DNA of 29,946 nucleotides, taken from a virus. The position numbers and the translations under genes were made by a program. Below the pieces are notes generated by a model. That model did no database searches. It saw only the letters and a list, made by a program, of their open reading frames with translations, and was not told the origin of the DNA. The stretch is from positions 1-29,946 of IMG/VR virus record IMGVR_UViG_3300008116_000326, one strand, 5' to 3'. Shown piece after piece: positions 1 to 29,946 of the stretch. Position 1 is the first letter of the stretch. Every line of letters begins with the position of its first letter.

Positions 1-109
1 ACTCATCATTCTTCACCACATCATCTAATGGGTTTTTTGGCTGTGTATTGACCACAATATTATACTTTGCCAATCTTTCCCAATCGATTTGATAATTGCT
101 TTTATTCAT
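1..109 (-). CDS. Hypothetical protein, N-terminal part only
   Basis: An open minus-strand frame starts with ATG at 109 and runs off the left edge without a stop; 36 residues are visible, beginning MNKSNYQIDWERLAKYN. Its start overlaps the end of the upstream gene by 8 bp, the coupling style seen throughout this block. The product is not recognised. Confidence 0.55.
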   Translation of the reverse strand, partial: MNKSNYQIDWERLAKYNIVVNTQPKNPLDDVVKNDE

Positions 110-281
110 CTTCACCATCATTAGTATAAACTTCTTCATAGATGGATTTAATAACTTCACCCTCATGCTCATCAGCACAATATTCTTTTACATCTTCAAC
201 TGTATATTGGCCAACATGAATAATTCTACCTGATTGAAATTCAACCATGTAAATTCTTTCAAAATCTGAATCATAACTCAT
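102..281 (-). CDS. Small acidic hypothetical protein (59 aa)
   Basis: The frame starts MSYDSDFERIYMVEFQSGR and ends in an acidic tail (NDGEDE). Its ATG overlaps the TGA of the upstream gene (ATGA at 278-281), and its end overlaps the next gene by 8 bp, so it sits in a translationally coupled chain. It has no membrane segment or cysteine pair, and no family was recognised. Confidence 0.65.
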   Translation of the reverse strand: MSYDSDFERIYMVEFQSGRIIHVGQYTVEDVKEYCADEHEGEVIKSIYEEVYTNDGEDE

Positions 282-727
282 GCTAATTCCTTTTCTTTAC
301 AAAATTCAGTAAACTCTTTTAGATTGCCTTTGAATACAAAATCATGTTTATCACTCATGGTGACACCAAACATATTACAACCACAATCAACCACTTCAAT
401 ATACAAACCTTTACCACTATCATAGATGTGATATTCATAATCTTGACCACAATCGGTCATATCAGTAGGGTAAATGTAGAAACCACCAGGTGTTTGCTTG
501 AAATAAGCAACCATCGATGCTGCTAAACAACTCATACCATTAAAAACAACTTCTTCAACAGTTTTGGTTTCAATCAAACCATTTACTAAACGACCACCAC
601 TCAAAAACTCTGCCAACTCAGCACCATGACCGGTTGGATAACCATCATATTGTCGGTACATATTGCAAACTGGTTTCTGCACATGATTATATTCTTCATA
701 TACAAATGTTAATGACCTAGTACCCAT
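278..727 (-). CDS. Conserved phage hypothetical protein, MGTRSLT family (149 aa)
   Basis: The N-terminus MGTRSLTFVYEEYN followed by CNMYRQYDGYPTGHGAELAEFL matches a conserved protein that I recall from many phages and some bacteria. No biochemical role is known to me. The conserved part covers roughly residues 1-50, and the middle holds several cysteines (CLAAS, DCGQD, DCGCN). The start ATG touches the stop region of the upstream gene, and the end forms an ATGA overlap with the next. The family call is by memory of the N-terminal motif; the function is unknown. Confidence 0.75.
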   Translation of the reverse strand: MGTRSLTFVYEEYNHVQKPVCNMYRQYDGYPTGHGAELAEFLSGGRLVNGLIETKTVEEVVFNGMSCLAASMVAYFKQTPGGFYIYPTDMTDCGQDYEYHIYDSGKGLYIEVVDCGCNMFGVTMSDKHDFVFKGNLKEFTEFCKEKELA

Positions 728-966
728 TATACAATCTCACTTTCTTCAATAACCCAACCTTCAGCACGCAACTGAGCACGGCCTTCTGGTGTTTTCTTCA
801 TAGCATCAAAAGCATCATGTATGCCATTAATACTTTCAATCAACCAATCACGGTTACGCCATTGTTCTGGTGTTGCAAAACGAGGACGAAAACCATAATA
901 ATCTTTATGAAAATCAGAGAAATACGATTGTAATTCTTCAACATTCATATCATCAAAATCACTCAT
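727..966 (-). CDS. Conserved phage hypothetical protein (79 aa)
   Basis: The product begins MSDFDDMNVEELQSYFSDF and carries a HKDYYGFRPRF motif (around residues 21-31) that I recall in small T4-like phage proteins. An in-frame ATG lies four codons upstream (978), but the start at 966 is preferred because it forms an ATGA overlap with the stop of the upstream gene at 963. It is mostly polar and probably helical. Function unknown. Confidence 0.65.
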   Translation of the reverse strand: MSDFDDMNVEELQSYFSDFHKDYYGFRPRFATPEQWRNRDWLIESINGIHDAFDAMKKTPEGRAQLRAEGWVIEESEIV

Positions 967-1286
967 ACACCCGCCCATCTAATATGTTTAAATTCACCAG
1001 TTAATACATTGCCACGACCAAAGTTACGAGCAGGTGCTTTCCAACTTGCTGACTTTAGAATTTCACCTTGCTTAAACTGTTTGTCATTATCAAGCATAAT
1101 CCAAGAATGTGAACTGCGTTGACCAATACTAAACTGGCCAATATGCTTCATAATGACATGAGCATATTTACGACCACGCTCATAATAAAACTCTATGAAC
1201 TGGTTGCCACCTTTACTATCATAATCTGCCTGTAGGTGCGCCACATACTCTTGCAAACCAGTATCTAAATCTTTATAAGCTACCAT
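963..1286 (-). CDS. Hypothetical protein (107 aa)
   Basis: The open frame extends to 1382, but the upstream part lies over the neighbouring gene in another frame and reads like non-protein sequence. The start MVAYKDLDTGLQEYVAHLQ at 1286 gives the short overlap (14 bp) typical of this operon. The product is rich in aromatic and basic residues (FIEFYYERGRKYAH) with a glycine-rich end. No family recognised. Confidence 0.6.
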   Translation of the reverse strand: MVAYKDLDTGLQEYVAHLQADYDSKGGNQFIEFYYERGRKYAHVIMKHIGQFSIGQRSSHSWIMLDNDKQFKQGEILKSASWKAPARNFGRGNVLTGEFKHIRWAGV

Positions 1287-1470
1287 ATAATGATACTCCA
1301 TCAATGTCATAAAAATCCAAATCTTCATTGAAGCTTGGGTCACGCTTAATCTCTGAAGCAATCCATGCCTCAGCATCTGCATAGACAGTAAAAGCTCGCA
1401 ATGTCAACCAATTGGTATTACCTGTCATTTCATCAAAACGACCAGAACTCACCACATATACATTACTCAT
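1273..1470 (-). CDS. Hypothetical protein (65 aa)
   Basis: The product starts MSNVYVVSSGRFDEMTGNTN and contains FTVYADAEAWIASE, a beta-strand/helix pattern common in small phage proteins of the form 'value, then helix'. Its ATG overlaps the TAA of the upstream gene (TAATG at 1468-1472). Function unknown. Confidence 0.65.
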   Translation of the reverse strand: MSNVYVVSSGRFDEMTGNTNWLTLRAFTVYADAEAWIASEIKRDPSFNEDLDFYDIDGVSLYGSL

Positions 1471-1790
1471 TAATGGCTCCTATTGTTTGCCCAACGGACA
1501 CCACGATTAAAGGCATCACGCTCAATACGAATTTCTCTGGTATCACGGTCACTGCGTTGATATACATCAAACGCCTTAGCATCACGCTTACGGGTAGAAT
1601 AACTACGATTAAAACGAGGACCACGGAAGCAAACATAATACTTGGTGAAATCAATAAATTGTTTTACTTCTTCATACAAAGCAATTGGTACTGCCTTATA
1701 AGTAGAACGAAAATTAGCTGGTGCCTGAAAATTCTCTAATGCTTGGCACATTGCAATTTCTTTTAAACGATAATTCATATTATTACTCAT
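1470..1790 (-). CDS. Basic hypothetical protein (106 aa)
   Basis: The product starts MSNNMNYRLKEIAMCQALEN, with an alternative ATG at codon 5. The second half is strongly basic (RFNRSYSTRKRDAK, RSDRDTREIRIERD), suggesting nucleic-acid contact, although no domain is recognised. A purine stretch GAAAG lies just before the start. A hairpin that may terminate the upstream gene lies between 1802 and 1838. Confidence 0.65.
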   Translation of the reverse strand: MSNNMNYRLKEIAMCQALENFQAPANFRSTYKAVPIALYEEVKQFIDFTKYYVCFRGPRFNRSYSTRKRDAKAFDVYQRSDRDTREIRIERDAFNRGVRWANNRSH

Positions 1791-1801
1791 AATATACTTT
1801 C

Positions 1802-1838
1802 AAAAAGATGAGGTCTTATACCCGACAGGATGCCTCAT
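1802..1838 (-). terminator. Possible Rho-independent terminator
   Basis: On the minus strand ATGAGG (1838-1833) pairs with CCTCAT (1813-1808) around a 19-nt partly self-complementary loop (GTCGGG faces CCCGAC). Five T's follow on the transcript. It sits right after the stop of the 1845-2129 gene. The long loop makes it a moderate candidate; it could instead act in the leader of the downstream gene. Confidence 0.4.
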
Positions 1839-1844
1839 TTAACA

Positions 1845-2129
1845 TTAAACTTTACTTAAATTAATTACTCTAAAATCGAATTCGCTAAAACTGGTTTGAT
1901 GTGGTACAAAAGCAATCTGCTCAACACGGTTTCTAGCAGTAGCTTTGGTTTCGTATTTTTTAAACTTATCAACCGTTACTTTTATTTTGTATGAACTAAA
2001 ACCGGACTCATAAGAATTGGTATCAATCACCACACCTTCAATAAATGCATCATCACGACCTGCACATGGTTTAAAATCATATGCACGGATAATATCACCA
2101 ACAGTAGCAATTCCTTCAAATTTCAACAT
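1845..2129 (-). CDS. Conserved T4-like phage hypothetical protein (94 aa)
   Basis: The product begins MLKFEGIATVGDIIRAYDFKP, followed by CAGRDDAFIEGVVID. The layout 'short strand - VGD.IRAYDF - GR.D.F.EG.V' matches a small protein I remember from T4-like phages, of unknown role, and suggests a small beta-barrel. It is first behind a clear promoter (2157-2184) and is followed by a hairpin (1802-1838), so it may form its own short transcript. Confidence 0.65.
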   Translation of the reverse strand: MLKFEGIATVGDIIRAYDFKPCAGRDDAFIEGVVIDTNSYESGFSSYKIKVTVDKFKKYETKATARNRVEQIAFVPHQTSFSEFDFRVINLSKV

Positions 2130-2156
2130 AATATCTCCTAATCAATTAATGAAACC

Positions 2157-2184
2157 ATTATACAGGTACCAATGAATACCACAA
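2157..2184 (-). promoter_or_regulatory. Sigma70-like promoter
   Basis: The minus strand reads TTGTGG (2184-2179), 16 bp, then TATAAT (2162-2157), followed by GGTTT. The expected transcription start is about 20 nt before the ATG at 2129. The same -35 box, spacing and TATAATGGTTT recur at 3821-3848. An inverted repeat lies 7 bp upstream of the -35 (2192-2207). Confidence 0.7.
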
Positions 2185-2191
2185 TAGGTTT

Positions 2192-2207
2192 GTTGTATGG
2201 AAACAAC
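2192..2207. promoter_or_regulatory. Inverted repeat GTTGT-N6-ACAAC, candidate operator
   Basis: Perfect 5-bp arms (2192-2196 and 2203-2207) with a 6-nt spacer lie 7 bp upstream of the -35 box. The same arms and spacing occur upstream of the promoters at 3821 and 14681, and a degraded form at 13765. No T-run follows, so an operator is a better reading than a terminator. Confidence 0.45.
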
Positions 2208-2235
2208 GAAAAGCGAAAATAATTTTTGTCAAGCT

Positions 2236-2373
2236 TTACTTGGTTTTACTCTTAACAATGTTGTATCCACGCAACAGTTTTTGTTCCACAAACAATTCCG
2301 TGATTGCCTGATGATCCTCAAAACCTTGTTGGAGTGATTTTAATTCACTTACCACAAAATCCCATGTATTCAT
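2236..2373 (-). CDS. Small hypothetical protein (45 aa)
   Basis: The product starts MNTWDFVVSELKSLQQGFED and ends with a lysine-rich tail (IVKSKTK); it is probably a helical peptide. Its ATG overlaps the TGA of the small upstream membrane gene (ATGA at 2370-2373). Too short for family assignment. Confidence 0.5.
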   Translation of the reverse strand: MNTWDFVVSELKSLQQGFEDHQAITELFVEQKLLRGYNIVKSKTK

Positions 2374-2474
2374 TTAATCGGTTCCTTAAATAGTTTAATA
2401 AATCCAATGCCTGCAATTACTGTTAATGTACCAGTTAAGGCAAATAATACGATTAATACAGTTTGACTAATCAT
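2370..2474 (-). CDS. Small single-span membrane protein (34 aa)
   Basis: The product reads MISQTVLIVLFALTGTLTVI and continues hydrophobic to a basic end (IKLFKEPIK), giving one membrane segment over residues 5-27. ATG is at 2474, with another ATG one codon upstream. It overlaps both neighbours in the coupled style of the block. Function unknown. Confidence 0.5.
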   Translation of the reverse strand: MISQTVLIVLFALTGTLTVIAGIGFIKLFKEPIK

Positions 2475-2694
2475 CATTATCTCCAAATACTGTTGAGATA
2501 TCACGCTCACGCAATTCCGTTTCTAATTCTTCATCAAAGTAATTCTGATAACCTTTGAAACCAGAATATAGTATTTGTGCCAATACCGATTCATCACCAC
2601 ATTCTTCACGCATTGTCATAAATGAATTTAAATCATCATTTACCAATGCTTCAATGGCATTATCCCGCCATTCAGGTCTAAAACTAGTTACCAT
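2467..2694 (-). CDS. Hypothetical protein (75 aa)
   Basis: The product starts MVTSFRPEWRDNAIEALVND and ends in an acidic tail (VFGDNDD). It appears helical and soluble. Its ATG shares a base with the stop of the upstream gene at 2694. No family recognised. Confidence 0.6.
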   Translation of the reverse strand: MVTSFRPEWRDNAIEALVNDDLNSFMTMREECGDESVLAQILYSGFKGYQNYFDEELETELRERDISTVFGDNDD

Positions 2695-2993
2695 TATTCT
2701 ACCTCTACTTTATTCAAATAATCTTCTAAATGACCTTGGACTCTATCATCTTCCGCTGAATAGAATACAAAATCACCCATTTCATGCCGATATTGTGTAT
2801 CAACATATTCAAAACCACCATAATACTGTAAGGCACGGTCATTACCTTTATATACAGCAATACAATCAGGTGATACAAACAAACTACCTGACCTATTATC
2901 AAGACCTAATTTGACAGCAGGTACTTTTTCCATTGTACCAATATAATTCTCGGTCAATTCGGTAACTTCATCAATTAATTTAAATAAATTCAT
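2694..2993 (-). CDS. Hypothetical protein (99 aa)
   Basis: The product starts MNLFKLIDEVTELTENYIGT; the middle is strand-rich (SGSLFVSPDCIAVYKGND) with an aromatic patch (YYGGFEYVDTQYRH), and the end is acidic. It lies 1 bp after the GP88-like gene, so the two are probably co-translated. Function unknown. Confidence 0.6.
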   Translation of the reverse strand: MNLFKLIDEVTELTENYIGTMEKVPAVKLGLDNRSGSLFVSPDCIAVYKGNDRALQYYGGFEYVDTQYRHEMGDFVFYSAEDDRVQGHLEDYLNKVEVE

Positions 2994-2994
2994 A

Positions 2995-3771
2995 TTATGC
3001 CGCCTTATCTAATTTGATAGTAAATGAATACTCACCTACTGGATATTTTACGAAACCACTAGTATCTTTTTTTGCCTTGCCTTTGGCATACAAACCAACC
3101 ACACAACCTTTTGGATCAAGAAAGCGTAAATCACTTTCATCACCATTAAATACAGTCAGGTTAGAATTAAAGAATTTCTCTGGCATTGCTGTGCCTTTCT
3201 TAATACCAAATACCACAGCAATATTAAGACCTTCATTAACCGCCTGTTTACAATCCATATAATTACCATCTGCCATAGAGAATGTAAGGTGATAATTAGG
3301 AATATGTTTTACTTTACGACCAAGCACCTTAGTATAATCATAAAACTGGACATTATCAAAAGCTGCAAATATGTTAGTAAATACTACACCGTTACGGGTT
3401 ACTGAATACTTTTCCCATGATAAATCACTAGTACCATTCAAACGGAATACTGGAATAAGACCTGCTTTGGCAGATTGTTTAATTGCCAATTCAATATCTT
3501 TTACCAATAATGCCATAAACTGTTCACGATTATCATAAAACATTTTAGTTTTACGGATTCTCGCCTGCTGAATAGTATTCGTTACCTCACCACGCTTAAA
3601 CATACCACCTCTGCCTGCCGTATTCAAACAAGCGGCAGCGCAACCTGCTGACGCCTTAGGACAAGTATTATGTCCAGATAATGTATATGGCGCAAGATGC
3701 AAAATAAAGGTATTGTAACCTTGTGCCATTCCCTTTAAAGTCTTGGGATTACCGACTGATAATAAATTCAT
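2995..3771 (-). CDS. GP88-like phage protein (258 aa)
   Basis: The N-terminal region (NPKTLKGMAQGYNTFILHLAP, shown in part) followed by a cysteine cluster C37-x6-C44-x3-C48 and LNTAGRGG matches the 'gene product 88' family that I recall from mycobacteriophages and many other phages. The role is not established to my knowledge. Further conserved-looking parts are FRLNGTSDLSWE near residue 110 and a C-terminal strand-rich stretch. The cysteine cluster suggests a metal site, which is inference. It is first behind the promoter at 3821-3848. Confidence 0.7.
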   Translation of the reverse strand: MNLLSVGNPKTLKGMAQGYNTFILHLAPYTLSGHNTCPKASAGCAAACLNTAGRGGMFKRGEVTNTIQQARIRKTKMFYDNREQFMALLVKDIELAIKQSAKAGLIPVFRLNGTSDLSWEKYSVTRNGVVFTNIFAAFDNVQFYDYTKVLGRKVKHIPNYHLTFSMADGNYMDCKQAVNEGLNIAVVFGIKKGTAMPEKFFNSNLTVFNGDESDLRFLDPKGCVVGLYAKGKAKKDTSGFVKYPVGEYSFTIKLDKAA

Positions 3772-3820
3772 AATTTCCTATTCTTAAAAATTTCAATCAA
3801 GATTTGCTACTGAAAAAACC

Positions 3821-3848
3821 ATTATACAGGCATTAGAATAGACCACAA
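3821..3848 (-). promoter_or_regulatory. Sigma70-like promoter
   Basis: The minus strand reads TTGTGG (3848-3843), 16 bp, TATAAT (3826-3821), then GGTTTTTT. Box sequences and spacing equal those at 2157-2184, and the two share TTGTGGT and CCTGTATAATGG. It precedes the GP88-like gene by about 45 nt. Confidence 0.7.
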
Positions 3849-3897
3849 TCAATATGGCATATTCCAATACGGTTTCTCTGCCGAAAAACCATAATGT

Positions 3898-3913
3898 GTT
3901 GTATGGGCACAAC
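3898..3913. promoter_or_regulatory. Inverted repeat GTTGT-N6-ACAAC, candidate operator
   Basis: Perfect 5-bp arms (3898-3902 and 3909-3913) with spacer ATGGGC. It lies 49 bp upstream of the -35 at 3848, farther than the copies at 2192 and 14718, and just after the stop of the small membrane gene at 3917. Confidence 0.4.
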
Positions 3914-3916
3914 GGA

Positions 3917-4027
3917 CTATTTGAGATAATAATTAAAATACATTACCGAATAATATAAATTTAATGCACATAATGTTAATGCCCACAAACAAAATAAAAT
4001 GGTAAGATAATATAATTTCCTTATCAT
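3917..4027 (-). CDS. Small membrane protein (36 aa)
   Basis: The product starts MIRKLYYLTILFCLWALTLC; a hydrophobic segment fills residues 5-30 after a basic N-terminus, so one membrane span with N-in topology is likely. Its ATG overlaps the stop of the upstream gene (ATGA at 4024-4027). No family recognised. Confidence 0.5.
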   Translation of the reverse strand: MIRKLYYLTILFCLWALTLCALNLYYSVMYFNYYLK

Positions 4028-4230
4028 AATGGCGCCGCCTTAATCTCACCTTTACCCAGCATTATAGTATATACTGGATCGGTACGCCACCTTAATGATA
4101 TTGGATTATCCAGTTTGACCGTATATACAATACGCTTACCATACATTCTACTGGATTCTACCTTACCGATAACCGCTTCATTTTGAAATAAACCAATTAC
4201 CCGTGTATTATCTGCAATAAATTTACTCAT
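4024..4230 (-). CDS. Hypothetical protein (68 aa)
   Basis: The open frame continues upstream to 4359, but that part overlies another gene. The start MSKFIADNTRVIGLFQNEAV at 4230 gives an 8-bp overlap with the preceding gene. The product is strand-rich and basic (SSRMYGKRIVYTVKLDN), possibly a small beta-barrel. Function unknown. Confidence 0.6.
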   Translation of the reverse strand: MSKFIADNTRVIGLFQNEAVIGKVESSRMYGKRIVYTVKLDNPISLRWRTDPVYTIMLGKGEIKAAPL

Positions 4231-4402
4231 TATTACTCTCCTGTATATCCAACCAAGTATCAAATTCACTTTGATACGCATTTGGATTAAGATTAAACAA
4301 TATCTCCGATGCTGAATACTTAATACCAGAGATTTCCACACCACTATTATTATTATCAAAGTAATAATTAAATTCTTCGATTAACCGCTTCGTACCACTC
4401 AT
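4223..4402 (-). CDS. Hypothetical protein (59 aa)
   Basis: The product starts MSGTKRLIEEFNYYFDNNNS and contains SASEILFNLNPNAYQSEFDT; it is acidic and soluble. Its ATG overlaps the end of the upstream small gene by 4 bp, and its end overlaps the 4230 start by 8 bp. Not recognised. Confidence 0.5.
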   Translation of the reverse strand: MSGTKRLIEEFNYYFDNNNSGVEISGIKYSASEILFNLNPNAYQSEFDTWLDIQESNNE

Positions 4403-4509
4403 AATGACCTTTCAATATGTAAATTACCACTCATTACCATAAATTGACTATTGATATCAGAAAAATGGTAAGATAATGATATAACCAAACACAATACAAT
4501 AAATTTCAT
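4399..4509 (-). CDS. Small protein with hydrophobic N-terminus (36 aa)
   Basis: The product starts MKFIVLCLVISLSYHFSDIN: one lysine, then about 12 hydrophobic residues, like a short signal peptide or membrane anchor. A good AGGAG lies 8 nt before the ATG. The leader TAGGAGT..TGTTTATGA is nearly repeated before the gene at 4740. Confidence 0.5.
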   Translation of the reverse strand: MKFIVLCLVISLSYHFSDINSQFMVMSGNLHIERSL

Positions 4510-4566
4510 AAACAAACTCCTAATAATATTACTAATGGATACTAATCAATATCCACTATAATACCA

Positions 4567-4740
4567 CTATTCTATTAGATTAAGTGCATCTGATATATCA
4601 CCAGAAGCGTTAATCAGATAAGATAATGGTGAATCCATATCGTCCAAATCATTATCATCTGGATATTCAGTAATAACCGTATCGATTAATTCCTGTGCTT
4701 TTTCTAATAATGCTACCATATCTGCTTTAGATAAACTCAT
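4567..4740 (-). CDS. Acidic hypothetical protein (57 aa)
   Basis: The product starts MSLSKADMVALLEKAQELID and continues acidic (YPDDNDLDDMDS), suggesting two helices. A second in-frame ATG lies two codons upstream, but AGGAG is best placed (7 nt) for the start at 4740. The start overlaps the stop of the 25-codon gene upstream. Not recognised. Confidence 0.5.
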   Translation of the reverse strand: MSLSKADMVALLEKAQELIDTVITEYPDDNDLDDMDSPLSYLINASGDISDALNLIE

Positions 4741-4814
4741 AAACATACTCCTAATAATAATAAACTACTGCTTAATAACACAATCTTAATATACTGCTTA
4801 TCTTCCCATGACAT
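4737..4814 (-). CDS. Possible membrane micropeptide (25 aa)
   Basis: The product starts MSWEDKQYIKIVLLSSSLLL: a polar start followed by a 14-residue hydrophobic end. Its TGA overlaps the next ATG. The ribosome-binding site is weak, so this is the least certain of the tiny genes here. Confidence 0.3.
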   Translation of the reverse strand: MSWEDKQYIKIVLLSSSLLLLGVCL

Positions 4815-4823
4815 AATGATACC

Positions 4824-4943
4824 TTAAATTGGTTGATTTTCTGATAATATATCTTGGATTCTATCTCGCTGTTCCCATGTAAAATCATAAGAAAAACGAG
4901 ATAATAACATACAAATAATGCTTACTACAATATCATTTATCAT
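4824..4943 (-). CDS. Small hypothetical protein (39 aa)
   Basis: The product starts MINDIVVSIICMLLSRFSYD, hydrophobic at first, then polar (FTWEQRDRIQDILSENQ). The ATG lies just past the stop of the upstream gene at 4945. Not recognised. Confidence 0.4.
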   Translation of the reverse strand: MINDIVVSIICMLLSRFSYDFTWEQRDRIQDILSENQPI

Positions 4944-4944
4944 A

Positions 4945-5091
4945 TTAATGTCCACACGCTGTTAGAAAACGGTTAATGTCGAATAATCTATTATCATTCT
5001 TAAACTGGACTGCCAGATTAGAACATAATAGAAAATCTGCTTTTGATTCAAATAATGATTTTGCTACGATAATGTAATGCTTTTTACTCAT
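4945..5091 (-). CDS. Conserved small phage protein ending in FLTACGH (48 aa)
   Basis: The product starts MSKKHYIIVAKSLFESKADF and ends DINRFLTACGH. This MSKKHY ... FDxxRFLxACG layout is a small protein I recall from many phages and plasmids, of unknown function. AAGGAAG sits 6-7 nt before the ATG. The stretch 5092-5328 upstream of it is non-coding. Confidence 0.6.
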   Translation of the reverse strand: MSKKHYIIVAKSLFESKADFLLCSNLAVQFKNDNRLFDINRFLTACGH

Positions 5092-5328
5092 AATAACTTC
5101 CTTTATAATAATTAATAATATGTCGCCATAATGTCGCCGGTATAGTGCTTCGATTAAGTCTTAGTTTGAATACCAGATTATCCTAGTGCGTCCTAGTTAA
5201 TCCAAACAGATTATCCGAGCACTATCTAAGATTATCACAATAAAATATTCAATATAATCAATAACTTACTAATAATCACTATGCACCTCTGAGCGACATA
5301 ATGATTATTATAAATCATCAATATGGTA
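5092..5328. other. Non-coding gap with short repeats
   Basis: No frame of useful length with a start and ribosome-binding site was found. The stretch holds AGATTATC three times (5175, 5208, 5229), and ATGTCGCC and TCCTAG twice each. No promoter was read with confidence. Confidence 0.4.
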
Positions 5329-5487
5329 TTACTTTATTATTTTAAGGTAAACTAAATCATCTAGAGCAGTATAAGCGGTATTCAATATCGCAACATACTC
5401 TGGATGGTCTATATAAAACTCATCTTTTAATTGTGTAATATCATTGCGAATGGCAACAATTTTAATATCTAAGGCATTATTCAGCAT
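5329..5487 (-). CDS. Small hypothetical protein (52 aa)
   Basis: The product starts MLNNALDIKIVAIRNDITQL and contains YIDHPEYVAILNTAYTALDD; it is probably helical and soluble. It overlaps the end of the upstream gene by 11 bp. Not recognised. Confidence 0.5.
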   Translation of the reverse strand: MLNNALDIKIVAIRNDITQLKDEFYIDHPEYVAILNTAYTALDDLVYLKIIK

Positions 5488-5734
5488 AAGCGTTACTCAC
5501 AATAAGATTAACAGCATTAGCAAAATCATCAACATAATCAATTTGGTTGAATTCTTCATGCGATATATTTCCGAATTCTGCGCAATCTAACGAATATACT
5601 TCATAATCATTATCAGAGCGCTCTACAAAATACCCGAGCATATTCTCATTTAAATCATATACTTCATATTCATTTTCAGTACGGGACGCAAACGATTGCA
5701 ATACTACATAATTATCAGTTTTTTCTATTAACAT
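5477..5734 (-). CDS. Acidic hypothetical protein with internal repeat (85 aa)
   Basis: Two adjacent segments resemble each other: ENEYEVYDLNENMLGYF (residues 20-36) and DNDYEVYSLDCAEFGNI (41-57), each a strand-turn-strand unit of about 21 residues. The product is strongly acidic. AAAAAGGAAATT precedes the ATG, almost the same leader as the next gene upstream. Function unknown. Confidence 0.6.
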   Translation of the reverse strand: MLIEKTDNYVVLQSFASRTENEYEVYDLNENMLGYFVERSDNDYEVYSLDCAEFGNISHEEFNQIDYVDDFANAVNLIVSNAYAE

Positions 5735-5781
5735 AATTTCCTTTTTAGTTTAATTGTTTATAAGTGGTAATAATACTTACT

Positions 5782-5810
5782 AATATGCTCTGATACTCTC
5801 AAAGCATATT
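5782..5810. other. Intergenic hairpin
   Basis: AATATGCT (5782-5789) and AGCATATT (5803-5810) form a perfect 8-bp stem around 13 nt, between the genes ending at 5818 and starting at 5734. No T-run follows on either strand, so an RNA-processing or stabilising structure fits better than a terminator. Confidence 0.45.
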
Positions 5811-5817
5811 ATAAACA

Positions 5818-6036
5818 TTATACTGCTAGTTTTGCAGTTAATTTGGCAAGTTTATCTTCTGCCGCTTTAATCTGCGCTAATACTTTTTCCTTCTTAGCAT
5901 TTTCTTTTGCTACTTTAGAAAATACTTTTAATACTTTTTGCTCTTTTACTTCTTCTGAGATAATAGAGCGGATTGTTTTAACTAATGCTCTTTTATCTTT
6001 TAATGATAATGCTTGAATAGTGTCGATTAATAACAT
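5818..6036 (-). CDS. Lysine-rich coiled-coil protein (72 aa)
   Basis: The product starts MLLIDTIQALSLKDKRALVK and from about residue 28 is a long charged helix (KEKVLAQIKAAEDKLAKLTA), a likely coiled coil. Alanine and lysine dominate. AAAAGGAAATTAT precedes the ATG. No family; a small DNA- or protein-binding early protein is possible (inference). Confidence 0.6.
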   Translation of the reverse strand: MLLIDTIQALSLKDKRALVKTIRSIISEEVKEQKVLKVFSKVAKENAKKEKVLAQIKAAEDKLAKLTAKLAV

Positions 6037-6052
6037 ATAATTTCCTTTTAGT

Positions 6053-6400
6053 TTAAAGTGATACGATTTTGGTTAATGATACTGTAAATGGTTTATTACT
6101 ATATTTTCTCGATTTTCTTGGTCGAGCAGTGATAATATGATTACCACTATTGAGATACTCTAGAATATCTTGCTGAATTTGAATATCTGCTTTTAGTTTA
6201 GCATTTTCTACTGGTTTTGGATATTGTTTATTAGTAAATCGTTTAGCAATATCGTTACATATTTCATATTCAGTAGGTACATTATCAGCAGCAATTTTCT
6301 CAGCACGCTTAATGGACTTAATATCTTGATTAACGCAAGATAATAATTGCTTTAATTCAGCGATACTCATATTGGATAATGCTTTAATATCGTTATTCAT
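6053..6400 (-). CDS. Hypothetical basic protein with coiled-coil start (115 aa)
   Basis: The product starts MNNDIKALSNMSIAELKQLL and is helical in its first half; the C-terminal third is basic (ITARPRKSRKYSNKPF). It is the first gene behind the promoter at 6469-6496, with a 5'-leader hairpin at 6437-6453. Not recognised. Confidence 0.65.
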   Translation of the reverse strand: MNNDIKALSNMSIAELKQLLSCVNQDIKSIKRAEKIAADNVPTEYEICNDIAKRFTNKQYPKPVENAKLKADIQIQQDILEYLNSGNHIITARPRKSRKYSNKPFTVSLTKIVSL

Positions 6401-6436
6401 AATAATAATAATATAATACTTTCAGATAATAATAAA

Positions 6437-6453
6437 GCGCAATATCGTTGCGC
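6437..6453 (-). promoter_or_regulatory. 5'-leader hairpin
   Basis: GCGCAA (6437-6442) and TTGCGC (6448-6453) form a perfect 6-bp stem with a 5-nt loop, about 10 nt inside the predicted transcript of the promoter at 6469. This placement suits a structure protecting the 5' end of the mRNA (inference). Confidence 0.45.
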
Positions 6454-6468
6454 AGACTTGATTTTACT

Positions 6469-6496
6469 AGTATACACGAACCACCGAAATTGTCAA
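6469..6496 (-). promoter_or_regulatory. Sigma70 promoter of the small-gene block
   Basis: The minus strand reads TTGACA (6496-6491), 16 bp, TATACT (6474-6469): a perfect -35 and a 5/6 -10. It points at the gene starting at 6400 and probably drives the early-type genes at 6.4-5.3 kb. Confidence 0.75.
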
Positions 6497-6518
6497 CCGT
6501 TATTTTTTGATGCGGTAA

Positions 6519-6745
6519 GTGGTTGATTTTATTGAGGATAATACTGTAGCGGGGTGGTCAAGTATTATTGGGACGCTTCGGGACGCACGGCGAGGCGTAC
6601 AGGGGATAAGGCAGGACGCATGGAAACCAGACAGGAGACGCAGAGGGGGTATAGAGCAGCTCAGAGAGGCGCTGAGAGAAAGCGCCGGCAAGCAGTTGAT
6701 CCGTATAGGTAAAAAAAAGTCCGTACCAGGTCAAACACTTTAAAT
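6519..6745. other. GC-rich, G-skewed structured island (non-coding or weak ORF)
   Basis: This stretch is far more GC-rich than its surroundings, and G outnumbers C on the plus strand. It contains an 8-bp inverted repeat (ATAATACT 6538-6545 / AGTATTAT 6561-6568) and a 6-bp GC hairpin (GGCGCT 6668-6673 / AGCGCC 6681-6686), plus repeated GGGACGC. A plus-strand frame from GTG 6519 to 6743 (74 codons, arginine-rich) exists but lacks a good ribosome-binding site and resembles no protein I know. It may be a structured RNA, a replication or packaging site, or foreign DNA. Confidence 0.4.
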
Positions 6746-6752
6746 CCAAAAA

Positions 6753-6802
6753 GTTTTTTTTAGGCCGGAATCAGTATTTCGAAATTTTTTTTAGGACCGG
6801 CC
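6753..6802. repeat. Paired T8-AGG-CCGG repeats with GGCCGG/CCGGCC arms
   Basis: TTTTTTTTAGG followed by CCGG occurs at 6754-6768 and again (with one extra A) at 6785-6800. GGCCGG (6763-6768) and CCGGCC (6797-6802) could pair around 28 nt. It lies between the metallophosphoesterase stop (6811) and the GC-rich island. On the minus strand the arm is followed by A's, not T's, so it is not a standard terminator for that gene. Confidence 0.45.
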
Positions 6803-6810
6803 AAGAAGGA

Positions 6811-7566
6811 TTACGATGCGTCCTGTTCTTTAGTCCAATGGATAATCTCCCATGTCCCGTCATGGTGTTCTACCAGAGCGGTACACGATTCTACCCAATC
6901 ACCGTCATTCATATAGAGAATGCCGTCTATCTCTTTTATCTCAGCATGGTGTATATGTCCACAGATAACTCCGTCAAAGCCACGTTTCTTACAGTATTCA
7001 GAGATATTCTTCTCAAAGCCTAACAGAAAGTCTACGGAGGATTTTACTTTATATTTGAGGTACTTACTCAATGACCAATAACCTAATCCAAAGCGTCTAC
7101 GAAAAGAATTGAATTTCGAGTTCCATCCGAGTATCATATCATACAGTTTATCACCAAGGAAAGTCAACCACGGAGCCAACTTAGAGATACCATCAAATAG
7201 GTCGCCATGAGTAACAAGAAAGCGTTTACCATTGGCATCGATATGTTCAGTTTGATTGTGTATCTCTATGGTACCAAAAGAGAATCCATAGGGTATCATA
7301 GGTCGTAGAAATTCATCGTGGTTACCAGCAACATAGATTACTCTGGTACCTCTCTTTGCATGACCAAGGATTCTACGAACTACATTGGAATGAGATTGTT
7401 GCCACCGCCATTTGTTTTGAGTAATCTTCCAAGCATCAATGATATCACCAATAAGGTAGAGAGTATCACAGGTATTATGTTTAAGAAAATTATTCAGTTT
7501 ATCGGCCTGACAATCTCTGGTACCTAAATGTACATCTGAGATAAAGATACTACGATAGGTTTTCAT
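6811..7566 (-). CDS. LpxH-like calcineurin-type metallophosphoesterase (251 aa)
   Basis: Two-metal phosphoesterase signatures are in order: D11-x-H13 (FISDVHLG), G40-D41 (LIGDIIDAW), G81-N82-H83-D84-E (AGNHDEF), H120-G-D122 (THGDLFDG) and a late GHIHHAE. The W-rich stretch after the GD motif (NKWRWQQSH) is typical of UDP-2,3-diacylglucosamine hydrolase (LpxH)-like proteins, which act in lipid A synthesis. The frame opens earlier (7635), but that extension overlies another gene, so ATG 7566 is preferred, giving a 17-bp overlap. The lipid A substrate is inferred from family resemblance only. Confidence 0.8.
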   Translation of the reverse strand: MKTYRSIFISDVHLGTRDCQADKLNNFLKHNTCDTLYLIGDIIDAWKITQNKWRWQQSHSNVVRRILGHAKRGTRVIYVAGNHDEFLRPMIPYGFSFGTIEIHNQTEHIDANGKRFLVTHGDLFDGISKLAPWLTFLGDKLYDMILGWNSKFNSFRRRFGLGYWSLSKYLKYKVKSSVDFLLGFEKNISEYCKKRGFDGVICGHIHHAEIKEIDGILYMNDGDWVESCTALVEHHDGTWEIIHWTKEQDAS

Positions 7567-7732
7567 CGTGTTGGATGATCCATTGGAGTGCTTCTGGAAG
7601 GTCTGAGTAGATTGGGGAGATAGATTGTTCTTCATTAGTGTACCATTGATAGAGAGTGGTTTCTCCGATCCGCCACCGATTATTTTCTACGTCCCACTTA
7701 GCGGTTCTATTGTATGTCTTATTTAGAACCAT
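7550..7732 (-). CDS. Hypothetical protein (60 aa)
   Basis: The product starts MVLNKTYNRTAKWDVENNRW and contains IGETTLYQWYTNEEQ and LPEALQWIIQHDENL; a small mixed fold rich in tryptophan. It overlaps the metallophosphoesterase start and follows the DUF2452 gene by 3 bp. Not recognised. Confidence 0.55.
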   Translation of the reverse strand: MVLNKTYNRTAKWDVENNRWRIGETTLYQWYTNEEQSISPIYSDLPEALQWIIQHDENLS

Positions 7733-7735
7733 ACT

Positions 7736-8215
7736 CTATTGTATCTCCATCCATGTGTGGTCACCCATATACTTCACCTGTGTCTGATATTCATAATCTT
7801 CAGGAGCACCACTTGACCAATCCTTTGGACCATTCTGTGTTAAGAGTATATGTTGTTTTCTCTTATCCCATACTAACCAATATACATGACCCATGACTGG
7901 AGAAAACTGGTACACAGCGGCATGAACAGCATCCGTGACATTCAATCTGCGTTTAATATCATCAGCCTGTTTTTGTAATACAGAAACCAGTTCCATAATT
8001 CTATCATATTCTTGCTGGGCATACATCCTAGCATGATTAATCATTATGTCTTTTTGCTGAGTTACAGGTACCAGTTCAAATTTAACTGCGCCTGCCTCTG
8101 TGGGATATTCTGATATATTCCTGTTAAGGAAAGGTACCAGAGTTCCACCTATCTCCGCATCGAAACTATGTCTGCCTTTGGCTAGATTCGATTTTTTACC
8201 TGGTTTTCCAGTCAT
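7736..8215 (-). CDS. DUF2452-like protein (159 aa)
   Basis: Recognised by the run FELVPVTQQKDIMINHARMY, a helix YDRIMELVSVLQKQADDIKR, then YQFSPVMGHVYWLVWD and a C-terminal GDHTWMEIQ, the layout of the DUF2452 family, which includes human C1orf50. The family has no established biochemical role that I know. A phage version of this length is usual. The start ATG 8215 directly joins the upstream gene's stop. Confidence 0.75.
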   Translation of the reverse strand: MTGKPGKKSNLAKGRHSFDAEIGGTLVPFLNRNISEYPTEAGAVKFELVPVTQQKDIMINHARMYAQQEYDRIMELVSVLQKQADDIKRRLNVTDAVHAAVYQFSPVMGHVYWLVWDKRKQHILLTQNGPKDWSSGAPEDYEYQTQVKYMGDHTWMEIQ

Positions 8216-8415
8216 TAAAGAGTGATTATCTTAGAAGCTTCAGGTTGTTTTGGTTCTTTCGGAGTCCATTCTTTCCAACGAATAAAGAAAAAGAGAGTGG
8301 CCACTAAGGTCCACGGAGACCAATCTTCTTTTGTGATGAGATAGATTGTTCCGCCGAGCATAGAAGTATTCCACATAAACGTGAAGAATAATCCGAGGAT
8401 ATTATAGAATATCAT
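8215..8415 (-). CDS. Small membrane protein (66 aa)
   Basis: Two hydrophobic segments are visible (about residues 3-27 and 33-46: YNILGLFFTFMW and LVATLFFFIRW), then a polar tail (KEWTPKEPKQPEASK). This is probably a two-span inner-membrane protein. It overlaps the upstream gene's stop by 4 bp (ATGA). Function unknown. Confidence 0.6.
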   Translation of the reverse strand: MIFYNILGLFFTFMWNTSMLGGTIYLITKEDWSPWTLVATLFFFIRWKEWTPKEPKQPEASKIITL

Positions 8416-8627
8416 TTAATAAAAATAGTGATTTGTAAATCTTTAAATCGGTTACCATAATAGTCTGTGCAAGTCCACAGATCCTCAGAGGAACCCTTTT
8501 GAGGCCGACAAGTAATCGTATCCTCGGTTATTGTGGGAATATAACGGCTAATAGCTCCGGAAGCGCTGGCAAAAACCAGAAGCGTGAGAGCGGTTAGGAT
8601 GGTAAGTTTCGTTTTTACGTTTCGCAT
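8412..8627 (-). CDS. Secreted small protein with signal peptide (71 aa)
   Basis: MRNVKTKLTILTALTLLVFA followed by SASGA is a classic signal peptide with a likely cleavage near residue 24. The mature part has two cysteines (ITCRPQ, LWTCTD) that could form a disulphide, so periplasmic location is likely. Next to a small membrane gene; role unknown. Confidence 0.65.
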   Translation of the reverse strand: MRNVKTKLTILTALTLLVFASASGAISRYIPTITEDTITCRPQKGSSEDLWTCTDYYGNRFKDLQITIFIK

Positions 8628-8629
8628 TT

Positions 8630-8815
8630 TTATTCTTCAGTTTTGAAATCTGGCACTTCGTGTTCTTCTAAAATATCTTCTTCTTTAAATGGCCATGCAG
8701 AGGAAGTTTCTTCCCAATCCAATGGTAATTCCATTTGGTCTTTGTTTTGAAGGTCATTCATAATTTTTTGGCGCTTCTCTGCTTCTTCTCTATCTTCACT
8801 AGTAAATGTGGTCAT
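8630..8815 (-). CDS. Acidic hypothetical protein (61 aa)
   Basis: The product starts MTTFTSEDREEAEKRQKIMN and is rich in glutamate throughout (EEDILEEHEVPDFKTEE). An AGGAGAATGAC context precedes it, with another ATG at 8820 out of frame. Probably a partly disordered soluble protein. Function unknown. Confidence 0.55.
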   Translation of the reverse strand: MTTFTSEDREEAEKRQKIMNDLQNKDQMELPLDWEETSSAWPFKEEDILEEHEVPDFKTEE

Positions 8816-8891
8816 GTCATTCTCCTGTCATACTTATTGTCCTATATACTAGTATAAACACTAATAGTGAAACTACTAATAAGGAATTAAA
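8816..8891. promoter_or_regulatory. Divergent intergenic region with a perfect 12-bp palindrome
   Basis: TATACTAGTATA at 8845-8856 is self-complementary, and so offers a TATACT -10 box on both strands between two divergent genes. A TATAAA also reads plus-ward at 8853. No convincing -35 was found on either side, so promoter activity is inference from position and the -10 match. Confidence 0.35.
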
Positions 8892-9005
8892 ATGAAACTA
8901 CTTAAATCTATCTACTTTTTTCTCTGTGTAATTGGTCAAGCCAAGTATGCCGCTAACTTAGCTCGCAATGGTAAAATCAAAGAATCACAAGCCTTGTATC
9001 GTTAA
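8892..9005 (+). CDS. Small plus-strand protein (37 aa), only gene in this orientation
   Basis: ATG at 8892 follows TAAGGAATTAAA, a good ribosome-binding site at 6-7 nt spacing. The product starts MKLLKSIYFFLCVIGQAKYA (hydrophobic, basic start) and ends ANLARNGKIKESQALYR, reading like a designed amphipathic peptide, not noise. Its stop region overlaps the convergent gene by 4 bp. Membrane-associated peptide likely; function unknown. Confidence 0.55.
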   Translation: MKLLKSIYFFLCVIGQAKYAANLARNGKIKESQALYR

Positions 9006-9187
9006 TCATTAACTTCAACTGACCACTTTTCATTCTTGACCTGAATTTCTTTAATTCGTTGAAGTAATACACCTGCTGCCGTATTAAAATGACCTGTACC
9101 TTCTGCGTGCGGGTCGTGTAAACTCAACAGGTGTTCACGTTCTTTTCTTAGTACGGCAATATACATCTCATCATAAGTGGTTACCAT
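9002..9187 (-). CDS. Hypothetical protein (61 aa)
   Basis: The product starts MVTTYDEMYIAVLRKEREHL; a helix is followed by HDPHAEGTGHFNTAAGVLLQ and a charged C-terminal helix (RIKEIQVKNEKW), a form seen in small helical-hairpin proteins. It lies 2 bp after the GroES-like gene, so probably the same transcript. Not recognised. Confidence 0.6.
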   Translation of the reverse strand: MVTTYDEMYIAVLRKEREHLLSLHDPHAEGTGHFNTAAGVLLQRIKEIQVKNEKWSVEVND

Positions 9188-9189
9188 AA

Positions 9190-9471
9190 TTACTCCTCAA
9201 CAATCATTACGACTTCTTCCTCTTTAACAAGGAAGTAATCTTCTTTTTCAAATTTTGTAGGTTCTGCAGCATTCCAATTAGGAATAATACTATCACCAAC
9301 TTTAACGTATTCTACAGCAGGACCAACAGCCAGCACTTTTGCTCGCTGGGCTTCGTGTTGGTCTTTTGTAGTCAAAACGATACCAGAATTTAGTACTTGT
9401 TCTTTTTCCATATTCTCCAATTGAATGAGAATTTTAGTCTTTATAGGTTGTAACACGGACAGTCCTTTCAT
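9190..9471 (-). CDS. GroES-like co-chaperonin (93 aa)
   Basis: The pattern LQPIKTKILIQLEN ... SGIVLTTKD ... AKVLAVGPAV ... VKVGDSIIPN ... DYFLVKEEEVVMIVEE follows the Cpn10/GroES fold: N-terminal strand with proline, mobile-loop region with SGIVL, then the VLAVG and VGD turns. T4-like phages use such proteins (gp31) to help host GroEL fold the capsid protein; no GroEL is in the window. The frame opens at GTG 9480; ATG 9471 was chosen, but GTG 9456, six bases after AAAGGA, is a serious alternative and aligns best with GroES. A consensus promoter lies inside the upstream gene (9542-9570). Confidence 0.75.
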   Translation of the reverse strand: MKGLSVLQPIKTKILIQLENMEKEQVLNSGIVLTTKDQHEAQRAKVLAVGPAVEYVKVGDSIIPNWNAAEPTKFEKEDYFLVKEEEVVMIVEE

Positions 9472-9655
9472 TTGGGTCACGACATTTTTTTATCACTTCA
9501 GGTGGAACATCTGGATGCCAACCAGCAATTAACTTATCACAATTATAACGGACTATGTGTGGTTTGTCAAACTCTTTATGGTAATCATCATCATTCATAA
9601 GTGCATAAACACCTACTAGGAAGATAATCATTCCGGTAAATTTAAGGGTTTCCAT
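9434..9655 (-). CDS. Small membrane-anchored protein (73 aa)
   Basis: The frame extends up to 9718, but the start METLKFTGMIIFLVGVYALM at 9655 removes the part lying over the epimerase gene. One hydrophobic span (residues 6-20) is followed by a polar domain with two cysteines (YNCDKL, IKKCRDP), so a periplasmic tail is possible. It overlaps both neighbours (28 bp and about 38 bp). A perfect promoter sequence lies within it. Function unknown. Confidence 0.55.
   Translation of the reverse strand: METLKFTGMIIFLVGVYALMNDDDYHKEFDKPHIVRYNCDKLIAGWHPDVPPEVIKKCRDPNERTVRVTTYKD
9542..9570 (-). promoter_or_regulatory. Perfect consensus sigma70 promoter inside a coding region
   Basis: The minus strand reads TTGACA (9570-9565), 17 bp, TATAAT (9547-9542): 12 of 12 consensus bases at optimal spacing. 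It would start transcription about 60 nt before the GroES-like gene. It lies inside the 9434-9655 gene, so chance within coding sequence cannot be excluded. Confidence 0.6.
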
Positions 9656-10479
9656 TTTAGCATTTCTTCGTAAGTATAGTTTCTTTTCATAAACGGCGAC
9701 GGGTTCTCTAAGTAACAAGATTCCAAATCACCAGGCCGTCTTGGTGCATATTCAACTTGACAATTTACTTTGTTCACTTTGATAAAAGTTTGGACAATCT
9801 CTTTGACCGTTCTTGTATCATTGTATGCCAAGTTTTCAAAACGACTTTTAGATGGATTATCAATAGCTTCTATCAAAGCACGGCAAACATCCATTACATG
9901 AACATACTCACGAACTGCTGTACCATCTTTTGTGTCGTAATCATCACCATATATAGTAATTTTACCTGTTTCTATTGCTTGTACTAAATTATAAAATAGT
10001 CCATCGGGATTAGTAGGTTCAAAACCATCAGAACCAATTACATTGTAGAATCGAAAGATAGTACAATTTGGTTCTTGTTCAATTAACATCTGCTCTGCCA
10101 CTCTTTTTGAGATAGCATAAGGAGATGCCATACCTTCAGCCGCACCAGTTGAGGCAAAAATAAACTTCTTATGTGATACAATATTCCTCAACCAATTTGT
10201 ACCATTGATATTTGTATTATAGTAAGCAGTAGGGTATTCTACTGATTGTCCTACTTGCACTAAAGCTGCCAAGTGGATAATTGTATCATAATCATTATAC
10301 ATAACACCAGAACTTTTAATGTCCTGAGGTTTTCTTAAATCTACCTTAAACTTATAAGCACCAGGTTCTTCAATATATGAATCTAATTTGTGTACATCAA
10401 AATCACGTTGTTCTAAAAGCGAACAAAGGTGTTGTCCGATATATCCTTCGGATCCAGTTACTAATATTTTTTTTGTCAT
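9628..10479 (-). CDS. NAD-dependent epimerase, GalE-like (283 aa)
   Basis: A Rossmann glycine motif G9-SEG12-YIG15 opens the protein (ILVTGSEGYIGQH). IIHLAALVQV near residue 68, FASTGAAEG near 108 and Y121-AIS-K125 follow, the short-chain dehydrogenase active-site set. The C-terminal part (GTAVREYVHVMDVCRALIEA, NLAYNDTRTVKEIV) is as in UDP-glucose 4-epimerases. The sugar substrate cannot be read from sequence. At 283 residues it is shorter than E. coli GalE (338). A role in changing nucleotide-sugars for host surface or phage DNA/glycan decoration is inference. Confidence 0.85.
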   Translation of the reverse strand: MTKKILVTGSEGYIGQHLCSLLEQRDFDVHKLDSYIEEPGAYKFKVDLRKPQDIKSSGVMYNDYDTIIHLAALVQVGQSVEYPTAYYNTNINGTNWLRNIVSHKKFIFASTGAAEGMASPYAISKRVAEQMLIEQEPNCTIFRFYNVIGSDGFEPTNPDGLFYNLVQAIETGKITIYGDDYDTKDGTAVREYVHVMDVCRALIEAIDNPSKSRFENLAYNDTRTVKEIVQTFIKVNKVNCQVEYAPRRPGDLESCYLENPSPFMKRNYTYEEMLKWKPLNLPE

Positions 10480-10598
10480 TGAGGTAACTGCGATTTAAAA
10501 TGATTAATCAATTCATCTAATAAAATTCTAGCTTGTGAATCTTGTTTGGTCCACATTTTGATTGTATGTAACCGGTTTATTAATTCTTTAATTTCCAT
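10476..10598 (-). CDS. Small hypothetical protein (40 aa)
   Basis: The product starts MEIKELINRLHTIKMWTKQD and ends LLDELINHFKSQLPQ: a single amphipathic helical peptide. Its TGA overlaps the epimerase ATG (ATGA at 10476-10479), and its start is at the stop of the MazG-like gene. Function unknown. Confidence 0.5.
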   Translation of the reverse strand: MEIKELINRLHTIKMWTKQDSQARILLDELINHFKSQLPQ

Positions 10599-10873
10599 TA
10601 TTTAAAAATGCTTGACCAAGTTTCCAACTTTATCCTTTTGTGTTCCATTGCTGCAACCATGGCTTCTTCATCAATAACACCTTGTTCTACCAAAATACCA
10701 ATCATACAAAGTAATTGTCCCATTTCCATTGTCAAACACTCTTTAGTAGAAGCAGAATCTTCAGTTGGATAACAAGAATCAAAACCAAATCTCATTACCT
10801 TAGAAACTGCCTGAATAACTTCGGCACATTCCTCTTGAGTTATAATTAATGTTTCTTTAATTTTATCGTTCAT
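10598..10873 (-). CDS. MazG-like nucleotide pyrophosphohydrolase (91 aa)
   Basis: The all-alpha NTP pyrophosphatase pattern is visible: E14-E15-x-x-E18 (QEECAEVIQAVSKVMRFG), then E50-x-x-Q53 (TMEMGQLLCMI) and a closing helix (MEHKRIKLETW). In most family members the second metal-binding pair is ExxD; here Asp is Gln, so activity may be altered. Such phage enzymes remove non-canonical or signalling nucleotides. ATG 10873 is preferred over a TTG at 10885. Confidence 0.7.
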   Translation of the reverse strand: MNDKIKETLIITQEECAEVIQAVSKVMRFGFDSCYPTEDSASTKECLTMEMGQLLCMIGILVEQGVIDEEAMVAAMEHKRIKLETWSSIFK

Positions 10874-11129
10874 TTGGATCTTCAATAAATTTAATTACAG
10901 GCATATATTCTTCCACTTTTTTAAGTGCTGCCAATTTCGTGGAAGCAATTACTTTGCAAGTATATAAGCCATCTTTCATACTAATTGTAAACGGTACAAC
11001 GCCGTTAATAAACCATTCTTCTTGCACATAACACTTGATGTGCCATTCTCTGGCATCAAGGCAACGTTTAATCATTTCATCAGCAATCTTCTTAGGATTA
11101 AACTCATCTTCAGCAACCATATTAGACAT
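10863..11129 (-). CDS. Conserved phage hypothetical protein (88 aa)
   Basis: The product starts MSNMVAEDEFNPKKIADEMI, then REWHIKCYVQEEWFINGVVP, giving a helix followed by several strands. It overlaps the MazG-like start by 11 bp and the next gene upstream by 8 bp. I have the impression of seeing this in T4-like phages but cannot name a family. Confidence 0.55.
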   Translation of the reverse strand: MSNMVAEDEFNPKKIADEMIKRCLDAREWHIKCYVQEEWFINGVVPFTISMKDGLYTCKVIASTKLAALKKVEEYMPVIKFIEDPNER

Positions 11130-11334
11130 TGTTCCATTTCTCCACTAAAAAACTTGGCCCCTTCTTTTCTTCGGCCAAAACATAATCTTCTGCCAAATCT
11201 TCAGCTTTTTGATAATCAGCAGTAACTTCTTTTTTAATTACCTTGTCATTCAGATAATATACAATAGTATAATTATACTCCGACCTTTCTACAATGGCTT
11301 TCTTATCGCCATTCATAAATTTAGATAGTTCCAT
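11122..11334 (-). CDS. Hypothetical protein, possible paralogue of next gene (70 aa)
   Basis: The product starts MELSKFMNGDKKAIVERSEY; then strands (NYTIVYYLNDKVIKKEV) and a helix (QKAEDLAEDYVL). The neighbouring gene (11321-11539) has the same strand-strand-helix order and ends its helix with AADY, suggesting a local duplication. The frame opens at GTG 11343; ATG 11334 is chosen because it aligns with the start of the neighbour. Confidence 0.55.
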   Translation of the reverse strand: MELSKFMNGDKKAIVERSEYNYTIVYYLNDKVIKKEVTADYQKAEDLAEDYVLAEEKKGPSFLVEKWNNV

Positions 11335-11539
11335 TTTGCTCACTCAATAAGGTAGGTTTAGAATTTTTGTTTGTATAGTCTGCTGCAAACTGAGTTGCTT
11401 CAGATTCCGTCATAAACACTTTACTGAAAGAAGCTGGTGCTTCGGATGTTCCATAATTTACTTTCCAAAAGCCTTCGCCTTCATAAATCACGGCCATAAT
11501 TTTACCAGCTTCACCAACAAAAGTTGCTATATCTTTCAT
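11321..11539 (-). CDS. Hypothetical protein (72 aa)
   Basis: The product starts MKDIATFVGEAGKIMAVIYE; then FWKVNYGTSE and a helix SEATQFAADYTNK. This is a 'displayed value plus helix' layout like that of the 11122-11334 product. It overlaps the large vWA gene's stop by 4 bp (ATGA). Function unknown. Confidence 0.55.
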   Translation of the reverse strand: MKDIATFVGEAGKIMAVIYEGEGFWKVNYGTSEAPASFSKVFMTESEATQFAADYTNKNSKPTLLSEQNGTI

Positions 11540-13695
11540 GATATTAATCCTATAAAACGATTTAATACAACACGGTTATTCAAACGGTTACCAGCGTACT
11601 TACTAAATGCTGAAACCAGACCACGGGTGGTGGCATTCTCTTTCACTTCAAAGGTTACATCTTCATCTGTATCTAGTGCTTCTGTTTTCAACAAATAGTA
11701 TTCATCGAAACCGGCATTGGTAACAGTCAATGATTTGTTTTTACGGAACTCTGCTTTGATTTTATCATGTAACATATAGTTATTAGGATAAAAATGATGC
11801 AGTTCACGACCCAACTCACGACCAGCCAATACATAGAAACCAACAATGTTACAATTAGTTCTCAACTTCAACATCTTTATATATGATGCAGTTAATTCAC
11901 GACCACGGTTAATCTCAATAATTTCTTGATTCTTGGTAATTGGATCACGCAACACCATTTGGCGTTTTGCTCGCCAGTTAATACTATCATAATCAATTTC
12001 TTGATTGGTTGAACCATCTCTTAAATTACCCTTGTTATCTCTATAAAAAACATCAGAAAGACCATGGCCTTCACCATCAGTTAAGAATACGGTATTCACA
12101 ATTTGTAACTTATATTGTTTTTGAAATTCAGGAACAATCTTCATGGCAGAGATAACGGCTTCATTCAATGGTGTGCCGCCTTTTTGCAACCAGTTTGGTC
12201 TCCAGCCACAGCGATATTCTGACATCTGTACTAAGGCAGAACCGGCATAGGTAAATTCAGCCGCAGTCATCTTACTTGATAACAGATTCAACAATTTAAA
12301 TTGACGCAATACAACATCACCTTCAACTAAGGCTTGTTTGTATGGTTCATCATGTTCGGCAGAGAAAGCATACACATCATAAGGAATGTTTACTTTCTTA
12401 CAGAACATTACTAAATTAATTAATTGCTTTACAGTATTTTCCATGTGGCCAGACATAGAACCAGACCAATCGAGGAACATTACAAGACCATGTGATTTGG
12501 CACCAGGCACTACTGTCATCTTTTTGAAAATGTCATCAGTCAACTGGTAAGAATAAATCTTACTCATGTTCAAATCGCCAGTTTTGGCAATAGAAGCACG
12601 TTTCAATTGGTCAGCATTTTTACGCAATTCAAATTCTTTGGCAAGATAGCCAACAACTTTTTTGGAATCATTACGCAACTTCATAAATTTCTCTGTGTCG
12701 AGGCCGGTAAAATCATCACTTCTATAATGCTTTGATTCATTTTTGGCATCTTCACGAAAACGTTTCCATAAAGATTTGTGATTTACAATTGCATCTTCTA
12801 ATTTAATATTAGGAATATTGGCATAGTAATGAGTGCGGCCATCGGTCGCAAATAGTTTACTTTCGTTTTTACGATATGCTTCATCAGTATAGGATTTAAT
12901 TTCGAGAGATTCTTCTTCGGAAACTTGAGTGCCGCCAGCTTCATTGCCCGAATCTACATCAGGATCTTGGTCATCTTCTTTTGCGTTAGGATTTTCTTCG
13001 CCAGAATTTTTATTATCTTTGCGAGTTTCTTCTTCTTCATCAAATTCATCAGAATCATCATAACCATCAGCATCGATACCTTCATAGTCACCATCTTCAT
13101 CTTCTTCAAATTCGGTAGGATGATTTTTCTTGTGTTCTTCGGCTTGCTTTTTCATATAGTCGCAAACAAGGCGAGCAACCTTCATCACATCATCATAGGT
13201 CTCGGTTCCTTCAATAAGGTGAATCAGGGTTTGCTCATAGTCGGTAAATTTAATACCTTGTGTTGTACCACCTTTGGTGTAAAGATTGGTACGGTCAATA
13301 AAGTTTAAATCATTAAGGTCGGTGCCGTTGGTACCAAAGAAATCTTTTTCAATTAGTTCACGATATGCACGAACAAAGCTGGAACGAATACCAGGATATT
13401 TGTTTTTAACTTTTTTCTCAATACGAACATCTTCCAAAACATTCATTACAGATGCTGGAATCTTTTCTTCGTGGGCTTTGATTAAACCATCGAGAGGAGT
13501 ATAAAGTGCATGGCCAACCTCATGACCCATGAAAAGGTCATAAAGATAACCAGAAATATTTTTGTCTAATACAGGTACCGTCAATATACGGTTTTTGACA
13601 TCGAATGACGCAGTTGATACGTTGCGTTGTTCAACGATAAGATTTTCTGTTGCCATAAGTTTGGCAAGTAATGATTTTGATTGAATAAGTTCCAT
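11536..13695 (-). CDS. Large HExxH metallopeptidase-like + von Willebrand A protein, CobT-like (719 aa)
   Basis: Three regions can be seen. Residues 1-180 contain H58-E59-V-G-H62 (FMGHEVGHALYTP) and a downstream VLE88-DVRIE, the zinc-ligand pattern of gluzincin-type peptidases. Residues about 196-265 are a low-complexity acidic linker. Residues about 400-620 are a vWA domain with a complete MIDAS: D409-W-S411-G-S413, T508 in GGTPL, and D540 in LTDGEG. The vWA part resembles CobT, the cobaltochelatase subunit, and phage proteins are often labelled so. CobT works with an AAA+ partner (CobS); none is in this window. Cobalamin synthesis is doubtful; a chaperone-like or peptidase role is equally likely. 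A sigma70 promoter sits just upstream (13719-13747). Confidence 0.8.
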   Translation of the reverse strand: MELIQSKSLLAKLMATENLIVEQRNVSTASFDVKNRILTVPVLDKNISGYLYDLFMGHEVGHALYTPLDGLIKAHEEKIPASVMNVLEDVRIEKKVKNKYPGIRSSFVRAYRELIEKDFFGTNGTDLNDLNFIDRTNLYTKGGTTQGIKFTDYEQTLIHLIEGTETYDDVMKVARLVCDYMKKQAEEHKKNHPTEFEEDEDGDYEGIDADGYDDSDEFDEEEETRKDNKNSGEENPNAKEDDQDPDVDSGNEAGGTQVSEEESLEIKSYTDEAYRKNESKLFATDGRTHYYANIPNIKLEDAIVNHKSLWKRFREDAKNESKHYRSDDFTGLDTEKFMKLRNDSKKVVGYLAKEFELRKNADQLKRASIAKTGDLNMSKIYSYQLTDDIFKKMTVVPGAKSHGLVMFLDWSGSMSGHMENTVKQLINLVMFCKKVNIPYDVYAFSAEHDEPYKQALVEGDVVLRQFKLLNLLSSKMTAAEFTYAGSALVQMSEYRCGWRPNWLQKGGTPLNEAVISAMKIVPEFQKQYKLQIVNTVFLTDGEGHGLSDVFYRDNKGNLRDGSTNQEIDYDSINWRAKRQMVLRDPITKNQEIIEINRGRELTASYIKMLKLRTNCNIVGFYVLAGRELGRELHHFYPNNYMLHDKIKAEFRKNKSLTVTNAGFDEYYLLKTEALDTDEDVTFEVKENATTRGLVSAFSKYAGNRLNNRVVLNRFIGLIS

Positions 13696-13718
13696 ATAAT
13701 CTCCGAGTTAATAGAACC

Positions 13719-13747
13719 ATTATACGCTATATATCGCTTACCGTCAA
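13719..13747 (-). promoter_or_regulatory. Sigma70 promoter of the vWA gene
   Basis: The minus strand reads TTGACG (13747-13742), 17 bp, TATAAT (13724-13719), then GGTTC. Transcription would start about 17 nt before ATG 13695, which has GGAG in front. An imperfect inverted repeat GTTG-N8-CAAC lies 17 bp upstream (13765-13780). Confidence 0.75.
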
Positions 13748-13764
13748 GTGGTTTCAGGAAAAGC

Positions 13765-13780
13765 GTTGTTTTTTAGCAAC
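13765..13780. promoter_or_regulatory. Imperfect inverted repeat GTTG-N8-CAAC
   Basis: Arms at 13765-13768 and 13777-13780, same outer distance (16 bp) as the GTTGT-N6-ACAAC repeats at 2192, 3898 and 14718, but with only four paired bases. It lies between the upstream gene's stop and the promoter at 13719-13747, as those repeats do. Confidence 0.35.
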
Positions 13781-13787
13781 ATGATGA

Positions 13788-13949
13788 TTATTCGTATAAT
13801 TCCTTGCGTTTTTGGTAGTCGGAAAGGTCTTTTTCCAATCCAGAAATCACAGCCCACTTGCGAATTACAATATCTAAACGTTTCCACGCAGGAATTTCAT
13901 CATCATCTGCTTTGGCATCAAGCCAAATATAATAAGATTTATCATTCAT
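13788..13949 (-). CDS. Small hypothetical protein (53 aa)
   Basis: The open frame extends to 13988, but ATG 13949 (MNDKSYYIWLDAKADDDEIP) gives an 8-bp overlap with the upstream gene in place of a long one. The protein has an acidic middle and a basic helical end (DLSDYQKRKELYE). Function unknown. Confidence 0.55.
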   Translation of the reverse strand: MNDKSYYIWLDAKADDDEIPAWKRLDIVIRKWAVISGLEKDLSDYQKRKELYE

Positions 13950-14130
13950 ATTTTTTTCCTTCGTTTTTATCGAAAATTCGCTGCTCAATTGCAGTTACAA
14001 GCTCTTCGGCAAGATTCGGATTGAACTTTACCAAGAAATACGCAACATCATCAGCTGGAATATGACGCAAATTGTGCATAATTTCATCAATTCCTCTATG
14101 TATCTGTGTTTCTTCCCATTGTTGCAACAT
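13942..14130 (-). CDS. Hypothetical protein (62 aa)
   Basis: The product starts MLQQWEETQIHRGIDEIMHN, then PADDVAYFLVKFNPNLAEEL; it is helical throughout. Located between two other small soluble-protein genes. Not recognised. Confidence 0.55.
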   Translation of the reverse strand: MLQQWEETQIHRGIDEIMHNLRHIPADDVAYFLVKFNPNLAEELVTAIEQRIFDKNEGKKYE

Positions 14131-14137
14131 AATTTAC

Positions 14138-14305
14138 TCACATTTCATAAAAAGTTTCGCTCGGTACAATATTTTTGCCTTCTTTTTTTGCTTTTCCGAG
14201 CGTTTCAAGCAATTTTAACTCAATTTCGAGTTCTTTGGCAGTCAAACTGAGCAAATATTCCTCATATTCGTCCCAATCTTCATCACTCCAACCTTTAGGA
14301 TTCAT
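14138..14305 (-). CDS. Acidic helical protein (55 aa)
   Basis: The product starts MNPKGWSDEDWDEYEEYLLS, followed by TAKELEIELKLLETLGKAKK, a likely coiled coil, and ends VPSETFYEM. The start follows the upstream gene's stop (14312) within 7 bp; GGAGATGATAAAAA provides the ribosome-binding site. Function unknown. Confidence 0.6.
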   Translation of the reverse strand: MNPKGWSDEDWDEYEEYLLSLTAKELEIELKLLETLGKAKKEGKNIVPSETFYEM

Positions 14306-14311
14306 TTTTTA

Positions 14312-14653
14312 TCATCTCCGCATGCTGGAAATTTCTTTTGCTTCTGCATCTGTGAAAACCGGCACAGCATTTGATTTGTGCATCGTAGCCACACCTTTCA
14401 TTTTATCGCCTGTATATGAATTTCCGAATTTCTTTGTACAAGCGATAAATCCGGTATCCAAGGACGCAACTTTTGGAGTTTCTCTGTGGTAAGTAGCCAT
14501 TTGTTTAACTGGCAAACTTATTTTAATCGAGGGAGAGTGGGAATATCGTTTTGACGATAATTTATTGATGGCAGCCAACCACGCTGTTTTTTGGTCTTGT
14601 TGAGCTTTAGTCAACTTCTTTGGTTTAGATTTTGGAATGTAGCCGTATATCAT
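14312..14653 (-). CDS. Conserved phage hypothetical protein ending HKSNAVPVF...ISSMRR (113 aa)
   Basis: The C-terminal part SLDTGFIACTKKF ... YTGDKMKGVATMHKSNAVPV and the final ISSMRR match a protein I recall from many tailed phages; its role is unknown to me. The N-terminal part is basic (KSKPKKLTKAQQDQKTAW). It is first behind the promoter at 14681-14709, with CAGAGGAAG/CTCTGGAGAAATT leader sequence. Confidence 0.75.
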   Translation of the reverse strand: MIYGYIPKSKPKKLTKAQQDQKTAWLAAINKLSSKRYSHSPSIKISLPVKQMATYHRETPKVASLDTGFIACTKKFGNSYTGDKMKGVATMHKSNAVPVFTDAEAKEISSMRR

Positions 14654-14680
14654 AAATGAATTTCTCCAGAGGAAGAAACC

Positions 14681-14709
14681 ATTGTACTACAAACTCAAGA
14701 GGATGTCAA
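14681..14709 (-). promoter_or_regulatory. Sigma70 promoter
   Basis: The minus strand reads TTGACA (14709-14704), 17 bp, TACAAT (14686-14681), then GGTTTC. It lies in the 81-bp gap between the methyltransferase stop and the gene starting at 14653. An inverted repeat sits 8 bp upstream of the -35 (14718-14733). Confidence 0.75.
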
Positions 14710-14717
14710 GCGGTTTT

Positions 14718-14733
14718 GTTGTACCTAAACAAC
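14718..14733. promoter_or_regulatory. Inverted repeat GTTGT-N6-ACAAC, candidate operator
   Basis: Perfect arms 14718-14722 and 14729-14733, spacer ACCTAA, immediately after the methyltransferase stop and 8 bp upstream of a -35 box. The placement relative to the -35 matches the copy at 2192-2207 (7 bp). Confidence 0.45.
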
Positions 14734-14734
14734 A

Positions 14735-15307
14735 TTATGGTCTGGCAACATTTTCTTTCCAGCCATATTCACATTTTTCAACACAAATCATGCTATCATA
14801 TAAGGAAATGGCAAAAGTATTGTCCCATCCATATTTTTTCAAAATGTGATTTAATACAACAGACTGTTCTGCGGTGTCCCATTTGCCGTGTACATCTTCA
14901 ATAAAATATACACCGTTTTTTGGCATTAAAGGATAAAAGAAATCGAATGAAGCAATAATATCTTTTGCTTTGTGACTACCATCATCTAAAATAATATCTG
15001 GCACACCAAATTCATTAACGATTGATTGTAAGAAGGTTGTATCTGATTGACTGCCAATACGAATATTGGTTCCTTGAGTTGCAAGGTGAGCACAATTCGA
15101 ATCAATATCAATTCCAATAACTTTAGTTAAAGGACCAAAATAGTTTCTCCATAATTCGAGAGAACCACCTTGCCAAACACCGATTTCTAAAAAAGTGTTT
15201 GATTGATTTTTTAACTTTGAGAAATGTCTTTCATAGGCAGGAATGTACCAAGTCCACTTCGATAAGTGTTTACCTTGGTTATTAATATAATCACCCCATA
15301 ACTCCAT
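14735..15307 (-). CDS. SAM-dependent methyltransferase-like protein (190 aa)
   Basis: A glycine motif I is clear: FLE41-IG43-VWQGG48-SLELW, then GIDID (65-69) and PDIILDDGSH (103-112), then GVYFIEDVHG. This is the layout of class I methyltransferases of the sugar O-methyltransferase / cephalosporin hydroxylase (CmcI) group. The full length is shorter than stand-alone members but holds the whole Rossmann core. Substrate unknown; phage versions are often tied to glycan or nucleic-acid modification (inference). The preceding gene is separated by a hairpin at 15325-15351. Confidence 0.75.
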   Translation of the reverse strand: MELWGDYINNQGKHLSKWTWYIPAYERHFSKLKNQSNTFLEIGVWQGGSLELWRNYFGPLTKVIGIDIDSNCAHLATQGTNIRIGSQSDTTFLQSIVNEFGVPDIILDDGSHKAKDIIASFDFFYPLMPKNGVYFIEDVHGKWDTAEQSVVLNHILKKYGWDNTFAISLYDSMICVEKCEYGWKENVARP

Positions 15308-15324
15308 AATATAATCCTATTCTT

Positions 15325-15351
15325 AAAACGGCAGCATACTTACTTATGCTG
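15325..15351 (-). terminator. Likely Rho-independent terminator
   Basis: On the minus strand CAGCATA (15351-15345) pairs with TATGCTG (15338-15332) around a 6-nt loop, followed by CCGTTTT. It lies right after the stop of the 15358-15540 gene and before the methyltransferase. The T-run is short, so termination may be partial. Confidence 0.55.
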
Positions 15352-15357
15352 TAAAAG

Positions 15358-15540
15358 TTAATATTTTCTGTTTTCTTTTGGTAAACTTGTATCTTCAAGT
15401 TCACTCAACAGTTCTTCTACATTCCGATTCTTCATCTTTTTAATCTCTGAATGTTCATTCTTGTGTTTTCGCTTTGGCATATAACTGTAATCTTCGTTAT
15501 AGTCTTGGTTCTTACGAAACTTAGCTACAAATTTGGTCAC
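15358..15540 (-). CDS. Small basic conserved phage protein (60 aa)
   Basis: The product starts with GTG (read as Met): MTKFVAKFRKNQDYNEDYSY, then a KRKHKN basic patch and an acidic helical end (EELLSELEDTSL). GGAG six bases upstream supports the GTG start. The KFRKNQDYxxDY motif is one I recall from T4-like phages. Function unknown. Confidence 0.6.
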   Translation of the reverse strand: MTKFVAKFRKNQDYNEDYSYMPKRKHKNEHSEIKKMKNRNVEELLSELEDTSLPKENRKY

Positions 15541-15549
15541 TACTATCTC

Positions 15550-15918
15550 CTATTTCATGGTTTCAAAAGTTATGCCTTTAATTTTAGTTTCGGGCATATT
15601 ATGCATATCCTCTGGCGAAATATAGGTAATATCGGCATTAGGATAACAAATTTTAACAATTTTGAGAAGTTGACAGACTGTACCATCGGAATCATTGAAT
15701 GAAAAAACTTCATCAACATATTTAATTGCTTTAATAATATTTGTTCTTGTTTCATAGTTCTGGACAAAACCACCTTCAGCCCATTGCATCCACCAATCAG
15801 TATGGACACCAACAACAAGCCAATCACCTTTGTGGTGACATTTTTTAATGTAGAGTAAATCATTAGCAGATAAAGGAACAAATGTTCCTGTAATTATAGT
15901 TATTCTATCTTTTTGCAT
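15550..15918 (-). CDS. Cytidylyltransferase-like fold protein lacking HxGH (122 aa)
   Basis: The first strand and loop ITIITGTFVPLSANDLLYIK aligns with the GTFDxxHxGHxxxL signature of glycerol-3-phosphate cytidylyltransferase-like enzymes, and GDWLVVGVHTDWW, YVDEVFSF and ADITYISPEDMHN follow in the expected order. However, the catalytic HxGH is replaced (H to S17, G to N19, H to D20), and Asp after GTF is V14. Similar degenerate versions occur, as I recall, in other T4-like phages, so this is probably a binding or structural use of the fold rather than an active transferase. Confidence 0.7.
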   Translation of the reverse strand: MQKDRITIITGTFVPLSANDLLYIKKCHHKGDWLVVGVHTDWWMQWAEGGFVQNYETRTNIIKAIKYVDEVFSFNDSDGTVCQLLKIVKICYPNADITYISPEDMHNMPETKIKGITFETMK

Positions 15919-16343
15919 TAAGGTAATAGTTGTGGAAATGCCTCTTTTACAAATTTATAATCAAGACCTTTTACACCTTGGTCTTTTCTAAAAATACCAA
16001 TAACAACTTCTGCTTCACGGGGTTCAAGCGATTCTAATAATTGTATTAATAATTCGTTTCGCTTTCTTTCTGTCAATCTCTCAGCAGTATCATCGCCTTT
16101 TTTAAACAAATACAATTTACGAATTTCGGTTGATAATTGCACTCTACCTAAACCCGGTAATTGGTCAGTAGGTAAAACATAATTTTCTGGCATTTCTTTT
16201 ATCAAGAATTGATAGTCCGGATGATATGTTAATTGTAAAACTTCTACTAACAGTTTTGACAAATTTCTTCCAATAACATTCATTCTTTCTTTTTTGGATT
16301 CAGCCATTTCAAATTCATCAAAAACTTCATAGATGTGTTTCAT
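15918..16343 (-). CDS. DUF6433-like T4-type conserved protein (141 aa)
   Basis: The N-terminus IYEVFDEFEMAESKKERMNV and the helical C-terminal half (RKRNELLIQLLESLEPREAE, then FVKEAFPQLLP) follow the layout of the DUF6433 proteins of T4-like cyanophages that I recall, which lie near DNA replication genes. No enzymatic motif is visible. The ATG overlaps the RNase H stop by 1 bp, so co-translation is likely. Confidence 0.65.
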   Translation of the reverse strand: MKHIYEVFDEFEMAESKKERMNVIGRNLSKLLVEVLQLTYHPDYQFLIKEMPENYVLPTDQLPGLGRVQLSTEIRKLYLFKKGDDTAERLTERKRNELLIQLLESLEPREAEVVIGIFRKDQGVKGLDYKFVKEAFPQLLP

Positions 16344-17182
16344 CAGAATTCCTCAATTACGTCCATTAAGTTCTTTAGTTTATGCTCAATAAAATAATTT
16401 AGCAATTTGCCTTTAGCCGGCTTTGTTTCTTCATAGGTATTTATAATCTTCTCTCTAATCTCGGTGGGGATAAAAGAGAGGTCGATTAGTGTGGAATTAC
16501 GGATAAAGTTAGCCTTGACGGTATCATTTTGTTCTAGGTAACTCTCGCTCATTAATTTGTCTAATACCTTCTGTGTAATAGGAGTTTGACGGAGGTCACG
16601 GACAAAACAATCGGAAGAAGAAAGTACATTTGGTATACCGTCACCCTTATCTCCACGAATAATCTTCTCCTTGAGTTCTAGGATCGGTTTCTCCGATATC
16701 ACATATTTCTTCTGTGATGGATTATATTGTTTAACATTTGGGTAATTCTGTAATTGTAAGAAGTCACCATCACTCGATAAAATCAAAACTTTTTCATGTG
16801 CGGATTGTCGTGGTGCCAATGTACCAATGATATCATCGGCTTCAGCGCCTTCAACATCTAACACTTTGTATGGGAAATTATCTTTGAGTTCTTGTTTAAA
16901 TTTGGCAAGCATATCAAAAATCAAATGCCAGTCTAAGTTGGACTTATCACGATTTTTCTTACGGCTTGCTTTATAAAATGGGAAATATTCTTTGCGCCAA
17001 TATTTACGGTTGTCACAACACAATACCACTTCACCATATTCTGCTCTAAAATTTTTCACATGATTACGGATGATATTTAATACCATGTGACGGATTAAAT
17101 GCTCATCTAATTTACCTTTTTGGTTGGCAATTTGTGCCATCAGGCCGGCAAGTAATACCTGATTTAAGTCTACGAGAATCAT
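16343..17182 (-). CDS. rnh: T4-type RNase H / 5'-3' exonuclease (279 aa)
   Basis: The metal-binding acids of the FEN/5'-nuclease superfamily are in place: D5 (ILVDLNQ), D57 (CCDNRKYWR), E114-A-D116-D117 (GAEADDIIG), S137-D138-G-D140 (SSDGDF) and GDKGD181-GIPN. The helical-arch stretch FYKASRKKNRDK is also present. T4 RNase H, 305 residues, removes RNA primers from lagging-strand fragments; this version is slightly shorter. A perfect sigma70 promoter stands directly upstream (17211-17239). Confidence 0.9.
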   Translation of the reverse strand: MILVDLNQVLLAGLMAQIANQKGKLDEHLIRHMVLNIIRNHVKNFRAEYGEVVLCCDNRKYWRKEYFPFYKASRKKNRDKSNLDWHLIFDMLAKFKQELKDNFPYKVLDVEGAEADDIIGTLAPRQSAHEKVLILSSDGDFLQLQNYPNVKQYNPSQKKYVISEKPILELKEKIIRGDKGDGIPNVLSSSDCFVRDLRQTPITQKVLDKLMSESYLEQNDTVKANFIRNSTLIDLSFIPTEIREKIINTYEETKPAKGKLLNYFIEHKLKNLMDVIEEF

Positions 17183-17210
17183 ACCAAACTTTCAATAGTT
17201 TCAAAATTAT

Positions 17211-17239
17211 ATTATATCACGATTCTTGCAGTTTGTCAA
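17211..17239 (-). promoter_or_regulatory. Perfect consensus sigma70 promoter before rnh
   Basis: The minus strand reads TTGACA (17239-17234), 17 bp, TATAAT (17216-17211). Both hexamers are consensus. The -35 lies in the last codons of the upstream gene and the -10 in the short gap before ATG 17182. A GTTGTACAA palindrome-like stretch lies just upstream (17246). Confidence 0.75.
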
Positions 17240-17570
17240 ATATACGTTGTACAAAGGCACCAGAAGTGGTAGTCTTTCTCACAACCATACCAAACCATTC
17301 TTGTGGTAAGAGATTGGAGATATATTCATATGGGTCCAAGAAGATTGCTTCGAATCGGTCAATATTGTACAACTTATCTTCAACAGCATCATCTTTAAAT
17401 AAAATAACTTCGTAAGTGTGACCCAAATAATTTCCACCAATTGGTTCACCCGGATCTTTTAATTGATTTGCTTCAATGTGAACTTGGCCTTCTTCTTCAG
17501 TCGGCATAAAAAAGATTGCATCGAATGGTCCTTCAGGATCATCCTTGAGTTTTTTGAGATAGTCTAACAT
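17217..17570 (-). CDS. Hypothetical protein (117 aa)
   Basis: The product starts MLDYLKKLKDDPEGPFDAIF; a strand-rich, acidic protein follows (FMPTEEEGQVHIEANQL, YEVILFKDDAVEDKLYNI). It overlaps the GIY-YIG gene by 32 bp and its last codons contain a -35 box for rnh. No family recognised. Confidence 0.6.
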   Translation of the reverse strand: MLDYLKKLKDDPEGPFDAIFFMPTEEEGQVHIEANQLKDPGEPIGGNYLGHTYEVILFKDDAVEDKLYNIDRFEAIFLDPYEYISNLLPQEWFGMVVRKTTTSGAFVQRIFDKLQES

Positions 17571-17976
17571 TGTAATCCTTGATGTGTGATTTTCTTACTC
17601 TTACCATTATCCATGAATTGTAGTAATCATCTGTTTCCATGACCCCACGGATAAATTGCTCTTTTGCTTCGAGATAACCACATTCGCCTTTGGACTGGCA
17701 AAGATGTAAGATTTCACGGGTGAATGATTCATGTCCCAATAGTAACACATCTTTAGCCAGTTCGGCACTACTTCCATAGTAAGTTTGCCATCCACTTGAT
17801 GCTTTATACCGTTTTTTCTTACCTTTGACTTGTTTGGTTTTGGAAGAATAAAAGAATTTCTTACCTATGTATTTTTTGTTATTCGTGGTATTTGTAATTA
17901 AATAAACGAATCCGTAATTATTACCAATCAAGTCTTCCGTAAAATCAGTATTATTATATTGCCAGTTTAGTCCCAT
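17539..17976 (-). CDS. GIY-YIG-like endonuclease (145 aa)
   Basis: The N-terminal core shows YGFVYLITNTTNNKKYIGKK (residues 21-40), the GIY-YIG pattern in the variant form VYL...YIG, followed by a basic segment, WQTYYGSS, a mid-domain glutamate in LEAKEQFIRG and a late YYNSW asparagine, the expected catalytic set. There is no obvious DNA-binding C-terminal domain, so it could be a Seg-type homing nuclease or a housekeeping phage nuclease. It overlaps the zinc-ribbon gene by 10 bp. The host site is not determinable. Confidence 0.7.
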   Translation of the reverse strand: MGLNWQYNNTDFTEDLIGNNYGFVYLITNTTNNKKYIGKKFFYSSKTKQVKGKKKRYKASSGWQTYYGSSAELAKDVLLLGHESFTREILHLCQSKGECGYLEAKEQFIRGVMETDDYYNSWIMVRVRKSHIKDYNVRLSQKTQG

Positions 17977-18152
17977 TCTCCATTATCCAAATCGTCATCA
18001 TCCTCTATATAGTCCTCGGATAATTCTTCGATTTGTTCACCACAGAATGGGCAATGTTCTGGTAAATCTTGGGAAACCATTTCTTCCATAAACGCTACGC
18101 TATAAGTTGATTCACAACTTAAGCATTCTCCTGATAGTTGTTTTTGTGTCAT
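17967..18152 (-). CDS. Small zinc-ribbon protein (61 aa)
   Basis: Two CxxC knuckles, C10-LS-C13 and C34-PF-C37 with GEQ after the second, form a likely zinc ribbon; an acidic tail follows (EDYIEDDDDLDNGEWD). Such small ribbons in phages often contact RNA polymerase or DNA. It lies 9 bp after nrdB in the same transcript direction. The exact partner is unknown. Confidence 0.65.
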   Translation of the reverse strand: MTQKQLSGECLSCESTYSVAFMEEMVSQDLPEHCPFCGEQIEELSEDYIEDDDDLDNGEWD

Positions 18153-18161
18153 GTTGAACCT

Positions 18162-19148
18162 TTAGTGAGCCCAAACATCACCCCAATCTCCTGATAAAGA
18201 ACCTTTAGCATAATCGGTTGCTCTGTTCTCAAAGAAATTTGTGTGTGTTGGTGCATTAATCATTTCTTCTACCCATGGTAGTGGATTTCTTTTCACTTTA
18301 AACTGGCCTTTGAGTCCTAAAGAAATTAATCTTCGGTCTGCAATATAACGAATATACTTCTTAACATCTTCTGCTGTTAAATCTTCCATTGGCCCCATTT
18401 GAAAAGCCAAGTCAATAAACTTATCTTCTAATTCTACCATGCGTTCAGCAATGGTATATAAACGACCTTTTAGTTCATCGTTCCAAATTTCACGATTTTC
18501 TTCTATGTATGTGCGGAATAATTTAATCATATTCTCGGTGTGTTGAGTTTCGTCAACAATAGACCAAGTAACAATTTGACCCATACCTTTCATCTTACCG
18601 TGGCGTGGGAAGTTCAACAACATAATAAATGATGAGAACAATTGCATACCTTCGGTGAAGGCAGAGAATGTAGCAATGTGTGCTGCTGTGTTTTCTTTGG
18701 TTGTATTTTGTTCAGCAATATTCAATACATAATCATGCTTCTCTTTCATCTCGGCATATTCCATAAACTCATTGTATGTTGTTTCTGGTAAACCAAGAGT
18801 TTCAATCAAATGTGAATATGCGGCCACATGAAGTGCTTCACGAGCAGCAAAGCCCAACAACATCATTCGTATTTCAGGCTGAGGGAAATAAGGCAGATAA
18901 TTATTAACATAACCGCCAGCAACGTCAATGTCTCCTTGGGTAAAGAATCGGAAGATGTGTGTGAGAAATTGTTTTTCTTCTTTGGTGAGTTTTTTCTTCC
19001 AATCTTTAACATCTTCGAGCATTGGTACTTCAGAGTGTAACCAGTGAGATTGCTCATGCTTAAGCCATGCATCATAAGCCCAAGCATAATTAAAAGGTTT
19101 AAAATATGAACGTTCATCGGTCATCCTTGATTCTGTTTTCTTAATCAT
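18162..19148 (-). CDS. nrdB: Ribonucleotide reductase class Ia, beta subunit (328 aa)
   Basis: Class I beta subunits carry a diiron centre and a tyrosyl radical that starts reduction of ribonucleotides in NrdA. All ligands are visible: D73 (TQGDIDV), E104 and H107 (REALHVAAY), E166 (FTEGMQ), E200 and H203 (DETQH). The radical tyrosine Y111 follows H107 by four, as Y122 follows H118 in E. coli NrdB. The length (328) is near the usual 340-375. It is the last of the nrdA-iscU-erpA-nrdB run and starts 11 bp after the carrier gene. Confidence 0.9.
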   Translation of the reverse strand: MIKKTESRMTDERSYFKPFNYAWAYDAWLKHEQSHWLHSEVPMLEDVKDWKKKLTKEEKQFLTHIFRFFTQGDIDVAGGYVNNYLPYFPQPEIRMMLLGFAAREALHVAAYSHLIETLGLPETTYNEFMEYAEMKEKHDYVLNIAEQNTTKENTAAHIATFSAFTEGMQLFSSFIMLLNFPRHGKMKGMGQIVTWSIVDETQHTENMIKLFRTYIEENREIWNDELKGRLYTIAERMVELEDKFIDLAFQMGPMEDLTAEDVKKYIRYIADRRLISLGLKGQFKVKRNPLPWVEEMINAPTHTNFFENRATDYAKGSLSGDWGDVWAH

Positions 19149-19159
19149 TCTTCTCTCTA

Positions 19160-19483
19160 CTATATGTTAAATGAGGAACCGCAACCGCAGGTACCTTTAA
19201 CTTCGGGGTTTGTTATAACAAATTGTGAATTAAATTTTTCTTCTTTATAATCTAATGTTGCTTCCATTAAATATTGTGCTGACATAGAATCAACAAATAC
19301 TTTAACATCATCTTTTTCAATCACAAAATCATCTTCTTCTTGGGTTTCATCAAAACTAAACTCATATTGAAACCCCGAACAACCTCCACCTTTTACAGAC
19401 ATTCTTAATGCCATATTAGGATTCTTTTCTTCTACAATCAAATCTTTTATTTTACTAAATGCATTATCGGTTACTTTAACCAT
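19160..19483 (-). CDS. A-type Fe-S carrier, ErpA/IscA-like (107 aa)
   Basis: The HesB/IscA family passes iron or Fe-S clusters from scaffolds to target proteins. The three conserved cysteines are present: C35 in GGGCSGFQYEF and C99-G-C101 in GTCGCGSSFNI. ITNPEVKGTCGCGSSF reads closer to ErpA than to IscA by memory. Length is normal for the family. The gene begins 1 bp after iscU and sits just upstream of nrdB. AAGGTATAAA precedes the ATG. Confidence 0.9.
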   Translation of the reverse strand: MVKVTDNAFSKIKDLIVEEKNPNMALRMSVKGGGCSGFQYEFSFDETQEEDDFVIEKDDVKVFVDSMSAQYLMEATLDYKEEKFNSQFVITNPEVKGTCGCGSSFNI

Positions 19484-19484
19484 T

Positions 19485-19868
19485 TTATACCTTACATGAA
19501 CATTTAAGTTCGTAATCTTTTATTGCTGCTTTAATCGCATCTTCCGCAAGAATTGAACAATGTATTTTAACGGGAGGTAAAGCCAACTCTTCAGCAATTT
19601 GGGAGTTTTTAATTTGACCAGCTTGTTCAAGTGTTTTGCCTTTAACCCATTCGGTAACAAGTGAACTACTAGCAATAGCAGAACCACAACCATACGTTTT
19701 AAATTTAGCATCTGTGATGATACCATCAATTACCTTAATTTGTAATTTCATCACATCACCACAAGCAGGAGCACCGACCATACCAGTACCTACGGTATCA
19801 TCTATTTCTATCTTACCTACATTTCTTGGATTCTCATAGTGATCCAATACTTTTTCTGAATATGCCAT
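19485..19868 (-). CDS. iscU: Fe-S cluster scaffold IscU (127 aa)
   Basis: IscU builds Fe-S clusters on three cysteines, with sulphur from IscS. All key residues are here: C36 (PACGD, with D38), C61 (TYGCGSA), H103 and C104 (KIHCSIL); LPPVK (97-101) is the HscA-binding motif. It reads very like E. coli and beta-proteobacterial IscU from memory, including MAYSEKV.DHYENPRNVG. The tail ends ELKCSCKV, two extra cysteines that bacterial IscU usually lacks. The start follows the NrdA stop directly; the GAAGGA in NrdA's last codons serves as ribosome-binding site. No IscS, HscA or HscB is seen. Confidence 0.95.
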   Translation of the reverse strand: MAYSEKVLDHYENPRNVGKIEIDDTVGTGMVGAPACGDVMKLQIKVIDGIITDAKFKTYGCGSAIASSSLVTEWVKGKTLEQAGQIKNSQIAEELALPPVKIHCSILAEDAIKAAIKDYELKCSCKV

Positions 19869-21659
19869 TTATCCTTCGCAAGCTATACAATCGTTACCTT
19901 GAGCAATTTGTGTCATATCTAGCTCTTTGATAACATTTCTCTCAATCTTCTTAGATACTTTATCTGCCTTACCAATCTTTTCAGAACGGCAGTAGTAAAG
20001 TGTTTTCAGTCCTTTTTTCCATGCCATAAAATGAATGGCGTGAATATATTTAATGTGTGCATCTGGCCTAAAGAATAGATTTAGTGATTGTGCTTGGTCA
20101 ATATATTGTTGTCTATCACCAGCCAATTCAATAACCCATCGTTGGTCAATTTCCATGGATGTTTTAAATACATCTTTATCGTGTTGTGACATCCAATCCA
20201 AATGTTGAACAGAACCATCATTAGCAATAATGGATGACCAAACATCATCGTACCATTCGGCCGATTTATCATGTGATAGTTTAGTAATTAATTCATTTAA
20301 CCAACGATTCTTATTTAAGAAGGATCCCGAAAGAGTATCTTGTCGATAAGCGTTAGCACGGTAAGGCTCAATGCTAGGGCTAGTATTACCCATGATAATT
20401 GAAGAGGATGCGTTTGGTGCAATAGCCATAAGGTGACTAAAACGATTGCCAGTTCCCACCGCATCAGGAGCCTCACCTCTTTCCAGTCCAAGTTCTTTAT
20501 TCGCAACATCTAGTCCCTCTCGAATAGATTTGAAAATACGGTTGTTGGCAACTTTGGCCATAACACCTTCAAAAGCGATTCCGTTACGCTGTAGATAAGC
20601 ATGAAACCCGAGAGCACCAATGCCAATAGAGCGCTCTCGTTGAGCGGAGTATCTAGCACGACTGATACTGTCAGGAGCATTATCAATGAAGTAATTGAGC
20701 ACGTTATCAAGCATCTCAGCAACGTCTTTAAGAAATAGTTTGTTATCTTTCCATTCATCATATGTCTCCAAATTTAAACTCGATAAACAACATACTGCTG
20801 TTCGCTGTTCATTGGTGGGTAAAATAATTTCAGAACAAAGATTTGATTGATGTACTTTTAATCCCAAATCTTTTAAGTGTTGTGGTAATTTATTGTTGCT
20901 TGTATCGATGTAATGAATGTATGGTTCACCTGTGTGCATACGCAATTCGAGAATCATTTGCCATAACATTTTCGCTGATACAGTTTCACGAACTTCGTTT
21001 GATGCTGGATCAACTAACTTCCAAGAATCATCAAATTCGGGATCCAACATAGATTGTTCAATGATGTGCATGAACTCATCGGTGATATTAATACCATGGT
21101 GTAAGTTCAAACAACGTTGATTTTGGTCGCCTGTCGGCTTTCGCATTTCGAGGAAAGATATAATATCTGGATGACTTATATCTAAGTAAGCAGCATACGA
21201 ACCCCTGCGAGTACGGCCTTGCCGATATGCCAAAGAACTCGCATCATAAATTTTGAGATGTGGCATAACACCTGTAGACTTGTCATCAGCAGAACGAATA
21301 CCAAAGCCGATACCGACTCCGCCACCCAACATAGACAGCCAATTAGTTTCTGATAGATTATCAACTAATCCCTCTGCAGTATCTTCAATATAATTAAGGA
21401 AACATGATATAGGCATCCCACGCTTACTACGACCAAAACTGAGAATGGGAGTAGAATAACTGAGCCAATGCTTACTGCTGTATTCATATAATCTTTGTGC
21501 ATGGTCTGGATTGCTCCCAAAGGTTTTTGATACAAAGGCGAATCGGTGTTGTGGACTTTCTTCATCTTCCCTCATGTAACTTTCTTTTAATCGTTTGATG
21601 CCTAATTCGTCAAAAAGTTTATCTTTTTCTAAATCAATTTTAATTCCTAGATATTCCAT
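19869..21659 (-). CDS. nrdA: Ribonucleotide reductase class Ia, alpha subunit (596 aa)
   Basis: The catalytic subunit makes deoxyribonucleotides for phage DNA. Active-site pieces are visible: C86 (ISCFLN; the C225 equivalent), N273-L-C275-S-E277 (the N437/C439/E441 equivalents), C290 (AVCCLSSLN; C462), the tyrosine pair Y555-Y556, and the C-terminal C591-IA-C594 for thioredoxin-type reduction. E. coli NrdA is 761 residues; the missing N-terminal part is the ATP-cone, so dATP shut-off is probably lost. The frame opens at 21728, but ATG 21659 after AAGGTGAAT is preferred. Confidence 0.92.
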   Translation of the reverse strand: MEYLGIKIDLEKDKLFDELGIKRLKESYMREDEESPQHRFAFVSKTFGSNPDHAQRLYEYSSKHWLSYSTPILSFGRSKRGMPISCFLNYIEDTAEGLVDNLSETNWLSMLGGGVGIGFGIRSADDKSTGVMPHLKIYDASSLAYRQGRTRRGSYAAYLDISHPDIISFLEMRKPTGDQNQRCLNLHHGINITDEFMHIIEQSMLDPEFDDSWKLVDPASNEVRETVSAKMLWQMILELRMHTGEPYIHYIDTSNNKLPQHLKDLGLKVHQSNLCSEIILPTNEQRTAVCCLSSLNLETYDEWKDNKLFLKDVAEMLDNVLNYFIDNAPDSISRARYSAQRERSIGIGALGFHAYLQRNGIAFEGVMAKVANNRIFKSIREGLDVANKELGLERGEAPDAVGTGNRFSHLMAIAPNASSSIIMGNTSPSIEPYRANAYRQDTLSGSFLNKNRWLNELITKLSHDKSAEWYDDVWSSIIANDGSVQHLDWMSQHDKDVFKTSMEIDQRWVIELAGDRQQYIDQAQSLNLFFRPDAHIKYIHAIHFMAWKKGLKTLYYCRSEKIGKADKVSKKIERNVIKELDMTQIAQGNDCIACEG

Positions 21660-21712
21660 ATTCACCTTGTTGTTATTGTTGTTGAATTTAATTCTAAATC
21701 TGATGTGATATG

Positions 21713-22792
21713 CTAAACTTTCTTCCAATTCACGAATTCCATCTTTGCTCTAAGATTTATGAAGGTATTTTTATTTACAATATCTTGAATTTCATCCAAT
21801 GAAAAATCAGAGTCCAACACCATATCGTTAATATCTTTTTCTTTAATATATTCTGGCCATATAACAACATTAAAATGGTTATCTATGGCGTGTTCCATCT
21901 TTGCGACTATTTCTTTGTTACGAGGTTCATTATCGAACACCAGAACCACATTGGACTTGTCCACGCAATCGGTGACCGATTCTAAATTGGAGTCTGCTGT
22001 TGCTATTGCGTTATCTAAAAACATTGAATCAATTGGACCTTCAGTAACATAAACCATTAACTCTGTGTTAGCTCTATCCATGCCAAACACTTTTTTATTA
22101 TCATCATGTAGCTTCAATGTTATGTATCTAAGCTTGGATTCGCCTAACGCTCGCCCCTGAAGTGCGACCAAGTTCTTTTCTTTATCATAAAACGGTATGA
22201 CGAGCCGGCGGTCTTTCTCTTTAAGGTTTGTGTTCTCAATCCCAAGACTTTGTATGAAGGCTGCGAAATCTTCCGCATAGTATAGTTGCGAGTGAAAGGT
22301 CTTTGGAATCCGTCTGTCATGAACATAGCCCTTAGCAAAATGCGCCTCTGGTAAACTGTCGATTGATGGAAGTTCCAATGCTTTCTTAAAAAACGGTTTC
22401 TCTGTTTTGAAATCTTCAAAGTCCGGCTTAGGATAGTTGTTGTTTCCTGTTAATGACGGTTTCTCTGTCTTGAAATCTTCAAAGTCAGGCTTGGGATAGT
22501 TGTTGTTTCCTGTTTCTCCATTTTTATATCTTTCAAGTTGATACTCTTTTACTAGGCTTTCGTCTACTAATTTTAAAAAATTATAAAATGTAGTTGATAC
22601 GCCACAATTATGACACATATAAAAATAGTCATTTTGTTTGCGGTATACAAAACCACGGGATTTAGTTTTATTCTTTTGGGAATCGCCACACAAAGGACAC
22701 CTGAAGTTATAGAGGTCGTCTTTTTTCTTGGCGAACCTTGGCAACTTAGGTGACATGCGCAACAGGAAAGTCCTGTCAATAAAAACACTCAT
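21713..22792 (-). CDS. T4 gp61-like DNA primase (359 aa)
   Basis: An N-terminal zinc site C32-PL-C35 ... C60-HN-C63 is followed by a linker, a toprim-like VTEGPIDSMFLDNA near residue 255 and an acidic LVFDNEP near 286. This is the layout of T4-type primase, which makes RNA primers with the helicase. An exact-sense duplication is visible: residues 94-112 repeat at 115-133 (TGNNNYPKPDFEDFKTEKP). The DNA copies differ at three synonymous sites. It directly precedes nrdA. Confidence 0.85.
   Translation of the reverse strand: MSVFIDRTFLLRMSPKLPRFAKKKDDLYNFRCPLCGDSQKNKTKSRGFVYRKQNDYFYMCHNCGVSTTFYNFLKLVDESLVKEYQLERYKNGETGNNNYPKPDFEDFKTEKPSLTGNNNYPKPDFEDFKTEKPFFKKALELPSIDSLPEAHFAKGYVHDRRIPKTFHSQLYYAEDFAAFIQSLGIENTNLKEKDRRLVIPFYDKEKNLVALQGRALGESKLRYITLKLHDDNKKVFGMDRANTELMVYVTEGPIDSMFLDNAIATADSNLESVTDCVDKSNVVLVFDNEPRNKEIVAKMEHAIDNHFNVVIWPEYIKEKDINDMVLDSDFSLDEIQDIVNKNTFINLRAKMEFVNWKKV
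22394..22513 (-). repeat. 63-bp tandem duplication inside primase gene
   Basis: Two copies of a 63-bp unit: the first 57 bp at 22457-22513 match 22394-22450 except for three silent changes. The encoded 19 residues are identical. The duplicated unit lies in the linker between the zinc and toprim-like parts. Confidence 0.85.
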
Positions 22793-22810
22793 AATATAGA
22801 AACCAATTAA

Positions 22811-23230
22811 TTATTTAATAAACTTGACTATTGTATCAGGATTTACGTGTGAAATCAACCATGAGATAGCAATAATACCACCGGCTAACATCCACTTCCA
22901 TTTGAGTAAGGCATCTAGAGCATCCTTCTCTTGTTTGTTATGGTCACTCATATCTTTACGGAGAGATTTGAATTCTTCCATAATTTCTTTGTTGGAAGTT
23001 TCCATTTTGTCCAAAACGGTATCTATTCGCTGATGTATCTCTTTGATATCGGCTTCCGTTTCTAGTCTACGATTATCCATGTTTGTGTAAACCTTTGCAA
23101 TATGGCGGTCGTGTTGATCCACCAGTTTTTCTATGACCTGATCCATTTTATTACAAAGAGCAGATAAAGTCAATACTTGTGTCTTTAAAACACCAACATC
23201 AACTTTGATTTCTGAGATATCGTCTGCCAT
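22811..23230 (-). CDS. Coiled-coil protein with C-terminal membrane anchor, holin-like candidate (139 aa)
   Basis: Residues 1-105 are charged and helical (e.g. HQRIDTVLDKMETSNKEIM), then KWKWMLAGGIIAISWLI (about residues 109-127) is one membrane span. This 'long cytoplasmic coiled coil plus tail anchor' is found in XhlA-like and other phage lysis accessory proteins. It precedes primase and follows the lysis block, so the lysis role is inference from neighbours. Confidence 0.55.
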   Translation of the reverse strand: MADDISEIKVDVGVLKTQVLTLSALCNKMDQVIEKLVDQHDRHIAKVYTNMDNRRLETEADIKEIHQRIDTVLDKMETSNKEIMEEFKSLRKDMSDHNKQEKDALDALLKWKWMLAGGIIAISWLISHVNPDTIVKFIK

Positions 23231-23231
23231 T

Positions 23232-23408
23232 TTATTTCTTCTTATCTGGTACTTTTGTACCTTCTAGTTTCTTGTGTGTTTTAACATTCTTACACACTTC
23301 CTTTTTGGTTTTTTCATCTACACGGCAGACTTTCTTTACCACGGCTTCAGCATAAGAAACTTGTGAAAAACAAAACACTAAACCCAATGAAATTAATAAC
23401 TGTTTCAT
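23232..23408 (-). CDS. Secreted small basic protein (58 aa)
   Basis: MKQLLISLGLVFCFSQVSYA is a signal peptide with likely cleavage after ALA-type SYA (residue 20). The mature part is very lysine-rich (VVKKVCRVDEKTKKEVCKN) with a cysteine pair 12 residues apart, so a small disulphide-bonded periplasmic protein is likely. ATTTTCCTTTGG complement gives AAGGAAAAT before the ATG. Function unknown. Confidence 0.6.
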   Translation of the reverse strand: MKQLLISLGLVFCFSQVSYAEAVVKKVCRVDEKTKKEVCKNVKTHKKLEGTKVPDKKK

Positions 23409-23409
23409 T

Positions 23410-23529
23410 TTATTTTCCTTTGGTTATCATAGCCTGGATTTTTGCTTGAATTGCTTTAGCCCAAAATGGTTGTGGAAAATTCCAACCTACAAATGCGCCG
23501 ATTGCAATCCAAAAAATTGTATCTAACAT
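23410..23529 (-). CDS. Small membrane protein (39 aa)
   Basis: The product starts MLDTIFWIAIGAFVGWNFPQ with PFWAKAIQAKIQAM after: one hydrophobic helix then a basic amphipathic one. I recall similar MLDTLFWIAIGAFIGW peptides in T4-like cyanophages. It lies between the holin-like gene and a secreted protein. Function unknown. Confidence 0.6.
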   Translation of the reverse strand: MLDTIFWIAIGAFVGWNFPQPFWAKAIQAKIQAMITKGK

Positions 23530-23537
23530 GATTGTCC

Positions 23538-23924
23538 TTATAGTTCAGGTTGTGATGCTGGTGGTGGAGCAAATTTTCCACCCATGGTTGTTGGCGTTGG
23601 TGTAGGTGGTGTTGCAACAAAAGCAGGAGATGTTACACCACTAAAACTTGGTACAGGCGTCTGCATATTGTTTGCAGTAGTACTAGCCACTTTCTCTTGT
23701 GTTCTACCAAAAGCAGCAATACCAAGAACTGCACCCATAGCAAGGTGAAATAATCCTGCACCTTGTAATGTTAGTGGTTGCCATTGGTTGTGTACCTGAC
23801 CATGATTTACAGCTTGAAGTATACTCCATAAAACAGGAAATATAACCATATCAAACATACAGACAACCATATACATCCAACCCATGGCAGGACGCCAGCG
23901 CTTTTGCATCCAATCTTCTGCCAT
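23538..23924 (-). CDS. Putative holin, 2-3 transmembrane family (128 aa)
   Basis: The product starts MAEDWMQKRWRPAMGWMYMV and has hydrophobic spans near residues 14-36 and 53-71, then a proline/threonine-rich cytoplasmic or periplasmic tail (TPPTPTPTTMGG). The WMQ.KWRP.M.W.YM start is what I recall for the 2-3 TM holin family of T4-like phages. It overlaps the endolysin stop by 1 bp, the position expected for a holin that releases the leaderless endolysin. Confidence 0.7.
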   Translation of the reverse strand: MAEDWMQKRWRPAMGWMYMVVCMFDMVIFPVLWSILQAVNHGQVHNQWQPLTLQGAGLFHLAMGAVLGIAAFGRTQEKVASTTANNMQTPVPSFSGVTSPAFVATPPTPTPTTMGGKFAPPPASQPEL

Positions 23925-24547
23925 TATGCCCCCAAAATATGTTTAGCGTGTTCATAATGTTTAATTCTATCATCAAGTCCAATCGTACCACCATTGATAC
24001 GTTTAGTTAATGTTAAGATATCTTCTTTATCAGCCCATTGATTGAGATTATTTGATTCCCAAAACCAGCAAGCTGATTGTGCAGCACCTTCAAATGTTTG
24101 TAGATATTCTGGCACATCTTCAACATTCATTTCCAGACTATCTGCAAACGATTGGTAATTACTCTTACCGGTCAGTTGAATTAGACCACGACCACAGTAA
24201 CGGAAACCATCACCAGACGCTTCATCTCCATTACCCATACGATTAGCGTAGACCTTATTGGCAATCGCTTCCTGTTTGTTTGGAAGGCTTGCGTATTGAT
24301 TGGCAATCTCATCATTAGGGAAATACTTACCAAATATCTTGCGTAATGTGGCAGCCTTGTAATTCAAATTTTCTTTGAGAGCTGTGAACCCACCAGATTC
24401 ATGAGCACATTGAGCAATGAAAGCCGCAATACGTTGAGGAGTATTAATCTCATAGTCAGGCAACAATTGTGAGAGAGCCTCATACCATTGGTCAATATAT
24501 GGGTTATTTGGCAGTAATTGCTGTAATTGTTCTTTAGTTAATTGCAT
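23924..24547 (-). CDS. GH19 chitinase-like endolysin (207 aa)
   Basis: Glycoside hydrolase 19 signatures are present: catalytic E50 (AHESGGF) and E59 (KENLNYK), followed by the ANRMGNGDEASGDGFRYCGR stretch, RGLIQLTGKSNY and the C-terminal INGGTIGLDDR. It probably cuts peptidoglycan glycan strands at lysis. No signal peptide is seen, so export depends on the holin. The length fits phage GH19 endolysins. Confidence 0.9.
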   Translation of the reverse strand: MQLTKEQLQQLLPNNPYIDQWYEALSQLLPDYEINTPQRIAAFIAQCAHESGGFTALKENLNYKAATLRKIFGKYFPNDEIANQYASLPNKQEAIANKVYANRMGNGDEASGDGFRYCGRGLIQLTGKSNYQSFADSLEMNVEDVPEYLQTFEGAAQSACWFWESNNLNQWADKEDILTLTKRINGGTIGLDDRIKHYEHAKHILGA

Positions 24548-24756
24548 TATGCTATGGCTCCGGCCAATTCAACTGCAGTAACTAATGTTTTATAAATGTC
24601 TTGATTTCTCTGTAAGGCCGCTGCATTTTCGTTTATTTTTCCAACAATGTTTAAATCATTAATCAATTCTTTAAAATCGGCTGCAGAAAGCTGACCTAAC
24701 TCGTATTGTTGTTGATATGATTGTGCTAATTGTGATACTTGTAATAAGTCATTCAT
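24547..24756 (-). CDS. Small helical protein (69 aa)
   Basis: The product starts MNDLLQVSQLAQSYQQQYEL, then GQLSAADFKELINDLNIVGK and a hydrophobic end (TAVELAGAIA). This QLSxxDFKELxxDL form resembles small helical proteins found next to lysis genes; role unknown. It overlaps the endolysin start by 1 bp and the upstream lipoprotein's stop by 4 bp. Confidence 0.6.
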   Translation of the reverse strand: MNDLLQVSQLAQSYQQQYELGQLSAADFKELINDLNIVGKINENAAALQRNQDIYKTLVTAVELAGAIA

Positions 24757-25130
24757 TTGGGTTTACTCCCGGTAACTTGTTGAATTCGTTCTGCCGTTTT
24801 CTCTATGATATTTAGTTTTGCCTTGCAGTAAACTTGACCTATAGGCGGTTCTTTATCGTATAATTCTGTAACTAGTCTTAATAAATCAGCATTTAACTCA
24901 TTATTCTGTCGATTTCTTGGAAGATACTGGCTGAAGTTTTTTAATTCTACCGTGGTGAGATATAAATTCTTTACAGTAGATTCATCACAAATTTTTGATG
25001 TTTGAGCAATAGTTCTAATCTTATTAACCAAAGCATATTCATTGGTGTCATAACTGGCTACCCACAAATCTTGTAGTGTTGAACATCCTGTTATTAAACT
25101 AACAGATAAAATAACTAATAATTTTTTCAT
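24753..25130 (-). CDS. Lipoprotein (125 aa)
   Basis: MKKLLVILSVSLITGC is a type II signal peptide with lipobox LITGC (Cys16). The mature domain is helical with two further cysteines (KICDES, VYCKAK). Outer-membrane anchoring is likely. In a lysis block it could assist spanin work or alter host surface exclusion; neither can be shown from sequence. Confidence 0.65.
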   Translation of the reverse strand: MKKLLVILSVSLITGCSTLQDLWVASYDTNEYALVNKIRTIAQTSKICDESTVKNLYLTTVELKNFSQYLPRNRQNNELNADLLRLVTELYDKEPPIGQVYCKAKLNIIEKTAERIQQVTGSKPK

Positions 25131-25474
25131 AGTTTCTTCTTCTCAACAAATTCATTATATTCTTTTAGTGCTTCTGCTGGCATAGGTTCAAAACGAACAC
25201 CTACTGCCAAAATACAATATTTTTGTTCTTCTACTTTTTCTACAACTGAAAATGATCCTGTTTTTGAATTGACAAAAATTACCAGTGAGTTGAAAATTGG
25301 AACACCTAACACAAGAGAATTCAATGCACGAATAAACGGAATTTCATCAAACTCACCTACGAGATTGTATATGTTCTCTTTGTTTACACAAGAAATTGTG
25401 CGAGTTTCGTTCATTACCTCTTGAGAAAATACAAGATTAGGTATCATGCATAAAAGAATTAACAGTTTTTTCAT
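25127..25474 (-). CDS. Exported protein (115 aa)
   Basis: MKKLLILLCMIPNLVFSQEV is a signal peptide (cleavage likely near residue 18). The mature part has cysteines at TISCVNKEN and QKYCILAVG and alternating strands, a probable small disulphide-linked periplasmic domain. ATGA overlaps on both sides show it is co-translated with the two lipoprotein genes. Function unknown. Confidence 0.6.
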   Translation of the reverse strand: MKKLLILLCMIPNLVFSQEVMNETRTISCVNKENIYNLVGEFDEIPFIRALNSLVLGVPIFNSLVIFVNSKTGSFSVVEKVEEQKYCILAVGVRFEPMPAEALKEYNEFVEKKKL

Positions 25475-25755
25475 GGGTTTAAAGCTTTCTGCTGTCTAGC
25501 CCAATTCTGAAATGCCTCATGTTTGGCTTTCAATTCATGGTAGAGACCATAATTTTTAACAATAATGGTTTCAGCAGTTGATAGTTCTACTTTACCTTCC
25601 GGTAGAGTTAGTAGGTTTGGTACCGGTTCCATTAGTTCCTGTGGTGGTGTTGGGAACGGTATCTTTAGCGGCGTGATTGAGCACGCTTGTAAAAGAACTA
25701 GGCAAGTTACACAAAGCGTCATCTTTAGTGTTAATAGATTGTATAATTTTTTCAT
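25471..25755 (-). CDS. Outer-membrane spanin subunit (Rz1-like lipoprotein, 94 aa)
   Basis: The signal peptide ends in a lipobox LLQAC (Cys25), followed by a proline-rich stretch (TPLKIPFPTPPQELMEPVP), typical of o-spanins. It starts inside the i-spanin gene in another frame: the two share 164 bp (25592-25755), as Rz/Rz1 pairs do. After host peptidoglycan is cut, i- and o-spanins fuse the inner and outer membranes. Confidence 0.75.
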   Translation of the reverse strand: MKKLYNLLTLKMTLCVTCLVLLQACSITPLKIPFPTPPQELMEPVPNLLTLPEGKVELSTAETIIVKNYGLYHELKAKHEAFQNWARQQKALNP

Positions 25756-26062
25756 TGTTACTTTTCGTTTCAGTTAGTTGCTTTTTTAAATCATTGGATA
25801 CACTATTTGTAATATCTTGTTGTTGAGTTACTACTTTATCAATTTCTGCCTTTGCGTTTACTAGTATATCTTGTCGACCTTGAAGATAAAAACCTCCAGC
25901 AAATAAAACTATCGATAATATTGTACCAACAATTTTAGCTGGTAGTCTGTACATTAAAGGAATAAATGTAGTAAACTTTAGAAGAACAAAAAGGGCAACA
26001 CCAGTTATGATTATTGCTCCAGGTACCCAAATAGGTAATAGTATTAAAAGCCAATCAAACAT
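25592..26062 (-). CDS. Inner-membrane spanin subunit (Rz-like, 156 aa)
   Basis: Hydrophobic spans near residues 4-29 and 42-60 are followed by a charged helical periplasmic stalk (KAEIDKVVTQQQDITNSV, KKQLTETKSNNEKI), then DALCNLPSSFTSVLNHAA, a phrase typical of Rz-type proteins, and a Thr/Gly-rich tail. One span is usual for i-spanins; a second is unusual. It overlaps the o-spanin by 164 bp. Together with holin and GH19 endolysin, it completes a Gram-negative lysis module. Confidence 0.75.
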   Translation of the reverse strand: MFDWLLILLPIWVPGAIIITGVALFVLLKFTTFIPLMYRLPAKIVGTILSIVLFAGGFYLQGRQDILVNAKAEIDKVVTQQQDITNSVSNDLKKQLTETKSNNEKIIQSINTKDDALCNLPSSFTSVLNHAAKDTVPNTTTGTNGTGTKPTNSTGR

Positions 26063-26065
26063 ATA

Positions 26066-26314
26066 TCAATTAGGTGCTTTCCTGGAAATCATTGCGTAAC
26101 GTTTCTTTTTCTTCATATCAACAGCAGTAGCAGAAACAGGATCAGTACCACTTTGTGGACCAGTAACATTAGTTGGACCAGAAACAGCAATACCACCTAC
26201 GCCATCTTCTTTGACTGGTACACAATTAGGTACCATGCGATTACCTTTTTTCTTTAAGCCTCGGGCTGTATAACCGGTCCAACAAGCTTCTCTTAATTCT
26301 TTAAATGATTTCAT
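26066..26314 (-). CDS. Small virion-type protein with capsid-targeting-like N-terminus (82 aa)
   Basis: The product starts MKSFKELREACWTGYTARGL, then KKKGNRMVPNCVPVKED. MKSFKELRE matches the pattern MK(S/T)FK..(L/I)xE shared with the next three genes and with T4 internal-protein signals; LRE is the candidate cleavage site. The CW.GY.A.G.KKKG..MVPNCVP run is a recurrent short module I recall from phage head proteins. The frame opens at GTG 26326, but ATG 26314 overlaps the stop of the upstream gene (TAATG) and is preferred. Confidence 0.65.
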   Translation of the reverse strand: MKSFKELREACWTGYTARGLKKKGNRMVPNCVPVKEDGVGGIAVSGPTNVTGPQSGTDPVSATAVDMKKKKRYAMISRKAPN

Positions 26315-27099
26315 TAACAATTCCACTTTCTTAATGCTAAGGCTTTACGAGTAGGTTCACCATTAGGTTTTTTCATAGCACCTTGCATACCGCCCATACG
26401 AGCACAGAATGATTTTCTACGATTAGCAGCTTTAGAACCAGGCTTTAATTTTGATGGTGGTGTTGTCACCGCCATAGACAATTTTGAACCTGGATTCTCT
26501 CTACGATAAGAAGCAATACCTTTACGATTCAAACCACCTTTAGGATCTTTGCCTGCTTTTCTTTGCCAAGCGGCCGATTCTTCAATGAGTTCTTCATCAC
26601 TTATTGATTCTAATCTTTCCCAAAGTAATTCTGCATCTATATTGTATTCTTGAGCTGCGGCTTCTACCATCTCTTCAATAACATCAAAGAGATATTCAAC
26701 TCCTTCGTTTTTACTAGACATATACCCAGCAGCGGTTTCAATGTAATCGGCAGCTAGTGTTACCTTAGATTGAACCCAAGCTGGTATTTGCATATCTTCG
26801 TCTTTAACTACATCTCGCATCATGTTAATTGAACGCTCCATTTGGTCCAATTGATTCATAATCATACTGCCTTCATCATCCATTTCTTTACCCATGGCAA
26901 TAGCGACATGATTCTCACTAACAGATTTCCATCCACCACCCATTGCTTTGTATTTTTTTGATGCCCAACCGTTTGCATAAGCTGATGGGTATACTGCAAA
27001 CTTGGATTTAGCAGCAGCCTTGGCTCTAGCCCATTTTTCTGGACTTGTTGGAACATTTTTCTCAGATATAATTTCTAAAAATTGTTTAAATGTTTTCAT
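26314..27099 (-). CDS. Internal-protein-like basic protein, DUF6321-like C-terminus (261 aa)
   Basis: The product starts MKTFKQFLEIISEKNVPTSP, with ISE as candidate (L/I)xE cleavage. Then WARAKAAAKSKFAVYPSAYA is a recurrent phage module (residues 23-50), followed by an acidic middle. The C-terminal part (GKDPKGGLNRKGIASYRREN ... RKSFCARMGGMQGAMK ... RKALALRKWNC) resembles the DUF6321 family as I recall it: basic, with conserved FCARM and ALALRKW. A virion-packaged DNA-binding protein is inferred from the N-terminus and charge. Confidence 0.65.
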   Translation of the reverse strand: MKTFKQFLEIISEKNVPTSPEKWARAKAAAKSKFAVYPSAYANGWASKKYKAMGGGWKSVSENHVAIAMGKEMDDEGSMIMNQLDQMERSINMMRDVVKDEDMQIPAWVQSKVTLAADYIETAAGYMSSKNEGVEYLFDVIEEMVEAAAQEYNIDAELLWERLESISDEELIEESAAWQRKAGKDPKGGLNRKGIASYRRENPGSKLSMAVTTPPSKLKPGSKAANRRKSFCARMGGMQGAMKKPNGEPTRKALALRKWNC

Positions 27100-27557
27100 T
27101 GTTTGTTATCCATACTTTCAGTTTTAACATTGATTGGTGCACCACGGCGTTCTGGATTAGGATCTTCTCTGCGCTTTCTTTGAGCAGCAGAAGCACGTGC
27201 ATCTTTACCTATTGCGTGAGCTTTGGCCTGAGGTAAACATTTTGGTTTGCCTTCGCCTGGTTCTCTAGCGCAATCACCCTTAATATTGCCTTTGGTGTCC
27301 ATACGAACCCATTTTTGCTTAAACCATTTTCGCAAATCTTCTTTTAAATCATTTAATTCTTTAATCCAATCATCAGGAGTTTTACCGTGTTTGGATTTAA
27401 AATCGTTGTGTAATTCTTCACCAGAAATATTATGGTCTTTACTGATGGACATCATCAGTTTATTAATTGTTTCGTAACTGTGGCTGTCTAATTTTTTTAG
27501 ACCTTTTTCCAATTTTGCAACATGGTCTTCGGATATAAATTGTTTAAATGATTTCAT
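27096..27557 (-). CDS. Internal-protein-like basic protein, DUF5872-like (153 aa)
   Basis: The product starts MKSFKQFISEDHVAKLEKGL; ISE is the candidate cleavage site. The C-terminal half (RKWFKQKWVRMDTKGNIKGD, CAREPGEGKPKCLP, KRREDPNPERRGAP) resembles what I recall as the DUF5872 family: basic, two cysteines, KxKCLP. ATGA overlap with the neighbouring start suggests a shared operon. A packaged DNA-binding role is inference. Confidence 0.65.
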   Translation of the reverse strand: MKSFKQFISEDHVAKLEKGLKKLDSHSYETINKLMMSISKDHNISGEELHNDFKSKHGKTPDDWIKELNDLKEDLRKWFKQKWVRMDTKGNIKGDCAREPGEGKPKCLPQAKAHAIGKDARASAAQRKRREDPNPERRGAPINVKTESMDNKQ

Positions 27558-27796
27558 TTATTTTTACGAATATGATTGTTGGCAATACGAGTACCGGCAA
27601 TATAGTGGTAATGGTTCATATTCAATACACCTTTATTACGAATATTGATAAGTCTTTCAACAATTTGGTGTAGTTCCACATCCGTCTTAACATCTTCACG
27701 GGCTAGTTCAAGCAAACGAATCATTAATGGAATGTCCACCGAAATAGTATCTTTTTTGTCGGTAGCTTCTTTGATATATGTTTTAAATGTTTTCAT
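27554..27796 (-). CDS. Conserved phage protein with capsid-targeting-like N-terminus (80 aa)
   Basis: The product starts MKTFKTYIKEATDKKDTISV, with IKE as candidate cleavage. The rest, IPLMIRLLELAREDVKTDVE, then VERLINIRNKGVLNMNHY, is a helical module that I recall in several T4-like phage proteins. It is the upstream-most gene of the four-gene cassette. Function unknown. Confidence 0.65.
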   Translation of the reverse strand: MKTFKTYIKEATDKKDTISVDIPLMIRLLELAREDVKTDVELHQIVERLINIRNKGVLNMNHYHYIAGTRIANNHIRKNK

Positions 27797-28179
27797 ATTT
27801 TTCTTAATATCTCTGCGACATTCATATCGACTGGTACATCAGCCGTCTTTATATTTTTACCATTAACACCCCATACGGCATCAGGCATTATGTTTAAGTA
27901 TAGTAGAAAAGTTTTCAAAACATCATAATCTTTTTCATCTATCCTGTAAAATAATATTCTTGCGGTCACTTCTGGACCAAAAACATTATTTAACAGAATG
28001 ATATGATTTAATATCAATCGTTCTTTGAGTATTTTGGATGCCTTATATCTACGAAACAATCGTTTTAGATATTTGGTTCTTTTAATATCTCCTTCAAACT
28101 CCGACATAACATAATTTGGTGCATTATAACACTTCATTGCGTATATCATAAAGTTATCTTCATTCAAGTCATCAATCAT
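27793..28179 (-). CDS. Conserved T4-like phage hypothetical protein (128 aa)
   Basis: The product starts MIDDLNEDNFMIYAMKCYNA, with DIKRTKYLKRLFRRY, RLILNHIILLNNVFG and VLKTFLLYLNIMP following. This NFxIYAxKxYNxP ... LILNHIIxLxNVFG ... LKTFLLYLNxMP layout is a conserved protein I recall from T4-like cyanophages, near structural genes; function unknown to me. It lies immediately downstream of a terminator. Confidence 0.75.
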   Translation of the reverse strand: MIDDLNEDNFMIYAMKCYNAPNYVMSEFEGDIKRTKYLKRLFRRYKASKILKERLILNHIILLNNVFGPEVTARILFYRIDEKDYDVLKTFLLYLNIMPDAVWGVNGKNIKTADVPVDMNVAEILRKI

Positions 28180-28180
28180 A

Positions 28181-28208
28181 ATTAAAATGGGTACCCGTAG
28201 GTACCCAT
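28181..28208 (-). terminator. Rho-independent terminator
   Basis: ATGGGTACC (minus strand, 28208-28200) pairs with GGTACCCAT (28195-28187) around a 4-nt loop TACG, followed by TTTTAAT. The 9-bp stem is perfect. It lies between the stop of the 28219-28866 gene and the ATG at 28179 and should end that transcript. It is partly symmetrical but has no gene converging on it. Confidence 0.75.
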
Positions 28209-28218
28209 CCTTTTAAAA

Positions 28219-28866
28219 TTACAGACCGCCAAATACAGCGTTAGAACTTGTATTACCTGATTGAATATTGGAAGCAATTGGATTTGCCAAGCAAACAATA
28301 GTTTCTTTTAGGAAACGAATTGCGCCGTCATTATTAATCTTACGAGTAATTTTGTTCCAACCTTGATTTACACTTCCAAGCTTGGTATTAGCAACAGTAC
28401 TACCGTAACCATATACAGTACCTTGAGTATTGGACATGCGACTTCCTGTTACCAAGATTATGTCGTTTGCATAGTTGGCGTAAGTAGTAGTTGAATCGTG
28501 AAGTAGTGTATTGGCGAAATAGACTAATTTGCCAGCACCAAAGTTTGCAGTAATAATGTTATTTAAAACAACAGTATTACCAGAAACAGAAGCTACAGTA
28601 TTGTTTGCTCTCCAAAAGGCAACATCAGAAACATCAAAATTTGATGCATCCTTAGCAATTTTAGAAATAACACTATTAGGATCGTTGTCGCCATAGACAT
28701 GAACACCTGGCTGAACTGCACTTGATACGTTTGCAGTAAACACCAATACTCTCGATCCGCCTAGAGTGAGATTGGCGGTTGTACCTGTCGCAACAGACAC
28801 CACTTCACGGGAATTCGGCATCATTGGCCGATTATTCGCAAAGTCTAAATTTCCCCAAAATGACAT
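28219..28866 (-). CDS. Probable phage structural protein (215 aa)
   Basis: The product starts MSFWGNLDFANNRPMMPNSR, then a strand-rich, low-charge protein (VVSVATGTTANLTLGGSRVL; VLNNIITANFGAGKLVYFAN) ending GNTSSNAVFGGL. MSFWGNLDxANNxP is an opening that I recall for virion proteins of T4-like phages. Threonine, asparagine and glycine richness suits a surface or head-decoration protein; the exact part is unknown. AAAAGGAGAAAAAA supplies the ribosome-binding site. Confidence 0.65.
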   Translation of the reverse strand: MSFWGNLDFANNRPMMPNSREVVSVATGTTANLTLGGSRVLVFTANVSSAVQPGVHVYGDNDPNSVISKIAKDASNFDVSDVAFWRANNTVASVSGNTVVLNNIITANFGAGKLVYFANTLLHDSTTTYANYANDIILVTGSRMSNTQGTVYGYGSTVANTKLGSVNQGWNKITRKINNDGAIRFLKETIVCLANPIASNIQSGNTSSNAVFGGL

Positions 28867-28897
28867 TTTTTTCTCCTTTTAACCTCGGGTTATCTTA

Positions 28898-29946
28898 CTA
28901 TTTATCGTTCTTATTATTTTCTTTTTTACCAGATTTCTTATCAATATTAGGCTGACCAGGACGATTTCTCATTATTGGATCAATTTCAATACTGTCCCTT
29001 TTAACACCAGTTAGGGTGGTACCACCACTTAATGTTGCTGCAGCTTGTGGTTTGTTCTCACCAAGACTGTCTTTTTTGTCTGTCTGGCTCATCTTAGGTT
29101 TTTTACCATAGGTGGCCACAGACTTATCTTCTTTTTCATGGTCATACATATCTTCTTTGACCACACCTTTTCTCTTGTATAAATCTTTAATCATACGAGC
29201 AGATTTAGACATTTGACGTTTTCTGTCAGCCACTTGGTTACCACCATTGGCACCATCAGCAGGAGTTTGAGTTGCTGCTTGTGGGTCTTGCCACATATCT
29301 TCATGTACAGAATTAATTGTTACTTTTAAATGTGGAAATTTGCTCTTTATTGTTGTTGCAGCAGATTTTGCACTATCTTTGTTTTTATGTATAGTTTTTA
29401 CTTGGCCATTGACAGAAACTTTGTGTACTAATTCTTTGCTTCCTCTAACCGCCCTTAAAATGTCTTTTACATCTTCTTCAATATTTTCTTCATTTTGTTT
29501 ACCATAGTAAGCACCAAGAGCCATCTTTTTACGCTCAGCTGTAGATTTGCCAGCAAATTTAGGATTCTTTGAATGAACAAAGTCGTGAATCCAATCTCCA
29601 GCAGAAGCATCTTTACCTAGAACTTCATTAATCATTTCATCAAGTTCAACTTCTTCGTTATTCAAATGTTTTTCTAAACGGTCGATAGCAGCTGACATAT
29701 AATCTTTTTTTGCTTCACGGTTAGGCACATTGGATTTAGAAGGTTCTTGATGTAATCTTTCTTGACGTTCTTTTTCAATGTCATTGTGTTTTTTTTCTCT
29801 AACTGCAGCAGCTGCACGAAATCTTTCTAATGCAGTAGGTTTACTTGCTTTACTTGCTTCTAATTGAACTTCTTCACCAGCTAAAAGCCTCTTAAAAAAT
29901 CCAACCTTTTTTGGTTTAGGTTTAGGTTTAAATGCAGGTTTTGGTG
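28898..29946 (-). CDS. Virion-associated protein, C-terminal part (at least 349 codons)
   Basis: The frame is open to the right edge and beyond, so the true start lies outside; the GTG at 29728 is an internal valine codon. The visible N-terminal side is lysine/proline-rich (KPKPKPKKVGFFKRLLAGEE), then charged helices, then DWIHDFVHSKNPKFAGKSTA followed by ERKKMALGAYYGKQ, a short module I recall from several phage head-region proteins. The C-terminal part is basic and disordered, ending KKSGKKENNKNDK. No catalytic motif. A head or internal-protein role is inferred from location. Confidence 0.65.
   Translation of the reverse strand, partial: PKPAFKPKPKPKKVGFFKRLLAGEEVQLEASKASKPTALERFRAAAAVREKKHNDIEKERQERLHQEPSKSNVPNREAKKDYMSAAIDRLEKHLNNEEVELDEMINEVLGKDASAGDWIHDFVHSKNPKFAGKSTAERKKMALGAYYGKQNEENIEEDVKDILRAVRGSKELVHKVSVNGQVKTIHKNKDSAKSAATTIKSKFPHLKVTINSVHEDMWQDPQAATQTPADGANGGNQVADRKRQMSKSARMIKDLYKRKGVVKEDMYDHEKEDKSVATYGKKPKMSQTDKKDSLGENKPQAAATLSGGTTLTGVKRDSIEIDPIMRNRPGQPNIDKKSGKKENNKNDK
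28899..28906 (-). promoter_or_regulatory. Possible T4-type late promoter GATAAATA
   Basis: Minus strand GATAAATA, fitting a relaxed T4-like late box NATAAATA, 33 bp before ATG 28866, at the end of the upstream gene. The T4 box is TATAAATA; one mismatch. No sigma70 -35 goes with it, as expected for late promoters. An AT-rich genome gives this string by chance fairly often. Confidence 0.3.

Follow-up and report, generated by a model that had tools for sequence, protein, structure and literature searches.

A cassette of four modular genes with a T4-like leader, probably encoding internal head proteins of an aquatic virus

A four-gene cassette in a T4-like virus

The window analysed here is a 29,946-base virus fragment (IMG/VR IMGVR_UViG_3300008116_000326), and thus a partial genome, of a T4-like virus from water. 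At positions 26066-27796 it carries a cassette of four adjacent minus-strand genes, whose neighbours overlap by 4 bp or have a TAATG in common, and each of the four products starts with MK(S/T)FK followed by an (L/I)xE site (Table 1). The site that ends this leader is ISE in genes 2 and 3, IKE in gene 4 and LRE in gene 1, with the ISE of gene 2 lying at residue 13, ahead of its first module. The F/Y at position 4 and the hydrophobic residue at position 7 are complete in genes 2-4 (F4, F/Y7); gene 1 has a short variant. The predicted mature proteins are of 7.6-27.5 kDa, with a pI of 9.1-10.1 and a net charge of only +3 to +9, so that an earlier note on this DNA, which called the bodies strongly basic, was right about their being basic and overstated the degree. 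We place the start of gene 1 at ATG 26311; a longer GTG start (VELLMK...) was rejected, since the added stretch only overlaps the end of gene 2 (RKWNC-stop), an artefact that relatives of gene 1 also display (MELLMK).

The chain of overlapping genes is headed by a DUF7207 gene, a conserved syntenic neighbour with homologues in three cyanophages (SZBM1_135, CREM2_159 and SCSM1_96). Upstream of it lies a gene whose pairing with SSCSM1_95 rests on gene order and N-terminus, not on BLAST, and then a partial reading frame whose leaderless homologues are found, in relatives, between the cytidylyltransferase gene and the cassette. In one close relative (L083) the order in one direction is a KxDG protein, a cytidylyltransferase, two large leaderless proteins, a WGN protein, DUF7207 and the cassette, and the edge of our window falls inside this block. 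The T4 late-promoter consensus has a single exact match in the window, far from the cassette. Two other features are recorded in passing: next to the cassette (25471-26062), an Rz-like spanin gene (weak PHROG match) that overlaps a small lipoprotein-like gene, with a lysis block following, and, at 19160-19868 between nrdA-like and nrdB-like genes, two adjacent small genes that by eye resemble those for Fe-S assembly (IscU-like and IscA-like).

Table 1 Features of the cassette and of its upstream neighbours, in window coordinates.
Feature	Position	Strand	Description
Partial ORF	28898..29944	-	5' end outside window; homologous to leaderless proteins of 350-575 aa
Gene starting MSFWGNLDFANN	28219..28866	-	Syntenic counterpart SSCSM1_95, annotated virion protein
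DUF7207 gene	27793..28179	-	Directly upstream of and overlapping the cassette; no leader; Pfam 2.9e-35
Gene 4	27554..27796	-	80 aa: leader + module F (KKDTISVDIPLMIRLLELAREDVKTD...)
Gene 4 leader MKTFKTYIKE	27767..27796	-	Predicted cut after residue 10; profile score 19.2
Gene 3	27096..27557	-	153 aa: leader + module B (helical) + module C (Cys, basic)
Gene 3 leader MKSFKQFISE	27528..27557	-	Predicted cut after residue 10; profile score 22.6
Gene 3 internal LKE, residues 71-73	27339..27347	-	Directly before module C (DLRKWF)
Gene 2	26314..27099	-	261 aa: leader + module D (KNVPTSPEKW...YPSAYANGW) + linker + module E (DUF6321)
Gene 2 leader MKTFKQFLEIISE	27061..27099	-	Predicted cut after residue 13; profile score 14.5
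Gene 2 internal IEE, residues 172-174	26578..26586	-	Directly before DUF6321 module (SAAWQRK)
Gene 1	26066..26311	-	81 aa, N-terminus MKSFKELRE: leader + Cys module a (ACWTGYTARGLKKKGNRMVPNCVP) + tail rich in Gly/Pro, basic end
Gene 1 leader	26288..26311	-	First 8 codons to predicted cut (LRE before ACW); short variant; profile score 9.8

Conservation of the leader

The pattern MK[ST]F..[LIVM]xE occurs in 4 of the 59 genes of the window, all four adjacent. Column shuffling of N-termini taken from six related contigs (1251 genes) gives an expectation of 0.30 matches in the whole set (~2.4e-4 per gene). The observation from which the earlier note started, that four N-termini combine MK(S/T)FK with (L/I)xE, is both present in the sequence and far from chance.

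From IMG/VR contigs with relatives of genes 2-4 we gathered 109 distinct leaders of ten residues. All of them (100%) have F, L or Y at position 4 (F in 100), positions 7 and 8 are aromatic or aliphatic in 97% and 96%, compared to backgrounds of 43% and 40%, and positions 5, 6 and 9 are variable. As the set was chosen with a T4-inspired pattern, the figures for positions 3, 4 and 10 are partly circular, whereas that for position 7 is not. Mutagenesis of T4 IPIII ties targeting mainly to residues 4 and 7 and processing to residues 8 and 10 (PMC9026906), and the aquatic leader keeps these positions. A second comparison, in which selection made no use of LxE, found [LIVMF]xE by residue 13 in 91% of 89 unique body homologues that start with MK[ST][FL], compared to 23% of other proteins.

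When the 248 T4 ORFs are scored with a profile built from the aquatic-phage leaders, IPIII comes out on top, followed by IPII and then IPI, with the same caveat of circularity, since its training set was picked in part with a T4-like pattern. Trained instead on N-termini unselected for the pattern, half of which are leaderless or have wrong starts, the profile puts IPI first and IPIII only eighth. The leader profile misses T4 Alt, a real cargo. We found no description of such a leader in the literature on aquatic T4-like phages, a search that did not extend to subscription papers or preprints.

Cassette bodies as shuffled modules

The four bodies had been described as otherwise unrelated. They indeed show no mutual resemblance, but they have a common origin: proteins of PHROG 727 and PHROG 10346 contain, in one chain, regions that match genes 1, 2 and 3. 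Using seeds for ten modules (A, a, B, C, D, E for DUF6321, F, G, N for a nucleotidyltransferase and H for KxDG), we distinguished 53 architectures, 30 of them leader-bearing, and modules that sit on separate genes in the cassette occur fused in other phages. The cassette bodies are modules of a shuffled family and not independent inventions, and the earlier description of them is not supported in that form. One protein (L100_9356_10807, 483 residues) has five modules in the order leader-A-B-C-D-E. Its gene (L100:9356-10807) also holds a second complete leader internally (MKTFKSFMEKNETLDE) and is likely a read-through fusion of two genes.

The DUF6321-like body proposed earlier is a real DUF6321 domain (PF19846), at residues 183-259 of gene 2 with 78.4 bits over a gathering cut-off of 28.5. 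The proposed DUF5872 likeness (PF19197) does not survive: residues 17-56 of gene 2 score 16.7 bits, under the gathering cut-off of 27.5, and gene 3 has no match. Structure prediction for genes 2 and 3 yielded low-confidence models only (mean pLDDT 67), Foldseek searches with these models found no match in the PDB at E<=0.001, and the named matches among viral models were almost all other DUF6321 proteins. We therefore claim no function from fold.

Module junctions and the prohead protease

In multi-module proteins, (L/I/V)xE stands directly before modules C, D and E at 56 of 58 non-redundant junctions, where about 7 would be expected (internal junctions only, similar linkers removed). An in-register site precedes C in 24 of 24, D in 12 of 12 and E in 20 of 22 cases, with shuffled-linker means of 2.3, 2.1 and 2.8. 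Position -3 is hydrophobic and position -1 is E in 98% each before C and in 100% each before D; before E the site exists and its register shifts by one. Modules B and G start without a junction site, so that our claim of polyproteins covers only C, D and E; for A/a and F the evidence is weaker.

The gp21 protease of T4 cuts after L/I-x-E (PMC9026906), and the simplest reading of these sites suggests that the polyproteins may be cut into modules by a gp21 prohead protease, although no cut has been seen. Removal of the leader is likewise inferred, from conservation of the motif only, without a cut N-terminus having been seen. Such cutting into separate modules would account for the occurrence of the same modules on separate genes here and in one polyprotein in other phages. 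A gp21-type gene (Peptidase_S77) is present in 18 of 22 related contigs and was not found in the 29,946-base window, which, being a fragment, does not show its absence from the genome. The major capsid proteins of the clade have LxE near residue 50 (for example QLNE, LLTE and ILTE).

Could the shared N-terminus be a common recombination or translation-start segment for body swapping instead of a sorting signal? Its AT-richness and its place at the start of all four cassette genes, the shuffling of the bodies and one fused protein with a second complete leader inside would all fit such a segment. At the DNA level, however, the leader varies synonymously while its residues hold: 121 DNA forms encode 91 peptides, with TTT and TTC used 95 and 26 times for F4, which implies selection on the peptide. 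Position 7 swaps between aromatic and aliphatic residues and is always hydrophobic, and the (L/I)xE rule repeats at internal junctions, far from start codons. We consider this explanation very improbable and continue to read the leader as a targeting sequence.

Other proteins with the leader

The leader also appears to be detachable and to carry many cargoes. In related contigs it heads a cytidylyltransferase/NMNAT-like protein (MKSFLELVEE..FGRMNPPTTGH) and a protein that contains HAEDRPLMHG as well as a KxDG motif; the KxDG body occurs without the leader in S-SZBM1_141 and in a related contig (G004). The closest long relative has a small leader-bearing gene (G008 7015-7248) just upstream of gp21 (7818-8462).

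Three observations lie beside this. The Cas9-like virion protein of S-CREM2 (OR473000 7704-10313; L236) has LRFASFMAEAAV at about residues 17-28, which is a leader only if a later start is assumed, a choice made post hoc. A family of about 105 aa (MKSFKSFLSESVNISGDFNGNLY) has a perfect leader and lies between terminase genes (L241, S-SZBM1_191; L255 44215-44535, SSCSM1_30); it is missing from the virion lists of both S-SZBM1 and S-SCSM1. Finally, podovirus-type pelagiphages (L249, L250; 2480-2725) have a leaderless 81-aa DUF6321 gene between their scaffold and capsid genes.

Such gene positions bear on a serious rival, in which the proteins are packaged and cleaved, yet serve inside the head as structural or DNA-condensing core proteins, like T4 gp67 and gp68, and are not injected effectors. 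The gene next to gp21 and the pelagiphage genes between scaffold and capsid would suit a core component, as would the basic mature forms of the cassette, whereas the variable, combinatorial architectures are unlike conserved core proteins and the leader is otherwise found on enzymes (SAM hydrolase, kinase, cytidylyltransferase), for which a structural role is not apparent. On this evidence we regard a structural role as unlikely.

Virion evidence from cyanophage isolates

No mass spectrometry (MS) data exist for the phage of the window, and evidence from virions comes from homologues only, in cyanophages. The virion table of S-CREM2 supplies coordinates and lists 52 of 219 proteins (PMC10665884), 30 virion proteins were detected for S-SZBM1 (PMC9146016), and for S-SCSM1 we used the 'virion protein' labels of the sequence record, of which we counted 48, with 45 detected according to the paper. 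The virions with homologues of cassette proteins were CsCl-purified.

In S-CREM2, the five top leader scores among the 219 annotated proteins all belong to virion proteins (P=0.0006), namely ORF154 (cytidylyltransferase), ORF6 (SAM hydrolase), ORF14 (kinase), ORF13 and ORF136. S-SZBM1 by itself does not support a link between leader and virion: two perfect leaders (191 and 192) went undetected, and its cytidylyltransferase (MRFRQFIIEA) was detected. For S-SCSM1, the virion proteins include the NMNAT (MKSFLQFLKEA) but not SSCSM1_30 (MKTFKQFMSES). Across the three phages, 5 of 8 proteins with strong leaders are virion proteins (P=0.009), a proportion that falls to only 3 of 6 outside the NMNAT family (P=0.09). 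A leader-bearing cytidylyltransferase/NMNAT is in the virion lists of all three, and a cytidylyltransferase was also detected in S-SM1. Over whole proteomes, Mann-Whitney tests of leader score against virion status were null (AUC 0.46 and 0.45); because tail and shell parts make up most of the virion proteins, only extreme leader scores are informative.

The modules themselves give a second link, with 4 of 5 module proteins across the three cyanophages in the MS virion lists (P=0.0045). The four detected, CREM2_137 (modules B and E, DUF6321), CREM2_160 (C and a), SZBM1_139 (a) and SCSM1_29 (C, a and DUF6321), have no leader, and the fifth, SZBM1_192 (DUF6321), was not detected and has a perfect one. 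Modules can thus enter virions in another way, and leader and modules are partly separate links to the virion. SCSM1_29 matches genes 3, 2 and 1 of the window at 3e-11, 9e-18 and 2e-5, and CREM2_160 adjoins the DUF7207 homologue, upstream of primase and nrdA/B, which is the position of the cassette. The sequences are related, and all these P values are therefore optimistic.

An alternative places the module proteins in the neck or tail, or has them merely co-purifying with the particles, rather than inside the head. In its favour, CREM2_137 and SCSM1_29 are encoded between terminase genes with structural genes as neighbours, and the S-CREM2 authors allow for co-purification of abundant proteins. 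Leaders and LxE junctions, however, fit prohead processing, and detection was repeated in independent phages, which leaves a location outside the head improbable to us. We regard packaging of the cassette proteins in the virion as well supported by homology, leader and context, within the limit that only homologues have been detected.

Proposed function

Taken together, we think it likely that the cassette encodes T4-style internal head proteins. In this model the first 8-13 residues would act as a capsid-targeting sequence, bringing each protein into the core of the prohead, where a gp21-type protease would then cleave after (L/I)xE and remove the leader. Multi-module proteins would probably be split further, at the (L/I/V)xE directly before C, D and E. 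The freed modules, small, basic and partly Cys-paired, would remain with the packaged DNA and probably be ejected with it, acting early in the host. The core of the earlier proposal, a modular set of internal proteins that carry a T4-type capsid-targeting leader, is supported by the leader positions, the ranks of the T4 internal proteins, gp21 in relatives and the cyanophage virions. Targeting by the leader, cleavage and ejection are inferred, the last of these, like any function in the host, by analogy with T4. In T4, IPI-III block restriction by GmrSD enzymes once injected (PMC12373910), and our most likely guess is a role in anti-restriction or host take-over, as for IPI-III and Alt.

A broader possibility, which we put forward only tentatively, is that aquatic T4-like phages have a combinatorial cargo system in which a detachable leader is combined with interchangeable modules, several of them preceded by protease sites and encoded either as separate genes or as polyproteins that the prohead protease would cut into single modules within the capsid for injection, and in which the leader also marks NMNAT, SAM hydrolase, kinase and possibly Cas9 and so predicts injected effectors. 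Cyanophage virions repeatedly hold enzymes of this kind (NMNAT, SAM hydrolase, kinase, Cas9-like), and their authors were unable to say whether these are cargo or contaminants; with a leader predictive of cargo, this distinction would become testable from sequence. If true, the cutting of polyproteins within a phage capsid would be an unusual delivery route for several small proteins, and DUF6321 and related families, common in aquatic viruses, would gain a first role.

Comparison with known systems

The giant phages phiKZ and SPN3US also have head proteins with propeptides that are removed by a prohead protease, but those propeptides are mostly longer than 100 residues and end in AxE or SxE sites, whereas the cassette leaders have 8-13 residues and (L/I)xE. 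T4 Alt, a packaged ADP-ribosyltransferase, is a large head-carried enzyme comparable to the leader-bearing cytidylyltransferase/NMNAT in the same operon of relatives, although its N-terminus does not fit the profile and the type of enzyme differs. Also comparable are the virion NMNAT/cytidylyltransferase, SAM hydrolase and kinase of S-CREM2, S-SCSM1 and S-SZBM1, which are MS-detected and have leader-like N-termini (MKNFSSFLTE, MKSFLQFLKE, MRFRQFIIE, MKDFDSFLEE and MKRFDAFLTE); in the accessible parts of the three papers we found no link of these enzymes to a targeting leader. These phages are cyanophages, whereas the host of the window's phage is unidentified.

The closest likeness is to T4 IPI, IPII and IPIII, which have an N-terminal leader of 10-19 residues with F/Y at position 4, hydrophobic residues at 7 and 8 and E at the cut, followed by small basic bodies encoded by several genes per phage that vary between phages. 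Unlike them, the cassette bodies match no T4 internal-protein family in Pfam or PHROGs and belong to a family of shuffled modules, with LxE at the junctions and up to five modules per protein. The cassette is, in these respects, a variant of T4-type internal proteins.
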